DNA of 64,000 nt, taken from NCBI GenBank assembly GCA_003249215.1, contig QKJR01000003.1, positions 87,068-151,067 on the forward strand. Direction: 5' to 3'. The first letter of the stretch is position 1. Each line of letters begins with the position of its first letter. The DNA is from Rhodobacterales bacterium (GTDB lineage Bacteria > Pseudomonadota > Alphaproteobacteria > Rhodobacterales > Rhodobacteraceae). The translations under genes and the position numbers were made by a program. The notes below the pieces were generated by a model that did not search any database, was not told where the DNA came from, and saw nothing but the letters and a program-made list of their open reading frames with translations. Below are positions 1 through 64,000 of this stretch, piece by piece.

Positions 1-110
1 ATGCCAAGATGGACGAGGCCCTGCGCCGGATCGCGCGGCAGGTGACGATGGAAGAGGTCGGCAAGAAGCCCGAGGTGACCGTCGTCGTCAGCCGCCTGAT
101 GGCCGAGTGA
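1..110 (+). CDS. C-terminal end of an RNase J-like protein (5' partial)
   Basis: Reading from base 3, the frame gives a 35-residue tail ending in GKKPEVTVVVSRLMAE before a TGA stop. Ribonuclease J proteins of alphaproteobacteria end with a helix followed by a G-K-[KR]-P-x-[VT] beta strand of this kind, so an RNase J (mRNA 5'-end/endonuclease) C-terminus is the best guess. Only the tail is visible, none of the metallo-beta-lactamase motifs are in the window, and the call rests on this short resemblance. A strong terminator follows about 70 bases downstream. Confidence 0.45.
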   Translation, partial: AKMDEALRRIARQVTMEEVGKKPEVTVVVSRLMAE

Positions 111-181
111 CGCGCGCGGCGGGGCAGGGCGCCCCTGCCCCGAGTGCCGCTGAACGGGTCTTGTGACGATGCCGTCTCATC

Positions 182-213
182 AAAAAGCCCCGGGGGTGAC
201 CCCGGGGCTTTTT
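182..213. terminator. Bidirectional intrinsic terminator
   Basis: A perfect 14-bp stem AAAAAGCCCCGGGG / CCCCGGGGCTTTTT encloses the 4-base loop GTGA. There are A and T runs on the two sides, so it can terminate both the plus-strand gene ending at 110 and the minus-strand helicase ending at 250, which converge here. Confidence 0.9.
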
Positions 214-249
214 GATCTGTTGCGGGCAAGCCCTCTGCGGGCAAGGCCC

Positions 250-1917
250 TCAGCTTTCCGAGCTTTCCTCGACCACTTCGGGCAGATCCGCGGCCTCGAC
301 CTCGGCTTCGCCATTCGGCTCGGCGCTGGCGGCGGCGCGGGCCGCGGCGGTGGTGCGGAACGAGCGCAGGATGAAATCGGGAACGTGATCGCCCATGCCG
401 ACGACGGCCGGCCCGTTGTCGCGGTCGCGCCCGCGGCCACCACGCTCGCGACGGTCGTCGCGGCGCTCTTCCCGGCGCTCTTCGCGGCGGGGCGCCTCGG
501 CGCGCGGGGCGCGCTCCTCGCGCGGCTCGCGGACGGGTTCGGCCCGCACGGGCGCCTCCTCGACGACGGCGGTTTCGATCGCCTCGGGCAGCGCCTCGGC
601 GGCCTCGCGGGCGCGGTCACGCCCGCCGCGCGAACGGCCCCGGTCTTCGCCGCGCCCCTCGCCACGATCCCGGTCACGTCCGCCACGCGAGCGGCCACGG
701 CCACCACGGCGGCCTTCGTCCTCGTCGTATTTCTTCGGCTCGCGATGCGCGGCCTCGGAGAGGGTGAAGCCCTCGGGCGCCTCGGCGCGCGGGATCTCCA
801 TCTTCACCAGCGCCTGGATCTGGCTCAGGTATTTCTCATCCGCGGGCGTCGCGATCGAATAGGCCGTGCCCTTGCGCCCGGCGCGGCCGGTGCGGCCGAT
901 GCGGTGGACGTAATCCTCGGCATGGCTCGGCAGGTCATAGTTGAAGACATGGCTGACCGCCGGAATATCGAGGCCCCGCGCCGCAACGTCCGAGGCGATC
1001 AGCAGTTGCAGCCCGCCTTCGCGGAAGGCGTCGAGCGTCTGCATCCGCTGGCGCTGCTCCAGATCGCCATGGATCGGGGCGGCGTTGAACCCGTGCGACT
1101 TCAGCGATTTCGCGACGATATCCACATCGGTCTTGCGGTTGCAGAAGACGATCGCGTTGGTGCAGGCCTCGCCCTCGGCGGTGATCAGCGCGCGCAGAAG
1201 CTCGCGTTTCGCCTTGGCGGCCTGATCGCGGCGCGGCGGCGTGATCTGCACGAGCTTCTGGGTGATCGTCTCGCTGGTGGTGGCCTGACGGGCAACCTCG
1301 ATGCGGGCGGGGCCGTGCAGGAAGGTGTTGGTGATCCGCTCGATCTCGGGCGCCATCGTGGCCGAGAAGAAGAGCGTCTGACGGGTGAAGGGCGTCAGCT
1401 GGAAGATGCGCTCGATATCGGGGATGAAGCCCATGTCGAGCATCCGGTCGGCCTCATCGACGACCATGATCTGCACGCCGGTGAGCAGCAGCTTGCCGCG
1501 TTCGAAATGGTCCAAGAGACGGCCGGGGGTGGCGATCAGCACATCGACGCCGCGGTCGATCAGCTTGTCCTGTTCGGAGAAGCTCACGCCACCGATCAGG
1601 AGCGCCTTGGTCAGCTTGGTGTGCTTGGCGTAGATGTCGAAGTTCTCGGCCACCTGAGCGGCGAGTTCGCGCGTCGGGCAGAGCACGAGCGAGCGCGGCA
1701 TCCGGGCGCGCGCGCGGCCCTTCGACAGCAGCGTGATCATCGGCAGGGTGAAGCTCGCCGTCTTGCCGGTGCCGGTCTGGGCGATGCCGAGCACGTCCTT
1801 GCCCTCAAGGGCGGGGGGAATCGCTCCCTCCTGGATCGGCGTCGGGCTTTCGTAGCCCGCTTCGGCAACGGCGGTCAGGACCTTGGGGTCCAGCTTCAGG
1901 TCGGAGAATTTGGTCAT
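250..1917 (-). CDS. rhlE: DEAD-box ATP-dependent RNA helicase, RhlE type
   Basis: Cytosolic RNA helicase that unwinds short duplexes during ribosome assembly or RNA decay. The 555-aa product shows the Q motif region near residue 25 (SPTPIQ), Walker A AQTGTGKT at 46-53, PTRELA at 81-86, DEAD at 154-157, SAT at about 185 and HRIGRTGRAG near 345. After about residue 390 the protein becomes an Arg/Gly/Asp/Glu-rich tail (RGGRGRSRGG-like runs), a disordered RNA-binding extension typical of this group in Rhodobacterales. The ATG start gives MTKFSDLKL, directly ahead of the Q motif. It stands alone and converges on the upstream gene across the shared terminator. The family is certain; assignment to RhlE rather than another DEAD subgroup is by overall resemblance. 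Confidence 0.93.
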   Translation of the reverse strand: MTKFSDLKLDPKVLTAVAEAGYESPTPIQEGAIPPALEGKDVLGIAQTGTGKTASFTLPMITLLSKGRARARMPRSLVLCPTRELAAQVAENFDIYAKHTKLTKALLIGGVSFSEQDKLIDRGVDVLIATPGRLLDHFERGKLLLTGVQIMVVDEADRMLDMGFIPDIERIFQLTPFTRQTLFFSATMAPEIERITNTFLHGPARIEVARQATTSETITQKLVQITPPRRDQAAKAKRELLRALITAEGEACTNAIVFCNRKTDVDIVAKSLKSHGFNAAPIHGDLEQRQRMQTLDAFREGGLQLLIASDVAARGLDIPAVSHVFNYDLPSHAEDYVHRIGRTGRAGRKGTAYSIATPADEKYLSQIQALVKMEIPRAEAPEGFTLSEAAHREPKKYDEDEGRRGGRGRSRGGRDRDRGEGRGEDRGRSRGGRDRAREAAEALPEAIETAVVEEAPVRAEPVREPREERAPRAEAPRREERREERRDDRRERGGRGRDRDNGPAVVGMGDHVPDFILRSFRTTAAARAAASAEPNGEAEVEAADLPEVVEESSES

Positions 1918-2029
1918 ATGCGTCCCAGAAATGCGGGATCGGCCCGCAGGTTGAGGGACGCGGATGTCGGGCGCCCCGAGAGCCCGCCGGATGCGGGTGC
2001 CGCCGACCTAACCGAATTTTGCAAAACCG

Positions 2030-2851
2030 TCAATCTTTCCGGGGAGATTGCCCGGGAGATTGGCGCTCTTTCATCCGTTTCAGCCGGCGCAGGATCGAGC
2101 GGTTGGAGCGGTCGAACTCATCGAGCAGCGCCTCGGCGATCGGCCGCATCGCGCCCGCGCCCTCCGCCGCGCGCATAATCCGCGCGACGATGTTGAGCCC
2201 GAGATCCCCGGTCGCGAGGTCATAGGGCGCCAATCCCATCGGCAGGGGACCGGGATGGGGCACACGCGCGGGGAAGGCCTCCCAGGCGGGATGGCCGGAA
2301 AACCGCCGCTCGGCCTCGTAGAGTTTGACCATCCCGAACATCAGCGCGATCTGCGCGCCGGTCGCGCGTTCGGCCTCGGTCCGGCCATGTTCGGCGAAAC
2401 ACTGCGCGGCCGAGAGGCGCCAGCGGGTGGGCATGGTGCGCGCGAGATCGGCGCCCAATTCGTCCCAGATCCGGAAGAAGAGCGTGCGCGCCTGCGCCGG
2501 AGGATCGGCGCGGCGCAGCACCATCACGAGGCAGGCGTGCAGATATTCTAGCGCGGTCGTCTCGGGGTCGGCGGCCATCTCGCGTGCGAGATTGCGCGCG
2601 CGCCCGGCGAAATCGGTGAAGGCCGCGCTTTCGCGCGGGCCCTCGGGCACGCTCATCGGGCGGGCGCCGAGCGCAGAAAGGTCGCAATCGGGCGCCGGCA
2701 GATCGTCGGGGCCGAAGTCGAAGGGCGCCTCGCGACGTTCGAGCCGGGCAAGCGCACCCGCCACCCCCGCCCCGAGCGAGCTCTCGCCCAGGTCGTATTC
2801 GCCCTTGGTGGCGAGGGTGGCGCGGGGGTGATCGGGGTCGGATTGCGGCAT
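2030..2851 (-). CDS. Conserved hypothetical protein, helical, unknown function
   Basis: A 273-aa soluble protein divergent from argS. I do not recognise a named domain. The first 80 residues are acidic and Pro-rich; the middle (about 85-200) is predicted helical with Trp/Phe-rich stretches (FFRIWDELGADLAR); the last 30 residues are very basic (RLKRMKERQ). There is no signal peptide or membrane segment. Codon use matches neighbours, with strong third-position GC, and the frame is open without interruption while the overlapping frames look like shadows. It appears to be a lineage-specific Rhodobacterales protein. Confidence 0.7.
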   Translation of the reverse strand: MPQSDPDHPRATLATKGEYDLGESSLGAGVAGALARLERREAPFDFGPDDLPAPDCDLSALGARPMSVPEGPRESAAFTDFAGRARNLAREMAADPETTALEYLHACLVMVLRRADPPAQARTLFFRIWDELGADLARTMPTRWRLSAAQCFAEHGRTEAERATGAQIALMFGMVKLYEAERRFSGHPAWEAFPARVPHPGPLPMGLAPYDLATGDLGLNIVARIMRAAEGAGAMRPIAEALLDEFDRSNRSILRRLKRMKERQSPGQSPRKD

Positions 2852-2902
2852 CGGGGCTCCTCGGGTCCGGCGCAGAATGGCGCCGGAACGGCCGAAAGAA
2901 AA

Positions 2903-2938
2903 GGCCCCGAAAGGGCCCGAAAGGGGCCAATCCTTGAC
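2903..2938 (+). promoter_or_regulatory. Dyad plus candidate -35 region upstream of argS
   Basis: The spacer between the divergent hypothetical gene and argS holds GGCCCC...GGGGCC (2903-2928), built from a repeated CGAAAGGG unit with a central GGGCCC. It is followed by TTGACG at 2933-2938, a plausible -35 box for argS. The -10 region is not convincing. There is no T-run, so the dyad is not an obvious terminator. Confidence 0.35.
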
Positions 2939-2985
2939 GCCGCGCGCCGCCTCTGGCAGGGGAGGGGCAACAAGGGAAGCCGTCC

Positions 2986-4728
2986 ATGAACCTATTCGCC
3001 GATATCCGCACCGCAGTGATCGCCGCGCTCGACGCGCTCGTGGCCGAGGGCGTTCTGCCCGCGGGCCTCGATTATGCCAATGTCGCCGTCGAGCCGCCGC
3101 GCGATGCGGCGCATGGCGATATGGCGACCAATGCGGCGATGGTGCTGGCGAAACCTGCGGGCGCCAATCCGCGCGCGATCGCCGAGGCGCTGGCCGCGAA
3201 GCTCGGCGCCGATCCGCGGATCACCGCGGCCGAGGTGGCGGGGCCGGGCTTCCTCAATCTGCGGCTCGCGCCCGAAAGCTGGGATCGGGTGATCGTCGCG
3301 GCTCTGGCGGCGGGCGCCGATTTCGGGCGTTCCACGCTGGGCGCCGGGATCAAGGTCAACGTCGAATATGTCTCGGCCAACCCCACGGGGCCGATGCATG
3401 TCGGCCATACCCGCGGTGCGGTCTTCGGCGATGCGCTGGCCAGCCTGCTCGATTTCGCGGGTTATGACGTCACCCGCGAATATTACATCAACGACGGTGG
3501 CGCGCAGGTGAACGTGCTCGCCCGCTCGGCGTTCGAGCGTTACCGCGAGGCCTGCGGCCTCGAGCCCGAGGTCCGCGAGGGGCTCTACCCCGGCGATTAT
3601 CTGATCCCGGTGGGCGAGGCGCTCAAAGCCAAATATGGCGAGAGCCTGCTCGACAAGGGCGAGCAATTTTGGCTCGAAGAGGTCCGCGAGTTTGCCACCG
3701 AGGCGATGATGGGCATGATCCGAGAGGATCTGCAGCTTCTGAACGTCAAGATGGACGTCTATTCCTCGGAAAAGGCGCTTTACGGCACCGGCAAGATCGA
3801 GGCGGCGCTGCAGCGGTTGCAGGATCTCGGGCTGATCTACGAGGGCGTTCTGGAACCGCCGAAAGGCAAGCTGCCCGAGGATTGGGAAGAGCGCGAGCAG
3901 ACCCTTTTCCGCTCGACCAAATTCGGCGATGACGTCGATCGTCCGGTGAAGAAGTCGGACGGGTCGTGGACCTATTTCGCGCCCGATATCGCCTATCACT
4001 ACGACAAGGTGCAGCGCGGCTTCGATCAGCTCATTGACGTCTTCGGCGCGGACCACGGCGGTTACGTCAAGCGGATGAAGGCGGCGGTCGCGGCGCTTTC
4101 GGAAAACCGCGTGCCGCTCGACATCAAGCTCATTCAGCTCGTGAAGCTCTTCAAGAACGGCGAGCCCTTCAAGATGAGCAAGCGCGCGGGCACCTTCGTC
4201 ACGCTGCGCGACGTGGTCGAGCAGGCGGGCGCGGACGTGACCCGCTTCCACATGCTGACGCGCAAGAACGACGCGCCCTTGGATTTCGATTTCGACAAGG
4301 TGCTCGAGCAATCCAAGGACAACCCGGTCTTCTACGTCCAATACGCCCATGCCCGGGTGGCGAGCGTGGCACGCAAGGCCACCGAGGCAGGCGTCGACGT
4401 CACCGATGCGGCGCTGGCCGGGGCCAATCTGGCGATGAACCGCCACGAGGCCGAGCTCGCGCTTGCCCGCAAGATCGCCGAATGGCCGCGCCATGTGGAA
4501 ATCGCCGCGCGCGCGAACGAGCCGCACCGGATCGCTTTCTTCCTCTATGAGATCGCCTCGGATCTGCACGCGCTCTGGAACCGCGGCAATGACGAGCCCG
4601 CCCTGCGCTTCGTGCAGGAGGATGCGGGTGCGACATCGGCGAAAATCGCCCTCGCCCGGGCCTGTGCCGTTGTGATTTCCGCGGGTCTTGGTATTCTCGG
4701 GGTAACCCCGGCCGAAGAGATGCGCTGA
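2986..4728 (+). CDS. argS: Arginyl-tRNA synthetase
   Basis: Class I aminoacyl-tRNA synthetase that charges tRNA-Arg in the cytosol. The 580-aa length is normal. The N-terminal Add-1 domain covers about 1-100, the HIGH signature appears as HVGH at about 138-141 within [13 protein letters not shown], and a KMSK-type loop KMSKRAG lies near residue 396. The C-terminal DALR anticodon-binding domain fills about 450-580. The ATG lies after a GGGGAGGGG stretch. It heads the conserved alphaproteobacterial order argS-SPOR protein-nagZ-scpA-scpB, which follows on the same strand. Confidence 0.98.
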
Positions 4729-4802
4729 CGCACGAAGGCCGGGCTGGGGGCGCCAAGGCCCCCGGATGGGCAGTTTGGCCGGGCGACCGGCGGCGAGGCG
4801 AG

Positions 4803-5816
4803 ATGTCGGGCGATCAGCACCGCGAGGGCGGAGGATACGGGTATGACGGCGGGGCCCCTTCGGGCTCGGCCCTTGCGCCGGTGTCGCGCTGGGTGCGCGT
4901 CGCGGGCGCGGCCACCTCGCTTGCGCTGCTCGTGGGCGTCGTGGTCTGGGGCTACAAGCTCGCGGTGCGCGACGTCTCCGGCGTGCCGGTGATCCGCGCG
5001 ATCGAGGGCCCCTCGCGGATCGCCCCGGAGGACCCGGGCGGCGAACTGGCGAGCCACGTGGGCCTTGCCGTCAATCAGGTCGCGGGCACCGGATCGGCTG
5101 CGCCCGGACCCGATCAGGTGATGCTCGCCCCCGATCCGCAGGATATCACCGACGAGGATATGACCATGGCCGCGGTCGGGCCCTTGCCCGATCCGGCGGC
5201 GCCCGCGCGCCCCGCGCTGCCCGCGGCCGCGGCGCCGACGCCTGTGCCCGACAGCCGCGCGGGCGCCGGCGCCGCGCCGGCCGAGGCTCCGGCGCCCGAT
5301 GAGGCGGTGCCCGAGGGGCAGGAGGCCGAGGCCGAGCCCGGCGAGGCGCCCGCGGAAACGGCCGAAGACACCGGCGAAGACGCCGCTGCCCCGATCGTGG
5401 TCATCCCCACGACCGTGCCCGGGGTTGCGCACTCGCCGCGCCCGATGGCACGCCCGGAAACCGACCTTGCGGCCGAGGCCGCCGCGGCCGCCGTCGCCCG
5501 CGCGATGGGCGGCGAGCCGGAGGCCGGTGGTGGCACCGAAGAGGTCGACCCCTCGACCCTGCCTGAGGGCACGCGGCTCGCGCAGATCGGCGCCTTCGAA
5601 ACGCCCGATCTCGCCCGCGCCGAATGGGACCGGGTGGCCGAGCGCTTCGGCGCGCTGATGGAGGGCAAGCGCCGGGTGATCCAGCAGGCGGCCTCGGGCG
5701 GGCGCACCTTCTACCGCCTGCGCGTCGAGGGCTTCGCCGATGTCGACGAGGCGCGGCGCTTCTGCGCGGCGCTGGTGGCCGAACAGACCAATTGCATTCC
5801 GACGCTCGTGCGATGA
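4803..5816 (+). CDS. SPOR-domain membrane protein
   Basis: A 337-aa inner-membrane protein. A short cytoplasmic tail is followed by one transmembrane helix at about 37-57 (AATSLALLVGVVVWGYKLAV), a long Ala/Pro/Glu-rich disordered periplasmic linker (about 100-260), and a C-terminal SPOR domain (about 262-337; AQIGAFETPDLARAEWDR...FYRLRVEGF). SPOR domains bind denuded septal peptidoglycan, so a role in cell-division envelope work is likely. It lies between argS and nagZ, where alphaproteobacteria usually encode it. The linker is low in complexity, so its exact length is not meaningful. Confidence 0.9.
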   Translation: MSGDQHREGGGYGYDGGAPSGSALAPVSRWVRVAGAATSLALLVGVVVWGYKLAVRDVSGVPVIRAIEGPSRIAPEDPGGELASHVGLAVNQVAGTGSAAPGPDQVMLAPDPQDITDEDMTMAAVGPLPDPAAPARPALPAAAAPTPVPDSRAGAGAAPAEAPAPDEAVPEGQEAEAEPGEAPAETAEDTGEDAAAPIVVIPTTVPGVAHSPRPMARPETDLAAEAAAAAVARAMGGEPEAGGGTEEVDPSTLPEGTRLAQIGAFETPDLARAEWDRVAERFGALMEGKRRVIQQAASGGRTFYRLRVEGFADVDEARRFCAALVAEQTNCIPTLVR

Positions 5817-5847
5817 GCAGGCGTGCGCTGAGCGGGGAGGGGGCGGC

Positions 5848-6918
5848 ATGAGCCTGGGGCGCGGGATCGACGCCGAAACAGCGGGGCGGGCGGCGATGCT
5901 CTCGGGCCTCGGCACGGCTGGCGCCACGATCTTCGGCTGCGCGGGGCTGACCCTTGGCGCCGACGAGGCCGCCTTCTTCCGCGAGGCCGATCCCTGGGGC
6001 TTCATCCTTTTCGCGCGCAATATCGACACGCCCGAGCAGGTCGCGGCGCTCTGCGCAGAGCTGCGCGCGAGCGTGGGCCGCGAGGCGCCGATCCTGATCG
6101 ACCAGGAGGGCGGGCGGGTGCAGCGGCTGCGCCCGCCGCACTGGCGCGAATGGCTGCCGCCGCTCGACCAGGTCGCCGCATTTGCGCCTGAGCGCGTGGT
6201 GCGTGGCCTCTGGCTGCGCGCGCGGCTGCAGGCGGCGGAACTGCGCGCGATCGGCATCGACGTGAACTGTGCGCCCACCTGTGACGTGGCAGGCCCCGCC
6301 ACCCATCCCTTCCTGCGCAACCGCTGCTTCGGCACCGATCCGGCGGCGGTTGCGGCCCATGCCCGCGCCACCGCCGAGGGCTTCCTCGCGGGCGGCGTCC
6401 TGCCGGTGATCAAGCACATGCCGGGCCACGGCCGCGCGACCGCCGACAGTCACCTGAACCTGCCCGTGGTCACCGCCTCGCTGACCGAGCTGCGGCTGAG
6501 CGATTTTGCCCCCTTCGCGGCACTTGCCGATCTGCCGCTCGCGATGAGCGCCCATATCCGCTTCACCGCGCTCGACGCGGCGCCCGCGACGCAAAGCCCG
6601 GTCGTGCTGCGCCTGATGCGCGAGGAGATCGGCTTTGCCGGGCTCATCATGACCGACGATATCGGGATGGAGGCGCTCTCAGGCACGATGGCCGAGCGCG
6701 CGGCGGCCTCGGTTGCGGCGGGCTGCGATGTCGTCTTGCACTGCAAGGGCACTCTGGCCGAGATGGAGGCGGTGGCCGGGGCGGCCGGTCGGCTCTCCGG
6801 CCCCGCCGCGCGGCGCGCCGAAGCCGCCCTTGCCCGCCGTCTTTCGCCCGCGGACGTTGACATTGCCGCGCTCGAGGCCGAGTTTGAAAGCCTCACGCAC
6901 GGCGGGGCGCATGGCTGA
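5848..6918 (+). CDS. nagZ: Beta-N-acetylhexosaminidase (glycoside hydrolase family 3)
   Basis: Cytosolic enzyme that removes N-acetylglucosamine from anhydro-muropeptides during peptidoglycan recycling. The 356-aa protein contains the family signature KHMPGHGRATADSH at about 189-202, which carries the mobile-loop catalytic His-Asp pair, and the downstream MTDDIGMEAL loop with the nucleophile Asp. The ORF track starts at 5740, but the ATG at 5848 is preceded by GGGGAGG and lies just past the SPOR gene, so it is preferred. The last bases overlap the scpA start by 8 nt (ATGGCTGA), indicating translational coupling. Confidence 0.95.
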   Translation: MSLGRGIDAETAGRAAMLSGLGTAGATIFGCAGLTLGADEAAFFREADPWGFILFARNIDTPEQVAALCAELRASVGREAPILIDQEGGRVQRLRPPHWREWLPPLDQVAAFAPERVVRGLWLRARLQAAELRAIGIDVNCAPTCDVAGPATHPFLRNRCFGTDPAAVAAHARATAEGFLAGGVLPVIKHMPGHGRATADSHLNLPVVTASLTELRLSDFAPFAALADLPLAMSAHIRFTALDAAPATQSPVVLRLMREEIGFAGLIMTDDIGMEALSGTMAERAAASVAAGCDVVLHCKGTLAEMEAVAGAAGRLSGPAARRAEAALARRLSPADVDIAALEAEFESLTHGGAHG

Positions 6919-7708
6919 GACCGAGACCCATCTTTTCGAGGCGCAAAGCGTCAGCGAACGGCTCGCGGCCGAGGCGCTGATCGTCGATGTCGAGGGCTTC
7001 GAGGGGCCGCTCGACCTGCTGCTCAACCTCTCGCGCACGCAAAAGGTCGATCTGCGGCGGATCTCGGTGCTGGAACTGGCCGAGCAATATCTGCGCTTCG
7101 TCGAGGAGGCCCGCGCGCTGCGCATCGAGCTTGCCGCGGATTACCTGGTGATGGCGGCTTGGCTCGCCTTTCTGAAATCGCGTCTCCTCTTGCCGCCCGA
7201 ACCCGGGGCCGAGGGGCCCTCGGCCGAGGATATGGCCGCCCACCTCGCCTTTCAGCTCGAGCGCCTCGCCGCGATGCGCGAGGCGGCAGCGCAGCTCATG
7301 GCGCGCGACCAGCTCGGGCGCGACATCTTTGCGCGCGGCCTTGGCGAGGATGTCGAGCGGGTGCGCAAGGTAGTCTATTCCGCCTCGCTCCTCGATCTGA
7401 TGCAGGCCTATGCGCGGATCCGCACCCGCGACGAGTTCCGCCCCTATGCCTTCGACCGCAAGGACGTCTTCACGATGGAGCAGGCGCTCGATCGGATGCG
7501 CGGGCTGATCGGCTTTGCAGGGACCTGGACCGATATCGTCAGCTACCTCCCCGAGGGCTGGCACCGCGATCCGAAGCGCCGCCGCTCGGCCACCGCGGCC
7601 ACCTTCGCGGCCTCGCTCGAACTCGTCAAACAGGGGCACATCGAGATCCGCCAGACCGAAACCTTCGCGCCGATCTCGATCCGCGCCCGCACGAGCCCGC
7701 GTGAATGA
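6911..7708 (+). CDS. scpA: Segregation and condensation protein A
   Basis: Kleisin subunit of the SMC-ScpAB condensin-like complex, which compacts and segregates the chromosome. The 265-aa product has the ScpA core from about 27 (VEGFEGPLDLLLNLSRTQKVDLRRISVLELAEQY) and a C-terminal winged-helix region ending near 240. The start at 6911 (MAETETH) overlaps the nagZ stop; the longer ORF from 6713 is nagZ out of frame. Its 3' end overlaps scpB by 4 nt. Confidence 0.96.
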   Translation: MAETETHLFEAQSVSERLAAEALIVDVEGFEGPLDLLLNLSRTQKVDLRRISVLELAEQYLRFVEEARALRIELAADYLVMAAWLAFLKSRLLLPPEPGAEGPSAEDMAAHLAFQLERLAAMREAAAQLMARDQLGRDIFARGLGEDVERVRKVVYSASLLDLMQAYARIRTRDEFRPYAFDRKDVFTMEQALDRMRGLIGFAGTWTDIVSYLPEGWHRDPKRRRSATAATFAASLELVKQGHIEIRQTETFAPISIRARTSPRE

Positions 7709-8382
7709 TGTCCGACGCAACCGAAAAATCGCTCTTCGCCGCCCCGCCGCTCGCCGAACAGGAGCGGATGGTGGAGGCGATCCTGTTCGCCTCGGCCGAG
7801 CCGGTGAGCCTGCGCGAGATGGAAGAGCGGATGCCGCATGGCTCGGACCCGGCCGAGGCGCTGGCCTATCTGCGCCGCCGCTACGAGGGGCGGGGGGTGC
7901 GTGTGGTCAAGGTGGGCGAGGCCTGGGCGCTGCGCACCGCGCCGGATCTGAGCTTTCTTCTGCAAAAGGAAGTGGTCGAGCAGAGGAAACTGAGCCGCGC
8001 CGCGGTCGAGACGCTCGCGATCATCGCCTATCACCAGCCCGTCACCCGCGCCGAGATCGAGGAGATCCGCGGCGTCGCGGTCAGCCGCGGCACGATCGAC
8101 CAGCTTCTCGAAATGGACTGGATCCGCTTCGGGCGGCGGCGGATGACGCCGGGGCGGCCGGTGACCTTCGTGGTGACGCAGGGCTTTCTCGACCATTTCG
8201 GCCTCGAGAGCGCGCGCGACCTGCCGGGCCTCAAGGAGCTGCGCGCCGCGGGCCTTCTGGACAACCGCGCGATGCCCGGCTCCGAGGCCGAGGACGAGGC
8301 CCCCGATACCTCCCAGCCGGAACTGTTCGAGAGCCCCGATCTCGAGGATGACGGCGATCTGATCGAAGAGGACGATGGATGA
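7705..8382 (+). CDS. scpB: Segregation and condensation protein B
   Basis: Partner of ScpA in the SMC complex; dimeric winged-helix protein. The 225-aa frame shows VEAILFASAEPVSLREME near 17, then the second winged helix with AIIAYHQPVTRAEIEEIRGV around 108-128. The C-terminus is acidic (EEDDG). It starts with ATGATG inside the scpA stop and its own end overlaps the next small gene by 4 nt, so nagZ-scpA-scpB-8379 read as one coupled operon. Confidence 0.96.
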   Translation: MMSDATEKSLFAAPPLAEQERMVEAILFASAEPVSLREMEERMPHGSDPAEALAYLRRRYEGRGVRVVKVGEAWALRTAPDLSFLLQKEVVEQRKLSRAAVETLAIIAYHQPVTRAEIEEIRGVAVSRGTIDQLLEMDWIRFGRRRMTPGRPVTFVVTQGFLDHFGLESARDLPGLKELRAAGLLDNRAMPGSEAEDEAPDTSQPELFESPDLEDDGDLIEEDDG

Positions 8383-8573
8383 ACCTGAACCAGCTGATCA
8401 ACATGGTGATCAAGATCGTGACCCGCCGCGCGGTGAATTTCGGCATCGACAAGGGCGCGCAGATGATGGCCAAACGCGGCGGCGAGACGGCCTCGCCCGA
8501 ACAGCAGAAGCAGGCCCGCGCGATGGCCAAGCGCGCGCGTCAGGCCGCCAAGATCACCCGCCGGATGCGCTGA
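8379..8573 (+). CDS. Small basic conserved protein downstream of scpB
   Basis: A 64-aa protein, MNLNQLINMVIKIVTRRAV..., with a hydrophobic first 15 residues and a strongly basic C-terminal half ending in RQAAKITRRMR. Its ATG overlaps the scpB stop (ATGGATGA region), which supports translation. I do not recognise a function. In many alphaproteobacteria this slot after scpB is occupied by tatA, but the sequence is not TatA-like (no F-G-x-x-x-[LI]-P hinge), and a full tatABC lies at 53.7 kb. Confidence 0.75.
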   Translation: MNLNQLINMVIKIVTRRAVNFGIDKGAQMMAKRGGETASPEQQKQARAMAKRARQAAKITRRMR

Positions 8574-8590
8574 GCCGGGGGGCCGGGGGC

Positions 8591-8947
8591 TCAGCCCCGG
8601 CCGATCTCGGCCAGATAGAGCCGCACCGCCTCGGTTACGTGCCGGAAGCGGTCGCCGCCCAGATGCTTGCCGCCATACCAGCGGGTCACCACGATCAGGT
8701 GCCCGGGCAGGTTTGCGCCTTCGAGCATCTTCAGGATGATCGCGCCCGCGCCGGCCTCGCCGTCGTCGGATTTGACCGGCCCGTCGGGCCCGATCAGCCC
8801 CCAACTGTTATGCGTCGCACGGGCGAATTTCTTCTGCCGCTTGAGCTCTTTCAGCAGCGCCTTGGCCGCGGCCTCGTCGGCGCAGGGCGCGCCCGAGACC
8901 GCATAGCGCGAGCCGCGGTCGGAGATGATATCTTCGAGGATCAGCAT
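8591..8947 (-). CDS. IMPACT/YigZ-family protein (UPF0029 N-terminal domain)
   Basis: A 118-aa cytosolic protein with the IMPACT-family signature: SKDDGEAGAG-like SDDGEAGAGAIIL followed by VVTRWYGGKHLGGDRFRHV. Bacterial members are of uncertain function, with suggested roles linked to ribosome or stress responses. Only the N-terminal domain is present, so it is shorter than YigZ of about 200 aa, which has an extra C-terminal EF-G-like domain. I prefer the ATG at 8947 (MLILEDII); the ORF track reaches a TTG at 8983. It converges with the scpB operon over a GC-rich dyad. Confidence 0.85.
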   Translation of the reverse strand: MLILEDIISDRGSRYAVSGAPCADEAAAKALLKELKRQKKFARATHNSWGLIGPDGPVKSDDGEAGAGAIILKMLEGANLPGHLIVVTRWYGGKHLGGDRFRHVTEAVRLYLAEIGRG

Positions 8948-9010
8948 GGGCTGGGGCGTAAACCGTCGTGGCCTTTCCGGCAAGTCCCGCGCACGCTCGG
9001 TCGGCGGACC

Positions 9011-9133
9011 GGGGGCCAGCCCCCGGACCCCCGGGATATTTGCGTCAGGTTGAAAGCGAGCCGGGGTTTCCCTTCAATCTGACGAAAATATCCCGGGGGT
9101 GAATTGCCGTAGGCAAGAGGGGCGCGAAGCCCC
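9011..9133 (-). repeat. Composite palindromic element, copy A1
   Basis: A 27-bp inverted repeat CCCCCGGGATATTT...AGGTTGAA (9028-9054) / its complement (9073-9099) with two mismatches and an 18-base spacer. On the dcd side come the small hairpins TTGCC-GTA-GGCAA (9104-9116) and GGGGC-GCGAA-GCCCC (9119-9133). On the other side is GGGGGC-CA-GCCCCC near 9011-9024. Read on the minus strand it begins about 18 bases after the dcd stop. The same layout recurs at 24.6, 24.9, 56.2 and 61.7 kb. Confidence 0.85.
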
Positions 9134-9151
9134 TTGCGCGCTGGGGCTTTG

Positions 9152-10231
9152 TCACCCAGCCCGGAAATGCTTGGCGAGTTTCAGCCCCTGGCCCTGATAA
9201 TTCGAGGCGATGCCCGCGCCATAGAGCCGTTCGGGCCGGTCGGCCATCCGTTCATAGACGAGGCGCCCCACGACCTGGGCGTGTTCGAGCACGAAAGGCG
9301 CCTCATGGCAACGCACCTCGAGCACGCCGCGCGAGCCCGCGCCCCCCGCCGCGCCATGGCCGAAGCCCGGATCGAAGAAGCCCGCGTAATGCACGCGGAA
9401 CTCGCCCACCATGGCCAGATAGGGCGCCATTTCGGCGGCGAAGTCGGGCGGGATCGTCACCGCCTCGCGCGAGACGAGGATGTAGAAGGCGCCGGGGTCG
9501 AGGATGATCCGCCCCTCGCGGGTGTGCAGCTCCTCCCAGAAGTCCGAGGCCGCGTAATGCGCGATGCGGTCGAGGTCGATCACGCCGGTATGAGGCTTGG
9601 CGCGGTAGCCCACCAGATCGCCCGTCTCGGGGCGCAGATCGACCGAGAAGCCGAGCCCGTGGTCGATCACCGCGGTGCCGCTCACCAGCGGCTCGGCCGC
9701 GTGCAGCGCCTTGAGCTCGGCGTCGGAGAGCGTCGCCTGACCGGCGCGGAAGCGGATCTGGTTCAATCGCATCCCGGGTCGCACGAGGACCGAGAAGCTG
9801 CGCGGGCAGATCTCGGCATAGAGCGGGCCCACATAGCCCTCGGGGATGCGGTCGAACTCGGTGCCGCCATCGGTGATGACGCGCGTGAGCAGATCGAGCC
9901 GCCCGGTCGAGCTCTTGGCATTGGCGACGGCGGTGATGCCCTCGGGCAGCGCGAGCCCCTCGGCCAGCGGCACGAGATAGACGCAGCCCTTTTCCAGCAC
10001 CGCCCCGTTCGAGAGATCCATCCGGTGCATCTCGAAATCGGCGAGCTTCACATCGACGCGCGTGCCGGGGCCCGCGAGGAACGAGGCGCGGATCCGGTAA
10101 GCCACGGTGCCGAGCCGCAGATCGAGGCTCGCGGGCTGGATCTGTTCGGGGATGACCGCGGGGCTGGCGGTGATCTCGCCCGCGGCGATCATCGCACGGA
10201 TCAGTCGGTCGGGCAGCACGCCTTCAGTCAT
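9152..10231 (-). CDS. dcd: 2'-deoxycytidine 5'-triphosphate deaminase, long Rhodobacterales type
   Basis: Deaminates dCTP to dUTP for thymidylate synthesis in the cytosol. The 359-aa protein is about twice the length of E. coli Dcd (about 190 aa); dUTPase-fold motifs occur in both halves. IQPASLDLRLG is near 29-39, SSTGRLDLLTRVITDGG is near 105, and a second copy-like region YRAKPHTGVIDLDRI and VTIPPDFAAEMAPYLAMVGEFRVHYAGFFDPGFG lies in the C-terminal half. This double arrangement is what alphaproteobacterial dcd genes annotated this way show. The start at 10231 has GGAGG six bases ahead; the ORF track extends 17 codons further. A composite palindromic element follows its stop. Confidence 0.85.
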   Translation of the reverse strand: MTEGVLPDRLIRAMIAAGEITASPAVIPEQIQPASLDLRLGTVAYRIRASFLAGPGTRVDVKLADFEMHRMDLSNGAVLEKGCVYLVPLAEGLALPEGITAVANAKSSTGRLDLLTRVITDGGTEFDRIPEGYVGPLYAEICPRSFSVLVRPGMRLNQIRFRAGQATLSDAELKALHAAEPLVSGTAVIDHGLGFSVDLRPETGDLVGYRAKPHTGVIDLDRIAHYAASDFWEELHTREGRIILDPGAFYILVSREAVTIPPDFAAEMAPYLAMVGEFRVHYAGFFDPGFGHGAAGGAGSRGVLEVRCHEAPFVLEHAQVVGRLVYERMADRPERLYGAGIASNYQGQGLKLAKHFRAG

Positions 10232-10271
10232 TCTCGCCTCCCTCATCCGGGCCCCGCAGGGGCCGGACAGC

Positions 10272-10306
10272 CAAACGCCCACCCCGGGATGCGGGATGGG
10301 CGTTTG
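10272..10306 (-). terminator. Terminator of tRNA-Pro
   Basis: Perfect 10-bp arms CAAACGCCCA / TGGGCGTTTG enclose a GC-rich loop that itself contains CCCC/CGGG. It lies 7 bases beyond the encoded CCA end of the minus-strand tRNA. The T-run is short. Confidence 0.75.
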
Positions 10307-10312
10307 TCGTGA

Positions 10313-10390
10313 TGGTCGGGCCGGAGAGATTCGAACTCTCGACCTTCCGCCCCCCAGACGGACGCGCTAACCAGGCTGCGCCACGGCCCG
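10313..10390 (-). tRNA. tRNA-Pro (anticodon GGG)
   Basis: On the minus strand the sequence folds as a complete cloverleaf. The acceptor is CGGGCCG/CGGCCCG with discriminator A and encoded CCA. The D-arm is GCGC/GCGC with a 10-base loop, the anticodon arm is TCCGT-CTGGGGG-GCGGA with GGG at 34-36, the variable loop has 5 bases, and the T-arm is GAGAG-TTCGAAT-CTCTC. Total length with CCA is 78. It is followed by its own hairpin terminator. Confidence 0.97.
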
Positions 10391-10540
10391 ACGAGGCGCA
10401 TATAGAGGCAAGGCGGCGGCGGGCGCAAGCGGCAAACTTTTTGCGACAGGCTTCGGGGGCGGTGATCCGGGCCGGGCAGCGGCGCGCGCCCTGAGTAGCC
10501 GGGGACGGCCCGGCCCCGGGGGGCGCGCTGCGCAGGGGGC

Positions 10541-11905
10541 TCATGCCCCGGGGCCGCGCGGGGCAGGGGGCGCGCCGCTCATTCGTGCGCGCAACGCCAC
10601 GAGCCGGTCGCGCGCGCCGATCAGGCGCACCCGCTCGAGCGCCGAGAAGGCGGCCGGGTCATGCCGCTGCAGCCGTTCGGCGAAGGTCTTCGGGGGTTCG
10701 AGGGGCGCGGGCGCCGCCTCTTGCGCCACGGGGTCTTGCGCGATGGGGGCTTCCGGGGGGAGGACCTCCTCAGCCTCAGCCTCAGCCTCAGCCTCAGCCT
10801 CAGCCTCAGCCTCAGCCTCAGCCTCAGCCTCGAACGGCACCGCGTCGCTCTCCTGCGCGAGAGGCTCTGGTTCCGCCTCGGTGACGGCCTCAGGCTCGGC
10901 AGGGGCGGGCGCGAAGGCGACTACGGCTGCCTCTTCGGCCTCGGGCTCGACATCGAGCGCGATCGGCGCTTCGGGCACCGCGTCCGGGGCCGCATCTGCC
11001 GCAGGATCGGGCTCGACGAGGTCCTGGGATTCGAGACCGGCCTCGGGGTCGAGAGCATCGTCGAAGAGCGAGGCCTGACGCCAGGCGGGCCGGTGTGGCG
11101 GCGCGGGGGCGGCGGGGACCAGCGGAACCGGCTGCGCCGCGGCGGGCGGGGCCGGGGGCGCGGGCGGGGCCGGAACGAGGGGCACCAGCGGAACGACGGC
11201 GGGGGCTTCGGGCACGGCCGCAATCTCCACCTCGGGCTCTTCCGGATCGGCCGGGAAGGTGCCGGATGCCGGGGCCGGCCAGCCGTCGGCGCTCTCCTCG
11301 GGGTCGGCGGGGAAGGCGGGCGGAAGTGGTTCGGCCGCCTCCGTCGAGAGGGGCTCGGTCGTGAGGGGGGCGGGCTCCGATTCGGGCGTCGGCTCCGCGA
11401 TGCCCGGCGCCGAGAGGAACGCCTCCTCGATCCCGCCCAGCGTCGGCACGAAGGTCTCGGGTTCGAAGGTCTCAGGTTCGGAGGGCTCGGCGTCAGTCGC
11501 GGGCTCCGGTTCGGGCGTCGTCGCCTCGGGCAGGGATGCGACCGGCTCGCCCGCCGCGCGCGCGGGCGCGTGCAGATCGTCGAGCGCGCTCAGCTCGTCC
11601 TCGGCATCGCCCTCTCCGGGCATCGATTCGTCGAGCCCGCCGAGCGACATCACATGCCGCACGCCCTCGGTCTTGAGCACCTGCTGCACGCCGCGGATCG
11701 CCATCCCCTCGGCATGGAGCAGATGCTTGATCCCGCCGAGCAGCGCCACGTCGTCAGGGCGGTAATAGCGCCGCCCGCCGGCGCGTTTCACCGGTTTGAT
11801 CTGCGGAAACCGGCTTTCCCAGAATCGCAGGACATGGGTGGGCGTATCCAGAAACTCCGCCACTTCGGAGATCGTGCGGAAGGCATCGGCCGATTTCGAC
11901 ATCAC
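10541..11905 (-). CDS. MerR-family transcriptional regulator with long acidic low-complexity tail
   Basis: A 454-aa protein. Residues about 6-75 are a MerR winged helix ([25 protein letters not shown]...[21 protein letters not shown]). The remaining 330 residues are Ala/Glu/Pro-rich and include a run of about ten Glu-Ala pairs encoded by perfect CAGCCT hexamers (10771-10830). MerR proteins of 110-200 aa with this N-terminus commonly follow ihfA in Rhodobacterales; the tail here is exceptionally long. A structured segment [33 protein letters not shown] returns near the C-terminus. It is the last gene of the DUF177-rpmF-plsX-fabH-ihfA run. No effector-binding motif is visible, so its ligand is unknown. 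Confidence 0.88.
10771..10830. repeat. Ten perfect tandem copies of the hexamer CAGCCT
   Basis: Exactly 60 bases of uninterrupted CAGCCT lie inside the merR-family gene, where they encode (Glu-Ala)n on the minus strand. Because the unit is 6 bp, slippage would change length without breaking the frame. Confidence 0.95.
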
Positions 11906-11961
11906 GCCGCCTCAAATCGTCTAGGGTCAGGGCCGGCCCGGAGGCCGTGTTCAGGGACGGC

Positions 11962-12264
11962 TCAGGACGCGTTGCCCGAGGCCACCCGCTCTTTCATCAG
12001 ATGCGAGGGCCGGAACGAGAGCACCCGGCGCGGCGAGATCGGAACCTCCTCGCCGGTCTTCGGGTTGCGCCCCACGCGCGAGGCCTTGTCACGCACCGAG
12101 AAGGTGCCGAAGGACGAGATCTTGACCGTCTCGCCGCGCACCAGCGCGTCCGACATGTGGCTAAGCACGCTTTCCACGAGCTGGGCGGATTCGTTGCGCG
12201 ACAAGCCGACTTCGCGGAACACCGCTTCGCTCAGATCCATGCGCGTCAAGGTCTTCTCGGACAT
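11962..12264 (-). CDS. ihfA: Integration host factor subunit alpha
   Basis: DNA-bending nucleoid protein that pairs with IHF-beta (not in this window). The 100-aa product matches the HU/IHF fold: [26 protein letters not shown] at the start, VKISSFGTF mid-protein, and the beta-arm region [23 protein letters not shown] with the conserved Pro that intercalates in DNA. The start at 12264 follows a GGGGGG run; the ORF track runs 13 codons further upstream. It sits between fabH and the merR-type gene on the same strand. Confidence 0.96.
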
Positions 12265-12382
12265 TCGGTCCCCCCGGTTTGCTTTTGGCCACGATGGGCG
12301 CAATGAAATCCCGAGTCAATATCAATGGCTTGCGCGGCGCTCTTGAGGTAGGCCGCAGGGCGGGATTCGGCGCAGTCCGCGC

Positions 12383-13357
12383 CTACCAGCGCAGAACGAC
12401 CGAACCCCAGGCCAGACCGCCGCCGATCGCCTCGGTCACGATCAGATCGCCGGTCTTGATCTGGCCGCGGTCGCGCCCGACCGAGAGCGCGAGCGGGATC
12501 GAGGCGGCCGAGGTGTTGCCATGGTCCTGCACGGTGACCACGACCCGCTCCATCGGCACCTGCATCCGCTCGGCAGTCGCGGTGATGATGCGCAGGTTCG
12601 CCTGATGCGGCACGATCCAATCGACATCCTCGCCGCTCATCCCGATCTTGGCGAGCGCGGTATGCGCGGTCTCGGCGAGCTTCTGGACGGCGTGTTTGAA
12701 AACGGCATTGCCCTGCATCCGCAGATGGCCTGCCTGACCATTGGTCGAGACCCCGCCATCGACATAGAGGAGCTCGCGATAGCGCCCGTCCGAATGCAGA
12801 TCGGTGGACAGGACGCCACGATCGGCATTGCTGCCCGCGCCATTCGCCGCCTCGAGCACGATCGCACCCGCGCCATCGCCGAAGAGCACACAGGTGCCGC
12901 GGTCGGACCAGTCCATGATGCGGCTGAAGGTTTCGGCGCCGATCACCAGAACGCGCTCGGCCTGACCCGAGATGATGAGGCCGTTCGCGTTGGTCAGCGC
13001 ATAGACGAAGCCCGCGCAGACCGCCTGCACGTCATAGGCAAAGCCATGGGTCGAGCCGAGGCCCGCCTGCACCATGGTCGCCACCGAGGGGAAGGTGAAA
13101 TCCGGGGTCGAGGTGGCGACGACGATCGCATCCATCTGGCTCGCCTCGAGGCCCGCGTCACGCAAAGCCGCCTCAGCCGCCTTGATCGCGAGTTGCGAGG
13201 TCGTCTCGCCTTCGGCCGCGAAATGGCGCCGCTCGATGCCGGTGCGCGCGCGGATCCATTCGTCGGTCGTTTCAAGCGTGGCTTCGAATTCGGAGTTTTC
13301 GACGATGCGTTCGGGCAGGTAGTGCCCGACGCCCCGGACCACGGCTCTGATCTTCAT
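12383..13357 (-). CDS. fabH: 3-oxoacyl-ACP synthase III (KAS III)
   Basis: Condenses acetyl-CoA with malonyl-ACP to start type II fatty acid synthesis. The 324-aa protein has the catalytic triad of the family: Cys114 in VQAVCAGF, His in PHQANLRI near 250 and Asn in DHGNTSAASIP near 280. It overlaps the plsX stop by 4 nt (start ATGA-type overlap at 13354-13357), as usual for plsX-fabH. Confidence 0.98.
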   Translation of the reverse strand: MKIRAVVRGVGHYLPERIVENSEFEATLETTDEWIRARTGIERRHFAAEGETTSQLAIKAAEAALRDAGLEASQMDAIVVATSTPDFTFPSVATMVQAGLGSTHGFAYDVQAVCAGFVYALTNANGLIISGQAERVLVIGAETFSRIMDWSDRGTCVLFGDGAGAIVLEAANGAGSNADRGVLSTDLHSDGRYRELLYVDGGVSTNGQAGHLRMQGNAVFKHAVQKLAETAHTALAKIGMSGEDVDWIVPHQANLRIITATAERMQVPMERVVVTVQDHGNTSAASIPLALSVGRDRGQIKTGDLIVTEAIGGGLAWGSVVLRW

Positions 13358-14556
13358 TTTTCGGTCTCGCTCTTGGCCGCGGTCGGTGCCGCGGTGTCGC
13401 TCGCATCCTGCCCCGGCCGTGACGCAGAGGCAACCCGCGCCGCGAGGCGGGCCGCGAAGCCCGAGCGCGCGAGCCGCACGGCAAGGTCGATCGCTGCGGC
13501 GACGCCGGTCGCATCGGCCGAGCCATGCGATTTCACCACGGTCCCGTTCAGGCCGAGGAACACCCCGCCATTGACCCGGCGCGGGTCGATCTTGGCCGAG
13601 AGCCGCTTCAAGGCCCCCATCGCGAGCAGGGCGCCGAGCTTGGCCAGCAGCGAAGAGGTGAAGGCCTCGCGCATCAGTTCCGCGGCCAGCTTCGCCGTGC
13701 CCTCACCGGTTTTCAGCGCGACATTGCCGGTGAAACCGTCGGTGACGATCACATCGACCCGGGCCGAGCTCAGATCGGTGCCCTCGACGAAGCCGACGAA
13801 TTCGAACTCGCCCGCCTCCTGCGCCGCGCCCATCAGGCCGAAGGCCTCCTTGAGTTCGGCGCGGCCCTTGTGCTCCTCGGTGCCGACATTCAGCAGGCCC
13901 ACGCGCGGGCGGGGCAGGCCGAGCGCGTTGCGCGCATAAGAGGTGCCCATCAGGCCATAGGTCAGCAGGTCGGTGGCCTCCGCTTTCACATCGGCGCCCA
14001 TGTCGAGCATCACGTTGAAGCCGGTCGGATTGCGCGAGGGCCAGAAGCTCGCGATGGCGGGGCGGGTGACGCCGGGCACCCGGCGCAGCCGCAGGATCGA
14101 GATCGCCATCAGCGCGCCGGTATTGCCGCAGGAGACGGCGGCGGCGGCCGCGCCTTCGCGCACCGCGTCGATCGTCGACCACATCGAGGTCTTCTGCCCG
14201 TTGCGCATCACCACCGCGGGCTTGTCCTCCATCCGCACCGTCTCATCGGCGTGGCGGGTCGTGACGACGCCCTTGAGCCCGCGCGCGGCGACCAGCGGGT
14301 CGATCACGGCGGTATCGCCATTGAGCAGGAAGCGGACGTCGGGATGCTTGCGCGTGGCCAGCACGAGGCCGTCGACCACGGCCTCTGGGCCACGATCGCC
14401 GCCCATCGCATCGACGGAAATGACGACAGCGCCGGAAAATTCCGGCGCTTCGGCCGCCGCGGGGGCGGTGTCAGGGATCGGTTTGTCCGAAACGGTCTGG
14501 CCTTCGCTCATGTCGGTCGTGCCCGCTGAGGGGGACTTGTCCTGAGAGAAGGTCAT
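13354..14556 (-). CDS. plsX: Phosphate acyltransferase PlsX
   Basis: Peripheral membrane enzyme that makes acyl-phosphate from acyl-ACP for phospholipid synthesis. The core begins at about residue 46 with VVISVDAMGGDRGPEAVV and includes LNGDTAVIDPL, SCGNTGALMA and DGFTGNVALKTGEG. At 400 aa it is longer than the usual 340-350 aa because of a 45-residue polar N-terminus and a C-terminal tail. An in-frame ATG at residue 16 (MSEGQTV) is an alternative start. It lies in the classical rpmF-plsX-fabH order. Confidence 0.96.
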   Translation of the reverse strand: MTFSQDKSPSAGTTDMSEGQTVSDKPIPDTAPAAAEAPEFSGAVVISVDAMGGDRGPEAVVDGLVLATRKHPDVRFLLNGDTAVIDPLVAARGLKGVVTTRHADETVRMEDKPAVVMRNGQKTSMWSTIDAVREGAAAAAVSCGNTGALMAISILRLRRVPGVTRPAIASFWPSRNPTGFNVMLDMGADVKAEATDLLTYGLMGTSYARNALGLPRPRVGLLNVGTEEHKGRAELKEAFGLMGAAQEAGEFEFVGFVEGTDLSSARVDVIVTDGFTGNVALKTGEGTAKLAAELMREAFTSSLLAKLGALLAMGALKRLSAKIDPRRVNGGVFLGLNGTVVKSHGSADATGVAAAIDLAVRLARSGFAARLAARVASASRPGQDASDTAAPTAAKSETEK

Positions 14557-14579
14557 TCCGGGGCCCGGGCGAGAGCGGC

Positions 14580-14786
14580 TTACGCCGCGTCTTCGTCCAG
14601 ATCGACCTCGGCGGCTTGGGCCACCACTTCGCGGTCGTCATAGTGACCGCAGGCGCCACAAACGTGGTGCGGGCGCTTCAGCTCGCCACAGTTCGGGCAT
14701 TCCGCCGGATTGGCGGCAACAAGAGCGTCATGCGCACGGCGCATGTTACGACGGGAGCGCGTGACTCGGTTCTGCGGGACAGCCAT
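14580..14786 (-). CDS. rpmF: 50S ribosomal protein L32
   Basis: A 68-aa zinc-ribbon ribosomal protein. [22 protein letters not shown] is the typical basic N-terminus, followed by the zinc ligands [18 protein letters not shown] (C-x2-C...C-x2-C). Between DUF177 and plsX, as in most bacteria. Confidence 0.98.
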
Positions 14787-15051
14787 GTCTCAACCTCGGG
14801 TATGTTGGGGCGCAAGGCCCTGATTTTACAAAGGTTTCGTCACTGGAGCCGTTCTGCGGCCGGGTGCGAACCCAAACTTCGAATGAGGCCGGGAACATAC
14901 TGCGATTCCGCCGCGTTGCAAGCCCCTTTTTTCGGCTTTTTCCCGCGGGCGCGCGCAGTCTCACGCGTGGCCTGCAGGGTGGGCGCCGAAAGTCCCCTCG
15001 GATCGCACTCGCCGCCCGCAAAAGCGGCGATTGCGGTGGTTTTGGGCGCTC

Positions 15052-15642
15052 TCAGGCGCCGCCGCCCTCGGGCGTATCCGCGCCCTTGCCGCCCAGAAGC
15101 GCCTTCAAACCGGCGAAGGGGCGCAGCGACTCATCGGTCATCGGGGCGATTCCCGGCTCGGCATGGACGCTCTCGCCGAGCTCGGCGCCTTCGGTGCGCG
15201 GATAGAGCGGCAGCGCCAGTTCCAGCGCCTCGAGCGCGACCGCGGCCAGATCAACCACCGCGGGGAGCGCCTCGGTGGTGTCGTCCTCGGGCATCTCGAC
15301 CTCTTCGCCGGTGGGCTCGGGCATGTTCGCGAGGTAACGGCGCAGGACGGCCTCGGCCAGATCGGTGGTCACCGGCTCTGCGGTGATCACACAGGGCTGC
15401 ACGACGCGGGCGGTAAACGCCGCCTCGAGCCGCCAGTCGTTGCGCCCCGACGGCGCGATCTCGCCCTTGAGGCGCAGGCTTTCGAGCGCCTCGATGCCCG
15501 CCCAGGCGGCGATCGCGGCGCGGGTTTCGGCATCGGGCGCGATGTCGAAGCGGGTGGCCTTGCGCGCGGGCAGATCGGCGATGCGCAGCGGATGCGCCCA
15601 GGGCAGGGCGTCGTCGGGGGCGGGGTGGTGGGCGTCGGTCAT
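15052..15642 (-). CDS. DUF177 (YceD-family) protein
   Basis: A 196-aa acidic cytosolic protein of the YceD/DUF177 family, encoded immediately before rpmF in most bacteria; family members have been linked to 23S rRNA accumulation and ribosome work. Recognisable parts are WAHPLRIADL at the N-terminus, RLKGEIAPSGRNDWRLEAAFTARVVQPCVIT in the middle (usually a Cys-containing strand) and VDLAAVALEALELALPLYPR in the C-terminal part. The ATG at 15642 is preceded by GAGGA; the ORF track runs 59 codons further into the spacer shared with bamE. The 265-base gap to rpmF probably contains a separate rpmF promoter, though I see no clear boxes. Confidence 0.88.
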   Translation of the reverse strand: MTDAHHPAPDDALPWAHPLRIADLPARKATRFDIAPDAETRAAIAAWAGIEALESLRLKGEIAPSGRNDWRLEAAFTARVVQPCVITAEPVTTDLAEAVLRRYLANMPEPTGEEVEMPEDDTTEALPAVVDLAAVALEALELALPLYPRTEGAELGESVHAEPGIAPMTDESLRPFAGLKALLGGKGADTPEGGGA

Positions 15643-15773
15643 CGGCGGTCCTCGGTCTGGCGGGCGACGGCGCTGCGCCGCCGGTCTTGGGGCCGCAACG
15701 CGCTTGAGGGTCGCTGCGGGTTGTTGTAAGCGGGATAAAAGGCCTAAGGCTGTGAGGCAAGAGGGGGTTGCAG

Positions 15774-16238
15774 GTGAGCACCGGATCGGTAACGCGGCGC
15801 ATGACGCTCGCGCTGGCACTCGGTGGCGGGCTGCTGCTGGCGGGCTGCACGGCGATCTATCGCGATCATGGCTATGTTCCCCTCGACGAGGATCTGGCGC
15901 AGGTCGAGGTCGGCAAGACCACGCGGGCCGAGGTGGCCGAGCTGATCGGCCGGCCGTCGTCGGCGGGTGTTCTCGAGGGCTCGGGCTGGTATTACGTGGG
16001 CTCGCGCTGGAAATATTACGGCGCCCGCGCGCCGCAGGAAATCGACCGTCAGGTCGTCGCGATCACCTTCTCTGACAAGGACACCGTCGCCAATGTCGAG
16101 CGTTTCGGCCTCGAGCAGGGCGAGGTGGTGGTGCTGTCGCGGCGTGTGACCGATTCCGGGATCAAGGGCATCACCTTCATCCGTCAGCTCATGGGCAGCC
16201 TCGGCCGCGTGAACGCGTCGCAGATTCTCGACCGCTGA
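15774..16238 (+). CDS. bamE: Outer-membrane assembly lipoprotein BamE (SmpA/OmlA)
   Basis: Lipoprotein of the BAM complex that folds outer-membrane proteins. The 154-aa frame has a basic start (VTRRMTLALALGGGLLLAGC) with lipobox LAGC, then the SmpA/OmlA fold with VEVGKTTRAEVAELIGRPSS and WYYVGSRWKYYGARAPQEIDRQVVAITF. I chose GTG at 15774 because GAGGGGG lies 7 bases upstream; the ORF track uses TTG at 15768. It is divergent from DUF177. BamB is encoded at 30.6 kb. Confidence 0.92.
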   Translation: MSTGSVTRRMTLALALGGGLLLAGCTAIYRDHGYVPLDEDLAQVEVGKTTRAEVAELIGRPSSAGVLEGSGWYYVGSRWKYYGARAPQEIDRQVVAITFSDKDTVANVERFGLEQGEVVVLSRRVTDSGIKGITFIRQLMGSLGRVNASQILDR

Positions 16239-16450
16239 GCCGTCACGGGGGCGCCGCGGCGCTCGGGTGACAAAGCGGTGACGGGCGGATTGCGGTTTCG
16301 CGACAGGCTGTTGCGGGGCTGCACCGGAGGGGGCGCCGTTGTCGCACCGGCAGGGGGGCCGCCGCGATTTTCGTTCCGTGAGGGGCGGCTTTGGCCTAGT
16401 CTGGCGCCAGAGGGTCCTTGCACCGCGGGGCCCGACGCAGGGGGATCGCC

Positions 16451-17230
16451 ATGCTCTCGCTCGACAAGGGCCGTTACGCGGCCCGGCTGGCCGCAGGGGC
16501 CGAGGATATCCGGGCGGCACAGGCCCTGCGCTGGCAGGCTTTCGTCGCCGCCCGTGGGGTGACGCGCACGGCGCCTGCGGAGGGCGAGGCCTACGCCGAG
16601 GGGCTCGATGCGGACCGGTTCGACGATCTTTGCCGCCACGTCCTGATCGAAGAGCGCGAGAGCGGGCGGCTCGTGGCCTGTTTCCGCCTCCTGCCGCTCA
16701 AGGACGGCACCGAGATCGGCCGCAGCTATTCGGCGCAATATTACAATCTGCGGGCGCTGGCCGAATATGCAGGGCCCATGGTCGAGATGGGCCGGTTCTG
16801 CATGGCGCCCGGGGTGCATGACCCCGATATCCTGCGCGTGGCCTGGGGCGCGATGACGCGCTTCGTCGATGCCGAGGGGGTGGAACTCCTGTTCGGCTGT
16901 TCCTCGTTCCTGGGGACCGACTGGGAAAGCTATGCCGATGCTTTTGCCGTGCTGGCCGAGCGGCATCTGGCGCCGCGGCGCTGGCTGCCGCGGGTCAAGG
17001 CGCCGAAGGTCGTGCGCTATGCCCGCGCGCTGATGGGGCGCAAGGGCGATCCGAAACAGGCGATGCTGAAGATGCCGCCGCTGCTGCGCAGCTATCTGGC
17101 GATGGGGGGCTGGGTCAGCGATCATGCGGTGGTCGACACTGACCTCGGCACGCTGCATGTCTTCACCGGGCTCGAGATCCGCGCGATTCCGCCCGCCCGG
17201 GCGCGGGCGCTGCGGATGGTGGCGGGTTAG
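16451..17230 (+). CDS. olsB: Ornithine N-acyltransferase-like protein (OlsB family)
   Basis: Probably transfers a 3-hydroxyacyl group from ACP to ornithine in the first step of ornithine-lipid synthesis. The 259-aa sequence has the acyltransferase/GNAT-like features of this group: EDIRAAQALRWQAFV near 18, LVACFRLLPL, GRSYSAQYYNL, and EMGRFCMAP followed by FGCSSFLGTD. The ATG at 16451 is preferred; the ORF track reaches upstream to TTG 16418. No olsA-type O-acyltransferase gene is adjacent, so the specific substrate is inferred from family resemblance. Confidence 0.75.
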   Translation: MLSLDKGRYAARLAAGAEDIRAAQALRWQAFVAARGVTRTAPAEGEAYAEGLDADRFDDLCRHVLIEERESGRLVACFRLLPLKDGTEIGRSYSAQYYNLRALAEYAGPMVEMGRFCMAPGVHDPDILRVAWGAMTRFVDAEGVELLFGCSSFLGTDWESYADAFAVLAERHLAPRRWLPRVKAPKVVRYARALMGRKGDPKQAMLKMPPLLRSYLAMGGWVSDHAVVDTDLGTLHVFTGLEIRAIPPARARALRMVAG

Positions 17231-17326
17231 GGGCGCAGGCACGAGCCCCGATGCCGGGGCTTGAATGTTTTCTGATTGTTCCTCTATCGTCCGGCGAAAC
17301 CAAAACTTTCCGACAGGACGGCCCCC

Positions 17327-18253
17327 TTGAACCTCATCATTGCCGTCGCGCCGATTCTTCTCACGATTCTTGCCGGTTACCTGACCGCTGTGTCGGGCGT
17401 TCTGCCGCGCGAGAAATGGGAGGCGGTGAACACCCTGAGTTTCCGGATTCTGATCCCGGTCGTCTTGATGAAATCCATTGCGACCTCGAATCTCTCGGGG
17501 ATCACCTCGGGCGCCTGGATCACGGTCGTGCTGCTCACTCTCGGTCTGGCCGGGGCGGCGGCGCTGGTCACGCGGCTCTGGATGTCGCACAGCGCGTTGC
17601 CCGATCCGGCCTACACCACGCTGTTCCAGACCACCACGCGCTGGAACGCCTTCATTGCACTCGCCGCGGCCGAGCAATTCGTGGGCCCGAGGGGCGTGGC
17701 GATGATCGCCCTCGCGATGGCGTTCCTGATCCCGCTCATCAATGTCGCCAATATCGTCGTTCTGGTGGTCTTTGGCTCAGGGCGCACGAGCCTCGCCGGC
17801 GTGCTGCGCGCGATCGTGCAAAATCCGCTGGTGATCGGGTGTGGTCTGGGGCTCGTCGTCAATCTGAGCGGCTTGCCACTGCCGGCGCCGCTGTCGGATG
17901 CGCTCGATCTGATCGGGCGGGCCGCGCTCGGCGTGGGGCTGCTCGCGGTGGGGGCGGGGATCTTGGTGCGGCGTCTCTTCGAACTCTCGTTGCCGGTCGG
18001 GCTTGGCGCCGCGCTGCGCCTGCTCTTGTGCCCGCTGTGCTTTCTGCTGCTGGCGGGGCTCTTTCATCTCGGTCTCGACGAGACGCTTGCGGGCGTGCTG
18101 ATCTTCGCGGTTCCGGCCGCTACCAACGGTTATGTCGTGGCGCAGAAGATGGGCGGCGATGCCGATCTCTATGCTGATATCCTGACCTGGCAGACAGTTC
18201 TGTCGCTCGGGCTGCTGCCGGTGCTCGCGCTCCTCGTGCATCGTCTCTTCTGA
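17327..18253 (+). CDS. AEC-family (auxin efflux carrier-type) transporter
   Basis: A 308-aa inner-membrane protein with about ten hydrophobic segments (LNLIIAVAPILLTILAGYLT; VVLLTLGLAGAAALVT; ALGVGLLAVGAGILVRRLF; VLSLGLLPVLALLV). AEC carriers export or exchange organic anions such as malate, but the substrate cannot be read from the sequence. A TTG start at 17327 lies 6 bases after AGGACGG and gives a first helix at the very N-terminus; the ORF track uses a TTG further upstream. It stands alone between olsB and sodB. Confidence 0.85.
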   Translation: MNLIIAVAPILLTILAGYLTAVSGVLPREKWEAVNTLSFRILIPVVLMKSIATSNLSGITSGAWITVVLLTLGLAGAAALVTRLWMSHSALPDPAYTTLFQTTTRWNAFIALAAAEQFVGPRGVAMIALAMAFLIPLINVANIVVLVVFGSGRTSLAGVLRAIVQNPLVIGCGLGLVVNLSGLPLPAPLSDALDLIGRAALGVGLLAVGAGILVRRLFELSLPVGLGAALRLLLCPLCFLLLAGLFHLGLDETLAGVLIFAVPAATNGYVVAQKMGGDADLYADILTWQTVLSLGLLPVLALLVHRLF

Positions 18254-18280
18254 GGCCGGCCTCACGCGGCGGTGGAACGG

Positions 18281-18322
18281 CCCGAAGCGCCGCATGGGGG
18301 CCCCGAAGCGCTGCAGGGGGGC
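18281..18322. repeat. Two tandem 21-bp units downstream of the AEC gene
   Basis: CCCGAAGCGCCGCATGGGGGC and CCCGAAGCGCTGCAGGGGGGC are adjacent imperfect copies in the gap before sodB. Confidence 0.6.
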
Positions 18323-18372
18323 ATTGTGCGCGGCAGACGGGTCTCCTCTGCGCCTAGGCCCCGCGCCAACCC

Positions 18373-18401
18373 TTGACCTCTGCCCGTCACGCGCTTCTAT
18401 A
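18373..18401 (+). promoter_or_regulatory. Candidate sigma-70 promoter of sodB
   Basis: TTGACC (18373-18378) and TCTATA (18396-18401) are separated by 17 bases, 35 bases ahead of the sodB ATG. Confidence 0.6.
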
Positions 18402-18435
18402 GAGCCAACGCAAACCGCCGCGAAAGGATAAGACG

Positions 18436-19035
18436 ATGGCTTTCGAACTTCCCGATCTTCCCTATGCTCATGACGCGCTGGCCGCGCTCGGCATGTCCAA
18501 GGAAACGCTGGAATATCACCACGACCTGCACCACAAGGCCTATGTCGACAACGGCAACAAGCTGATCGCGGGCACCGAATGGGAAGGCAAGTCGGTCGAA
18601 GAGATCGTCAAGGGCACCTATGCGGCGGGCGCCGTGGCGCAGAACGGCATCTTCAACAACGCCTCGCAGCACTGGAACCACGCCCAGTTCTGGGAAATGA
18701 TGGGCCCGGGCGGCAAGACCATGCCGACCGAGCTGGAAAAAGCCATCACCGAGAGCTTCGGCTCGGTCGCCAAGTTCAAGGAAGACTTCGCCGCCGCCGG
18801 CGCCGGCCAGTTCGGCTCGGGCTGGGCCTGGCTCGTGAAAGACACCGATGGCGCGCTGAAAGTCACCAAGACCGAGAACGGCGTGAACCCGCTCTGCTTT
18901 GGTCAGACCGCGCTTCTGGGCTGCGACGTGTGGGAGCATTCCTACTACATCGACTTCCGCAACAAGCGCCCGGCCTATCTGACCAACTTCCTCGACAAGC
19001 TGGTCGATTGGGAAAACGTCGCCTCGCGCCTCTGA
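18436..19035 (+). CDS. sodB: Superoxide dismutase, Fe type
   Basis: Cytosolic enzyme converting superoxide to peroxide and oxygen. The 199-aa product has the metal ligands of the Fe/Mn family: His28 (EYHHDLHHKAY), His79 (NNASQHWNH), and the Asp/His pair in CDVWEHSYYIDF near 158-162. The motif AGAGQFGSGWAWLV and the His-Trp-Asn-His block resemble Fe enzymes more than Mn enzymes, though metal preference is not certain. AAAGGA-type spacing is seen ahead of the ATG. A promoter and a good terminator bracket it, so it is monocistronic. Confidence 0.96.
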   Translation: MAFELPDLPYAHDALAALGMSKETLEYHHDLHHKAYVDNGNKLIAGTEWEGKSVEEIVKGTYAAGAVAQNGIFNNASQHWNHAQFWEMMGPGGKTMPTELEKAITESFGSVAKFKEDFAAAGAGQFGSGWAWLVKDTDGALKVTKTENGVNPLCFGQTALLGCDVWEHSYYIDFRNKRPAYLTNFLDKLVDWENVASRL

Positions 19036-19057
19036 TCGCGGCCTGAACGAAAAACGG

Positions 19058-19085
19058 GACCCGCCGGTTTCGGCGGGTCTTTTTT
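19058..19085 (+). terminator. Terminator after sodB
   Basis: Stem GACCCGCCG / CGGCGGGTC with loop GTTT, followed by six T. It is 23 bases past the sodB stop. Confidence 0.9.
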
Positions 19086-19121
19086 GGTCCGGGGTTTCGG
19101 ATCGAAGGCGAGGAGGCGGCG

Positions 19122-20057
19122 ATGAGCGACCCGCGGCGCGAAGCGGTCAAGGGCTTCTGGGCGATGATTGCGGTCTGCGTCATCTGGGGCCTGTCGGGGC
19201 TCTATTACAAGCAGCTCTCCGAGGTGCCGCCGATCGAGGTGCTGGCGCATCGCACGCTCTGGTCAGCGATCTTCCTTGGCGCGGTTCTGGGCCTGCGCGG
19301 GCGTCTGGGCGAACTCGTCGCCGCGCTCGGTGGCGCGCGCGGCACGCTGATCCGTCTGATCCTCGCCGCGCTGGTGATCTCGACGAACTGGTTCGTCTTC
19401 ATCTGGTCGGTGAAGGAGGGGCACGCGCTCGAAGCGAGCTTTGGCTATTACATCTTCCCGCTCGTGGCGGTGCTGCTCGGGCGGCTCGTGATGGGCGAGA
19501 CGATGGGGCGGGTGCAATGGGCTGCGGTGGCGATCGCGGGGCTTGCGGTGGTGGTGCTCGGCGTCGGGCTCGGCGTCACGCCCTGGATCCCGCTGATCAT
19601 CGCGGGGACCTTCGGCTCCTATGGGCTGATCAAGAAACAGCTCTCAGTCGCGCCGGTGACCTCGGTTCTGGCCGAGGTGGTGATCCTGTCGCCGATCGCG
19701 CTGGCGGTGCTCTGGGCGGCGCATACGGGGAGGATCGGCGACGGTCAGGGCGGGCAGTTCGGGCGGGATCTCGGCCATTCCCTGATGCTCGCCTTTTCCG
19801 GCGTGCTGACTGGCGGGCCGCTGATCCTGTTCTCCTATGCCGCGCAACGGGTGCGGATGGCGACGGTGGGCCTTGTGCAATATCTCAACCCGACGCTGCA
19901 ACTCGGGGTGGCGGTTCTGGCCTTCGGCGAGCCGCTCACGCATTGGCATCTGGTTGCGCTGCCGCTGATCTGGCTGGCGCTGGCGCTCTATTCGGGGGCG
20001 AGCCTGCGGGCGGCGGCCCGCCGGCAATCGCCCCCGGCCGCGCCTGAGGCACGCTGA
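19122..20057 (+). CDS. rarD: RarD-type EamA transporter
   Basis: A 311-aa inner-membrane protein with ten hydrophobic segments in two EamA repeats (GFWAMIAVCVIWGLSGLYYKQL...; MLAFSGVLTGGPLILFSYAAQRVRMATVGLVQYLNPTLQLGVAVLAFGE). The YKQLSEVPPIEVLAHRTLWS stretch after the first helix is characteristic of RarD, a drug/metabolite-superfamily member with unclear substrate. The 3' end overlaps the opposite-strand gene at 19936 by about 120 bases. Confidence 0.92.
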   Translation: MSDPRREAVKGFWAMIAVCVIWGLSGLYYKQLSEVPPIEVLAHRTLWSAIFLGAVLGLRGRLGELVAALGGARGTLIRLILAALVISTNWFVFIWSVKEGHALEASFGYYIFPLVAVLLGRLVMGETMGRVQWAAVAIAGLAVVVLGVGLGVTPWIPLIIAGTFGSYGLIKKQLSVAPVTSVLAEVVILSPIALAVLWAAHTGRIGDGQGGQFGRDLGHSLMLAFSGVLTGGPLILFSYAAQRVRMATVGLVQYLNPTLQLGVAVLAFGEPLTHWHLVALPLIWLALALYSGASLRAAARRQSPPAAPEAR

Positions 20058-20421
20058 GCAGGTCGAGCGCGAAATCGCAGGCCGCGGCGCATTGCGTGGC
20101 GTAATCGGCGCCCTCGGCCTCGAGATGGGCTGCGAGCGAGACGACGCCCGCGCGAAACCGCAGATCGGTGAGCGCGGCCTCGATGCGCGCCTGCGAGAGG
20201 CCGACGCGGGTCAGATGCGCCACCAGCGCCTCGGTGAAGCCTTCGGTGCGCGCGTCGTCGTGAACCCAGAGCGGCAGCGCGGGCTCGGCGGCCTCGGCAT
20301 TGCGCCAGGCCGCGGTTTGCGCGCGGTGCAGCCGCTCGGCCGCGGGGCCGGTGACCTCGCCCAGATAGGCGCGCACCACCACCACGCTCAGCACGCCGAT
20401 GATCAATGTAATCGTGAACAT
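19936..20421 (-). CDS. Membrane-anchored hypothetical protein
   Basis: A 161-aa ORF with an N-terminal hydrophobic anchor (MFTITLIIGVLSVVVVRAYLG) and a helical soluble part with a conserved-looking stretch GVVSLAAHLEAEGADYATQCAAACDFALDLL. The last 35 residues are Pro/Ala-rich and overlap the end of rarD antisense. No family is recognised. The first 120 residues fill an otherwise empty gap with good codon bias, which is why I keep it. Confidence 0.55.
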   Translation of the reverse strand: MFTITLIIGVLSVVVVRAYLGEVTGPAAERLHRAQTAAWRNAEAAEPALPLWVHDDARTEGFTEALVAHLTRVGLSQARIEAALTDLRFRAGVVSLAAHLEAEGADYATQCAAACDFALDLLSVPQARPGAIAGGPPPAGSPPNRAPAPARSAAAQPDANA

Positions 20422-20528
20422 ACCCCAACCCCCGTGCGGACGGTTTCGGCTCGGGTTGGGGCGAAAAGGTGGCAGGAACGGGATCGGGGCGTGACCGAAA
20501 GGAAGAATCGGAACGATCGGGGGCGGGG

Positions 20529-21083
20529 TCAGGACAGCGCGGTTTCCAGCGCCGCCTCGAGCGCCGCCACATCCTCGACCCAGATCAGCATTTCAGCGAT
20601 CGAGCGATCGGCGAACCCTTCGGTCACGATCTGTTCGATCAGCGCGCGCAACGGTTCCCAATAGCCTTCGGTATTGAGGATCAGGATCGGTTTCTCGTGC
20701 AACCCGATCTGGCGCCAGGTCAGCACCTCGAAGAGCTCGTCCAGCGATCCCGCGCCGCCGGGCAGCACGACGATCGCATCCGAGTTCATGTACATCACCT
20801 TCTTGCGCTCGTGCATGTTCTCGGTGACGATGAAGGTCGAGAGGTCGCGCTTGCCGACCTCGCGGGCAAAGAGATGGACGGGAATCACCCCGAAGGTCTC
20901 GCCCCCCGCGGCCTGGGCCGCACGCGCCACCTCGCCCATCAGCCCGACATCCCCCGCGCCGTAGACGAGCCGCCAGCCGCGCGCGGCCAGCATCGCGCCG
21001 GTGGCGCGGGCGGCTTGGGCATAGGCGGGGCGGGCGCCCGGGCGCGAGCCGCAATAGACGCAGACGGAGGAGAGGCTGGGCAT
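20529..21083 (-). CDS. LOG-family protein (cytokinin riboside 5'-monophosphate phosphoribohydrolase type)
   Basis: A 184-aa Rossmann-type protein of the LOG/TIGR00730 family, which hydrolyses nucleoside 5'-monophosphates to base and ribose-5-phosphate. It shows VCVYCGSRPG at the start, the phosphate-binding region LVYGAGDVGLMGEVA, and the signature PGGAGSLDELFEVL (family P-G-G-x-G-T-x-x-E; here Ser replaces Thr and the spacing to Glu is kept). The ATG at 21083 gives the usual length; the ORF track adds 165 spurious residues. It stands alone, divergent from the LysM gene. Confidence 0.9.
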   Translation of the reverse strand: MPSLSSVCVYCGSRPGARPAYAQAARATGAMLAARGWRLVYGAGDVGLMGEVARAAQAAGGETFGVIPVHLFAREVGKRDLSTFIVTENMHERKKVMYMNSDAIVVLPGGAGSLDELFEVLTWRQIGLHEKPILILNTEGYWEPLRALIEQIVTEGFADRSIAEMLIWVEDVAALEAALETALS

Positions 21084-21217
21084 GATCACACCTTTCGGCT
21101 TGGGCCCGGGGGAGGGTTCCCAGAGAGGGGGCCGGGCCATCTTGAGTTTGATACGCGCTCGGCTAAGGTTGCTCAAGACGCGCGGCGACAGACTGCGCAG
21201 CAATTCAGGGGGACGGC

Positions 21218-22540
21218 ATGGCTGAGGGCGAGGCACCGCAAGGCGCCGCACAGACGGGTGCGAAGACCGGTGCAGAGGCGGGCGGGGGCACAGGCGCCAC
21301 GCGCAGGGTCGGGGGCGGCAAGGGCGCCGTGGCGGGTGTGATCGCGGCCCTCGTGGTCGTCCTAGGCATGGTGCTCGTCTTCGGGCTGCGGTTGAGCCCG
21401 GCCCCCGTCTCGCCGACCGAAACCGCGGCGACGGCGCCCGCGGGCGCAGAGCCCGCCGCGCTGATGGCGCCGGAGGCCGGGGCCGCCGCGCCGACGGAGA
21501 CCGCCGAGACGCGCGAAGCCACGCCGGACCCCGTGCAAGAGCCCGCCACCGAGACGGCGGCAGCCCCCGAGGTTGCATCCGTGGAAACCGCCGAGCCCAT
21601 GCCCGAACCCGGAGAAACCGTGGCGATCGACACGACGGACGATGTGGCCAGCTTCGATCAGGTCCGCGCCAGTGCCGATGGCACGATCACCCTCGCGGGC
21701 CGCGTCGAGCCGGGCGCGACGGTCGAGGTGTTGCTCGATGGTGCGGTGATCGACACGGTCACCGCGCTCGCAGGCGGCAGCTTCGCCTCGGTCGCGCTGG
21801 CCGGGCCTTCGGCGGCGGGGCGTCTGCTGAGCGTGCGGGTGACCGGCGCCGATGGCCAGCCGCGCGAGAGCCGCACGAATGTGATCGTGGACCCCGGCGC
21901 CGAGACCGTCGCGGTGAGCGAGGGGGAGGGCGCGCGCGTTCTTGCCGCGGCCGATCCCGCGCAACTGACGATCGACACGTTCAGCGCCGCCGAGGCCGCC
22001 GCGGGGGGCACGATCTCGGGGCGCGGGGCGCCCGCGGGATCGGTGATCCGCGCCTATCTCGACGGGGCCGAGGCGGGCCTGGCAGCCCCCGGGCCCGATG
22101 GCGCCTGGTCGATCACCCTGCCGCAGGTTGCGGCCGGGGTCCATCAGCTGCGCGTCGATGCGCTCGATGCGGCGGGCAAGGTGCTGGCGCGCGCCGAGAC
22201 CGAGGTGACCCGGCTTGCGGCCGAACCCACCGCCGAACCGCCCGCCGCAGTTGCGGCAGAGACCGCCCCCGCGCCGGTGGCCGCCGCGCCATCCGCGGCG
22301 GAAGAGGCCGCCGAAGCGACCGCCACACCTGTGCCCGAGGTCGTGCCGGCGCCCGAGACCGCGACCGTCCCCCCGCGGCTGCAGCGCATCGAGGTCCGTC
22401 CTGGCGATACGCTCTGGGCGATCGCCGGGGCCGCCTATGGCGATCCGCTGCTCTATGTGCAGGTCTTCAAGGCCAATGCCGGGCAGATCCGCGACCCCGA
22501 CAGGATCTATCCGGGGCAGGTCTTCGAACTGCCCGAATAG
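21218..22540 (+). CDS. LysM-domain envelope protein with Ig-like repeats
   Basis: A 440-aa protein with a short cytoplasmic N-terminus, one transmembrane helix at about 34-55 (GVIAALVVVLGMVLVFGLRL), an Ala/Pro/Glu-rich linker, and two bacterial Ig-like segments (about 150-205 GTITLAGRVEPGATVEVLLDG; about 265-320 GTISGRGAPAGSVIRAYLDG). It ends in a LysM domain (about 390-440, IEVRPGDTLWAIAGAAYGDP...IYPGQVFELPE). The LysM domain binds peptidoglycan, so it probably bridges membrane and wall. Similar LysM proteins with this layout are common in Rhodobacterales. Neighbour genes give no further hint. Confidence 0.85.
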   Translation: MAEGEAPQGAAQTGAKTGAEAGGGTGATRRVGGGKGAVAGVIAALVVVLGMVLVFGLRLSPAPVSPTETAATAPAGAEPAALMAPEAGAAAPTETAETREATPDPVQEPATETAAAPEVASVETAEPMPEPGETVAIDTTDDVASFDQVRASADGTITLAGRVEPGATVEVLLDGAVIDTVTALAGGSFASVALAGPSAAGRLLSVRVTGADGQPRESRTNVIVDPGAETVAVSEGEGARVLAAADPAQLTIDTFSAAEAAAGGTISGRGAPAGSVIRAYLDGAEAGLAAPGPDGAWSITLPQVAAGVHQLRVDALDAAGKVLARAETEVTRLAAEPTAEPPAAVAAETAPAPVAAAPSAAEEAAEATATPVPEVVPAPETATVPPRLQRIEVRPGDTLWAIAGAAYGDPLLYVQVFKANAGQIRDPDRIYPGQVFELPE

Positions 22541-22541
22541 G

Positions 22542-22601
22542 TTGGGCCCGAACAGCTTGGGCCCGAACAGCTTGGGCCCGAACAGCTTGGGCCTGAAGAG
22601 G
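22542..22601. repeat. 15-bp tandem repeat after the LysM gene
   Basis: Three perfect copies of TTGGGCCCGAACAGC (22542-22586) and a fourth diverged copy (TTGGGCCTGAAGAGG) start right after the LysM stop. Each unit contains the palindrome GGGCCC. Confidence 0.9.
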
Positions 22602-22692
22602 GTCGGGGCTGGACTCTCGCGGCCGAGGCCCTATGTCTGGCGGCCGGGGCGCGCGTGCGGGACTTGCGCCCTGCAAGCAGCCGGAGACCTCC

Positions 22693-24537
22693 ATGCCACC
22701 TTCCCAGATCACCACCGCAGGCAAGCCTGACCGGGCCGAACGCGCCCGCGGCTGGCGCACCATCCGTCAGGTCGCGCCCTATCTGTGGCCGCCGGGCCAG
22801 ACCTGGGTGAAACGCCGCGTGGTGATCGCGCTCGTGGCCCTCGTCGCGGCCAAGCTGATTTCGGTCTCGACGCCCTTCCTCTACAAGGCTGCGGTCGACA
22901 GCCTCGCGGGCGAGGCGCGCGACGAGGGCTGGCTGCTCGCGCTGGGCGCGGTCTCGCTGACCATCGCCTATGGCATGGCGCGGCTGATGACGGTGGCCTT
23001 CGGCGAGCTGCGCGATGCGGTCTTCGTGCGGGTCGGTCAGCGTGCCCTGCGTCAGCTCGCGCTCGAGACCTTCGAGCATATCCACCGCCTCTCGATGCGC
23101 TATCACATCACCCGCAAGACCGGCGGGCTCAGCCGGATCATCGAGCGCGGCGTGAAGGGCGTCGATTTCCTGCTGCGCTTCATGCTGTTCTCGGTCGGGC
23201 CGCTGATCCTCGAGCTGACGCTCGTCGCGATCCTCTTCGCGGTGCTCTTCGACTGGCGCTATGCGGCGATCGTGGTGGTCACGATCTGGGCCTATGTCAC
23301 CTTCACCTTCAAGATCACCGAATGGCGGGTCTCGATCCGGCGCCGGATGAACGAGGCGGACACGGCCGCGAACCAGAAGGCGATCGACAGCCTCTTGAAC
23401 TTCGAGACAGTGAAATATTTCGGCGCCGAACGGCGCGAGGCGGCGCGCTATGACGCCTCGATGGAGGGCTACGAGAAGATGGCGGTGAAAACCGGCCAGT
23501 CGCTCGCGGCGCTGAACGCGGGCCAGTCGCTGATCATCACCGCGGGGCTCGTGGCGGTGATGGTGATGGCGGCGCTGGGCGTGCAGCAGGGCAAGCTCAC
23601 GGTCGGCGATTTCGTCATGGTGCAGGCCTATATGATCCAGATCACCATGCCCTTGGGCTTCCTCGGCACGGTTTACCGCGAGATCCGGCAGGCGCTCGTC
23701 GATATGGGGGAAATGTTCGATCTGTTGCATCAGCCCGCCGAAATCACCGACAAACCGGGCGCAAATGTTCTAAAAGTGCAAGGCGGCGCGCTGCGCTTCG
23801 ATCAGGTGAAATTCGCCTACGACCCGGCGCGGCCGATCCTCAAGGGGATCTCGCTCGAGGTGCCGGCGGGGCAGACGGTGGCCCTCGTCGGGCCTTCGGG
23901 CTCGGGGAAATCGACGATCGGGCGGCTCCTGTTCCGCTTTTACGACGTGACCGGCGGCGCGATCACCATCGACGGGCAGGACCTGCGCGACGTGACGCAA
24001 CAGAGCCTGCATGACGCGATCGGCGTGGTGCCGCAGGATACGGTCCTCTTCAACGACACGATCCGCTACAACATCGCCTATGGCCGGGCGGATGCGACCG
24101 AGGCCGAGATCGTCGCCGCCGCCCGCGCCGCGAAGATCCACGACTTCGTGCTGTCGCTGCCCGAGGGCTATGACACGGCGGTGGGGGAACGCGGGCTCAA
24201 GCTCTCGGGCGGTGAGAAGCAGCGCGTGGGCATTGCCCGCACGCTCCTGAAGAACCCGCCGATCCTGCTTCTGGACGAGGCGACCTCGGCGCTGGATACC
24301 CAGACCGAGCGAGACATTCAGGACAGCCTGAAGGCGATGGGCCGCGGCCGCACGGTGATCACCATCGCGCACCGGCTCTCGACCATTGCCGATGCCGACC
24401 GGATCGTGGTGCTGGAAAAGGGCGAGGTGGTCGAAGAGGGCCGCCACGAGGAGTTGCTGTCGCGTGGTGGGCGCTATGCGGCGATGTGGGCGCGGCAATC
24501 GGCCGAAGAGGATGAGGCGCCCGAAGCGGCCGAGTGA
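22693..24537 (+). CDS. Atm1-type ABC exporter (half-transporter)
   Basis: A 614-aa fused membrane/ATPase half-transporter that would act as a homodimer in the inner membrane. Atm1/HMT1 proteins export glutathione-linked species for Fe-S assembly and metal detoxification. Six helices fill about 40-330. SMRYHITRKTGGLSRIIERGVKG and LNFETVKYFGAE are typical of the Atm1 group. The nucleotide-binding domain has Walker A GPSGSGKSTIGRLL near 400, signature LSGGEKQRV and Walker B ILLLDEATSALD. The ATG at 22693 follows GGAG; the ORF track adds 20 codons. A composite palindromic element begins 23 bases after the stop. Confidence 0.9.
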   Translation: MPPSQITTAGKPDRAERARGWRTIRQVAPYLWPPGQTWVKRRVVIALVALVAAKLISVSTPFLYKAAVDSLAGEARDEGWLLALGAVSLTIAYGMARLMTVAFGELRDAVFVRVGQRALRQLALETFEHIHRLSMRYHITRKTGGLSRIIERGVKGVDFLLRFMLFSVGPLILELTLVAILFAVLFDWRYAAIVVVTIWAYVTFTFKITEWRVSIRRRMNEADTAANQKAIDSLLNFETVKYFGAERREAARYDASMEGYEKMAVKTGQSLAALNAGQSLIITAGLVAVMVMAALGVQQGKLTVGDFVMVQAYMIQITMPLGFLGTVYREIRQALVDMGEMFDLLHQPAEITDKPGANVLKVQGGALRFDQVKFAYDPARPILKGISLEVPAGQTVALVGPSGSGKSTIGRLLFRFYDVTGGAITIDGQDLRDVTQQSLHDAIGVVPQDTVLFNDTIRYNIAYGRADATEAEIVAAARAAKIHDFVLSLPEGYDTAVGERGLKLSGGEKQRVGIARTLLKNPPILLLDEATSALDTQTERDIQDSLKAMGRGRTVITIAHRLSTIADADRIVVLEKGEVVEEGRHEELLSRGGRYAAMWARQSAEEDEAPEAAE

Positions 24538-24559
24538 TCGGCTCGCGGCTGGCTGGGCA

Positions 24560-24656
24560 GGGGGGCGCCGCCCCCCGTCGCGTGCCGCGACTCCCCCCGG
24601 AGTATTTCGGCCAGGAAAAAGCGGCAGCTTGTGGCTTTTCCTGGTGAAAATACGCC
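24560..24656 (+). repeat. Composite palindromic element, copy B1
   Basis: After the ABC gene stop come hairpin GGGGGGC-GCC-GCCCCCC (24560-24576) and hairpin GTCGCG-TGC-CGCGAC (24577-24591). Then follows the large inverted repeat GGAGTATTTcggCCAGGAAAAAGC (from 24599) / GCTTTTCCTGGtgAAAATAC (to 24655). Its architecture is the same as the GGGATATTT copies, but with different arm sequence. Confidence 0.85.
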
Positions 24657-24682
24657 GCGCGGAGCGCTCGCAGGCGCAGGTC

Positions 24683-24847
24683 TCAATCCTTCGAGAGCGT
24701 GGCCTCGCGCGGGCTGCCCGGCGCCGAGGGGGCGGCGGGGCCCGCCTCCTTGATCCCCCAGCCGCCGGTGGGCACGGTCAGAACACCGGCCGGAGCGGCG
24801 CCGACGATCAGGCTCGAGAGCAGGGCAGTGGCAAGGGCAAGGCGCAT
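24683..24847 (-). CDS. Small secreted or membrane peptide, unknown
   Basis: A 54-aa ORF starting MRLALATALLSSLIVGAAPAG, a clean signal-peptide-like segment with a possible cleavage after AAPAG, followed by a short Gly/Pro/Ala-rich mature part. GGGAG lies about 8 bases ahead of the ATG. No family is recognised. The longer ORF to 24940 reads through the spacer. It sits between two palindromic elements. Confidence 0.5.
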   Translation of the reverse strand: MRLALATALLSSLIVGAAPAGVLTVPTGGWGIKEAGPAAPSAPGSPREATLSKD

Positions 24848-24931
24848 CTTCGGTCTCCCGTTCGATGGCTCAGCCTGCCAGAGGCGGGCGCGCGGCCCAA
24901 GTCCGGCATTCCCGACCCCCGGCGCCTCTTT

Positions 24932-25001
24932 CCCCCTCACCTGTGCAAAATATCCCGGGGGGTGAATTGGCCGCAGGCCAAGAGGGGGCGAGTAGCCCCC
25001 T
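24932..25001 (-). repeat. Composite palindromic element, copy A3 (half)
   Basis: Read on the minus strand after the RND permease stop: hairpin AGGGGGC-TACTC-GCCCCCT (24983-25001), hairpin TTGGCC-TGC-GGCCAA (24967-24981), then TTCACCCCCCGGGATATTTTGCACAGGTGAGGGGG. Only one arm of the large inverted repeat is present. Confidence 0.8.
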
Positions 25002-25046
25002 GCGCCCTCGCCCCCTGCGCCCCGTCAATCGGCCGGGCGGATGACG

Positions 25047-28000
25047 TTACTCCGCCGCGCGCGGCAGGGATGGCCGGGCGGCAGGCTCGGGGGCCTCTTC
25101 CCAGAGGATCTCGGCCCCACCGGCCGCCCTGGTCCGCCGTTCGAGATCGCGGTCGGCCTGCGCGCGCGCCCCGCGCCCGAAGACCCGCGCGAGCCCGCGG
25201 CGCAGCCCCGCCCCGAACCAGATCCGGATCGCGAGCAGCGCTGGCGTCAGCACCAGCGTCAGCACCGTCGCGATCCCGAGCCCGAAGACCACGGCGGTGG
25301 CGAGTTGCTTCCACCAGAGCGCGGTCGGGCTGTCCCAGCTCGCGCCGCCGTTGATGAAATCGAGGCTGAGCCCCACCATCATCGGCGCGAGCCCCGCCAT
25401 CGTCGTGATCGTGGTGAGCGCGACCGGGCGCAGGCGGCTCTCGGCGGTGCGGATCACCGCCTCGATCGGCGGCATGTAGCGGGCGTATTCCTGATAGGTG
25501 TCGATCAGGATGATGTTGTTGTTCACCACGATCCCGGCCAGCGCGACGATGCCCACCCCGGTCATGATGATCGAGAATTGCTGGCCCATCACCAGCATCC
25601 CCACCAGCACCCCCGCCGTCGAGAGCACCACGGCGAGGAGCACCAGAACCGCATTGTAGAAGCTGTTGAACTGCGCCAGCAGGATCACGAACATGAGCCC
25701 GAGCGCCCCGAGGAAGGCCTGCGCGAGGAAGGCTTGGCTCTCGGATTGGTCGACCATGTCGCCCGCCCATTCCCAGGTGATCCCCGGCGGCAGGGTCGCG
25801 GTCTCAAGCCAGGTCCCAAGCGCCGCGATCCGCTCGTTGCCGTTGATCGGCGCGCCCTCGTCGTTCACCAGCCCTTCGAGCACGTCGGCCTTGACGTCGT
25901 AATAGCGGGTCTGGTCCACCCGGTCGATCCGGCCGAGCTTGGGCACCGCGGTGCGGGTGATGAAGTTCGCGAGCGGCACGAGGCCCTCGGTGGTGCGCAG
26001 TTTCAGCGTGTCGAGCGTCGAGAGCACGCGATAGTGCTCGGGCAGGCGCACCCGGATCTCGATTTCCTCGTCCGAGCTTGGCACCCGCATCGTGTCGAGC
26101 AGGATGCCGCGGGTGACGAGCTGCACCATACCGCCCACGGTCGCCACATCGGCGCCGAAGCGGCCCGCGCGGGTCACGTCGACATCGATCTGCCAGTCGA
26201 TCCCCGGGAGCGGGCGGGTATCCTCGATCGCGGTCACGCCGGTCATCGACCGCAGTTGCGCCTCGATCTGCTCGACCGCGGCGTCGAGCGCACCGAAGTC
26301 TTCGCCCTTGAGGCGGATCTGGATCGGCTTGCCCGAGGCGGGGCCGCGGTCTTGGGCCAGATATTCCGCGCGAATGCCCGGGATCGCGCCGATCCGCGCC
26401 ATGATCCCCTCCATGATCTTCTCGCCGCTCTGGTATCCGGGCCGGCCGATCCGGTCCTCCCAGCGGGTCATCTCGATCTGGATCTGGCCGATCGTGTCGC
26501 GCGGGGCGACGGCGCCCCCAGTGTTCTGGTTGAGCCCGCCTTCGCCCGCGAAGGAGAAGACCGCCTTGACCCCGGGCGTGCCGAGCACCGCCCCCTCGGC
26601 CGACCGCAAGAGCGCATCCTTCTCGTCGATGCTCAGGTTGCCGCGGGCGCGGATGTAGACGATCGCCTGTTCGACCTCGCTGTCGGTGAAGAATTGCGTG
26701 CCGTTATTGTGCTTGCCAAAATAGGAGAAGGTGAAGGCCACCGCGCCGAGGATCACCGCGAGCGTCACCACCGGCATCACCGGATTGCCGGCGATGAGCG
26801 CGATGACGCGGCCGAAGGCGGTGCGGCGATAGCCGGCCTGAACCGGCTGCGGGCCGGGCAGGGGCTTGAGCGCGGTGAGGGTCGAGGAGGCCGACATCGC
26901 GCCGAGCGTGAACAGAGCCGCGCCGGGCAGCGCCGCGGTGAAGCCGCCGGGCGCGCCACCCAGAAGTGCCGGGTTCAGCATCGCCAGCGCGCCCGCGAAG
27001 ACGAGCGCCACCGAAGCCGCCGCAAGCCCGAGGCGCAGGGCGAGCGGGCGGGGCCGCAGCCGGTCGGCCGCGTGATCGAGCGCCCGCGAGATCCGCCCCG
27101 CGACGCCGCCCACCACCGGCACATAGATCAGCGCCACGACGAGGCTGGCGGACAGAACGAAGATGATCGTGACCGGCAGCATCCCCATGAATTCGCCCGG
27201 CACACCCGGCCAGAACAGCATCGGCAAGAAGGCGCAAAGCGTGGTCGCGGTGGAACTGACGACCGGCCAGAACATACGTTTCGCCGCCTCGGTATAGGCG
27301 CGCATCGGGCCCTGACCCTCGCCGATCCGCTTGTCGGCATATTCGACGATGACGATGGCACTGTCGACGAGCATCCCCACCGCGAGGATCAGCCCGAACA
27401 TCACGATATTCGAGATCGCCACCCCCATCGCGCCCAGGAGCAGGAAGGTGAGCAGGAACGAGGTCGGGATCGAGAAGCCCACGAGCAGCGCCGAGCGCGT
27501 GCCGAGCGTGGCCAGCACCACGATCATCACGAGCGCGATCGCGGTCAGCACCGAGCCCTCGAGCTGGCTCACCATCGCGCCGACGGTCTTCGACTGATCG
27601 AGCGAGAGCCCGACATCGACCGCCTCGCGCAAAGGTTCGGGCCAGTCCGCCTCGGCGCGCTCGACCGCGGCGCGCACCGCGGCCACGGTGTCGAGGATGT
27701 TGTAGCCCTTGCGCTTGACCACCTGCAGCGCGACGGTGGTCGCCCCGTTGAACCGCGCGGTGCCGGTGCGGTCCTCGAAGGTCAGCCGGATCTGCGCCAG
27801 ATCGCCCAAGGTCACCACCCGCTCGCCATTGACCTTGACCGGCAGGGCGTAAATGTCCGAGGCGCTCTCGAAACTCGAGGGGATCTTGACCGAGAAGGCG
27901 CCGCCCGCGGTCTCGACCTCGCCCGCGGCGATGAGCTGGTTGTTCATCTGCACGACATTGATCAGCTCGGGCGCGGTGACGTTATAGGCCTCGAGCTTCA

Positions 28001-28568
28001 ACGGGTCGATCAGAACCTCGACCATCTCGTCACGGTGGCCGGCGAGGGTCGCCTCGAGCACCGGTTCGAGCGCTTCAAGATCGTCCTGCAAGCTCTTGGC
28101 AAGGCGCAACAATGTGCGTTCCGGCGCGGCGCCCGACAGGGTCACGATGACGACCGGGAATTCCGAGAAATTGATCTCGCTCACGGTGTATTTGTCGGCG
28201 CCCTCGGGGAATTTCCCCTCGGCCGTGTTCATCGCATCGCGCACATCGGCGAGGGTCTTGGTCTTGTCCCAGCCGAAGTCGAATTCGAGCGCGACGCCCG
28301 CGTAATTCTCGGCCGCGGTGCCCGACATGGTCTTGAGCCCGTCGAGGTCGGAGAGCTCGGTCTCCATCACCTTGACGAGCAGTTTCTCGCTGTCCACGGC
28401 CGAGATGCCGGGGAATTGCACCGACACGAACAGCATCGGGATCTCGATATCGGGCTCGCCCTCCTTGGGCAGGCCGAAATAGGCCGAGAGCCCCGCCGCG
28501 ATGGTGATCGCGACGAAGGCGAGCACCATGCGCGCGCGCGCGGCCGCCCAGTCGATCAGGCCGGTCAT
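25047..28568 (-). CDS. RND efflux transporter permease (AcrB/MexF superfamily)
   Basis: An 1173-aa inner-membrane proton-driven pump of the HAE1-like group. Helix 1 is at the N-terminus (MVLAFVAITIAAGLSAYFGLPKEGEPDIEIPMLFVSVQFPG), followed by the first periplasmic loop, helices 2-6 around 330-540 (IVMIVVLATLGTRSALLVGFSIPTSFLLTFLLLGAMGVAISNIVMFGLILAVGMLVDSAIVIVEYAD with the proton-relay Asp), a second large loop, and helices 8-12 near 960-1115. An insertion of Ala-rich hydrophobic sequence near 495-560 makes it longer than AcrB (1049 aa). It overlaps the adaptor gene stop by 4 nt and is the second gene of the operon. The substrate is unknown. Confidence 0.93.
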   Translation of the reverse strand: MTGLIDWAAARARMVLAFVAITIAAGLSAYFGLPKEGEPDIEIPMLFVSVQFPGISAVDSEKLLVKVMETELSDLDGLKTMSGTAAENYAGVALEFDFGWDKTKTLADVRDAMNTAEGKFPEGADKYTVSEINFSEFPVVIVTLSGAAPERTLLRLAKSLQDDLEALEPVLEATLAGHRDEMVEVLIDPLKLEAYNVTAPELINVVQMNNQLIAAGEVETAGGAFSVKIPSSFESASDIYALPVKVNGERVVTLGDLAQIRLTFEDRTGTARFNGATTVALQVVKRKGYNILDTVAAVRAAVERAEADWPEPLREAVDVGLSLDQSKTVGAMVSQLEGSVLTAIALVMIVVLATLGTRSALLVGFSIPTSFLLTFLLLGAMGVAISNIVMFGLILAVGMLVDSAIVIVEYADKRIGEGQGPMRAYTEAAKRMFWPVVSSTATTLCAFLPMLFWPGVPGEFMGMLPVTIIFVLSASLVVALIYVPVVGGVAGRISRALDHAADRLRPRPLALRLGLAAASVALVFAGALAMLNPALLGGAPGGFTAALPGAALFTLGAMSASSTLTALKPLPGPQPVQAGYRRTAFGRVIALIAGNPVMPVVTLAVILGAVAFTFSYFGKHNNGTQFFTDSEVEQAIVYIRARGNLSIDEKDALLRSAEGAVLGTPGVKAVFSFAGEGGLNQNTGGAVAPRDTIGQIQIEMTRWEDRIGRPGYQSGEKIMEGIMARIGAIPGIRAEYLAQDRGPASGKPIQIRLKGEDFGALDAAVEQIEAQLRSMTGVTAIEDTRPLPGIDWQIDVDVTRAGRFGADVATVGGMVQLVTRGILLDTMRVPSSDEEIEIRVRLPEHYRVLSTLDTLKLRTTEGLVPLANFITRTAVPKLGRIDRVDQTRYYDVKADVLEGLVNDEGAPINGNERIAALGTWLETATLPPGITWEWAGDMVDQSESQAFLAQAFLGALGLMFVILLAQFNSFYNAVLVLLAVVLSTAGVLVGMLVMGQQFSIIMTGVGIVALAGIVVNNNIILIDTYQEYARYMPPIEAVIRTAESRLRPVALTTITTMAGLAPMMVGLSLDFINGGASWDSPTALWWKQLATAVVFGLGIATVLTLVLTPALLAIRIWFGAGLRRGLARVFGRGARAQADRDLERRTRAAGGAEILWEEAPEPAARPSLPRAAE

Positions 28569-29695
28569 GGTTTTCCCCCGGCCGTGGCCCCGGCCGCATC
28601 GCCCGGCGCGTGATCGACGAGGGTCACGGCAAGCGCACTGCCCTCGGTCACGTAATCCTGCCCGACGACGATCACATCGGCGCTCTCGGGCAGGCCCGAA
28701 ACCCAGAGCCCGCCGGGCTCGTCGCGCAGGAAGGTGACCGGGGCGAAGCGGGCGTGGTTATCGACCGCGAGGCGCACCCCGAGCGTGCCCTGATCGTCGA
28801 GGGTGAGCGCCGAGGCGGGCAAGAAATGCGCCTCAGTGCCCTCGGCTGCGATCAGCATCTCGACGGTCTGGCCCTCGCGGATCTCACCCGAGGGATTGGC
28901 CACCTCGGCCTCGACGCGGAAGGTGCGGGTGGCGGCATCGGCGGTGCGCGAAAGCGTGCTGACGCGGCCGGTCACCTGCTGGCCGGTCGCGAGCCGCGCG
29001 CCGACCATGGCGCCCGGCGTGACGCGGGGCAGCTCGGTTTCGGGCACGAAGCCCACGAGGCGGATCGGATCGAGCTGGATCACGGTCGCGCAGAGCCCGC
29101 CCGCGGCGAGGAAGGCGCCGAGCTCGGCGCTGTCGTCATCGAGAACGCCCGCGAAGGGCGCGGTGATCTCGAGGCGGGAAATATCGGTGCGCACCGCCTC
29201 GACCGCGGCCGCGGCGCCCTGCAGCGCAGCGGTTGCGCCCGCGGCTGCGGTTTCCGAGCGATAGCCGCCCGCCTGCAGCCGCGCGGCCGCGCTCGCGTTC
29301 AGTTCGGCCTCGGCCAGCCGCGCCTCGGCCTCGGCGAGCTGCGCAGGCCGCGTGCCCGGGTCGATCCGGCACAGCACCGCCCCCGCCGCCACCTCGGTGC
29401 CACGGCGGAGCGGCTCGGAGATCACCCGGCCCGTGGTCTCGGCGCGCAGCTCGACGCGCCGCGCGGCCAGCGTCTCGCCGCGCAGCACCACGCCCTGATC
29501 GAGCGGGCGGGCCTGCGAGCGCAGCACCTGAACCGGCACCCGGGGCAGGGGTTCGGCGCCGGGCGCGGGGGCGTTGGCGGCGGTTTCGGGCGCGGTTTGC
29601 GCCCCGGCGAACGCGCGCAGGGCATCGCGCTCGAAGACCAGCGCATAAAGCGCCGCACTGACCAGGAGCGCATTGACTATGGGAACAATTTTCAT
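28565..29695 (-). CDS. RND efflux periplasmic adaptor subunit (membrane fusion protein)
   Basis: A 376-aa adaptor that links the RND permease to an outer-membrane channel. N-terminal anchor or signal MKIVPIVNALLVSAALYALVF; lipoyl/barrel-sandwich half GVVLRGETLAARRVELRAETTGRVISEPLRRGTEVAAGAVLCRID near 70-115; helical hairpin about 115-170; second half ITAPFAGVLDDDSAELGAFL near 175; and beta-barrel/membrane-proximal part with REGQTVEMLIA. It is first in the operon with the permease. No TolC-type gene is adjacent. Confidence 0.92.
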   Translation of the reverse strand: MKIVPIVNALLVSAALYALVFERDALRAFAGAQTAPETAANAPAPGAEPLPRVPVQVLRSQARPLDQGVVLRGETLAARRVELRAETTGRVISEPLRRGTEVAAGAVLCRIDPGTRPAQLAEAEARLAEAELNASAAARLQAGGYRSETAAAGATAALQGAAAAVEAVRTDISRLEITAPFAGVLDDDSAELGAFLAAGGLCATVIQLDPIRLVGFVPETELPRVTPGAMVGARLATGQQVTGRVSTLSRTADAATRTFRVEAEVANPSGEIREGQTVEMLIAAEGTEAHFLPASALTLDDQGTLGVRLAVDNHARFAPVTFLRDEPGGLWVSGLPESADVIVVGQDYVTEGSALAVTLVDHAPGDAAGATAGGKP

Positions 29696-29790
29696 GGGAA
29701 CTCTGGTGAACTTTGGGGGAAATCGGGGATCGGAGGGAGGCTCGGGCGGGCTGGGCTGCGGCGGGTCTGGCTTCGGCGATCGGCGGCAAG

Positions 29791-29845
29791 TGAACTTGCG
29801 AGTTCAAAATAGCTTGAGGGAGCGTGAGTGTAAAGCCTGTTTACA
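29791..29845 (-). promoter_or_regulatory. Promoter and two dyad operators of the RND operon
   Basis: On the minus strand TTTACA (29829-29834) and TATTTT (29806-29811) are 17 bases apart. The -35 is one arm of the palindrome TGTAAA-N5-TTTACA (29829-29845). Immediately after the -10 lies TGAACT-TGCG-AGTTCA (29791-29806 on the plus strand). Both positions suit repressor binding. No regulator gene is adjacent. Confidence 0.6.
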
Positions 29846-29935
29846 TTGCGTCCCCGCGTCGCAGGGCGGGTGGCGGCGGCCTTGGCAAGGCAGGTCCGCG
29901 CGTATAAGAAGGCGCCAAAGCGAGAAGGGGCCCCC

Positions 29936-30580
29936 ATGAGCGAGACCGACAGCTTCATCGACGAGGTGACCGAAGAGGTCCGCCGCGACCGGCTTTTTGC
30001 GGCGTTCCGCAAATATGGCTGGATCGGCGGGGTGGCGATCGTGGCCATCGTCGGCGGTGCGGCCTGGAGCGAATGGACCAAGGCCGAGGCGCGCGCCAAG
30101 GCGCAGGCCTTTGGCGATGCGGTGCTGGCCGCGGCCCAGACCGCGGACCCCGAGGCGGCGCTGGCCGCCCTGCCGGGGACCGGGGCGCAGGCCGGGCTTG
30201 GCGCGCTGATGACCGCGGCGCAGGCCGCGCAGGCGGGTCATGTCGATGTGGCGCTGGCGCAATATCGCGCGGCGGCGGCCTCGGCCGAGCTGCCTGCGAG
30301 CCTGCGCGATCTGGCGCGGATCAAGGCGCTGATCCTTGCGGGGAGTGCGATCGACCCGGCCACGCGGGCCTCGGAACTGGCCGATCTGGCGCGGGCGGGC
30401 GCGCCCTATCGCCTGCTCGCGGTGGAGCAGCAGGCGCTCGACACGCTCGCGGCAGGCGACCGCGAGGGGGCGATCGCGATTGCGCGCGGGATTTTGGCCG
30501 ATGCCGGTGTGACGCCGGGCTTGCAACAGCGCGCATCTGAGTTGATTGTGGCGCTGGGTGGCGATCCGGCGCAGCAGTGA
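29936..30580 (+). CDS. YfgM-type tetratricopeptide membrane protein
   Basis: A 214-aa protein with a cytoplasmic N-terminus (MSETDSFIDEVTEEVRRDRLFAAFRKYG), one transmembrane segment at about 28-46 (WIGGVAIVAIVGGAAWSEW) and a periplasmic helical TPR-like domain. This matches the YfgM/DUF2133 family, which works with periplasmic chaperones and the Sec translocon. The ATG at 29936 is preferred to the upstream ORF start. Gene order yfgM-bamB-der is conserved in many proteobacteria, which supports the call. Confidence 0.88.
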   Translation: MSETDSFIDEVTEEVRRDRLFAAFRKYGWIGGVAIVAIVGGAAWSEWTKAEARAKAQAFGDAVLAAAQTADPEAALAALPGTGAQAGLGALMTAAQAAQAGHVDVALAQYRAAAASAELPASLRDLARIKALILAGSAIDPATRASELADLARAGAPYRLLAVEQQALDTLAAGDREGAIAIARGILADAGVTPGLQQRASELIVALGGDPAQQ

Positions 30581-30639
30581 CCGGGCGGGGCCAGAGGCCC
30601 CGACAGACGACCCAACGAGTTGAAGGCGAGGAACGAGCG

Positions 30640-31953
30640 GTGAAAGCGATCCGGGGAATTGCGCTTGGCTGTCTGGCGGCAGTGGCGCTTGCGGCCTGCG
30701 AAAAGGAAGTGATCCTGCAGGGCGAGCGGCTCGATCCGCGCGAGGTTCTGGCGCCCGAGGCGGCCCCCGCGGCGACGCCCGTGGCGGTCGCGCTCAAGCT
30801 GCCGGCGGCGCAGGGCAATGCCGAGTGGACCCACCGCGCGGGCGCGCCCTCTCATGCGCTGATCAATCCCGCGATCGGGGCGGGCAGCACGCGGATCTGG
30901 TCGGCCAATATCGGCGCGGCCTCGGGGCGCAAGCACCGCATCACCGCCGATCCGGTCGTGGCCGGGGGCCGGGTCTTCACCCTCGACAGCCATGCCGGCG
31001 TGACCGCCACCGCAACGAGCGGCGCGACGCTGTGGCAGGCGGATCTGACCCCGCCCGGCGAGAACCCGGAAAGCGCCTCGGGCGGTGGGCTCGCGGCGGC
31101 GGGCGGCGCGGTCTATGCCACCACCGGTTTTGGCGAGCTCGTGGCGCTCGAGGCGGCCACCGGCCGCGTGCTCTGGCGGCAGAAATTCGACGCGGGTATC
31201 GGCGGCGCGCCGACCGTTTCGGGCGAGATCGTCTATGTCGTGGCGCGCGACGCCTCGGCCTGGGCCGTGCGCACCTCCGATGGCAAGGTGCTCTGGCAAT
31301 TGCCGGGCACGCCCTCGGGCTCGGGCATGACCGGCGTCTCGGCGCCCGCGGTCAATGACCGTCTCGTGGTCTTCCCCTTCCCCTCGGGCGAGCTGATCGC
31401 CGCGCTCAAGACCGGCGGTCTGACGCTCTGGCAGAGCAAGGTCGCGGGCGCGCGGCCGGGCCGGGCCTATACGTCGGTGCTCGATCTGACCGGCGATCCG
31501 GTGATCGTGGGCAAGGTCGTCTATGCGGGCTCTTCGGCGGGCAAGGTCACCGCCTTCGACGTCGACACGGGCGACAGGATCTGGACCGCGAAAGAGGGCG
31601 CCGTCTCGCCGGTGCAGGTCGCGGGCGGTTCGGTCTTCCTCGTCTCGGACGAGAACCGGCTGGTGCGGCTCGATGCGGCGACGGGCGAGGAGATCTGGGC
31701 GATCGAGCTGCCCTATTACCTTAAGGACAAGATCAAGAAGCAGCAGGCGATCCATGTCCATTACGGGCCGCTTCTGGCCGGGGGCAAGCTGTTCCTGGCG
31801 TCCTCGGACGGGCTCCTGCGGGTCTATGATCCGACCTCCGGCAACCTGATCGGTCAGGCGGAAATCCCCGGGGGGGCTGCCACCGATCCGGTCGTCGCGG
31901 GCTCGACCCTCTATGTCGTCGGCATGAACGGTCAGCTTCACGCTTTCCGTTGA
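30640..31953 (+). CDS. bamB: Outer-membrane assembly lipoprotein BamB-like beta-propeller
   Basis: A 437-aa lipoprotein with a signal and lipobox LAAC (VKAIRGIALGCLAAVALAAC), a short linker, then PQQ-like beta-propeller blades with the recurring patterns GGRVFTLDSHAG, LVALEAATGRVLWRQKF, AWAVRTSDGKVLWQL, VTAFDVDTGDRIWTA and LVRLDAATGEEIWAIEL. BamB scaffolds the BAM complex at the outer membrane. GTG at 30640 is used because it begins the signal peptide. Between yfgM and der. Confidence 0.92.
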   Translation: MKAIRGIALGCLAAVALAACEKEVILQGERLDPREVLAPEAAPAATPVAVALKLPAAQGNAEWTHRAGAPSHALINPAIGAGSTRIWSANIGAASGRKHRITADPVVAGGRVFTLDSHAGVTATATSGATLWQADLTPPGENPESASGGGLAAAGGAVYATTGFGELVALEAATGRVLWRQKFDAGIGGAPTVSGEIVYVVARDASAWAVRTSDGKVLWQLPGTPSGSGMTGVSAPAVNDRLVVFPFPSGELIAALKTGGLTLWQSKVAGARPGRAYTSVLDLTGDPVIVGKVVYAGSSAGKVTAFDVDTGDRIWTAKEGAVSPVQVAGGSVFLVSDENRLVRLDAATGEEIWAIELPYYLKDKIKKQQAIHVHYGPLLAGGKLFLASSDGLLRVYDPTSGNLIGQAEIPGGAATDPVVAGSTLYVVGMNGQLHAFR

Positions 31954-32001
31954 CGGAATTTCCGTGTATGGGGGCCGCTTGATCCGCCTCAGGAGGCAGA
32001 A

Positions 32002-33507
32002 ATGAGCTTCACCCTGGCCATCGTGGGCCGCCCGAACGTCGGCAAATCGACGCTGTTCAACCGGCTTGTCGGCAAGCGTCTGGCACTGGTCGATGACCAG
32101 CCGGGCGTGACCCGCGACCTGCGCGAGGGCGATGCGCGCCTCGGCGATCTGCGTTTTATCGTGATCGATTCGGCTGGGCTCGAGCTGGCCGAGGACGACA
32201 GCCTGCAGGGCCGGATGCGCCGTCTGACCGAGCGCGCGGTCGAGGAGGCCGACGTTTGCCTCTTTCTGATCGACGCGCGGATGGGCGTGACCCCGGCCGA
32301 TGAGATCTTCGCCGATATCCTGCGCCGCAAGAACGCCCATGTGATCGTGGCCGCGAACAAGGCCGAGGGCCGCGCGGGCGACGCGGGCGCCATCGAGGCC
32401 TGGTCGCTGGGCTTGGGCGAGCCGGTGCGGATCTCGGCCGAGCATGGCGAGGGGCTCGACGATCTTTATGACATCCTGCGCCCGATCGCCGATGAATTCG
32501 CCGAGAAGCACAAGGCGAACCTGCCCGAGGTCGAGGTCGATATCGAAGAGGGCAGCGAGGAAGAGGACGCCGACACCTATCGCGCCCCCTCGGCCGCGCG
32601 GCCGCTGCAACTGGCGGTGATCGGCCGCCCCAATGCCGGGAAATCGACCCTGATCAACAAGATCATCGGCGAGGATCGCCTGCTGACTGGCCCCGAGGCC
32701 GGGATCACCCGCGACGCGATCTCGGTCACCACCGAATTCATGCAGACCCCGATGCGGATCTGGGACACTGCGGGGATGCGCAAGCGCGGCAAGATCAACG
32801 ACAAGCTCGAGAAGCTCTCGGTCGCCGACGGTCTGCGCGCGGTGCGCTTCGCCGAGGTGGTCGTGGTGCTTCTGGACGTGAACATCCCCTTCGAGACGCA
32901 GGATCTGCGGATCGCCGATTTCGCCGAGACCGAGGGCCGCGCCGTCGTCGTGGCCGCGAACAAATGGGATCTCGAGGAAGACAAACCCGCCAAGCTCAAC
33001 GAACTGCGCGAGGCGTTTGAACGCCTTCTGCCGCAGCTCCGCGGTGCGCCTCTGGTCACCGTCTCGGCCAAGACCGGCAAGGGGCTCGACCGGCTGCATG
33101 ACGCGATCCTCAAGGCGCATCGGGTCTGGAACCGCCGGGTGCCGACCGCGAAACTGAACCAGTGGCTCGGTGCCATGACCGAGGCGCATCCGCCGCCCGC
33201 GCCCGGCGGGCGCCGGATCAAGCTGCGCTACATGACGCAGGTGAAGACCCGGCCGCCGGGGTTTGTGATCAAGGCCACCCATACCGATCAGATCCCGGAA
33301 AGCTATGGCCGCTATCTCGTGAATGGTCTGCGCGCCGATTTCGACATGCCGGGCACGCCGATCCGGATCACCTTCCGCGATCAGGGGACGAACAACCCCT
33401 ATAAGGACCGCAAGAAGTCGATCCCCTCGCGGCTGACGAAACACGTCGAGGCCAAGAAACATGCCGCGCGCAAGGAAAAGGGGCTGGCAAGCAAGCCGAA
33501 GAAGTGA
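32002..33507 (+). CDS. der: GTPase Der (EngA), 50S ribosome assembly factor
   Basis: A 501-aa double-GTPase. The first G domain has [14 protein letters not shown] (8-21), DxxG as DSAGLE and NKAE; the second near 200 has [24 protein letters not shown] and NKWDL; a C-terminal KH-like domain covers about 390-490 with an Arg/Lys-rich tail. Der binds 50S precursors. It is the third gene of yfgM-bamB-der, and an intrinsic terminator follows. Confidence 0.97.
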
Positions 33508-33548
33508 GCGGCGGGGTCTTCGGGCCCGGAACGTCAACCAAGACTATT

Positions 33549-33579
33549 GGGTCGATCCTGCGCGGGATCGGCCCTTTTT
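33549..33579 (+). terminator. Terminator after der
   Basis: Stem GGGTCGATCC / GGATCGGCCC (one G-T pair), 6-base loop, five T. The T-run also starts the next palindromic element. Confidence 0.8.
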
Positions 33580-33660
33580 CTTGGCGAAAATACTCCCGCC
33601 GGAGGCGCAGGCTGGCCAAGGGCGGAAAGGTGAGTATTTGGGCCAAGAAAAAGCCCAGGG
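33575..33660. repeat. Palindromic element, copy B2 (arms in reversed order)
   Basis: TTTTTCTTGGCGAAAATACTC (33575-33595) pairs with GAGTATTTGGGCCAAGAAAAA (33634-33654). Compared with the other B copies the two arms are swapped in order, so the AT-rich ends point outward. Confidence 0.75.
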
Positions 33661-33700
33661 CGGGTTCTGTGAGCCGGTCTCAGGTTCGGTTCGCGGGGGA

Positions 33701-34408
33701 TCAGCCGCGCCGCGCGCGCAACAAGGTGAGTGCGGCGAGCGCCAGCGCATAGGTCAGGCTCAGCGCTGCGAGGCCTCCGGGCGCGCCCCAGTTAGCGACC
33801 GCCACGCCTGCGAGCGCCCAGATCACCCCTGCGGCATAGGCGGGGCTCGGCCCGAGGCGCCAGATCAGGGCAAGGGCCACGAGGGCGGCGAGGCTCAGGA
33901 GCAGATAGCTCGCCCCCATCGGCGCGAGCAGGTCATAGCCGATCAGCACCGTGCCGGTGGCGACCGCCGTCGCCGCCGTCAGCCAGCCGGCATAGAGCGC
34001 AGGCGCGGCGGCAGCCCAGCGGCCCAGCACCGCCACGGGCGCGCGCGCCATCGCCCAGAGCGCGGTTGCCGCCATCACCCAGATCTGCACCGTGGCCAGC
34101 ACCGGTGCGCGCATCGCCACCTCGAGCCAGCTCGCGCCAAGCGCCATCGACAGGAATAATGGCCAGCGCCCCGCGTCCCAGCCCGGATGATCGGCGCGGC
34201 GCAAGAGCCCATAGCCCGCCTGCAGGATCAGCCCCAGATAGATCAGCCCCCAGATCGAAAAGGCCCAGCCCACCGGTTGCAGCGGCGGGTCGATCACCGG
34301 CACCGGGAAGGCCTGCGGGTCATAGCCGCGGAAATTGCGGGCCGCATAGGAGGCCGCGGCAAAGGCCAGCGCCGCCACCAGAACAAGCACCGCTTGCATC
34401 CGTTTCAT
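33701..34408 (-). CDS. TspO/MBR-like tryptophan-rich membrane protein
   Basis: A 235-aa inner-membrane protein with a signal-like first helix (MQAVLVLVAALAFAAASYAARNF) and about six more helices. FPVPVIDPPLQPVGWAFSIWGLIYLGLILQAGYGLLRR is a Pro/Trp-rich loop-helix pattern like that ahead of helices in TspO-related proteins, but at 235 aa it is longer than the 160-aa TspO core. The function is not certain. GGAAGG precedes the ATG at 34408; the ORF track runs 14 codons upstream. It follows serS on the same strand past a terminator. Confidence 0.65.
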   Translation of the reverse strand: MKRMQAVLVLVAALAFAAASYAARNFRGYDPQAFPVPVIDPPLQPVGWAFSIWGLIYLGLILQAGYGLLRRADHPGWDAGRWPLFLSMALGASWLEVAMRAPVLATVQIWVMAATALWAMARAPVAVLGRWAAAAPALYAGWLTAATAVATGTVLIGYDLLAPMGASYLLLSLAALVALALIWRLGPSPAYAAGVIWALAGVAVANWGAPGGLAALSLTYALALAALTLLRARRG

Positions 34409-34450
34409 GCCGCTCTTCCTTCCAGGCCGTTGTGCAGGAGCACAACGCAA

Positions 34451-34478
34451 AAGCGGCGCGAAAGGTTTCGCGCCGCTT
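34451..34478 (-). terminator. Terminator downstream of serS
   Basis: A perfect 13-bp stem AAGCGGCGCGAAA / TTTCGCGCCGCTT with a 2-base loop, 18 bases past the serS stop. TTTT lies at the minus-strand 3' side and there is a T-run on the plus side too. Confidence 0.85.
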
Positions 34479-34496
34479 GCTGTTTTTCGGGCGATG

Positions 34497-35786
34497 TCAG
34501 ACCAGCGCGCCGTCCACGAGCCGGGTCTTGCCGCCGAGATAAGGGTGCAGCGCGGCGGGAAGGGTGACCGAGCCGTCCTCTTCCTGACCGTTCTCCAAGA
34601 CCGCGATCAGGCAGCGTCCGACGGCAAGGCCCGAGCCGTTCAGCGTGGCCACGAAATCGGGCTTCTCACCGCCCGCGGGGCGATAGCGCGCATTCATCCG
34701 GCGCGCCTGAAACTGGCCGCAGGTCGAGCAGGAGGAAATCTCGCGATAGGTGTTCTGGCCGGGCAGCCAGACCTCGAGGTCATAGGTCTTCTGGCTGCCA
34801 AAGCCCATGTCGCCGGTGCACAGCACGATCCGGCGATAGGGCAGGCCGAGGCGCTCGAGCACCGCTTCGGCGCATTTGGTCATCCGTTCATGCTCGGCGA
34901 TCGCCTCTTCGGGGCGGCAGATCGTGACCATCTCGACCTTCTCGAACTGGTGCTGGCGCAGCATGCCGGCGGTGTCCTTGCCGGCGGACCCGGCTTCCGA
35001 GCGGAAGCAGTTCGTGTGCGCCGTCATGCGAATGGGCAGGGCCGAATCCTCGAGCACCTCGCCCGCGACGAAGTTCGTCAGCGTCACCTCGGCCGTCGGG
35101 ATCAGCCACCAGCCGTTGGTGGTCTGATAGCTGTCCTCGCCGAATTTCGGCAGGTTGCCGGTGCCGAGCATCGCCTCGGGGCGCACCAGCACGGGGGTGA
35201 TGTTCTCGGTCAGCTCATGCTCGGTCACATGCAGGTCGAGCATGAATTGCGCGAGCGCCCGGTGGACGCGGGCGACGCCGCCCTTGAGCACCACGAAGCG
35301 CGCGCCCGAGAGTTTCGCGGCGGTCTCGAAATCCATCGCCTGACCCACGGCCGAGAGCTGATAATGCTCCTTCGGGTCGAAGGCGAAATTGCGCGGGGCG
35401 CCGTGGCGGTGGATTTCCACGTTGCCGTCCTCGTCGGCACCATCGGGCACCTGATCGAGGGGGCTGTTCGGGATCCACAGGAGCTTGTCGCGCAGCTCGG
35501 CATCCTTCGCGGTGGCCTCGGCCTGCATCGCTGCCACTTCCGATTTCTTCTCGGCCACCAGCGCGCGCAGCCGCTCGAATTCGGCCTCGTCGCCCTTGGC
35601 CTTGGCGGCCCCCACGAGTTTGCTCGCGGCGTTCTGCTCGGCCTGCGCGGTCTCGGCGGCGTGGATTGCTGCGCGGCGCGCCTCGTCGAGCGACAGGATC
35701 TCCGAGGCGAGCGGCGAGAGCCCCCGGCGCGCGAGGCTGGCGTCGAATTGGTCGGGGTTGTCGCGGATCGCGCGGATATCGTGCAT
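34497..35786 (-). CDS. serS: Seryl-tRNA synthetase
   Basis: Class II synthetase that charges tRNA-Ser and tRNA-Sec. The 429-aa product has the long N-terminal antiparallel coiled coil (about 30-105), and then class II motifs 2 and 3 in the region [26 protein letters not shown] (about 257-282) and near the C-terminus [18 protein letters not shown]. The start [22 protein letters not shown] is typical. In many alphaproteobacteria serS adjoins tatC and surE; here it is alone. Confidence 0.98.
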
Positions 35787-35909
35787 GGGGCACCTTCAAT
35801 TTGATGGGCAAGTTCTTGCGCGTCAGGGTTTAGCGCGGAAAGATGCGACGTGAAAGCCCCGGCGGCCGGACAAGTGATGCAGGTCAAGGCACTCGCCCTT
35901 GCGAGGGTG

Positions 35910-35960
35910 TTGAATTTTGGATATGTGACACACATTCAAAAACCGGAATGTAAATTCCGG
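35910..35960 (+). promoter_or_regulatory. Candidate promoter and dyads ahead of the second RND operon
   Basis: TTGAAT (35910-35915) and CATTCA (35933-35938) are 17 bases apart, and between and over them lies ATGTG-ACA-CACAT (35923-35935). A second dyad, CCGGAA-TGTAAA-TTCCGG (35943-35960), follows. The spacer is AT-rich compared with the rest of the window. Confidence 0.45.
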
Positions 35961-36018
35961 CAGAACTTCCGGCAGGCCCGCGCCGCCTGACCGACTGGAC
36001 CCGAGGGGAGGACCCGAG

Positions 36019-37005
36019 ATGAGATCGAAACTGATGGTGCTCGTGCTGAGCGCGATGATCCTGCCCGGGGCAGGGAGCCTGGCGCTGGCCGAACCCTTCG
36101 TGGTCGAGCGCAGCCCGATGACCGACTGGAAGGCGGTCTTCGGCCGGGTCGAGGCCAAGGACACGATCGAGGCGCGGGCGCGTCTGGGCGGCACGCTGGT
36201 CGAACTGAGCGTGGCGGAGGGCGATCAGGTGCAGGCCGGTCAGGTGCTGGGCCGCATCGTCGACGAGAAGATCGGTTATCAGCTCAGCGCGATCGACGCG
36301 CAGATCACCGCGCTCGAATCGCAGCTCGCCAATGCCCAGACCGAGCTCAAGCGCGCCGAGGAGCTGCGCGCGCGCGGCGTCGCCACCACCCAGCAATTCG
36401 ATACGCTGCAGACGCAGGTCAGCGTCTACATGAGCCAGATCGAGGCGCAGAAGGCCACCCGCAAGGTCACCGAGCAGCAGGCGACCGAGGGTGAGGTGCT
36501 GGCGCCGATCTCGGGCCGCGTCCTGACCGTGCCGGTCGCCAAGGGCGCCGTGGTGATGGCGGGCGAGAGCGTCGCGACCGTGGGCGGTGGCGGCTTCTTC
36601 CTGCGCGTCTCGGTGCCCGAGCGGCACGCCGCGGCGATGGCCGAGGGCGATGCGATCACCATCGAGACCGCCAAGGGCACCGTCGAGGGGCATCTGGCCA
36701 AGGTCTATCCGCTGATCGAGAGCGGCCGGGTGACCGCCGATGTCGAGGTCCCCGATCTCGATGCGGCCTTCGTCGACGCGCGGGTGCTGGTGCGTCTGCC
36801 GCTGGCCAAGCGCGAGGCGATCCTGATCCCCGCCGATCTGATCAAGACCCATGCCGGGCTCGATTTCGTGGCGATCGAAGGCGCAGGCGGCACGGTCGAA
36901 CGCGCGGTGGTGCCGGGCGAGCGGATGCTGGTCGAGGGCGTCGAGATGGTCGAGATCGTGACCGGACTTGCCGGCGGCGAGCGGGTGGTCGGCCATGACG
37001 AGTGA
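36019..37005 (+). CDS. RND efflux periplasmic adaptor subunit
   Basis: A 328-aa membrane fusion protein with signal peptide MRSKLMVLVLSAMILPGAGSLALA cleaved before EPF, a barrel-sandwich half (GRVEAKDTIEARARLGGTLVELSVAEGDQVQAGQVLGRIVDEK, about 38-85), a coiled-coil hairpin (about 88-155), the return strand VLAPISGRVLTVPVAKGAVV, and a membrane-proximal domain. It overlaps the permease start by 11 nt. It shares little sequence with the 29-kb adaptor, so the two pumps are not recent duplicates. Confidence 0.92.
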   Translation: MRSKLMVLVLSAMILPGAGSLALAEPFVVERSPMTDWKAVFGRVEAKDTIEARARLGGTLVELSVAEGDQVQAGQVLGRIVDEKIGYQLSAIDAQITALESQLANAQTELKRAEELRARGVATTQQFDTLQTQVSVYMSQIEAQKATRKVTEQQATEGEVLAPISGRVLTVPVAKGAVVMAGESVATVGGGGFFLRVSVPERHAAAMAEGDAITIETAKGTVEGHLAKVYPLIESGRVTADVEVPDLDAAFVDARVLVRLPLAKREAILIPADLIKTHAGLDFVAIEGAGGTVERAVVPGERMLVEGVEMVEIVTGLAGGERVVGHDE

Positions 37006-40000
37006 TCTGAACTCCGGCCCGCAACATCCGGAAAATATTGACGAATACGCGGGAGAGAAGCTCGGGATCGCGGGCCGTCTGACGCGCGCCTTCATCCGCT
37101 CGGCACTGACGCCGCTCTTCATCCTTGCCGCGCTCGCCGTGGGGCTCGTCGCGCTCGTGAGCCTGCCGCGCGAGGAAGAGCCGCAGATTTCCGTGCCGAT
37201 GGTCGATGTGCATATTCAGGCGCCCGGCCTCAAGGCCGAGGATGCGATGAAGCTCGTGACCGAGCCGATGGAAACCATCATCAAGGGCATCAACGAGGTC
37301 GAGCACGTCTATTCCCAGACCTCGGACGATTACGCGCTGGTGATGGCGCGGTTCATCGTCGGCACCTCGGCCGATGCGGCGATCCTGCGCGTCCACGAAA
37401 AGGTGCGCGCCAATACCGACCGGATCCCGAAGGGCATCGACGAGCCGATGATCGTGGCGCGCGGCATCGACGATGTGGCGATCGTTTCGCTCACGCTCTC
37501 GGGGCTGCCCGGGGCCGATGTGGGCGCCAATGACTTGACCCGGATCGCGCGCGAGCTGCAGACCGAGGTCACCAAGATCGAGAATGTGGGCCTGAGCTAC
37601 ATCGTGGGCGAGGCGACGGAGGCGATCCGGATCGAGCCCGATCCCGAGAAGCTCGCGCTCTACGGGCTCACGCTGCAGCAGCTCTCGAACAAGATCGAAC
37701 AGGCCAACCGCAGCTTCAACACCGGCAAGCTGCGCGACAAGGGCGAGCAGATCGACCTCGTCGCGGGCAAGACGCTGACCGCACCCTCGGAAATCGCGGG
37801 GCTTTTGCTCACCGCGCTCGACGGGCGTCCGGTCTATGTGGCCGATGTGGCCAAGGTGGAATATGTCGGCGATACCACCGATCATATCGTCGCCACCGTG
37901 ACGCGCGACGCCGAGGGGCTGCACCGCCGTCCGGCGGTGACGCTTGCCATCGCCAAGCGGGCGGGGGCGAACGCCGTCGTCGTGGCCGAGCAGATCCTGC
38001 ACCGCGTCGAGGAGCTCAAGGGCGAGCTGATCCCGGCCAATGTCGAGGTGCAGATCACCCGCGATTATGGCGAGACCGCGAACGAGAAGGCCAACGAACT
38101 GCTGTTCCACCTCGGCCTCGCGACGATTTCGATCATCGCGCTCGTGCTGTTCTCGATCGGATGGCGCGAGAGCATCGTGGTGGCGATCGTCATTCCGGTG
38201 ACGATCCTTCTGACGCTCTTTGCCGCCAATGTCATGGGCTACACGCTCAACCGCGTCTCGCTCTTCGCGCTGATCTTCTCGATCGGGATTCTGGTCGATG
38301 ACGCGATCGTGGTGATCGAGAATATCGCGCGGCACTGGGCGATGAAGGGGCCGGGCGACCGGGTTCACAAGGCGGTCGTGGCCGTGGCCGAGGTCGGCAA
38401 CCCGACCATTGTCGCCACGCTGACCGTGGTCGCGGCCCTGCTGCCGATGCTGTTCGTGTCGGGGCTGATGGGGCCCTACATGAGCCCGATCCCGGCCAAT
38501 GCCTCGGCCGCAATGATCTTTTCCTTCTTCGTCGCGGTGATCGTCACGCCCTGGCTTATGGTCAAGATCGCGGGGCGCGCCGACATGAGCAGCCATGCCG
38601 AGGGCCCGGGCCATCACGCGGGCGGCAAGCTTGGGGCGATGTATGAGAAGGTCGCGCGGCCGGTGCTGAAATCCAAGGGCACGGCGGGGCTTTTCCTCGC
38701 CATCACCGTGGTGCTCAGCTTCGGCTCGCTCGGGCTGCTCTACACCAAGCATGTCACGGTGAAGCTGCTGCCCTTCGACAACAAGTCGGAACTGAGCGTG
38801 GTGATCGACCTGCCCGAGGGCAGCTCGGTCGAGGCGACCGATGCCGTCGCCCAGCAGATCGCCGCGGTGGTCACCGAACTGCCCGAGGTGATCTCGGTGC
38901 AGACCCATGCCGGCGCCGCGGCGCCCTTCAACTTCAACGGCCTCGTGCGGCACTATTACCTGCGCGAATACCCGTGGCAGGGCGATGTGCAGCTCAACCT
39001 GACGCCCAAGGGCGAGCGCGACCGCACGAGCCACGATCTCGCGCTCGAGGTGCGCAAGATGGTCACGGCGCTCGATCTGCCCGCGGGCACCAGCGTGAAG
39101 ACGGTCGAACCGCCGCCCGGTCCCCCGGTGATCGCGACGCTTCTGGCCGAGGTCTATGGCCCCGACGCGGACACCCGCCGCGCCTCGGCCGCCAAGATCC
39201 GTCAGGCCTTCGAAAGCGTGCCCTATATCGTCGATGTCGACGACAGTTTCGGGGTGCAGGCGCGGCGTCTGCGCGCGACGGTGAACGAGGATGACCTCGA
39301 ATTCTACGAGGTGAGCGAGTCGGATGTGTTCGACACGCTCGGGCTGCTCAACGGCTCGACCACGGTCGGCTATTCGCACCGCGGCAACGAACGCGCGCCA
39401 CTGCCGATCGTGATGGAACGCGCCAAGGGGGCGCGGGTGATGGACGAGGCGACGCTCTCGACCCCGATCCCGGCGACGCTCCTGCCCGGCGCGCGCGGGG
39501 TGGTGGAACTCGGCGATGTGGTCAGCGTGGCCGAGGAGAAGGCGAGTTTCCCGATCTTCCGCCACAACGGGCGCGAGGCCGAGATGGTCACCGCCGAGCT
39601 TGCCGGGACCTTCGAGGCGCCGCTCTACGGCATGATTGCGGTCGACGAGGCGCTCGACAACATCGACTGGGGCCCGGGCGAGAAACCGACGGTCAGCCTG
39701 CATGGACAGCCCGAGGATGAAAGCCATGTGACGCTTCTGTGGGACGGGGAATGGGAGGTGACCTGGGTCACCTTCCGCGACATGGGCGCGGCCTTTGGCG
39801 TGGCGCTTCTGGGGATTTATATCCTCGTCGTGGCGCAGTTCGGCAGCTTCCGCCTGCCGCTGGTGATCCTGACGCCGATTCCGCTCACCTTCCTCGGGAT
39901 CATGGTGGGGCACCTGCTCTTCAAGGCACCGTTCTCGGCGCCCTCGATGATCGGCTTCATCGCGCTTGCGGGGATCATCGTGCGCAACTCGATCCTGCTG

Positions 40001-40243
40001 GTGGATTTCATCCGCCATGCCGACCGGACCGGAAAATCCGAGGTCGATATTCTGATCGACGCGGGTTCGATCCGGTTCAAGCCGATCCTGCTCACCGCGG
40101 TGGCCGCGATGATCGGGGCGGTGGTGATCCTCGCCGACCCGATCTTTCAGGGGCTCGCGATCTCTCTCTTCTTCGGGCTTCTGAGCTCGACGCTGCTGAC
40201 GGTGCTGGTGATCCCGGCGATCTACCGGATCTTCAAGACCTGA
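36995..40243 (+). CDS. RND efflux transporter permease
   Basis: A 1082-aa inner-membrane pump. After a 30-residue cytoplasmic lead, helix 1 (LTPLFILAALAVGLVALVSLPREEEPQISVPMVDV) begins. The helix 4 block ISIIALVLFSIGWRESIVVAIVIPVTILLTLFAANVMGYTLNRVSLFALIFSIGILVDDAIVVIENIARHW carries the paired Asp residues of the proton relay, and the C-terminal helices include IALAGIIVRNSILLVDFIRHAD. The ATG at 36995 lies inside the adaptor gene. This operon ends with a strong terminator 270 bases before soxT. A possible link with sulfur metabolism is only positional. Confidence 0.93.
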   Translation: MTSDLNSGPQHPENIDEYAGEKLGIAGRLTRAFIRSALTPLFILAALAVGLVALVSLPREEEPQISVPMVDVHIQAPGLKAEDAMKLVTEPMETIIKGINEVEHVYSQTSDDYALVMARFIVGTSADAAILRVHEKVRANTDRIPKGIDEPMIVARGIDDVAIVSLTLSGLPGADVGANDLTRIARELQTEVTKIENVGLSYIVGEATEAIRIEPDPEKLALYGLTLQQLSNKIEQANRSFNTGKLRDKGEQIDLVAGKTLTAPSEIAGLLLTALDGRPVYVADVAKVEYVGDTTDHIVATVTRDAEGLHRRPAVTLAIAKRAGANAVVVAEQILHRVEELKGELIPANVEVQITRDYGETANEKANELLFHLGLATISIIALVLFSIGWRESIVVAIVIPVTILLTLFAANVMGYTLNRVSLFALIFSIGILVDDAIVVIENIARHWAMKGPGDRVHKAVVAVAEVGNPTIVATLTVVAALLPMLFVSGLMGPYMSPIPANASAAMIFSFFVAVIVTPWLMVKIAGRADMSSHAEGPGHHAGGKLGAMYEKVARPVLKSKGTAGLFLAITVVLSFGSLGLLYTKHVTVKLLPFDNKSELSVVIDLPEGSSVEATDAVAQQIAAVVTELPEVISVQTHAGAAAPFNFNGLVRHYYLREYPWQGDVQLNLTPKGERDRTSHDLALEVRKMVTALDLPAGTSVKTVEPPPGPPVIATLLAEVYGPDADTRRASAAKIRQAFESVPYIVDVDDSFGVQARRLRATVNEDDLEFYEVSESDVFDTLGLLNGSTTVGYSHRGNERAPLPIVMERAKGARVMDEATLSTPIPATLLPGARGVVELGDVVSVAEEKASFPIFRHNGREAEMVTAELAGTFEAPLYGMIAVDEALDNIDWGPGEKPTVSLHGQPEDESHVTLLWDGEWEVTWVTFRDMGAAFGVALLGIYILVVAQFGSFRLPLVILTPIPLTFLGIMVGHLLFKAPFSAPSMIGFIALAGIIVRNSILLVDFIRHADRTGKSEVDILIDAGSIRFKPILLTAVAAMIGAVVILADPIFQGLAISLFFGLLSSTLLTVLVIPAIYRIFKT

Positions 40244-40268
40244 GGCGGATGGGATCGCGAAACGTGAG

Positions 40269-40296
40269 AGGGGGCGCGGGTTGCGCCCCCTTTTTT
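40269..40296 (+). terminator. Terminator of the second RND operon
   Basis: Stem AGGGGGCGC / GCGCCCCCT-type with loop GGGTT and six T (40291-40296), 26 bases past the permease stop. Confidence 0.9.
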
Positions 40297-40330
40297 GTTG
40301 CCGGGCGGGGCGCGTTTGGCAGGTTCGGGA

Positions 40331-40490
40331 CGCTCCGCGGGGAGTATTGAGGCCAAGAAAAAGCCAGGGCCGGGCGCCCGGGGTTCTTCCGGGGCTCTCG
40401 GCTTTTCCTGGTGCAAATACTCCCGCCGGAGGCAGCTTTCCCTCCCGCGCGCCCGTTGTTTTTCTTGGCCAAAATCTGCCCCGCGGCGTG
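40331..40490. repeat. Palindromic elements B3 (three arms)
   Basis: Arm 1 GGGGAGTATTgaGGCCAAGAAAAAGCC (from 40339) pairs with arm 2 GGCTTTTCCTGGTGCAAATACTCC (40400-40424). A third arm TTTTTCTTGGCCAAAATcTGCCCC (40459-40482) follows in the same orientation as arm 2. CTCCGCGGGGAG and CTCCCGCCGGAG flank arms 1 and 2. The cluster fills the gap between the convergent RND operon and soxT. Confidence 0.8.
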
Positions 40491-40513
40491 GTCCGCAGCC
40501 GGGCAGGGGGCGC

Positions 40514-41560
40514 TCAGTCCGGCTGGAATCCCGTGATCAGCTGGCGCAACCCCAACAGCCCACCCGCGACGATCGCGGCCAGCGTGACCGGCGCCGAGAA
40601 GGCGAGGACCGACATCGCGCTCACGCCCTGACCGATCGAGCAGCCAAGAGCAATGGTGCCGCCGATCCCCATGAAGGCCGCGCCGAGCACCTGGCGGCCA
40701 AGCTCGCGCGGGTCTTCGCAGGCCTCCCAGCGGAAGAGGCCGCGCAGCGCCGAGCCGGTGAAGGCGCCGCCAAGGACGCCCGCCACGAGCCCGACCGAGA
40801 AGCTGATGCCGCCCGCGCTCGAGGTCATGAACCACAGGATCGTGCGGCCGAGCGGTGCGGTGAAGGAGGGCGCCTCGACACCGACCTCGCCGAAGCTCTC
40901 GCGATAGGCGAAGGAGGTGCCGATCAGGCACCACACGACCGCGAGCCCCGCGGCGACGCCCCAGGCGATGCGCCGCCGGTCGGCGCGCAGCGGCGCATAG
41001 GCGAGCGCCCAGGCGAGGCACCCCGCCGCCGCGATCAGCGCGAAGGCGAGGGGGGGCAGACCAGTGCGCGCGGCGAGCCAATGCGCGATACCCTGCGGCG
41101 CGGCGGCCTCGCCCTGCGGGAAAAGCAGGACCCGCAGCCCCGCGAGCGGGCCAGAGAGCGTGGCGAAGGCGAAGATGCCCATCACCACGACGACGACGAG
41201 CGCCCTGAGATCGCCACCGCCAAAGCGCACCAGCGCCCCGAAGCCGCAATTGCCCGCAAGCGCCATGCCATAGCCGAACATCAGCCCGCCCGCGATCGAG
41301 GCGAGCGGGTTCCAGGCGATCGTGTGATAGAAGGTGGCGGTGAGATCGGCGAGGCCCGCCGCCTCGGCGCAGAAGGCCGCGGTGATCGCGGTTGCGAGCA
41401 CCACACCCCAAAGCCGCAGCCGCCGCTGATCCTCGCCATAGGCTGCGGATTCGAGCGCGCCCAGCGTGCAGAAATCGCCCAGCCGCGCCGAGAGGCCGAG
41501 CACCAGCCCGCCGATCAGCCCGACCAGCGCCGCGATCAGATCCATCGGAAGATCACCCAT
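40514..41560 (-). CDS. soxT: SoxT-like sulfur-compound transporter (YeeE/YedE family)
   Basis: A 348-aa inner-membrane protein with about ten helices in two halves. It has Cys-containing motifs of the YeeE/YedE (TsuA-like) family: RLGDFCTLGALESAAYG, MALAGNCGFGALVRFGGGDLRA and IALGCSIGQGVSAMSVLA. TsuA-type proteins take up thiosulfate through a line of cysteines. Next to soxR in the same orientation it corresponds to soxT of Paracoccus. The ATG at 41560 follows GAGGGG; other in-frame ATGs exist at 41581 and 41545. Whether it imports thiosulfate or a signalling sulfur species is not decided by sequence. Confidence 0.85.
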   Translation of the reverse strand: MGDLPMDLIAALVGLIGGLVLGLSARLGDFCTLGALESAAYGEDQRRLRLWGVVLATAITAAFCAEAAGLADLTATFYHTIAWNPLASIAGGLMFGYGMALAGNCGFGALVRFGGGDLRALVVVVVMGIFAFATLSGPLAGLRVLLFPQGEAAAPQGIAHWLAARTGLPPLAFALIAAAGCLAWALAYAPLRADRRRIAWGVAAGLAVVWCLIGTSFAYRESFGEVGVEAPSFTAPLGRTILWFMTSSAGGISFSVGLVAGVLGGAFTGSALRGLFRWEACEDPRELGRQVLGAAFMGIGGTIALGCSIGQGVSAMSVLAFSAPVTLAAIVAGGLLGLRQLITGFQPD

Positions 41561-41602
41561 GCCGCCCCTCCCTGACGTCATTGCACTCCGGGTTCAGCCG
41601 GC

Positions 41603-41986
41603 TCAGTCGCCGTTGCAGAACATGTCGTAGACGAGCTCGATCAGCCGCGCCGCACGCGGGTCCGAGAGCGAATAATAGATCGCCTTGCCCTCGCGCCGGC
41701 AGCTCACCAGCCCCTCGAGGCGCAGCCGCGCAAGTTGCTGGCTGACCGCGGCCTGGCGCGAGTCGAGCAGCGTCTCAAGCTCGGTCACCGATTTCTCGCC
41801 CGAGCTCAGGTGGCACATGATCATCAGCCGCCCTTCATGGGCGAGCGCCTTGAGCAGGTTGGCGGCCTCCTGGGCGCGGCCCATCAGCTCTTCGGCATCG
41901 AGGCGTGCGCAGCGGTCGGCGGGCATGTCGCCGCCGGGGCCCGGGCCGACCGGACCATAGCCTTTCTCGCTGCCATCGGGTGCCAT
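41603..41986 (-). CDS. soxR: SoxR, ArsR-family repressor of sox genes
   Basis: A 127-aa ArsR-type winged helix: LLKALAHEGRLMIMCHLSSGEKSVTELETLL, recognition helix SRQAAVSQQLARLRLEG, wing CRREGKAIYYSL, and dimer helix RLIELVYDMFC. Cys26, Cys58 and Cys124 are spaced 32 and 66 residues apart, the same intervals as Cys9/41/107 of the persulfide sensor SqrR; a fourth Cys is at 96. It is expected to repress sox until oxidised by sulfur species. The ATG at 41986 is preferred over the 50-residue extension in the ORF track. It is not the redox SoxR of the MerR family. Confidence 0.92.
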   Translation of the reverse strand: MAPDGSEKGYGPVGPGPGGDMPADRCARLDAEELMGRAQEAANLLKALAHEGRLMIMCHLSSGEKSVTELETLLDSRQAAVSQQLARLRLEGLVSCRREGKAIYYSLSDPRAARLIELVYDMFCNGD

Positions 41987-42110
41987 CGCGCCCGCTCTCC
42001 CTCGCTTGCGGCGCGATCGGCTCGGATGCGCCCGTTTTGCCCGCGATATCATGGTCGCGGGGCAGAATCGAGGGGCAAGCGGACCGCCTCGGCTCGTCCT
42101 TAAGTCGGGC

Positions 42111-42548
42111 TCAGGGGGCGGCGGGCAGGGGGGCACCAGCGTCGCGCAGCGCCATCCCGAGCAATCCCCAGAAGAAATCCTCGCCTGGATAGCCCTCGAT
42201 CCGGCCGACCTCGGTTTTGCCCTGCATCACAAGGAAAGTAGGGGTGAAAACGGGGGCGGGGCCCAGTTCGAGCCCCGCGCGCCACGCCGTTTCGCGCAGC
42301 TCGACGCGCTCGAGCGGGGCGATCTGGCCCTCGGGGGTCTTGGGATAGATCGGGCCAAGCTCGGCGTTCCAGCGCGCGCAATAGGCACAGCCGGGCTGTT
42401 CGACCATGATCAGCCGCCAGCCCGGTTCGGCGGTTTCGACCCCGGCAGCGGGGGCCGCAGCGGGGGGTGATTCGTTTTGTGTGGCGAGGGTGCGACCGGC
42501 GCCGAAGCAGAGCGCGGCAAAGAAAACCGCCGAGATTGCAATACGCAT
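42111..42548 (-). CDS. soxS: SoxS, periplasmic thioredoxin-like protein
   Basis: A 145-aa protein with a signal peptide (MRIAISAVFFAALCFGAGRTLA), then a thioredoxin-like fold with CAYC at 54-57 (MVEQPGCAYCARW) and the cis-Pro region FTPTFLVMQG. In Paracoccus, SoxS reactivates SoxYZ by reducing its cysteine. It is divergent from soxV, upstream of soxR on the minus strand. Confidence 0.92.
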   Translation of the reverse strand: MRIAISAVFFAALCFGAGRTLATQNESPPAAAPAAGVETAEPGWRLIMVEQPGCAYCARWNAELGPIYPKTPEGQIAPLERVELRETAWRAGLELGPAPVFTPTFLVMQGKTEVGRIEGYPGEDFFWGLLGMALRDAGAPLPAAP

Positions 42549-42566
42549 GATTGACGCACCCCTTGT

Positions 42567-42619
42567 GACATATGAATATCGTAATGTGTCTGTGGGTCCG
42601 GATCAAGGAATCGATCCGG
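42567..42619. promoter_or_regulatory. Divergent soxS-soxV control region
   Basis: An AT-rich imperfect palindrome GACATATGAATATCGTAATGTGTC (42567-42590) lies between the divergent starts of soxS and soxV. It is followed by the perfect dyad CCGGATC-N8-GATCCGG (42598-42619). In Paracoccus-type sox clusters SoxR binds this gap. The dyad could also be a leader hairpin of soxV. Confidence 0.6.
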
Positions 42620-42654
42620 TGGGAGAATTGCGCAGGCCGGGAGGAAAGATGATC

Positions 42655-43389
42655 ATGGACCCCACCTATGGGGGCGCGCTGCTGGCGGGCCTCCTGTCGT
42701 TTCTGACACCCTGCATCCTGCCGATGGTGCCCTTCTACCTGTCCTATATGGCCGGCATCTCGATGTCCGAGCTGCGCGGGCAGGGGCAGATCGCGCCCGG
42801 GGCGCAGCGGCGCCTTGTCGTCTCGGCGGTGGCCTTCGCGCTGGGCGTCACCACGATCTTCATGCTGATGGGAATGGGCGCCACCGCGCTCGGTCAGGCG
42901 TTCCGGCAATGGATGGGGCCGCTTTCCTATGTCGCGGCAGCCGTCCTGTTCCTGTTCGGGCTGCATTTTCTCGGCGTGATCCGCATCCCCTTCCTTTATC
43001 GCGAGGCGCGGATCGAGGCCAAGGCCGACCCCTCGACGATCTTCGGCGCCTATGTCACGGGGCTCGCCTTCGGCTTTGGTTGGACACCCTGCGTGGGCCC
43101 GGCGCTCGCCGCGATCCTGATGGTCGCCTCGGGGATGGGGGACCTCTTTCGCGGCACGGCGCTTCTCTTCTTCTACGGCATCGGGATGACCGCGCCCTTC
43201 ATCCTCGCCGCCTTTTTCGCGCGCCCCTTCCTCGCGCTGATGAACCGCCACCGCGCCAAGCTCGCCTATGTCGAGAAGGCGATGGGGGTGATGCTGATCC
43301 TGTTCGCCATTCTGATGGTGACCGGCAAGATCAGCGTGATCGCCGATTTCCTGATCCGCACCATGCCCTCGATCACCTCGCTGGGCTGA
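42655..43389 (+). CDS. soxV: SoxV, CcdA-family thiol-disulfide membrane protein
   Basis: A 244-aa inner-membrane protein with six helices. It carries electrons from cytosolic thioredoxin to periplasmic SoxW. The two redox cysteines are in the symmetric motifs FLTPCILPMVP (Cys20) and GWTPCVGPALA (Cys146). I use ATG 42655 because GAGG lies about 10 bases upstream; ATG 42649 is too close to it. soxW follows 11 bases later. Confidence 0.95.
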   Translation: MDPTYGGALLAGLLSFLTPCILPMVPFYLSYMAGISMSELRGQGQIAPGAQRRLVVSAVAFALGVTTIFMLMGMGATALGQAFRQWMGPLSYVAAAVLFLFGLHFLGVIRIPFLYREARIEAKADPSTIFGAYVTGLAFGFGWTPCVGPALAAILMVASGMGDLFRGTALLFFYGIGMTAPFILAAFFARPFLALMNRHRAKLAYVEKAMGVMLILFAILMVTGKISVIADFLIRTMPSITSLG

Positions 43390-43400
43390 AAGGAGACGTC

Positions 43401-43970
43401 ATGAGAGAGTATCTGACCACCGCCCTCGCCACCGCGGCCACCGTGATCGCGCTTGCACTGCCCGTGGGCGCCTCGGAAATCGGCGACGACGGGCTGCACA
43501 AGGAGCCCTGGTTCCGCGACACGTTCAAGGACATGCGCGAGGATCTGGGCGAGGCCAATGCCGAGGGTAAGCGGCTCCTCGTCATCTGGGAACAGCGTGG
43601 CTGCATCTATTGCAAGAAGATGCATGAGGAGGTGTTTTCGGACGACAAGATCCGCGGCCAGATCGAGGCCGATTATTTCGTCGTGCAGATGAACCTGTTC
43701 GGCGATGTCGAGGTCACCGATTTCGACGGCGAGACCCTGCCCGAGAAGCAGATGGCGATGAAATGGGGGGTGATGTTCACCCCCACGATGATGTTCTTCC
43801 CCGAAGAGGTGCCCGAGGGCGCCACCGCCCAGAAAGCCGCCGTCGCGAGCATGCCCGGGGCCTTCGGAAAGGGCACCACTGGGGCGCTTCTGACCTGGGT
43901 GAAAAATCACGGTTACGAGAGCGGCGAGAACTTCCAGAAGTTCGTCGCCGACCAGATGGCGACCCAGTGA
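43401..43970 (+). CDS. soxW: SoxW, periplasmic thioredoxin
   Basis: A 189-aa secreted thioredoxin with signal MREYLTTALATAATVIALALPVGAS, active-site C-I-Y-C at 68-71 (WEQRGCIYCKKMHEEVF) and cis-Pro in FTPTMMFF. It receives electrons from SoxV and keeps SoxYZ reducible. AGGAG precedes the ATG. Confidence 0.95.
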   Translation: MREYLTTALATAATVIALALPVGASEIGDDGLHKEPWFRDTFKDMREDLGEANAEGKRLLVIWEQRGCIYCKKMHEEVFSDDKIRGQIEADYFVVQMNLFGDVEVTDFDGETLPEKQMAMKWGVMFTPTMMFFPEEVPEGATAQKAAVASMPGAFGKGTTGALLTWVKNHGYESGENFQKFVADQMATQ

Positions 43971-43983
43971 CGCCCGAATTTTG

Positions 43984-44036
43984 CGGCGTCGCGGCGAGAT
44001 TTTCCGCCGCGCTGCGGCAAGTTATTCTGGGATAAC
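43984..44036 (+). promoter_or_regulatory. Two dyads at the 3' end of soxVW
   Basis: An imperfect 16-bp hairpin, TTGCGGCGTCGCGGCG paired with CGCCGCGCTGCGGCAA, is followed by GTTAT-TCTGGG-ATAAC (44021-44036). There is no T-run, so these look like an attenuator or mRNA-end structure rather than a classical terminator. Confidence 0.5.
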
Positions 44037-44083
44037 AAGAACTTGCCTAGTGATCTTCGTGTGGCCTCGTTATGTCCGTCGGA

Positions 44084-44117
44084 ACATATTGATAAACATA
44101 TAGATTTTTGAATTTAA
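44084..44117 (+). promoter_or_regulatory. soxX promoter with candidate SoxR operator
   Basis: TTGATA (44089-44094) and ATTTAA (44112-44117) are 17 bases apart. They overlap ACATAT-TGATAA-ACATAT (44084-44101), which resembles the ACATATGAATAT sequence in the soxS-soxV gap. This is the equivalent of the wx operator region. Confidence 0.6.
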
Positions 44118-44180
44118 ATGTTGCGTCACTCCGTCGCACATGACTAGATGCCCTAAGGGAGAAGACAAGGGAGGTCCTCG

Positions 44181-44657
44181 ATGAATCGCCACGTTCTGTG
44201 GATGGCCTGTGCCGCCACCACGTTCGCAGCCGGAATTGCCTGCGCGGAAACCGCGCCGACGGAGGTGCAATTCGACGAAACCGGCGCTGTCGCCCAATCG
44301 CTCACCGGCGCGCCCGGCAATGCCGAAGAGGGCGCCAAGGTCGCCTCGACCCGCCCGCTCGGCAACTGCGTCGCCTGCCATCAGGTCGCCGCCTTGACCG
44401 CCGATTTTCAGGGCAATATCGCCCCCGCGCTCGATGGTGCGGCCGACCGCTGGTCCGAGGCGCAACTGCGCGGGATCGTGGTCGATGCCAAGCATACCTT
44501 CCCCGAGTCGATGATGCCCGGCATGTACAAGACCGGCCCCTTCATTCGCCCGGGTGACGCCTACACCGGCAAGGCCGCCCCGGCCGATCTGCCGCCGATT
44601 CTGACGGCGGCGCAGGTCGAGGACGTGGTCGCCTTCCTGATGACGCTCAAAGACTGA
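44181..44657 (+). CDS. soxX: SoxX, monoheme cytochrome c
   Basis: Periplasmic subunit of SoxXA, which couples thiosulfate to the SoxYZ cysteine and takes the electrons. A 158-aa precursor with signal to about Ala22 (MACAATTFAAGIACA), heme motif CVACH at 63-67 and methionine candidates for the sixth ligand at 111-115 (PESMMPGMYK). GGGAGG precedes the ATG. First gene of the structural operon soxXYZABCD. Confidence 0.96.
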   Translation: MNRHVLWMACAATTFAAGIACAETAPTEVQFDETGAVAQSLTGAPGNAEEGAKVASTRPLGNCVACHQVAALTADFQGNIAPALDGAADRWSEAQLRGIVVDAKHTFPESMMPGMYKTGPFIRPGDAYTGKAAPADLPPILTAAQVEDVVAFLMTLKD

Positions 44658-44673
44658 TCGCGCCCCCGCGATC
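44656..44673 (+). other. Hairpin between soxX and soxY
   Basis: Perfect GATCGCG-CCCC-CGCGATC beginning in the soxX stop codon. No T-run. Confidence 0.7.
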
Positions 44674-44699
44674 GCCTGACATTCCAAGAGGAGAGAGAG

Positions 44700-45116
44700 A
44701 TGAACCTTAGCAGACGTGATGCTCTGGGTCTCGCGCTCGGTGGCGCCGCCGCCTTCGCGCTGCCCTTCCCGGCGCTGGCCGACGGCGCCGAGGCGATTGC
44801 CGCCTTCACCGGCGGAGCGACCCCGGGCGAGGGTGGGGTGACCCTGACCGCCCCGGAAATCGCCGAGAACGGCAACACGGTCCCGGTTTCCGTCGACGCG
44901 CCCGGCGCGACCGCGATCGCGGTTTTCGCCACCGGCAACCCGACCCCCGAGGTCGTGGTGTTCAACTTCGGCCCGGCGGCTGGCTCGCAAATGGCGTCGA
45001 CCCGCATCCGTCTGTCGAAGACCCAGGACGTGGTCGCGATCGCCAAGATGGCCGATGGCAGCTTCGTTCAGGCCGCGTCGACCGTGAAGGTCACCATCGG
45101 CGGCTGCGGCGGCTGA
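44700..45116 (+). CDS. soxY: SoxY, sulfur-carrier subunit
   Basis: The 138-aa protein carries sulfur intermediates on a terminal cysteine. A twin-arginine signal SRRDALGLALGGAAAFALPFPALA is present and the C-terminus is the swinging arm GGCGG with Cys136. The body has the SoxY immunoglobulin-like strands (GGVTLTAPEIAENGNTVPVSV). GAGGAGAGAGAG lies ahead of the ATG. SoxZ follows after 22 bases. Confidence 0.97.
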   Translation: MNLSRRDALGLALGGAAAFALPFPALADGAEAIAAFTGGATPGEGGVTLTAPEIAENGNTVPVSVDAPGATAIAVFATGNPTPEVVVFNFGPAAGSQMASTRIRLSKTQDVVAIAKMADGSFVQAASTVKVTIGGCGG

Positions 45117-45138
45117 GTTCGGTTCGAGGAGAGAAGAT

Positions 45139-45468
45139 ATGGCTGATAACGTCAAACCCCGCGTGAAAGTGCCCTCGAAAGCCTCGGCTGGCGAAGTGGT
45201 CACGCTCAAGACCCTGATCTCGCACCCGATGGAATCGGGGCAGCGCAAGGACAAGGACGGGAACCTGATCCCGCGCTCGATCATCAACCGCTTCACCTGC
45301 GAGTTCAACGGCGCCATGGTGATCGACGTCACCCTCGAGCCCTCGATCTCGACCAACCCCTATTTCGAGTTCGATGCCAAGGTCGATGCCTCGGGGGACT
45401 TCAAGTTCACCTGGTACGACGACGACGGCTCGGTCTACGAGGACGCCAAGTCGATCGAAGTGGCCTGA
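45139..45468 (+). CDS. soxZ: SoxZ, sulfur-carrier partner subunit
   Basis: A 109-aa protein without a signal peptide, exported folded with SoxY. It has MADNVKPRVKVPSKASAGEVVTLKTLISHPMESGQR and NPYFEFDAKVDASGDFKFTWYDDDG, typical of SoxZ. It docks SoxYZ on SoxXA, SoxB and SoxCD. Confidence 0.97.
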   Translation: MADNVKPRVKVPSKASAGEVVTLKTLISHPMESGQRKDKDGNLIPRSIINRFTCEFNGAMVIDVTLEPSISTNPYFEFDAKVDASGDFKFTWYDDDGSVYEDAKSIEVA

Positions 45469-45477
45469 GGCCCGATC

Positions 45478-45539
45478 GGGTCGGATCGGGACCGACCCTA
45501 CCAAGGAAAGCCTGCGCCCCGGGGAGAGAGGGCGCAGGC
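45478..45539 (+). other. Two tandem hairpins between soxZ and soxA
   Basis: GGGTCGG-N7-CCGACCC (45478-45498) and GCCTGCGCC-N12-GGCGCAGGC (45510-45539) occupy most of the 93-base spacer. Neither has a T-run. They could stabilise the upstream soxXYZ message, whose products are needed in larger amount. Confidence 0.7.
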
Positions 45540-45561
45540 GCTACTCAGGGAGGATCTAGGA

Positions 45562-46422
45562 ATGACGCTGCGCTTGCGCACCACCACCTTCGTCGCCGCT
45601 GCCGCGCTCTGTGCCGGTTTGGCGCCGGCTCTGGCCGAACCGGCCGATGCCGAGCTGGTCATCAATGACGAGGTCACCATCAAGACCGTCGCCCCCGCGG
45701 CCGAGCACCTGAAAGGGCATCTCGACACGGTCTATTCCGGCTGGCTCTTCCGCGAGGACGAGACCCGGGCCATGGAAATGGATGATTTCGACAACCCGAA
45801 CATGGTCTTCGCCGAACAGGCGATGGAGGTCTGGTCGACCCCCGAGGGGACCGAGAACAAGTCCTGTGCCGATTGCCACGGCGCGATCGAAGAGGGCATG
45901 ATGGGCGTGCGCGCCAAGATGCCCAAGATCAACGCGGCGGGCGATCTCTGGTCGCTCGAGAACTACGTCAACGACTGCCGCACCAACCGGATGGGCGCCG
46001 AGGCGTGGAAATGGAACAGCCAGGACATGAAGAACATGACCGTGGCGATCTCGGTCCAGTCGCGCGGGATGCCCGTCGCGGTGGAAATCGACGGCCCCGC
46101 CCAATCGCATTGGGAAAAGGGCAAGGAGATGTATTACACCCGCTACGGTCAGCTCGAGCTGAGCTGCGCGAATTGCCATGAGGACAACTATGGCAATTTC
46201 ATTCGCGCCGACCACCTGAGCCAGGGCCAGGTTGCAGGCTTCCCGGTCTATCGCCTGAAGGACGCGAATATCGTCTCGATCCATCAGCGTTTCGTCGGCT
46301 GCATCCGCGACACCCGCGCCGAGACCTTCGCGGCCGGTTCGCAGGAGTTCATCGACCTCGAGCTCTATGTCGCCTCGCGCGGCTACGGTCTCGACATCGA
46401 AGGTGCGGGCGTTCGCCCCTGA
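45562..46422 (+). CDS. soxA: SoxA, diheme cytochrome c
   Basis: Catalytic subunit of SoxXA, 286 aa with a signal peptide (LRTTTFVAAAALCAGLAPALA). Two heme motifs are present, CADCH at 102-106 and CANCH at 202-206; Cys139 (NDCRTNRMG) is the expected axial ligand of heme 1 and Cys247 in VGCIRDTRAE the sulfur-binding ligand of the active-site heme. This is the diheme type as in Paracoccus and Rhodovulum. GGGAGGATC precedes the ATG. Confidence 0.96.
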   Translation: MTLRLRTTTFVAAAALCAGLAPALAEPADAELVINDEVTIKTVAPAAEHLKGHLDTVYSGWLFREDETRAMEMDDFDNPNMVFAEQAMEVWSTPEGTENKSCADCHGAIEEGMMGVRAKMPKINAAGDLWSLENYVNDCRTNRMGAEAWKWNSQDMKNMTVAISVQSRGMPVAVEIDGPAQSHWEKGKEMYYTRYGQLELSCANCHEDNYGNFIRADHLSQGQVAGFPVYRLKDANIVSIHQRFVGCIRDTRAETFAAGSQEFIDLELYVASRGYGLDIEGAGVRP

Positions 46423-46551
46423 GTTTCACGCGGGGCGGGGCAACCCGTCCCGCGTTCCTCCCTCTGATACATTCACACATCGCTATCTGACGAGGTTCGG
46501 ACCCGACCGGACCCGGGACGACAGCCCCCGCGGGGGCCGAAAGGAGAAACC

Positions 46552-48243
46552 ATGATTTCGCGTCGCGAATTTATCCAGGCGAGCTTGGCCGCCTCGACCA
46601 TCCTCGGGGCCTCGGGCCTCTCGCGCTGGTCGCGGGTCATGGCGCAACAGGCGCTGACCCAGGACCAGCTTCTGGAGTTCGACACTTTCGGCAATGTAAC
46701 GCTGATCCATATCACCGACATCCACGCCCAGGCGAAACCGATCTATTTCCGCGAGCCCGAGATCAACCTCGGCGTGGGCGCGGCCAAGGGCGTGCCGCCG
46801 CATGTGGTGGGCAAGGACTTCCTCGAGATGTTCAAGATCGCCCCGAACTCCCCCGAGGCCTATGCGCTGACCTATGACAATTATGTCGATCTGGCGAAAG
46901 GCTATGGCCGGATGGGCGGCATGGACCGGGTGGCGACCGTGGTCAAGGCGATCCGGGCGGACCGCCCCGATGCGCTGCTGCTCGACGGCGGTGACACCTG
47001 GCACGGCTCGATGACCGCGCTCAAGACCGCCGGTCAGGACATGGTCAACATCATGAACGCGCTCGGCACCGATGCGATGACCTCGCATTGGGAATGGACC
47101 TATGGTCAGGACCGGGTGAAGGAAATCGTCGAAACGCTGCCCTTCCCCTTCCTCGGCGCCAACATCTTCGACGTGGAATGGGACGAGCCGGCGTTCGAGC
47201 CCTACAAGATCTTCGAGCGCGGCGGCGTGCGCATCGCCGTCATCGGTCAGGCCTTCCCCTATATGCCGATCGCCAACCCGAAATGGATGTTCCCGGACTA
47301 CTCCTTCGGGATCCGCGAGGAGCGGATGCAGGAAGTCGTCGACGAGGTCCGCGCCGAGGGTGTCGATCTGGTCGTCTGCCTCAGCCACAACGGCTTCGAC
47401 GTGGACCGCAAGATGGCCGGTCGCGTGAAGGGGATCGACGTGATCCTGACCGGCCACACCCATGACGCGGTGCCCGAGCCGGTGCTGATCGGCGATACGA
47501 TCATGATCGCCTCGGGCTCGAACGGCAAATTCGTCAGCCGCGTCGATCTCGACGTGCGCGACGGCAAGATGATGGGCTTCCGCCACAAGCTGATCCCGAT
47601 CTTCTCGGACGTGATCACGCCCGATGCCGAGATGGCCGCCCTGATCGACGGCGAGCGCGAACCCTACAAGGCCGAGCTCGAAGAGGTGATCGGTCAGACC
47701 GAGAGCCTGCTCTACCGCCGCGGCAACTTCAACGGCACCTGGGATGACCTGATCTGCGATGCGATGCTCAGTGAACGCGACGCCGAGATCGCCATGAGCC
47801 CGGGCGTGCGCTGGGGCACCACGCTGCTTCCGGGCGACAACATCACCCGCGAGGACATCCTCAACGCCACCTCGATGACCTATGGCGCTTGCTACCGCAC
47901 CGAGATGACCGGCGAGACGATCCGCACGATCCTCGAAGACGTGGCCGACAACATCTTCAACACCGACCCCTATTACCAGCAGGGCGGCGACATGGTCCGC
48001 ATCGGCGGCATGGGCTATCACATCGACGTCTCGGCGCCGATCGGCAGCCGGATCTCGAACATGACGCTCCTGAAGGACGGCTCGGACATCGACCCCGCGC
48101 GCTCCTATGTCGTGGCCGGCTGGGCCTCGGTCAACGAGGGCACCGAAGGGCCGCAGATCTGGGACGTGATCGAGGACCACATCAAGAAAATCGGCACCGT
48201 GAGCCTGACCCCGAACACTTCGGTGGTCGTGACTGGCGCCTGA
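46552..48243 (+). CDS. soxB: SoxB, sulfate thiol esterase
   Basis: Di-manganese hydrolase that releases sulfate from SoxYZ-bound S-thiosulfonate. The 563-aa precursor has a twin-arginine signal (SRREFIQASLAASTILGASG), metallophosphatase motifs DIHAQ near 56-60, GGDTWHGS near 147, LSHNGFD near 282 and GHTHD near 303, and a C-terminal 5'-nucleotidase-type domain from about 365. GGAG precedes the ATG. Confidence 0.97.
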   Translation: MISRREFIQASLAASTILGASGLSRWSRVMAQQALTQDQLLEFDTFGNVTLIHITDIHAQAKPIYFREPEINLGVGAAKGVPPHVVGKDFLEMFKIAPNSPEAYALTYDNYVDLAKGYGRMGGMDRVATVVKAIRADRPDALLLDGGDTWHGSMTALKTAGQDMVNIMNALGTDAMTSHWEWTYGQDRVKEIVETLPFPFLGANIFDVEWDEPAFEPYKIFERGGVRIAVIGQAFPYMPIANPKWMFPDYSFGIREERMQEVVDEVRAEGVDLVVCLSHNGFDVDRKMAGRVKGIDVILTGHTHDAVPEPVLIGDTIMIASGSNGKFVSRVDLDVRDGKMMGFRHKLIPIFSDVITPDAEMAALIDGEREPYKAELEEVIGQTESLLYRRGNFNGTWDDLICDAMLSERDAEIAMSPGVRWGTTLLPGDNITREDILNATSMTYGACYRTEMTGETIRTILEDVADNIFNTDPYYQQGGDMVRIGGMGYHIDVSAPIGSRISNMTLLKDGSDIDPARSYVVAGWASVNEGTEGPQIWDVIEDHIKKIGTVSLTPNTSVVVTGA

Positions 48244-48282
48244 GCTTTGCCCCGCAAGGGATTGGAATAGAAGGAGAAGACG

Positions 48283-49578
48283 ATGGACGAGAAGGAACGC
48301 GAAAACCGCGGGCTCGCGCTCGATCGCCGCACCTTCCTGCGTTCGGGGGCCGCGGTCGGCGCCCTGGCCGCGGGGGCGGGCGCCGCACGCGCCGAGGGTG
48401 AGCCCGATCCGCTGATCACCGAGGTCCAGTATTGGGCGAACGGCTGGGGCGACGGCGTGGATGCTTCGCCCTATGGCCTGCCGATCGAATTCGAGAGCGA
48501 CGTGATCCGCCGCAACGTGCCGTGGCTGACCGCCGATGTGATCAGCTCGATCAACTTCACGCCGATCCACGCGCTCGACGGCACGATCACCCCCACCGGC
48601 TGCGCGTTCGAGCGCCACCACTCGGGTGCGATCGAGCTCAAGAAGGAAGATTACCGGCTGATGATCAACGGCCTCGTCGATCAGCCGCTGGTCTTCACCT
48701 ATGAGGATCTCGAGCGCTTCCCGCGCGTGAACCGCACCTTCTTCCTCGAATGCGCGGCGAACTCGGGGATGGAATGGGCGGGCGCACAGCTCAACGGCGT
48801 GCAGTTCACCCAGGGCATGATCCACAACATGCAATATTCGGGCATCCCCCTGCGCACGTTGCTGGAAGAGGCGGGGCTCTCGAACATCGGCGATATCAAG
48901 GACAAGTGGGTCTATGTAGAGGGTGCCGACGCCTCGTCGAACGGCCGCTCGATCCCGCTGGAGAAGGCACTCGACGATTGCCTCGTGGCGATCAAGGCCA
49001 ATGGCGAGGCGCTGCGCAAGGAGCACGGCTATCCGGTCCGTCTGTGCGTTCCCGGCTGGGAAGGCAACATGTGGGTCAAATGGCTGCGCCGCATCGAAGT
49101 GACCGACCAGCCGGTGCAAAGCCGCGAGGAAACCTCGAAATACACCGACACGCTGGCCGATGGCACCTCGCGCAAATGGACCTGGGTCATGGACGCCAAG
49201 TCGGTCGTCACCTCGCCCTCGCCGCAGATGCCGATCACGCATGGCAAGGGCCCGCTGGTGATCACCGGTCTCGCCTGGTCGGGCCGCGGCGCGATCACGC
49301 AGGTCGACGTCTCGCTCGACGGCGGCAAGAGCTGGAAGGTCGCGCGTCTGGCCGAGCCGGGCGTGGCGATGGCAATGAGCCGTTTCTATCTCGAGATCGA
49401 CTGGCAGGGCGAAGAGATGTTCCTGCAAAGCCGGGCGCATGACGACACGGGCTATGTCCAGCCGACCAAGACCCAGCTCCGCGCGATCCGCGGCGAGAAC
49501 TCGGTCTATCACAACAACGCCATCCAGACCTGGTGGATCAAGTCGAACGGGGAGGCCGAGAATGTCGAAGTTTCGTGA
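48283..49578 (+). CDS. soxC: SoxC, molybdenum sulfane dehydrogenase subunit
   Basis: Molybdopterin protein of the sulfite-oxidase fold; with SoxD it oxidises the sulfane sulfur left on SoxYZ, yielding six electrons. The 431-aa precursor has a Tat signal (LDRRTFLRSGAAVGALAAGAGA, arginines at 15-16), the molybdenum cysteine Cys157 in FFLECAANSG, and a C-terminal dimerisation domain (GLAWSGRGAITQVDVSLDGGKSW). Its last 17 bases overlap soxD. Confidence 0.97.
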   Translation: MDEKERENRGLALDRRTFLRSGAAVGALAAGAGAARAEGEPDPLITEVQYWANGWGDGVDASPYGLPIEFESDVIRRNVPWLTADVISSINFTPIHALDGTITPTGCAFERHHSGAIELKKEDYRLMINGLVDQPLVFTYEDLERFPRVNRTFFLECAANSGMEWAGAQLNGVQFTQGMIHNMQYSGIPLRTLLEEAGLSNIGDIKDKWVYVEGADASSNGRSIPLEKALDDCLVAIKANGEALRKEHGYPVRLCVPGWEGNMWVKWLRRIEVTDQPVQSREETSKYTDTLADGTSRKWTWVMDAKSVVTSPSPQMPITHGKGPLVITGLAWSGRGAITQVDVSLDGGKSWKVARLAEPGVAMAMSRFYLEIDWQGEEMFLQSRAHDDTGYVQPTKTQLRAIRGENSVYHNNAIQTWWIKSNGEAENVEVS

Positions 49579-50197
49579 TCTGGTGATTGCCGCGGGCGGC
49601 CTCGCGGTTCTGGCGCTGCCGGCGCATGCGGAAAAGCTCGGCCTCGGCCGCGCCGCGCTCCCCGAAGAGATCGCGGCCTGGACGGTCGAGGTCTTCCCCG
49701 ACGGCACCAACCTGCCCGAAGGCTCGGGCTCGGTCGCCGATGGCGAGGAACTCTTCTCGGAAAAATGCGCGATCTGCCACGGCGAGTTTGCCGAGGGCGT
49801 CGACAACTGGCCGAAGCTGGCCGGTGGCGACGGCACGCTCGCCGACAAGGACCCGCTGAAGACCGTGGGCAGCTACTGGCCCTATCTCTCGACCGTCTGG
49901 GATTATGCCCACCGCTCGATGCCGTTTGGCAATGCGGGCACGCTGACCGTCGACGAGACCTATGCGATCGTGGCCTATATCATCTATTCGAACGATCTGG
50001 TGGATGACGATTTCGTCCTCTCGAAGGAGAATTTCCTCTCGGTCGAGATGCCGAATGCCGGGGGCTTCATCGTCGATGACCGCCCCGAGACGGAATATCC
50101 GGAATTCTCGAAACCGGCCTGCATGGAGAACTGCAAGGAGACGGTCGAGATCACCAAGCGCGCCACCGTGCTCGATGTGACCCCGGACGTGGAATAA
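49562..50197 (+). CDS. soxD: SoxD, short monoheme cytochrome c subunit
   Basis: Electron-accepting subunit of SoxCD. The 211-aa precursor has signal MSKFRDLVIAAGGLAVLALPAHA, one heme motif CAICH at 69-73 and the likely axial Met120 in RSMPFGNAG. It ends with PACMENCKETV and no second heme domain, whereas SoxD of Paracoccus pantotrophus is about 380 aa with two hemes. The frame is closed by a TAA with a terminator behind it, so the shortness looks natural rather than a frameshift; no second CxxCH is visible downstream in any frame. Confidence 0.93.
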   Translation: MSKFRDLVIAAGGLAVLALPAHAEKLGLGRAALPEEIAAWTVEVFPDGTNLPEGSGSVADGEELFSEKCAICHGEFAEGVDNWPKLAGGDGTLADKDPLKTVGSYWPYLSTVWDYAHRSMPFGNAGTLTVDETYAIVAYIIYSNDLVDDDFVLSKENFLSVEMPNAGGFIVDDRPETEYPEFSKPACMENCKETVEITKRATVLDVTPDVE

Positions 50198-50223
50198 GCG
50201 CCGCAAGACGCTGACAATGCAGG

Positions 50224-50252
50224 AAACGCCCGTCCCCGGACGGGCGTTTTTC
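50224..50252 (+). terminator. Terminator of the sox operon
   Basis: AAACGCCCGTCC / GGACGGGCGTTT with a minimal loop, followed by TTTCTTT, 27 bases after soxD. It ends the operon before any soxE, F, G or H. Confidence 0.92.
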
Positions 50253-50351
50253 TTTGTGCGGCCGGGGAGCCGACATGAAAAAGGCGCCCAAGGGGCGCCG
50301 TGATCGGGGAAAATGGGCGCGCGGCGCGCGCCGAACGCAGTCCGGGCGGGC

Positions 50352-50471
50352 TCAGAGGCCCGCGTTGACCTGACGGCGGGCGCTGGTGCGCATCACCACC
50401 TCACGCAGGAGGGCGGCGGCGATGACCGCGACGGCGAGCGTGTCGAAGCTGATGAATTCAAGGCCGGACAT
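50352..50471 (-). CDS. 39-aa membrane peptide, unknown
   Basis: MSGLEFISFDTLAVAVIAAALLREVVMRTSARRQVNAGL: one short hydrophobic helix (about 10-22) and a basic tail. The ATG is preceded by AGGAGGAAGATC, the strongest Shine-Dalgarno sequence near any short ORF in the window, which is the main reason to call it. It converges with the sox operon. No family recognised. Confidence 0.55.
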   Translation of the reverse strand: MSGLEFISFDTLAVAVIAAALLREVVMRTSARRQVNAGL

Positions 50472-50711
50472 GATCTTCCTCCTGTTGGACAAGCCGACCA
50501 TCGGCGGGAAATGGGGCGGAAAGAAGGCAGCGGGAGGGCATTTCGGTGCGCGGGGGGGCGGGGCGGTGCGGGGTCTCGGCCTGCGGCCACGTCCGGGCCG
50601 GCTGCACCGGGTTTGTGGGGGAGGCCCGCGGGCGCCGCGCCGGGGCGCGCAAGATCGGGCTTGACCTGCCGCGCCGCCGCGATACCGATGGGCGGGATCA
50701 GGAGGGGCCCC
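50472..50711. other. Spacer between the 39-aa gene and the CorA-type gene
   Basis: 240 GC-rich bases with no convincing gene, hairpin or promoter that I can see. The divergent promoters of both neighbours must lie here. Confidence 0.5.
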
Positions 50712-51686
50712 ATGCTCTACGCCTTCACCCCCGGCAGCCGCGGCCTCGCCCGGCTCGGACAGGAAACGCCCCTCGCACCGGGCGCCGATCTCGAGCGCGC
50801 GCTCTGGATCGACCTTTACCGCCCGCTCGACAGTCAGGCGGCCGCGGTCTCGGCGCTCGGGGTCGACGTCCCGACGCTTGCCGACATGGAAGAGATCGAG
50901 ATCTCGAACCGCCTCTACCGCGAGGAGGGGGCCGATGTGATGACCGTGGTTCTGCCCGGTCTGACCCCCGACGGCAGCCATGTCTCGGGCCCCGTCACCT
51001 TCATCCTGAGCGGCGCGCGCCTCGTCACCGTGCGCCACCACGCGCCGCGCAGCTTCGAGACCTTCCCCGAGCGCGCCGACCGTTCGGCCGCGGGCACCAC
51101 CTCGGCGGAACGGGTCTTTCTGGGGCTCATCGAGGAAATCATCGCCCGGCAGGCCGACATCCTCGAAGGCATCGGGCGCACGCTCGACCGGGTCTCGGGG
51201 CTCGTGCTCGGCGGCACGGGGCCGGCCTCGGACGAGTTGCAGCGCGCGCTCGAAGAGGTCGGGCGGCAGGGGGAACTCCTTGGCCGGGTGCGGCTCGCGC
51301 TCCTCACGCTCGAACGCGCGCTCTCGTTCTTCGATCAGACGCTGAGCACCCATTCCGAGGGCAAGGAACTGCATGGCATCGTGAAAAGCCAGATCCGCGA
51401 CATCGGCTCGCTCGCCGTGCATGGCGATTTCCTCTCGAGCCGGGTTTCGCTCTCGGTCGATGCCACGCTCGGGATGATCAACCTCGCGCAGAACACCACC
51501 GTGCGCATCGTCTCGGTCGTGGCCGCGCTCTTCATGCCGCCGACGATGATCGCCTCGATCTACGGGATGAACTTCCACATCATGCCCGAACTCGACTGGC
51601 CCTGGGGCTATCCGATGGCGCTCGGGCTGATGGCGGGCTCGGCCTTCGGCACCTGGGCCTTCTTCAAATGGAAGGACTGGCTCTGA
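50712..51686 (+). CDS. CorA/ZntB-family divalent cation transporter
   Basis: A 324-aa protein of the CorA superfamily. It has a long cytoplasmic N-terminal domain (about 1-260) with extended helices (ERVFLGLIEEIIARQADILEGIGRTLDRVSGLV; SLSVDATLGMINLAQNTTVRIVSVVAALF) and two C-terminal helices joined by the ion-selectivity loop YGMNF (near 286). The C-terminus is FFKWKDWL. The ZntB and CorA groups cannot be separated with confidence by eye, so Mg, Co or Zn are all possible. AGGAGGGG lies ahead of ATG 50712; the ORF track adds 133 spurious residues. Confidence 0.9.
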   Translation: MLYAFTPGSRGLARLGQETPLAPGADLERALWIDLYRPLDSQAAAVSALGVDVPTLADMEEIEISNRLYREEGADVMTVVLPGLTPDGSHVSGPVTFILSGARLVTVRHHAPRSFETFPERADRSAAGTTSAERVFLGLIEEIIARQADILEGIGRTLDRVSGLVLGGTGPASDELQRALEEVGRQGELLGRVRLALLTLERALSFFDQTLSTHSEGKELHGIVKSQIRDIGSLAVHGDFLSSRVSLSVDATLGMINLAQNTTVRIVSVVAALFMPPTMIASIYGMNFHIMPELDWPWGYPMALGLMAGSAFGTWAFFKWKDWL

Positions 51687-51697
51687 GCGCAGGGCGC

Positions 51698-51755
51698 CTC
51701 CGGCGGGAGTATTTCATCCAAGGAAAAGATGGGCTTTTTCTTGGTCCAAATACTC
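51698..51755 (+). repeat. Palindromic element, copy B5
   Basis: CTCCGGCGGGAGTATTTcatCCAAGgAAAA (51698-51727) pairs with TTTTTCTTGGtcCAAATACTC (51735-51755), starting 12 bases after the CorA-type stop and ending just before the convergent protease stop. It could serve as terminator for both strands. Confidence 0.85.
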
Positions 51756-51777
51756 AAAGAGCGCGGTGGCAACCCGC

Positions 51778-52356
51778 TCAACGCTCGAGGATCAGCCGGT
51801 CGCGCGTCAGTTCCACCCGTGCAAAACGCGTCAGATAGGTCATCCCCATCAGCGACGTGTCCATCTCGCTGTCGTTGACCACGGCGCGGACATTCTCGTC
51901 ATGGATCGGACCAAGCTCCATCGATTTGATCCGCACTGGCGCGGTGGGGATCACGCCATTCGCGGTGCGCGCCTGCCCGATATAGGCAAGCCCCGCGGTG
52001 TCGATGCCGGCCCGTGCCGCGTCGCGCCGGGTCAGCACGACATCGGTCGCCCCGGTATCGACGACGAAGCGCACCGGCACGCCATTGACCGCCGCCGTCA
52101 GATAGTAATGCCCGTCGGGCGCGAGCGGCGCCTCGATCCGGCCGCCCTCGAGCACCGCCTGCCGCGGCAGGACCGTGGTCTTGATATCGTCCCAGAGCCC
52201 CGCGGCCGCGAGCGCCCCGAGGAAGATCAGCCCCCAGAGCGCGGCCTGTCGCACCGTCTCGCCGGGGCGGTGGCGGATCTGGATCAGGAAATAGCCCCCC
52301 ACCGCCACCAGCAGCAGCGCGAGATAGACCAGACGGGCGAAGTTTTCGGTATCCAT
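51778..52356 (-). CDS. Membrane-anchored retropepsin-like aspartic protease
   Basis: A 192-aa protein with two N-terminal hydrophobic helices (ARLVYLALLLVAVGGYFLI; AALWGLIFLGALAAAGLWDDI) and a C-terminal retropepsin-like domain of the TIGR02281 type. The catalytic motif is FVVDTGATDVVLTRRDA near 105, and VRIKSMELGPIHDENVRAVVND and SLMGMTYLTRF follow. Such one-domain proteases act as dimers; the substrate is unknown. Confidence 0.88.
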   Translation of the reverse strand: MDTENFARLVYLALLLVAVGGYFLIQIRHRPGETVRQAALWGLIFLGALAAAGLWDDIKTTVLPRQAVLEGGRIEAPLAPDGHYYLTAAVNGVPVRFVVDTGATDVVLTRRDAARAGIDTAGLAYIGQARTANGVIPTAPVRIKSMELGPIHDENVRAVVNDSEMDTSLMGMTYLTRFARVELTRDRLILER

Positions 52357-52447
52357 GCGCCCAATTTAGGCAGGCCGCGGCGGAATGCGAGGGGCCAATT
52401 GCCTCACCTTGGCGCGAGGGGGCGGGGGGGGGACGAAGGGCTCGCCT

Positions 52448-53068
52448 TCACCCCGCGATGACGCCCGCGCCCTTGAGCCCGTCGAGGATGAACTGGATCG
52501 CGAGCGCCGCGAGCAGCATCCCCAGAAGCCGCGTCACCACCATCGTGCCGGTGCGCCCCAGCACCCGTTCGAGGGGTGTGGCGAGCAGAAAGAGCACGAA
52601 GACGCAGGCCAGAACCGCGAGCATCACCAGATGCACGAAGAGGATATGCTGCGCATCGGCGCCGGGCGCCCCCGCGAGCAGGATCATCGTGGCCATCGCC
52701 CCGGGTCCCGCGATCAGCGGCGTTGCCAGCGGGAAGACCGAAGGGTCATGCGCGGGCTCGACCGACTGGCCCTCGCGGCGCTGGGTGCGGCGCTCGAAGA
52801 GCATGTCGAGCGCAGTCAGGAACAACAGAACCCCGCCCGCGATCCGGAAGGCGGGCATCGAGATGCCGATGCCCAAGAGGATCTTGTCGCCGAAGAGCCC
52901 GAAGAGCGTGAGCAGCCCCGCGCCGATCGCGATCGCGCGCAGCCCGACCGAGAGCCGCTGGCGGGCATTCATCCCCTGCGTCAGCGCGATGAAGAGCGGC
53001 GCGAGGCCGATCGGATCGACCACGACGAAAAGGGTGACGAAAGCGGTGATATATTCGGTGACCGGCAT
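52448..53068 (-). CDS. MarC-family integral membrane protein
   Basis: A 206-aa protein with six helices (ITAFVTLFVVVDPIGLAPLFIAL; LGIGISMPAFRIAGGVLLFLTALDML; LATPLIAGPGAMATMILLAG; LVMLAVLACVFVLFLLA; MLLAALAIQFILDGLKGAGV). VDPIG and PLIAGPGA are MarC/UPF0056 signatures. Function is unclear despite the old multiple-antibiotic-resistance name. The ATG at 53068 is used; the longer ORF overlaps the HTH gene. Confidence 0.92.
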   Translation of the reverse strand: MPVTEYITAFVTLFVVVDPIGLAPLFIALTQGMNARQRLSVGLRAIAIGAGLLTLFGLFGDKILLGIGISMPAFRIAGGVLLFLTALDMLFERRTQRREGQSVEPAHDPSVFPLATPLIAGPGAMATMILLAGAPGADAQHILFVHLVMLAVLACVFVLFLLATPLERVLGRTGTMVVTRLLGMLLAALAIQFILDGLKGAGVIAG

Positions 53069-53078
53069 GGCGCCGACC

Positions 53079-53474
53079 CTAGCCGGATCCGGGCGGCGGC
53101 GCCAGTGGGGCCGGGGCCTCTGCGGAGGGGCTGGGCGGATCGGGGGGCAGAACGGCGCGGATCTTGTCGCCGAGGCTGCGCGCGCCCGCGGCGATCCGGG
53201 TATCGGCATGGGCCTCGGCCAGACGCAGGAGGTGTTCGAGCGCGGCGAGCTCTTCGGGCAGGAGCACGAGCGGCGGCAGCGCGACCGCCCGGCGCAGCAT
53301 GTAGCCCACACCGCGCGAGCCGATCACCGGCACGTCATAGGCCTGTAGCTCGGCCATGTCGCGCCAGATCGTGCGCTCGGACACGCCGAGCCGCGCCGCG
53401 AGATCGCGGGCGCGGTGCATCTCGCCGTCGCGCAGAAGCGCGATCAGATGTTGCAGGCGGTCGTTGCGGCGCAT
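53079..53474 (-). CDS. HTH type 11 transcriptional regulator lacking a WYL domain
   Basis: A 131-aa protein. Residues 1-60 are a winged helix of the YafY/HTH_11 type (RNDRLQHLIALLRDGEMHRARDLAARLGVSERTIWRDMAELQAYDVPVIGSRGVGYML). The usual 230-aa proteins continue with a WYL ligand domain; here only a helical stretch (PEELAALEHLLRLAEAHADTRIAAGARSLGDKIRAVLP) and a Pro-rich tail follow. A perfect dyad sits 43 bases upstream of its start. It is next to marC, which it may not control. Confidence 0.82.
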   Translation of the reverse strand: MRRNDRLQHLIALLRDGEMHRARDLAARLGVSERTIWRDMAELQAYDVPVIGSRGVGYMLRRAVALPPLVLLPEELAALEHLLRLAEAHADTRIAAGARSLGDKIRAVLPPDPPSPSAEAPAPLAPPPGSG

Positions 53475-53516
53475 GGGGCCTCCGGTCTGCCCGCAACTCT
53501 AGCAGTCGGGCCTGCA

Positions 53517-53536
53517 ACTGACAATTAACTGTCAGT
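53517..53536. promoter_or_regulatory. Dyad operator ACTGACA-N6-TGTCAGT
   Basis: A perfect 7-bp dyad with centre ATTAAC, in the spacer between the HTH gene (minus) and tatA (plus). Likely autoregulatory site of the HTH protein. Confidence 0.65.
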
Positions 53537-53556
53537 AATCTGGCCCCGCAGGCCGG

Positions 53557-53588
53557 GCCGGGCCGGAATCGGTCTTTTCCGGCCCGGC
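53557..53588 (+). other. 12-bp stem hairpin in the tatA leader region
   Basis: GCCGGGCCGGAA / TTCCGGCCCGGC with loop TCGGTCTT, about 70 bases ahead of tatA. No T-run follows on the plus strand. Confidence 0.7.
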
Positions 53589-53658
53589 TCCATTCCGTAA
53601 ATGTGGAACCGACCCGGTGCAAAGGCACCCCCCGCCATCTGAAAGACGAGGAAGACAC

Positions 53659-53871
53659 ATGCTCAACAACATCGGCCTGCCCGGCCTTCTCCTGATCGCC
53701 GTCGTGGTGCTCGTGCTCTTCGGGCGCGGCAAGATCTCGTCGCTGATGGGCGAGGTCGGCAAGGGCATCACCGCCTTCAAGAAGGGCGTGAACGACGGCA
53801 CCAAGGAAATCGAAGAGGCCGCCACCGACGAGACCAAGGACGTGACGCCCACTGAGAAGGACAAGGCCTGA
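53659..53871 (+). CDS. tatA: Sec-independent translocase subunit TatA
   Basis: A 70-aa pore-forming subunit: transmembrane helix ([21 protein letters not shown]) with the FGRGKI hinge, amphipathic helix [18 protein letters not shown] and an acidic tail. GAGGAAG precedes the ATG. First gene of tatABC-DUF815. The Tat pathway exports folded cofactor proteins such as SoxB, SoxC and SoxYZ encoded above. Confidence 0.96.
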
Positions 53872-53896
53872 CGCCGGCGGCGGGGTCTGATCCGAG

Positions 53897-54526
53897 ATGT
53901 TCGATATCGGTTGGAGCGAGCTTCTGGTGATCGGCGTCGTGGCGCTGATCGTGGTGGGGCCCAAGGATCTGCCCGGCATGTTCCATGCGCTGGGGCGGAT
54001 GACGGCCAAGGCCCGGGGCATGGCGCGCGAGTTCTCGCGCGCGATGGAGGATGCCGCGCGCGACACCGGCCTCAATGAGGCCGCGGGCTCGATCAAGGAT
54101 CTCAAGGGGATCGCCTCGAAGAAGTCGCTCGGGCTCGATGCGCTCGAGAAGGCGACCGAGCGGTTCGAGAAATGGGAGCCGAAGATGCCCGGCGCGGCCA
54201 AGACCGCCGCGGCGGCCACCGGGGCCGCAGCTCCGGCCAGCGCCTTCCCCTCCGATCCCGAGGATGTCTTCGACGACGAGCTCGCCGATGAGCCCGCGCC
54301 CGCCGCACCCAAGCCTGCCGTGAAGCCGGCCGCACCCAAGCCCGCCGCCAAGGCCAAAAGTGCGGTGAAACCTGCCGCCAAGGCCGAGAAACCGGCCAAG
54401 ACCGCGAAGCCGGTCGCCTCCAAGACCGCCGCCGCAAAACCGGCCAAATCCGCCGAGACCGCCGCCGCCAAACCGGCGCGCAAACCTGCGGCCAGGAAGA
54501 CCCCCGCCAAGAAGGGCGACGCATGA
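53897..54526 (+). CDS. tatB: Twin-arginine translocase subunit TatB
   Basis: A 209-aa protein with the TatB start [35 protein letters not shown], an amphipathic helix and a long Lys/Pro/Ala repetitive tail ([15 protein letters not shown]), longer than E. coli TatB (171 aa). It binds Tat signal peptides with TatC. Its stop overlaps the tatC start by 4 nt. Confidence 0.95.
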
Positions 54527-55377
54527 GCTCGCAAGACCAGATCGACGAATCCGCCGCCCCGCTCATCGAGCATCTGGCCGAGTTGCGCACCCGCATCCTC
54601 TATGCGCTCGGCGCCTTCATCGCGGCGATGGTGCTCTGCTATCTCGTCTGGAACCCGATCTTCAACTTCCTGACCCAGCCGATCTGCCACGCGCTCGCCG
54701 ATCGCGGCCAGCAATGCGGGCTCTATCTGATCAAGCTGCAGGAAGGCTTCTTCGTCGCGATCAACATCTCCTTCCTCGGGGGCTTCGCACTCAGCTTCCC
54801 GGTGATCGGCTATCAGCTCTGGCGCTTCGTCGCGCCGGGGCTCTACCGCTCCGAGAAACAGGCCTTCCTGCCGTTCCTGATCGCCTCGCCGATCATGTTC
54901 TTCGCGGGCGCGGCCTTCGCCTATTACGTCATCCTGCCGATGGCCTTCGCCTTCTTCCTCGGCTTCCAGCAGGGCGGGCTCGACCCGGCCGCGGGAGCCG
55001 CGAACGAGATGGCGGCGATCGGTTTTCAGGGCTCGGTGCAGGAATATCTCTCGCTCACGATGAAATTCGTGATGGCCTTCGGGATCTGCTTCCAGCTTCC
55101 TGTGCTGCTCACGCTGATGGGCAAGGCCGGGCTCGTCTCGGCCAAGGGTCTGGCGAACATGCGCAAATATGCGGTGGTGGTGATCCTGATCGTCGCCGCG
55201 GTCGCCACGCCCCCCGATGTGGTCAGTCAGGTGATCCTGTTCTCGGTGGTCTATGGTCTCTACGAGATCTCGATCCAGCTCGTCGCCCGCATCGAGAAGA
55301 CGCGCGAGGCGCGGATGCGCGCCGAGGGTACTTGGGTCGGGGATGACGCGGACGAAGACGAAGAGCCCAAGGCATGA
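54523..55377 (+). CDS. tatC: Twin-arginine translocase subunit TatC
   Basis: A 284-aa protein with six helices; [17 protein letters not shown] at the N-terminus and [23 protein letters not shown] after helix 2 are the TatC signature, and the conserved Glu precedes helix 3. It recognises the RR motif. The 3' end overlaps the next gene by 4 nt. Confidence 0.97.
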
Positions 55378-56210
55378 GCGATCCGCTGATCCGCATCGCC
55401 GAGGCGCTCGAACGCCTCGCCCCGGCGCCGGCGCCCGCGCCCGACTTCGGCGCGGCCGAGGCCTTCGTCTGGGCTACCGCACCCGATCGGCTGGTGCCGG
55501 TGGTTTCGGTCAACCGGGTCGATCTGGCGCTTCTGAAGGGCATCGACCGGGCGCGCGATACGCTTCTGGCCAATACGCTGCAATTCGCCCGCGGGGCGGC
55601 GGCCAACAACGCGCTTCTCTGGGGCGCGCGCGGCATGGGCAAGAGCAGCCTCGTGAAGGCGGTTCATGCCGAGGTGCTGCGGCAGGGGCTGCCGCTCAAG
55701 CTCGTGGAGCTTGCGCGCGAGGATCTGGCCTCGGTCGGGCGGCTGCTCAATCACCTGCGCGCCTCGGGGCAGCGGTTTGTCCTCTTTTGCGACGATCTCA
55801 GCTTCAGCCATGATGATCAGCACTATAAGTCGCTGAAAGCCGTGCTCGATGGCGGGATCGAGGGACGGCCGGCGAATGTGCTCTTTTACGCCACCTCGAA
55901 CCGCCGCCACCTGATGCCGCGCGACATGATCGAGAACGAGCGTTCGACCGCGATCAACCCCTCCGAGGCGGTCGAGGAAAAGGTCTCGCTCTCGGATCGC
56001 TTCGGCCTCTGGCTCGGCTTCCACCCCTGCGATCAGGACGAGTTTTTCGCGATGATCGAGGGCTATTGCGCGGCCCATGGGCTCGATCTCGATCCCGAAG
56101 CGGTGCGCGCCGAGGCGGTCGAATGGTATCGCACCCGCGGCTCGCGGTCGGGGCGGGTGGCATGGCAGTTCTTCACCGATCTCGCCGGGCGCCACGGTAT
56201 CGCCTTGTGA
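55374..56210 (+). CDS. DUF815 AAA-type ATP-binding protein
   Basis: A 278-aa cytosolic AAA+ protein of the DUF815 family. Walker A is [13 protein letters not shown] near 83-95, Walker [11 protein letters not shown] near 140 and a sensor-type [10 protein letters not shown] near 180; the C-terminal lid follows. Function is not established. Overlap with tatC (ATGA) suggests co-translation, but a role in Tat export has not been shown to my knowledge. Confidence 0.9.
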
Positions 56211-56221
56211 CCCGCCGGGCA

Positions 56222-56293
56222 GGGGGGCTGCGCGCCCCCCTCTTGGCTGACGCCAATTCACCCCTCGGGATATTTCGGCACAGGTGAGGGGTG
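56222..56293 (+). repeat. Composite palindromic element, copy A4
   Basis: Starting 12 bases after the DUF815 stop: hairpin GGGGGGC-TGCGC-GCCCCCC (56222-56240), hairpin TTGGC-TGAC-GCCAA (56243-56256), then CACCCCTC-GGGATATTTcggCACAGGT-GAGGGGTG (56259-56293). Here the large hairpin is replaced by a short one closing over GGGATATTT. Confidence 0.8.
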
Positions 56294-56376
56294 GCTTCGG
56301 TTGCCGGGGCGGCGGGCTGTCCGGGCGCCGAACCTGCAGTCGCGTGTTGGAACAGCGGGCCTTTATTGGGAACATT

Positions 56377-56406
56377 TTGACGTCAGTCATTCAACAACTA
56401 CGCCAT
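56377..56406 (+). promoter_or_regulatory. Candidate promoter of the DoxX gene
   Basis: TTGACG (56377-56382) and CATATC (56401-56406) are 18 bases apart, and TGACGTCA is a palindrome over the -35. This is an AT-richer island in the spacer. Confidence 0.4.
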
Positions 56407-56484
56407 ATCGTGCGTAATCATCCGGGCGTATCTCCTTGGTCATCAGATCACACACCGCCGATGCGGTGCTTCAGGAGAGAGAAA

Positions 56485-56904
56485 ATGACCAACCTTCTTC
56501 AAGACTTCGGCTTCGGCTCGACCACTGCCATCGCCGCCGCCGCCCTGATCCTGCGCCTTGCGCTTGGCGGGCTCTTCCTTGCCCATGCCTGGCTCAAGGT
56601 CTTCGTCTTCACGCCGGCCGGCGCCGCGGGCTATTTCAAATCTCTGGGCCTGCCGGGCCTCTTCGCCTATCTCACCATCGCGGCCGAAGTGCTGGGCGGT
56701 GCCGCGCTGATCCTCGGGTTCCAGACGAGCCTCGTCGCGCTGCTGCTGGTGCCGGTGATCCTCGGCGCCACGATCTTCGGCCATATCCGCAACGGCTTCT
56801 GGTTCACCAATGAAAACGGTGGCTGGGAATATCCCGCCTTCTGGACGCTGACGCTGGTGGTGCAGGCGCTGATCGGCGGCGGGGCCTTCGCGCTCACCGC
56901 CTGA
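56485..56904 (+). CDS. DoxX-family membrane protein
   Basis: A 139-aa protein with four helices: LRLALGGLFLAHAWLKVFVF, GLFAYLTIAAEVLGGAALILGF, LVALLLVPVILGATIFGH and LTLVVQALIGGGAFAL. LxxGGLFLxHG-like and AEVLGGAALILG are DoxX-family marks. Functions vary (quinone-linked, thiosulfate:quinone oxidoreductase in archaea, detoxification). A sulfur role is tempting given the sox genes 6 kb away but not supported by the sequence. GGAGAGAG precedes the ATG. Confidence 0.88.
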   Translation: MTNLLQDFGFGSTTAIAAAALILRLALGGLFLAHAWLKVFVFTPAGAAGYFKSLGLPGLFAYLTIAAEVLGGAALILGFQTSLVALLLVPVILGATIFGHIRNGFWFTNENGGWEYPAFWTLTLVVQALIGGGAFALTA

Positions 56905-56918
56905 CGAAAGGGGCCGTG

Positions 56919-56973
56919 CCCTTTTCCTGGTGAAAATACTCCATGGGGGTGCGGGGGTGTGAAACCCCCGCCT
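56919..56973 (-). repeat. Palindromic element, copy B6 (half)
   Basis: Read on the minus strand behind the exchanger gene: GCGGGGG-TTTCACA-CCCCCGC, then ATGGAGTATTTTCACCAGGAAAAGGG. Only one large arm is present. Confidence 0.75.
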
Positions 56974-56975
56974 CG

Positions 56976-58655
56976 CTACATCAACAGCAGCACCAACACC
57001 TGTGGCGCGAGAATGCGCAGACACATGACCAAGGGGTAGACGCTCGCATAGCCGATTGACTGCGCCGCCGAGGGCGACATCGCATTGGCGAAGGCAAGCG
57101 CCGGCGGATCGGTCATCGAACCGGCCAGAACCCCCGCGAGGCTCAGGTAATTCACCCTCCAGATCAGCCGCGCGGCAAAGCCCACGATCAGGAGCGGCGT
57201 GATCGTGATCACCGCGCCATAGGCCATCCAAGTGAACCCGTCGCCCGCGAGCAGCGTCTCGAGAAAGCCCGCGCCCGCCTTGAGCCCGACGGCGGCGAGG
57301 AAGAGCACGATGCCAAGCTCGCGCAGCGCATGGTTCGCCACCGGCGGCATGAAGAAGACGAAGGGCCCGAAGAAGCCGAGCCGCGAGAGCGCGATGGCGA
57401 CGATGAGCGGCCCGCCCGCAAGGCCGAGCTTCAGCGGCGCGGGCAGGCCCGGCACCGCAATCGGGATCGAGCCGAGCAGCACGCCCAGCACGATGCCGAT
57501 GAAGACGGCCGAGAATTGGACGGTTTCGAGGCCCTTGCGCTGATCGCCGAAGAGCCCCTTGATCGCGTCGATATCCTCGCGCGCGCCGACCACCGTCAGG
57601 ATATCGCCGAATTGCAGCGCGAGGCCACCCTCGGCCGGCACCTCGGTCCCCGCCCGCATCACCCGCGAGATCGTCACCGCCCGCTCGGTCAGGCCAAAGT
57701 CGCGGATATGCCGGCCGAGCGCGCGTTTCTCGGTCACGGCGATCCGCTCCCAGCTCAGCGCCGAGCCCTTGGTGGTGGTCAGGCCGACATCGACCTCTTC
57801 GCCGAGGATGAGCTGCATTTCATGCAGCTTCTCGCGCGGGCCGACGATATGCAGGATGTCGCCCCGCGCGAGCACCGTGTCACGTTTCGGCGCGATGAGC
57901 TGATCGCCCTTGCGCATCCGCGAGACCACCACGCCATGATCGAAGAGCTCGGGCACCTCGCCGAGCGTGAGCCCCTCGAGATTGGCGTTCTGCACCTTGA
58001 GGTTCATCGCCGGAAGCTGCGCCGCGCCACTCTTGCGGGCGGCCTCGAACTCGGCCTCCTCAGTGGGGATCGAGATCTTCAGCACCGTGCGCACGATCAT
58101 CATCGCGCTCAGGATGCCCAGGATTCCGAACGGATAGGCGACGGCATAGCCTAGGCTAGGCAGCGCCGATTGCTCGGGCGGCACGCCGATATCCTTGAGG
58201 ACCTGCGTCGCGGCGCCAAGGCCCGGCGTGTTCGTCACCGCCCCCGACATCAGCCCCACGAGCGCGGGCACCGGCGTGTCCGTGATCAGCGCCAGAAGCG
58301 CGGTGATCGCCACGCCCAGAAGAACGATCGAGGCCGCGATCAGGTTCAGTTGCAGCCCCGAGCGTTGCAGCGTGGAAAAGAAGCCCGGTCCGACCTGAAT
58401 GCCGATCGTGAAGACGAAGAGGATAAGCCCGAATTCCCGCACGAATTCGATCGTGGGCGCATCGAAATGCAGTCCCGCCGCCTCGGCGAGATGCCCCACG
58501 AAGATCCCCGCAAAGAGCACCCCGCCGATCCCGAGGCCGACGCCCCGCAAGGTCAGGCCCCCGAGCAGAAGCCCGAGCGCGCCGGCGAGCGAAAGCGCCG
58601 CCGTGGCAAGCGCCACAGCCGGAAGGGAGTGCAGAAAGTCGAGAAGCGCGCCCAT
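56976..58655 (-). CDS. AspT/YidE-type transporter with TrkA-C domains
   Basis: A 559-aa inner-membrane protein of the aspartate:alanine exchanger family (YidE/YbjL duplication). Helices 1-5 (about 15-185), two cytoplasmic TrkA-C (RCK_C) domains (about 205-370; LEGLTLGEVPELFDHGVVVSRMRKGDQLI and RHIRDFGLTERAVTISRVMRAG), then helices 6-10. Family members exchange amino or carboxylic acids, and the TrkA-C parts may sense nucleotides. Substrate unknown. It is monocistronic. Confidence 0.9.
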   Translation of the reverse strand: MGALLDFLHSLPAVALATAALSLAGALGLLLGGLTLRGVGLGIGGVLFAGIFVGHLAEAAGLHFDAPTIEFVREFGLILFVFTIGIQVGPGFFSTLQRSGLQLNLIAASIVLLGVAITALLALITDTPVPALVGLMSGAVTNTPGLGAATQVLKDIGVPPEQSALPSLGYAVAYPFGILGILSAMMIVRTVLKISIPTEEAEFEAARKSGAAQLPAMNLKVQNANLEGLTLGEVPELFDHGVVVSRMRKGDQLIAPKRDTVLARGDILHIVGPREKLHEMQLILGEEVDVGLTTTKGSALSWERIAVTEKRALGRHIRDFGLTERAVTISRVMRAGTEVPAEGGLALQFGDILTVVGAREDIDAIKGLFGDQRKGLETVQFSAVFIGIVLGVLLGSIPIAVPGLPAPLKLGLAGGPLIVAIALSRLGFFGPFVFFMPPVANHALRELGIVLFLAAVGLKAGAGFLETLLAGDGFTWMAYGAVITITPLLIVGFAARLIWRVNYLSLAGVLAGSMTDPPALAFANAMSPSAAQSIGYASVYPLVMCLRILAPQVLVLLLM

Positions 58656-58762
58656 GATCAGGCCTCATGCTGCGTTGCGGCATTGGCGCAGGGTGCACAT
58701 CCGGGGGCGCGCGGTCAATCGCCCGTTGCAGAGAATTCAGCCGAGGCGGGCGAAATCGCGCG

Positions 58763-59974
58763 CTATTGCAGATAGGGCATCGGATCGACGCTGTCGAAGC
58801 CCTGCCGCACCTCGAAATGTACGAAGCCGGGTTCGCCCGCGCGGACCTTGGCGATGGTTTGACCACGCTTGACCGTGTCGCCCTTCTTCACCGTGATGCC
58901 GTCGATATTGGCATAGACGGTCAGGAGCCCGCCGTCGTGGCGCAGCACGAGGATCGGCACCTGCTCGGTGTCCTTGGTGATCGCGGCGACGGTGCCGGCC
59001 TCGGCCGCGGCGACCGCGGTGCCCGGCGCCGCGGCGATATCGACGCCGTCGTTCTTCTTCTTGACATAGGGCCGGATGATCGAACCCGAAACCGGCATCT
59101 GCAGCTTGGATTTGCTCGCGGCCGCGCTGCGGGTGGTGCCGAGATCGGGGGCCGCGGATTTGTCGACCGGGGTGCTCGCCTTGGGCGGGGTCTCGGCGGG
59201 CAGGGGCTTGGCGGCCGAGGGCGGCGTGGGCGTGGGCGAGCCGGTGCCCGGCTCGGTCGTCACCGCAACCGGATCGGGGCGCGCGGGCGCCTTGGCCGAA
59301 GCGACCGGGATCAACAGATATTGCCCTTCGCGCACCGACAGATCCGCGGGCAGGCCGTTCCATTCGGCAAGCGACTTGACCGGCACATCGTAATAGCGCG
59401 CGATCGAATAGGCGGTCTCGCCGCGGGCGACCTTGTGGCGCGTGGGCTCGGGGCCTGCGGCGGGGGCGGTCGGGGCAGGGGCCGCGGCCGTGGTCGCGGG
59501 CTTGCCCGCTTCGGCGCGGTCGATCGCGGTGGAGGCGATCGAGGTGATGTCGATCGTCTCGGCGCCAAGGGCACCGGTGCCGGCCGGGGCGGCGCTCGCG
59601 ACGGCGGTGGGTTCGGTCACGCGGCGGGGCAGGGCGAGCACCTCGCCCGCGCGCAGGGTGGTGTCGGGGCTGATCGCGTTGTAGCGCGCAAGCTCGCCCG
59701 CATCGAGGCCGATCCGGCTGGCGAGGCTCGCGGCCGTATCGCCGCGCCGTGCGACCGCGACCTGATATCCCGGATAGGAGATCACGCCGCGCGCATCGGG
59801 ATCGGGCCGTGCCTCGGTCGCGCCCTTCGCGGCGCTCGTCGTGTCAAATCCGATCTGGCCGAAATTGCGCAGATCGGCGTCGAAGGTGCCATCGGCATCG
59901 CAGGCGGCCAGAAGCCCGAGCGCGGTGCTCGCGAGCGCTGCACGCATCAGGCGGCGGGAAAGGGGAAGGGTCAT
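58763..59974 (-). CDS. LysM/M23 (LytM-like) lipoprotein, NlpD type with degenerate active site
   Basis: A 403-aa lipoprotein with lipobox LAAC (MRAALASTALGLLAAC), LysM 1 near 70-115 (YQVAVARRGDTAASLASRIGLDAGELARYN), LysM 2 near 185-230 (HKVARGETAYSIARYYDVPVKSLAEWNGL), and a C-terminal M23 fold near 290-400. The usual zinc motif H-x-G-x-D is NDGVD here and the final HxH is VHF, so two of the metal ligands are replaced. Like NlpD and EnvC it probably activates amidases rather than cutting peptidoglycan. It follows surE-pcm, the standard nlpD neighbourhood. Confidence 0.9.
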   Translation of the reverse strand: MTLPLSRRLMRAALASTALGLLAACDADGTFDADLRNFGQIGFDTTSAAKGATEARPDPDARGVISYPGYQVAVARRGDTAASLASRIGLDAGELARYNAISPDTTLRAGEVLALPRRVTEPTAVASAAPAGTGALGAETIDITSIASTAIDRAEAGKPATTAAAPAPTAPAAGPEPTRHKVARGETAYSIARYYDVPVKSLAEWNGLPADLSVREGQYLLIPVASAKAPARPDPVAVTTEPGTGSPTPTPPSAAKPLPAETPPKASTPVDKSAAPDLGTTRSAAASKSKLQMPVSGSIIRPYVKKKNDGVDIAAAPGTAVAAAEAGTVAAITKDTEQVPILVLRHDGGLLTVYANIDGITVKKGDTVKRGQTIAKVRAGEPGFVHFEVRQGFDSVDPMPYLQ

Positions 59975-60026
59975 CGGCTCGGTCCTCGTCGTCTGTCGGC
60001 CCCTCGACGGGCTCTTGATCCTCTCT

Positions 60027-60063
60027 GGTGGTCCCAGTCTGGTGGTCCCAGTCTGGAGGTCCC
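60027..60063. repeat. 14-bp tandem repeat upstream of the LysM/M23 gene
   Basis: Two perfect units GGTGGTCCCAGTCT and a partial third (GGAGGTCCC) fill the pcm-nlpD spacer. Confidence 0.8.
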
Positions 60064-60070
60064 GGCGAGC

Positions 60071-60742
60071 CTAGTCGCTCGCCATGCCCTCGACCAGCGG
60101 CACGAAGCGCACCGGGCGCAATTCTTCGTAATCGAAGCCGGTTTCGAGGCGCCGCACACGGATCAGGCTCTGGACCGTGTCGGACTGGCCCACGGGAAGC
60201 ACCATGATACCGCCGATCTTGAGCTGGGACAACAGGGGGCCGGGTGGATCCTCGGCCGCGGCGGTCACCAGAATCCGGTCGAAGGGCGCCTGTTCGGGCA
60301 GCCCACGCGAGCCATCGCCCGCCCGCGCCACGATATTGGTCAGATCGAGCCGGCGAAACAGTTCCTCGGCCTCGCGCACGAGGCGGCGGTGGCGGTCGAT
60401 GGTATGGACGCGCCGCGCCAGACAGGCGAGCACCGCCGCCTGATAGCCCGAGCCGGTGCCGACCTCGAGCACGGTGTCGCGCGTGCCCACATCGAGCGCC
60501 TGGGTCATCAGCCCGACGATCGAGGGCTGGCTGATCGTCTGGCCGCAGGCGATGGGCAGCGGCATGTCCTCATAGGCGCGCGCGGAAAAGAGGCCGCGCA
60601 CGAACTGGCCGCGGTCGATCCGCTCCATCGCGGCGAGGACCCGGGCCTCGGTCACCCCCTTCGAGCGCAGCCCGAAGAGAAAGCGCATCTTGCGCTCGGC
60701 GAGCTCCTCGGGGCCAAGAGGGGGCTCGGGCGTCTCGGTCAT
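60071..60742 (-). CDS. pcm: Protein-L-isoaspartate O-methyltransferase
   Basis: A 223-aa SAM-dependent methyltransferase that repairs isoaspartyl residues. Motifs: [24 protein letters not shown] near 60-83 (substrate loop) and motif [17 protein letters not shown] near 90-105. Overlaps the surE stop by 4 nt, as in the common surE-pcm-nlpD order. Confidence 0.96.
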
Positions 60743-61527
60743 GCCAGCCGCGCCTCGAGATCGGCGAGCACGTCATGCGCGGTCAGATCGGCGCGCATCG
60801 GCGTGACCGAGATGTACCCCTCGAGGTTCACCGCGGCATCGGTGCCCGGCGCGGTGGCGGTGTGCTGCGGTCCGCCCTTGATCCAGAGATAGCGCCGCCC
60901 GGTGGGCGAGCGCGCCGGCTCGACCGAGAAGAAGCTGTCGGTGCGATAGCCCTGCGCCGCGACGCGCGCGCCCTTGACCGCATCGGCCAGCGCGGGCGGG
61001 AAGTTGATCGAATAGAAGACGCGGTAGGGGCCGTCGTCCCAGATCCCGTTTTCCCAGATCTTGCGCACGAGGGCCGGGCCGTGGACCCGCGCCGCCTCGA
61101 ACGGATCGGCGCCCGCGCCCATGTTGGCGCCGCCTAGAAACTGGCTCAGCGCGATCGACGGAATGCCTTGCAGCGCGCCTTCCATCGCGCCGCCCAAAGT
61201 GCCGGAATAAAGCGCGTTCTCGGCCGAGTTGTTGCCGCGGTTCACGCCCGAGAGGATCAGATCGGGCCGCCCGTCCTTGAGCACGTCGTAAAGCCCCGCC
61301 AGAACGCAATCGGCCGGGCTGCCCTCGGCCGCGAAGCGGCGCGGCCCGAGCTCGGCGATCATCATCGGGCGGGTGTAGCTGATGCAATGCCCGACGCCCG
61401 ATTGTTCGAAGGCGGGCGCCACGGTCCAGACCTCGCCCTCGGCTCCGGCGAGGGCGGTGGCGATTTCGTGAAGAACCTCGAGCCCGGGTGCGTTGATGCC
61501 ATCGTCATTGGTGATCAGAATGCGCAT
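60739..61527 (-). CDS. surE: 5'-nucleotidase SurE
   Basis: A 262-aa metal-dependent nucleoside-monophosphate phosphatase for stress survival. It starts [19 protein letters not shown] with the Asp-Asp metal site at 8-9. The ligand Asn/Ser region [24 protein letters not shown] lies near 97-120. The start is followed downstream by pcm and then the LysM/M23 gene. Confidence 0.96.
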
Positions 61528-61660
61528 CCCCGCCCGCTCCTTGCCAGTTTTCCCTTGGAATCCTGCTTAGCCCGAGGCCGCGCGGGGTGTCAAAGCGATA
61601 GGGGAGGCCGTGCCCGAGTGTCGCGCAGATGCCGCAGCGGTGCGCGGGTGGTGGGGGCGC

Positions 61661-61795
61661 AGGGGGCGCTGCCCCCTCGGGCCTGGCGGCCCTCACCCCC
61701 GGGATATTTGGTTCAGGTTGAAGGGCAGAGGCTGTGCATTCAACCTGACTGAAATATCCCGGGGGAGTCCCGCAGGGACGGGAGCAGAGCCCCCC
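61661..61795. repeat. Composite palindromic element, copy A2 (symmetrical)
   Basis: Hairpin AGGGGGC-GCT-GCCCCCT (61661-61677) and hairpin GGGCC-TGGC-GGCCC (61679-61692) are followed by the 27-bp arm CCCCCGGGATATTT...AGGTTGAA (61696-61722), a 16-base spacer and the complementary arm (61739-61765, three mismatches). Hairpin GTCCC-GCA-GGGAC (61767-61779) and a weaker G/C pair toward the SDR stop follow. Both flanks carry satellite hairpins. Confidence 0.85.
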
Positions 61796-61802
61796 TTCGG
61801 CC

Positions 61803-62456
61803 TCAGAGGGCCCCGACGATCCGGGCGGCCTCGCTCCGGCAATCGGTCAGCGGCGCGCGGTCCTCGCCGGGGAAGAAGCGCGCGCGCACGGCGGTCGGCA
61901 TCGGTGCGGGGCGGTCGATGATCACCCGCGGCCCGATCCTGGCGCTTTCCGCGGCCCAGCTCTCGGCGAGTGCGATCTGCGCGGCCTTGGTCGCGCCGTA
62001 GCAGCCGAAGAACTTCTGCCCCCCGCGGTCATCGGCGAAGAAGAGCGCGGTGCCATTCGGCCCCAGCACCGGGCCGATCTCGGCGATGAGAGTCGCGGTG
62101 CCCGCGATATTGGTGGCGATCGCCTTGGTCATGTCCTTCGGGTCGATATGGCCCGCGGGCGTCAAGGGCGCGGCATGGACCGCGCAATGCGCCCAGAGGT
62201 CGAGCCCCCCCCAGCGCCCGGCGATCGCCTGCGCCAGATGCGCGATCTGGGCGGGGTCGGCCATGTCGAGGGGCGCGAGCGTCGCAGAGCCGCCGGCGGC
62301 CTGAATCCGGTCGTCGAGCTCTTCGAGGCCTCCTTGCGTGCGCGCCACCGCCATCACGTGATAGCCAGCGCCCGCCAGGGCCTCGGCCAAGGCCGCGCCA
62401 AGCCCGCGCGAGGCGCCGGTCACGAGGGCGAGTTTCTGTCCGGTTTCGGTGGTCAT
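61803..62456 (-). CDS. Short-chain dehydrogenase/reductase
   Basis: A 217-aa Rossmann oxidoreductase with the cofactor motif TGASRGLG at 14-21, DMADPAQ at the adenine-binding position, and catalytic YGATK near 151. NNAG is replaced by HCAVHAAP, which is atypical. Substrate unknown. It is followed in the minus direction by a composite palindromic element and surE. Confidence 0.88.
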   Translation of the reverse strand: MTTETGQKLALVTGASRGLGAALAEALAGAGYHVMAVARTQGGLEELDDRIQAAGGSATLAPLDMADPAQIAHLAQAIAGRWGGLDLWAHCAVHAAPLTPAGHIDPKDMTKAIATNIAGTATLIAEIGPVLGPNGTALFFADDRGGQKFFGCYGATKAAQIALAESWAAESARIGPRVIIDRPAPMPTAVRARFFPGEDRAPLTDCRSEAARIVGAL

Positions 62457-62530
62457 CGGCGCCTCCCAAGGGTTTGGCGCCTTCTAGGGGGCGACGCAGA
62501 AGGGTGCAAGGGGCGGGGTGTCGCGGGGGC

Positions 62531-62989
62531 TCAGAGCGCGAGGATCATTTCGACCCGGTCGAGTCCTGACCCGAACCCCTCGGGAACGATCCGCTCTGCC
62601 GAGAAGCCGAAACCCTCGTAGAAGCCGCGTGTGTGCTGGCTCGTCTCGAGGGTGACCTCGCGCAAGCCGGGGATCGCGCGGGCCTGCGCGAGCCGCGCTT
62701 CGGTGAGCCGACGGCCGAGCCCCTGACCCTGCCGGCCCCGCGCGACCATCCCCCAACTCAGCCCGGCGCGTCGCGCCGCCGGGTCGAGCAGGAGCCCGCC
62801 ACAGGCGCAGGGCCCAGTCGCGTCGCGCAGGATCAGATAGGGGGTGAGCGCGCCCCTCGCCAGATCGAGATGATGCAGGAACGAGGCGCGCTCTGTTTCG
62901 GCGAAATACCGCGGCACGTTGCTGTCGAAAATCGCGAGGCAGGCCGCGCGGTCCGCCGGAACGAAAGGATGGATCGTGATCTCGCGCAT
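62531..62989 (-). CDS. GNAT-family N-acetyltransferase
   Basis: A 152-aa acetyltransferase. The acetyl-CoA motif A is present as MVARGRQGQGLGRRLTEARL (R/Q-x-x-G-x-G/A) near 86-105, and the C-terminal THGFYEGFGF-like TRGFYEGFGF near 123. The acceptor substrate is unknown. Confidence 0.88.
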   Translation of the reverse strand: MREITIHPFVPADRAACLAIFDSNVPRYFAETERASFLHHLDLARGALTPYLILRDATGPCACGGLLLDPAARRAGLSWGMVARGRQGQGLGRRLTEARLAQARAIPGLREVTLETSQHTRGFYEGFGFSAERIVPEGFGSGLDRVEMILAL

Positions 62990-63042
62990 CTGCGCAGGCT
63001 AGGGCGGCGGCGCGCGGCCGTCGAGATGGGGGGCGCAACGCA

Positions 63043-63068
63043 AAAGGCCGGGGTTTCCCCCGGCCTTT
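63043..63068 (-). terminator. Terminator after gltA
   Basis: Perfect 11-bp stem AAAGGCCGGGG / CCCCGGCCTTT with a 4-base loop, 21 bases beyond the minus-strand gltA stop. The run of T on the minus strand is TTTTGCG. Confidence 0.9.
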
Positions 63069-63088
63069 CGGTTGTCCTGCGGCGTGCC

Positions 63089-64000
63089 TCAGCGGTTGGC
63101 CACGTCCACATAGTCGCGGAAGGTGGCGCCGGTGTAGAGCTGGCGCGGACGGCCGATCTTGCCCTGCGGGTCGCCGATCATCTCTTTCCACTGCGAGATC
63201 CAGCCGACGGTGCGCGAGAGCGCGAAGATCGGCGTGAACATCGAGGTCGGGAAGCCCATCGCCTCGAGGATGATCCCCGAGTAGAAGTCGACGTTCGGGT
63301 AGAGTTTCTTGGCGATGAAGTATTCGTCGTGCAGCGCGATCTGCTCGAGCTCCTTGGCGACTTGCAGCAGCGGGTTGTTGTGCACGCCCAAGAGGTCGAG
63401 CACCTCGTCCGCCGATTCCTTCATGACCTTGGCGCGCGGGTCGAAGTTCTTGTAGACCCGGTGGCCGAAGCCCATCAGCTTGAAGGGATCGTTCTTGTCC
63501 TTCGCCTTGGCGATGAACTCGGGGATCCGGTCGACGGTGCCGATCTCGCGCAGCATCTCGAGGCAGGCCTGGTTGGCGCCGCCGTGGGCCGGGCCCCAGA
63601 GGCAGGCGATGCCGGCCGCGATACAGGCAAACGGGTTGGCGCCCGAGGAGCCCGCCAGACGCACGGTCGAGGTCGAGGCGTTCTGCTCGTGGTCGGCATG
63701 CAGCGTGAAGATCCGGTCCATGGCTTTGGCGAGCGCGGGCTCGACGTGATAGGGCTCGGCCGGGACCGAGAAGCACATGTGCAGGAAGTTCGACGCATAG
63801 TCGAGGTCGTTGCGCGGATAGACGAAGGGCTGGCCGATCGAATATTTATAGGCCATCGCGGCGATCGTCGGCAGTTTCGCGATCAGGCGCATCGAGGCGA
63901 CTTCGCGCTGCCAGGGATCGTTGATGTCGAGGCTGTCGTGATAGAAGGCCGACATCGCGCCGACCACGCCGACCATCGTCGCCATCGGGTGGCTGTCGCG
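63089..64000 (-). CDS. gltA: Citrate synthase, C-terminal part (5' end outside window)
   Basis: TCA-cycle enzyme that condenses oxaloacetate with acetyl-CoA. The last 303 residues are visible (the frame runs open to base 64000; the full protein is about 430 aa). Active-site residues are seen in [23 protein letters not shown] and NVDFYSGI. It ends AVANR-like DVANR and a good terminator follows. Confidence 0.97.

Follow-up and report, generated by a model that had tools for sequence, protein, structure and literature searches.

The locus at 24.6 kb of the window (the whole 64-kb stretch of DNA analysed here) and its neighbour at 24.95 kb carry composite palindromes whose layout recurs along the stretch with different hairpin stems. 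They raise the question whether only a fold is conserved in such elements, or also a sequence that something reads. Each unit, read inward, consists of a G-run/C-run hairpin (H1, GGGGCTCTGCCCC type), a small hairpin whose stem sequence varies between copies (H2), a frame, a 3-base spacer and a 9-base word. The frame is CCCCGGGATATTT (short form CCCGGGATATTT) or the alternative GGGAGTATTT. The latter is the class B frame, mostly preceded by GCCTCCGGC or GACGCTCCGC and mostly found in arms without H1 and H2, although mixed forms occur (24.6 kb, where a B-type word lies inside an A-type frame).

Units are arranged alone or as facing pairs. Direct reading and a scan for cores located nine loci in the window. 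Five are facing pairs (9.0, 24.6, 40.4, 51.7 and 61.7 kb), three are single arms (24.95, 56.27 and 56.93 kb), and one, at 33.6 kb, has two arms back to back. This count agrees with the approximately nine of the initial annotation, which included B copies (33.6, 40.4, 51.7 and 56.9 kb). The layout that it had described at 9.0, 24.6, 24.95, 56.2 and 61.7 kb was read directly at all five, but the large inverted repeat ascribed to each is present only at 9.0, 24.6 and 61.7 kb, those at 24.95 and 56.27 kb being single arms with H1 and H2. The features are as follows.

9008–9026, plus strand: fused H1/H2 hairpin, CCGGGGGC..GCCCCCGG
9027–9054, plus strand: arm, ACCCCCGGGATATTT-GCG-TCAGGTTGAA
9073–9100, minus strand: facing arm, word TCAGATTGA
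9104–9116, minus strand: H2 hairpin, TTGCC/GGCAA
9119–9133, minus strand: H1 hairpin, GGGGCGCGAAGCCCC
24560–24576, plus strand: H1 hairpin, GGGGGGCGCCGCCCCCC, 22 nt past the stop codon of an ABC transporter gene
24577–24591, plus strand: H2 hairpin, GTCGCG/CGCGAC
24592–24621, plus strand: arm, CCCCCCGGAGTATTT-CGG-CCAGGAAAA
24636–24658, minus strand: facing arm, GCGTATTT-TCA-CCAGGAAAA
24937–24965, minus strand: single arm without facing partner, TATTT-TG-CACAGGTGA, with a rare 2-base spacer
24967–24981, minus strand: H2 hairpin of the single arm, TTGGCC/GGCCAA
24984–25000, minus strand: H1 hairpin of the single arm, GGGGGCGAGTAGCCCCC
33576–33592, minus strand: class B arm core, back to back with the next
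33635–33651, plus strand: class B arm core, back to back with the preceding
40345–40361, plus strand: class B arm core of a facing pair
40403–40419, minus strand: class B arm core of a facing pair
51710–51726, plus strand: class B arm core of a facing pair between convergent genes
51736–51752, minus strand: class B arm core of a facing pair
56222–56240, plus strand: H1 hairpin, GGGGGGCTGCGCGCCCCCC
56243–56256, plus strand: H2 hairpin, TTGGC/GCCAA
56258–56291, plus strand: single arm, word CACAGGTGA, then a G-run able to pair with its own C-run
56922–56942, minus strand: class B single arm, word CCAGGAAAA
61662–61676, plus strand: H1 hairpin, GGGGGCGCTGCCCCC
61679–61692, plus strand: H2 hairpin, GGGCC/GGCCC
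61696–61722, plus strand: arm, CCCCCGGGATATTT-GGT-TCAGGTTGAA
61739–61765, minus strand: facing arm, word TCAGGTTGA
61767–61779, minus strand: H2 hairpin, GTCCC/GGGAC
61780–61795, minus strand: H1 hairpin, imperfect, GGGAGCAGAGCCCCCC

A DoxX-family gene (56485–56904) lies between two mutually facing single arms (56262–56940; words CACAGGTGA and CCAGGAAAA); the gene is missing from the orthologous place in R. viridis and UBA6796, which in each is occupied by one ordinary facing pair. The window also contains a tRNA gene (10316–10390, minus strand).

Words, hairpins and pairing in the source genome

The source genome is a 3.17-Mb draft (102 contigs, 82% complete), from which contig stretches totalling 1.23 Mb (~39%) were sampled, with genes called by a small hexamer model; this sample contains 168 arms. 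Genome-wide, CCGGGATATTTnnnnCAGGTTGAA has 81 exact matches, composed of CCGGGATATTT, 1–10 bases and CAGGTTGAA, the gap always being 4 bases with T as the last; as the reversed control gave 0, a chance origin is excluded. Several words occur side by side in this genome (TCAGGTTGA, CACAGATGA and variants, and CCA[A/G]GAAAA), and nearly all copies in any one genome belong to a small number of 9-base words. The spacer is 3 bases long in 147 of 150 arms. A partner above the level of shuffled sequence is lacking for 29 of 33 single arms, so that the arm is the unit. A G-run follows class-A single arms with CACA words more often than arms in pairs (9/15 vs 7/36, p = 0.008, in a post-hoc test) and could pair with the arm's own C-run. 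On contig C96 (33624–34100), two facing TCAGGTTGA arms stand 476 nt apart around a tandem CAGCTCT repeat, an arrangement that differs from every other pair.

The H2 stems, initially described as changing in sequence while staying complementary, do so in nearly all class-A arms: a stem of at least 4 bp is present at the fixed place in 79 of 84 (33.2 in shuffles, maximum 41) and one of at least 6 bp in 28 (4.3 in shuffles), with 39 distinct stems among them. When the 3′ halves were re-dealt among arms, only 8.6% were still complementary. Folding of the DNA gave z-scores against shuffles of −7.3 (9.0 kb), −7.2 (61.7 kb) and −3.0 (24.6 kb), and facing pairs can fold into a hairpin or cruciform.

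Both arms carry identical words in 26 of 44 facing pairs in the first sample of the source genome, a test without selection for matching bases, against 9.4 when words were re-dealt (maximum 17 in 2000). Across 45 facing pairs from seven genomes, those from other genomes having been chosen for at least 6/9 matching bases, which inflates the covariation figures, the word stem is 96% paired, and double changes over the whole stem number 91 vs 28 in shuffles (score 0.43 vs 0.13). Covariation of the inner stem, for which a statistical test had been proposed, is evident in 97.5% of cells paired vs 80.9% when shuffled. The spacers of facing pairs pair with each other only at the shuffled rate (52.6% vs 52.3%), and the centres differ between copies.

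Selection on a folded structure, as the initial annotation proposed, therefore explains H1, H2 and pairing, but not the genome-wide word, which is also present in partnerless arms, in both orientations, and is set off by an unpaired spacer of nearly constant length. Because conservation extends to lone arms, folding is only part of the constraint, and the conserved core is a sequence signal as well as a structural one.

Orthologous sites and distribution in the family

At the surE site (61.7 kb) the same composite is found in R. capsulatus DSM 1710 and R. viridis JA737, with GCAAGATGA and GCAAGATAA, respectively, as the word of both arms, and a remnant persists in UBA6796; no composite is present there in Sinirhodobacter, Defluviimonas or Pseudothioclava. 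Genome G131 (~87% identical to the source) has no exact copy of the main source core, and elements at the same sites as in the source carry CACTGTTGA or GCAAGATGA on both arms. In G135, two further sites that carry TCAGGTTGA in the source have CATCGTTGA, and a third persists as a single arm, its word being GCAAGATGA. The word has been replaced on both arms at orthologous sites between the source and G131, G135, R. capsulatus and R. viridis. One of these source sites lacks the element in G125, G126 and G127, whose convergent stop codons lie ~20 nt apart there, and few or no pairs were found in the stretches of these genomes that were examined.

DSM 1710 and genome G123, which we take to be R. 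capsulatus SB1003, have 19 of 21 orthologous elements in common (flanks ~93% identical). The other two were lost in SB1003, apparently by deletion joining the outer G-runs, with no canonical terminator in their place. Because these losses are unreplaced, and G125–G127 have only ~20 nt between stops, the element is dispensable at those sites. In counts that leave out the lost sites, paired arms of the two genomes differ at 2/130 positions of TATTT, 12/234 of the word and 28/78 of the spacer (flanks 6.7%), and partnerless arms mostly keep the word (1 of 54 word bases changed, counted from each side). Spacer changes are far more frequent in paired than in single arms (28/78 vs 1/24, Fisher p = 0.0017). 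At one site (DSM 1710 C3:32539) the centre between the words is inverted relative to SB1003, and an A/T to G/C change is compensated on both arms. The restriction of rapid spacer change to pairs and the inverted centre together suggest that pairs fold during replication. At the orthologue of DSM 1710 C3 site 163734, SB1003 has a ~40-nt palindrome (GTCGTCCATTGG..CCAATGGACGAC) within the H1 region of a single arm; this is absent from DSM 1710 and resembles a CGTC-type REP inserted in the element.

The occurrence of GGAGTATTT-type sequences in other Rhodobacterales, mentioned in the initial annotation, was borne out by a search for the frame CCCGGGATATTT-N11-A, which is present in 82 of 150 Rhodobacteraceae genomes (81 of 149 genera), the reversed frame giving single matches in two genomes. 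In those genomes whose matches were listed, one or a few own words recur and the spacer is free; such words include ACCCAAAGA, GCCCAAAGA, CGAAGATGA, CCAGAATGA, GCAAGAGGA, GACTTGAGA and CCAAGATGA. In five other genera the word holds 1.55–1.88 bits per base vs 0.40–0.75 for the spacer, with the final A imposed by the search pattern and the second word of one genome (G094, CAGAGTGAA) excluded. The complete architecture, with CACGAAAGA/CACGGAAGA, is found in Paracoccus versutus, and in Ruegeria TM1040 a single arm with GTTAGAAGA follows a MaoC-family gene. The frame is family-wide and the word genome-specific. Element load varies within the genus, an excess of the layout (96/94 in the source vs 0/0 in the control) was found, in a search beyond the family, in no other of 290 alphaproteobacterial genomes, and phages gave no match.

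Position at gene ends and possible functions

Elements are almost entirely extragenic (109 of 111, two being inside genes), are hardly ever found in promoters and lie a median of 50 nt from a stop codon. Of the 109 intergenic elements, 49 lie in gaps between convergent genes, where gap length predicts 16.9, 52 in tandem gaps, and 8 in divergent gaps, for which 31.7 are predicted. By inspection, convergent gaps with a class-A element contain no recognisable intrinsic terminator besides the element's own hairpins, and 29 of 50 element-free convergent gaps do contain one; as raw counts, exclusion between element and canonical terminator is only suggestive (odds ratio 0.44, p = 0.11). Some class B elements have a GC hairpin followed by a U-tract, and class B cores are of the A-tract/GC stem/T-tract kind (CCAAGAAAAAGCCC..GGGCTTTTTCTTGG type). 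Class A has only TATTT after H2 and no U-tract past the long hairpin. In one R. viridis facing pair (at about 14600–14800 of the stretch analysed) the centre is occupied by a canonical bidirectional terminator, AAAAAGGCGTCC..GGGCGCCTTTTCC, which shows that an element can enclose a normal terminator. Single arms are sense in 14 cases and antisense in 12, without strand preference, which disfavours a strand-specific terminator, and this role was rejected.

Our preferred reading, held tentatively and at somewhat less than even confidence, is a REP/BIME-like gene-end element without a RAYT, in which a candidate factor reads the word and the hairpins form a two-sided barrier at transcript ends. Fold alone leaves the word unaccounted for, and copying (transposition, conversion or template switching) accounts for shared words but not for differing spacers and centres; we therefore propose that a factor acting in trans, with a DNA-binding protein the likeliest candidate, reads TATTT and the word around three unread bases. 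A shift in its specificity would allow all words of a genome to be rewritten at the same time, the two arms of a pair alike. In favour of this reading are the constant length and lack of pairing of the spacer, the higher information content of the word, its replacement on both arms at orthologous sites and its retention in partnerless arms. As judged from placement and structure, the hairpins probably act as the barrier: in RNA from either neighbour, H1, H2 and the palindrome would fold into 3′ hairpins at which transcripts are stopped or trimmed, and read-through from one convergent gene into the other would be prevented. The tolerated losses in SB1003, the ~20-nt gaps of G125–G127, the lack of strand preference in single arms and the several words per genome argue against the preferred reading.

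A broader form, in which the whole family addresses its gene ends by a constant frame and a genome-specific word, read at hundreds of gene ends by a fast-evolving candidate factor and rewritten when lineages split, is possible but on balance unlikely. If true, it would mean that a whole bacterial family marks gene ends with a common frame and a genome-private core word, pointing to a candidate word reader under fast co-evolution. A comparison of close relatives, the laboratory species Rhodobacter capsulatus among them, would moreover offer a rare chance to follow a recognition word as it is rewritten throughout a genome. Annotators would then learn the identity of these intergenic hairpins, and the interpretation of 3′ ends and of read-through would be affected in R. 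capsulatus, a model for photosynthesis and gene-transfer agents.

Plain structural terminators, in which only the fold is selected and bidirectional intrinsic terminators or blocks to 3′ exonucleases operate with no sequence reader, are unlikely. Placement at gene ends, covariation, the variable yet paired H2, the cores of class B and a canonical terminator at the Defluviimonas orthologue of the 56.9-kb site speak for them. However, a fold needs neither one word per genome nor conserved partnerless arms, and the single arms in both orientations and the class A hairpin without a U-tract also count against it.

We likewise doubt, and rate marginally lower, a mobile REPIN/MITE family mobilised by a transposase in trans, for which the word would be the recognition site and gene-end placement mere tolerance. 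The copy number in the hundreds, the occurrence as singlets and as inverted doublets, the presence of several word families per genome and the variable load within the genus are all REPIN-like (PMC3116915), but the centres differ between copies and most orthologous R. capsulatus elements are kept, the two differences resembling deletion at the outer G-runs and not insertion. Mobility of the RAYT/REP kind is disfavoured, as Y1_Tnp was not found in the genus (0/18 genomes, including the source at 82% completeness; control positive in 5/14). An autonomous parent was rejected, since nowhere in the 1.23 Mb do facing arms of one word flank a transposase-like gene, as was a MITE, given that centres are unrelated and target duplication was not seen.

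A role in DNA uptake or GTA recognition, as a sequence that has dialects and was taken over at gene ends like the Neisseria DUS, is improbable: species dialects and inverted gene-end pairs match DUS (PMC3630211), but intragenic copies, common for DUS, are almost lacking here (the ground on which an uptake sequence was rejected), and the word is accompanied by a long hairpin frame. Least probable of all, and already disfavoured, is arm identity as an unselected by-product of palindrome correction by template switching: the centre inverted between R. capsulatus strains and the pair-only spacer change are signs of a replication hairpin, but correction would copy the spacer too, whereas spacers pair at chance (for which a copying artefact was rejected), and it could neither make one genome-wide word nor keep it in single arms.

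Relation to known systems

The initial annotation knew of no named family, and none was found in Rfam, where the 64-kb window had no match above the gathering score except one tRNA, or in the literature searched (open-licence papers), which holds no description of this repeat. Intrinsic bidirectional terminators resemble the element in placing hairpins between convergent stop codons, but differ in that class A has no U-tract, the word is fixed and partnerless arms are conserved in both orientations.

For the genome-specific words, the dialects of the Neisseriaceae DUS (PMC3630211) are the nearest parallel: in both systems one short word per species is changed across copies between relatives, and inverted pairs are linked to terminators. 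DUS are, however, common in genes and have no hairpin frame, unlike the almost purely extragenic element.

CGTC-tagged alphaproteobacterial REPs are, like the element, palindromes without a dedicated transposase, and occur mostly as head-to-head dimers (PMC3733652). They are defined by an 8–9-bp stem, a 4–5-base loop, a CGTC tag and a CCA tail (PMC3733652), none of which was seen in the arms by inspection, the core here being CCCGGGATATTT-N3-word; the text of that paper names neither Rhodobacter nor the other Rhodobacterales genera searched for.

Nearest in look and behaviour are REPs and REPINs (PMC3116915, PMC2817692). The likeness to REP/BIME/REPIN systems, a comparison the initial annotation had called for, extends to hundreds of extragenic palindromic units occurring as singles or as folding inverted doublets, to several sequence families per genome and to lineage-specific sequences. 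It fails in the missing RAYT and in the GTAG tag, which is not conserved beside the cores in the 123 arms listed (by inspection). The element further differs from REPs in its two extra hairpins, its free 3-base spacer and the few words per genome set in a family-wide frame. Because the defining RAYT is absent from 18/18 genomes of the genus, the element is not filed as a REP; it is best read as REP-like but distinct from REP proper, and even as only a RAYT-less relative it would show how such repeats persist without a known transposase.
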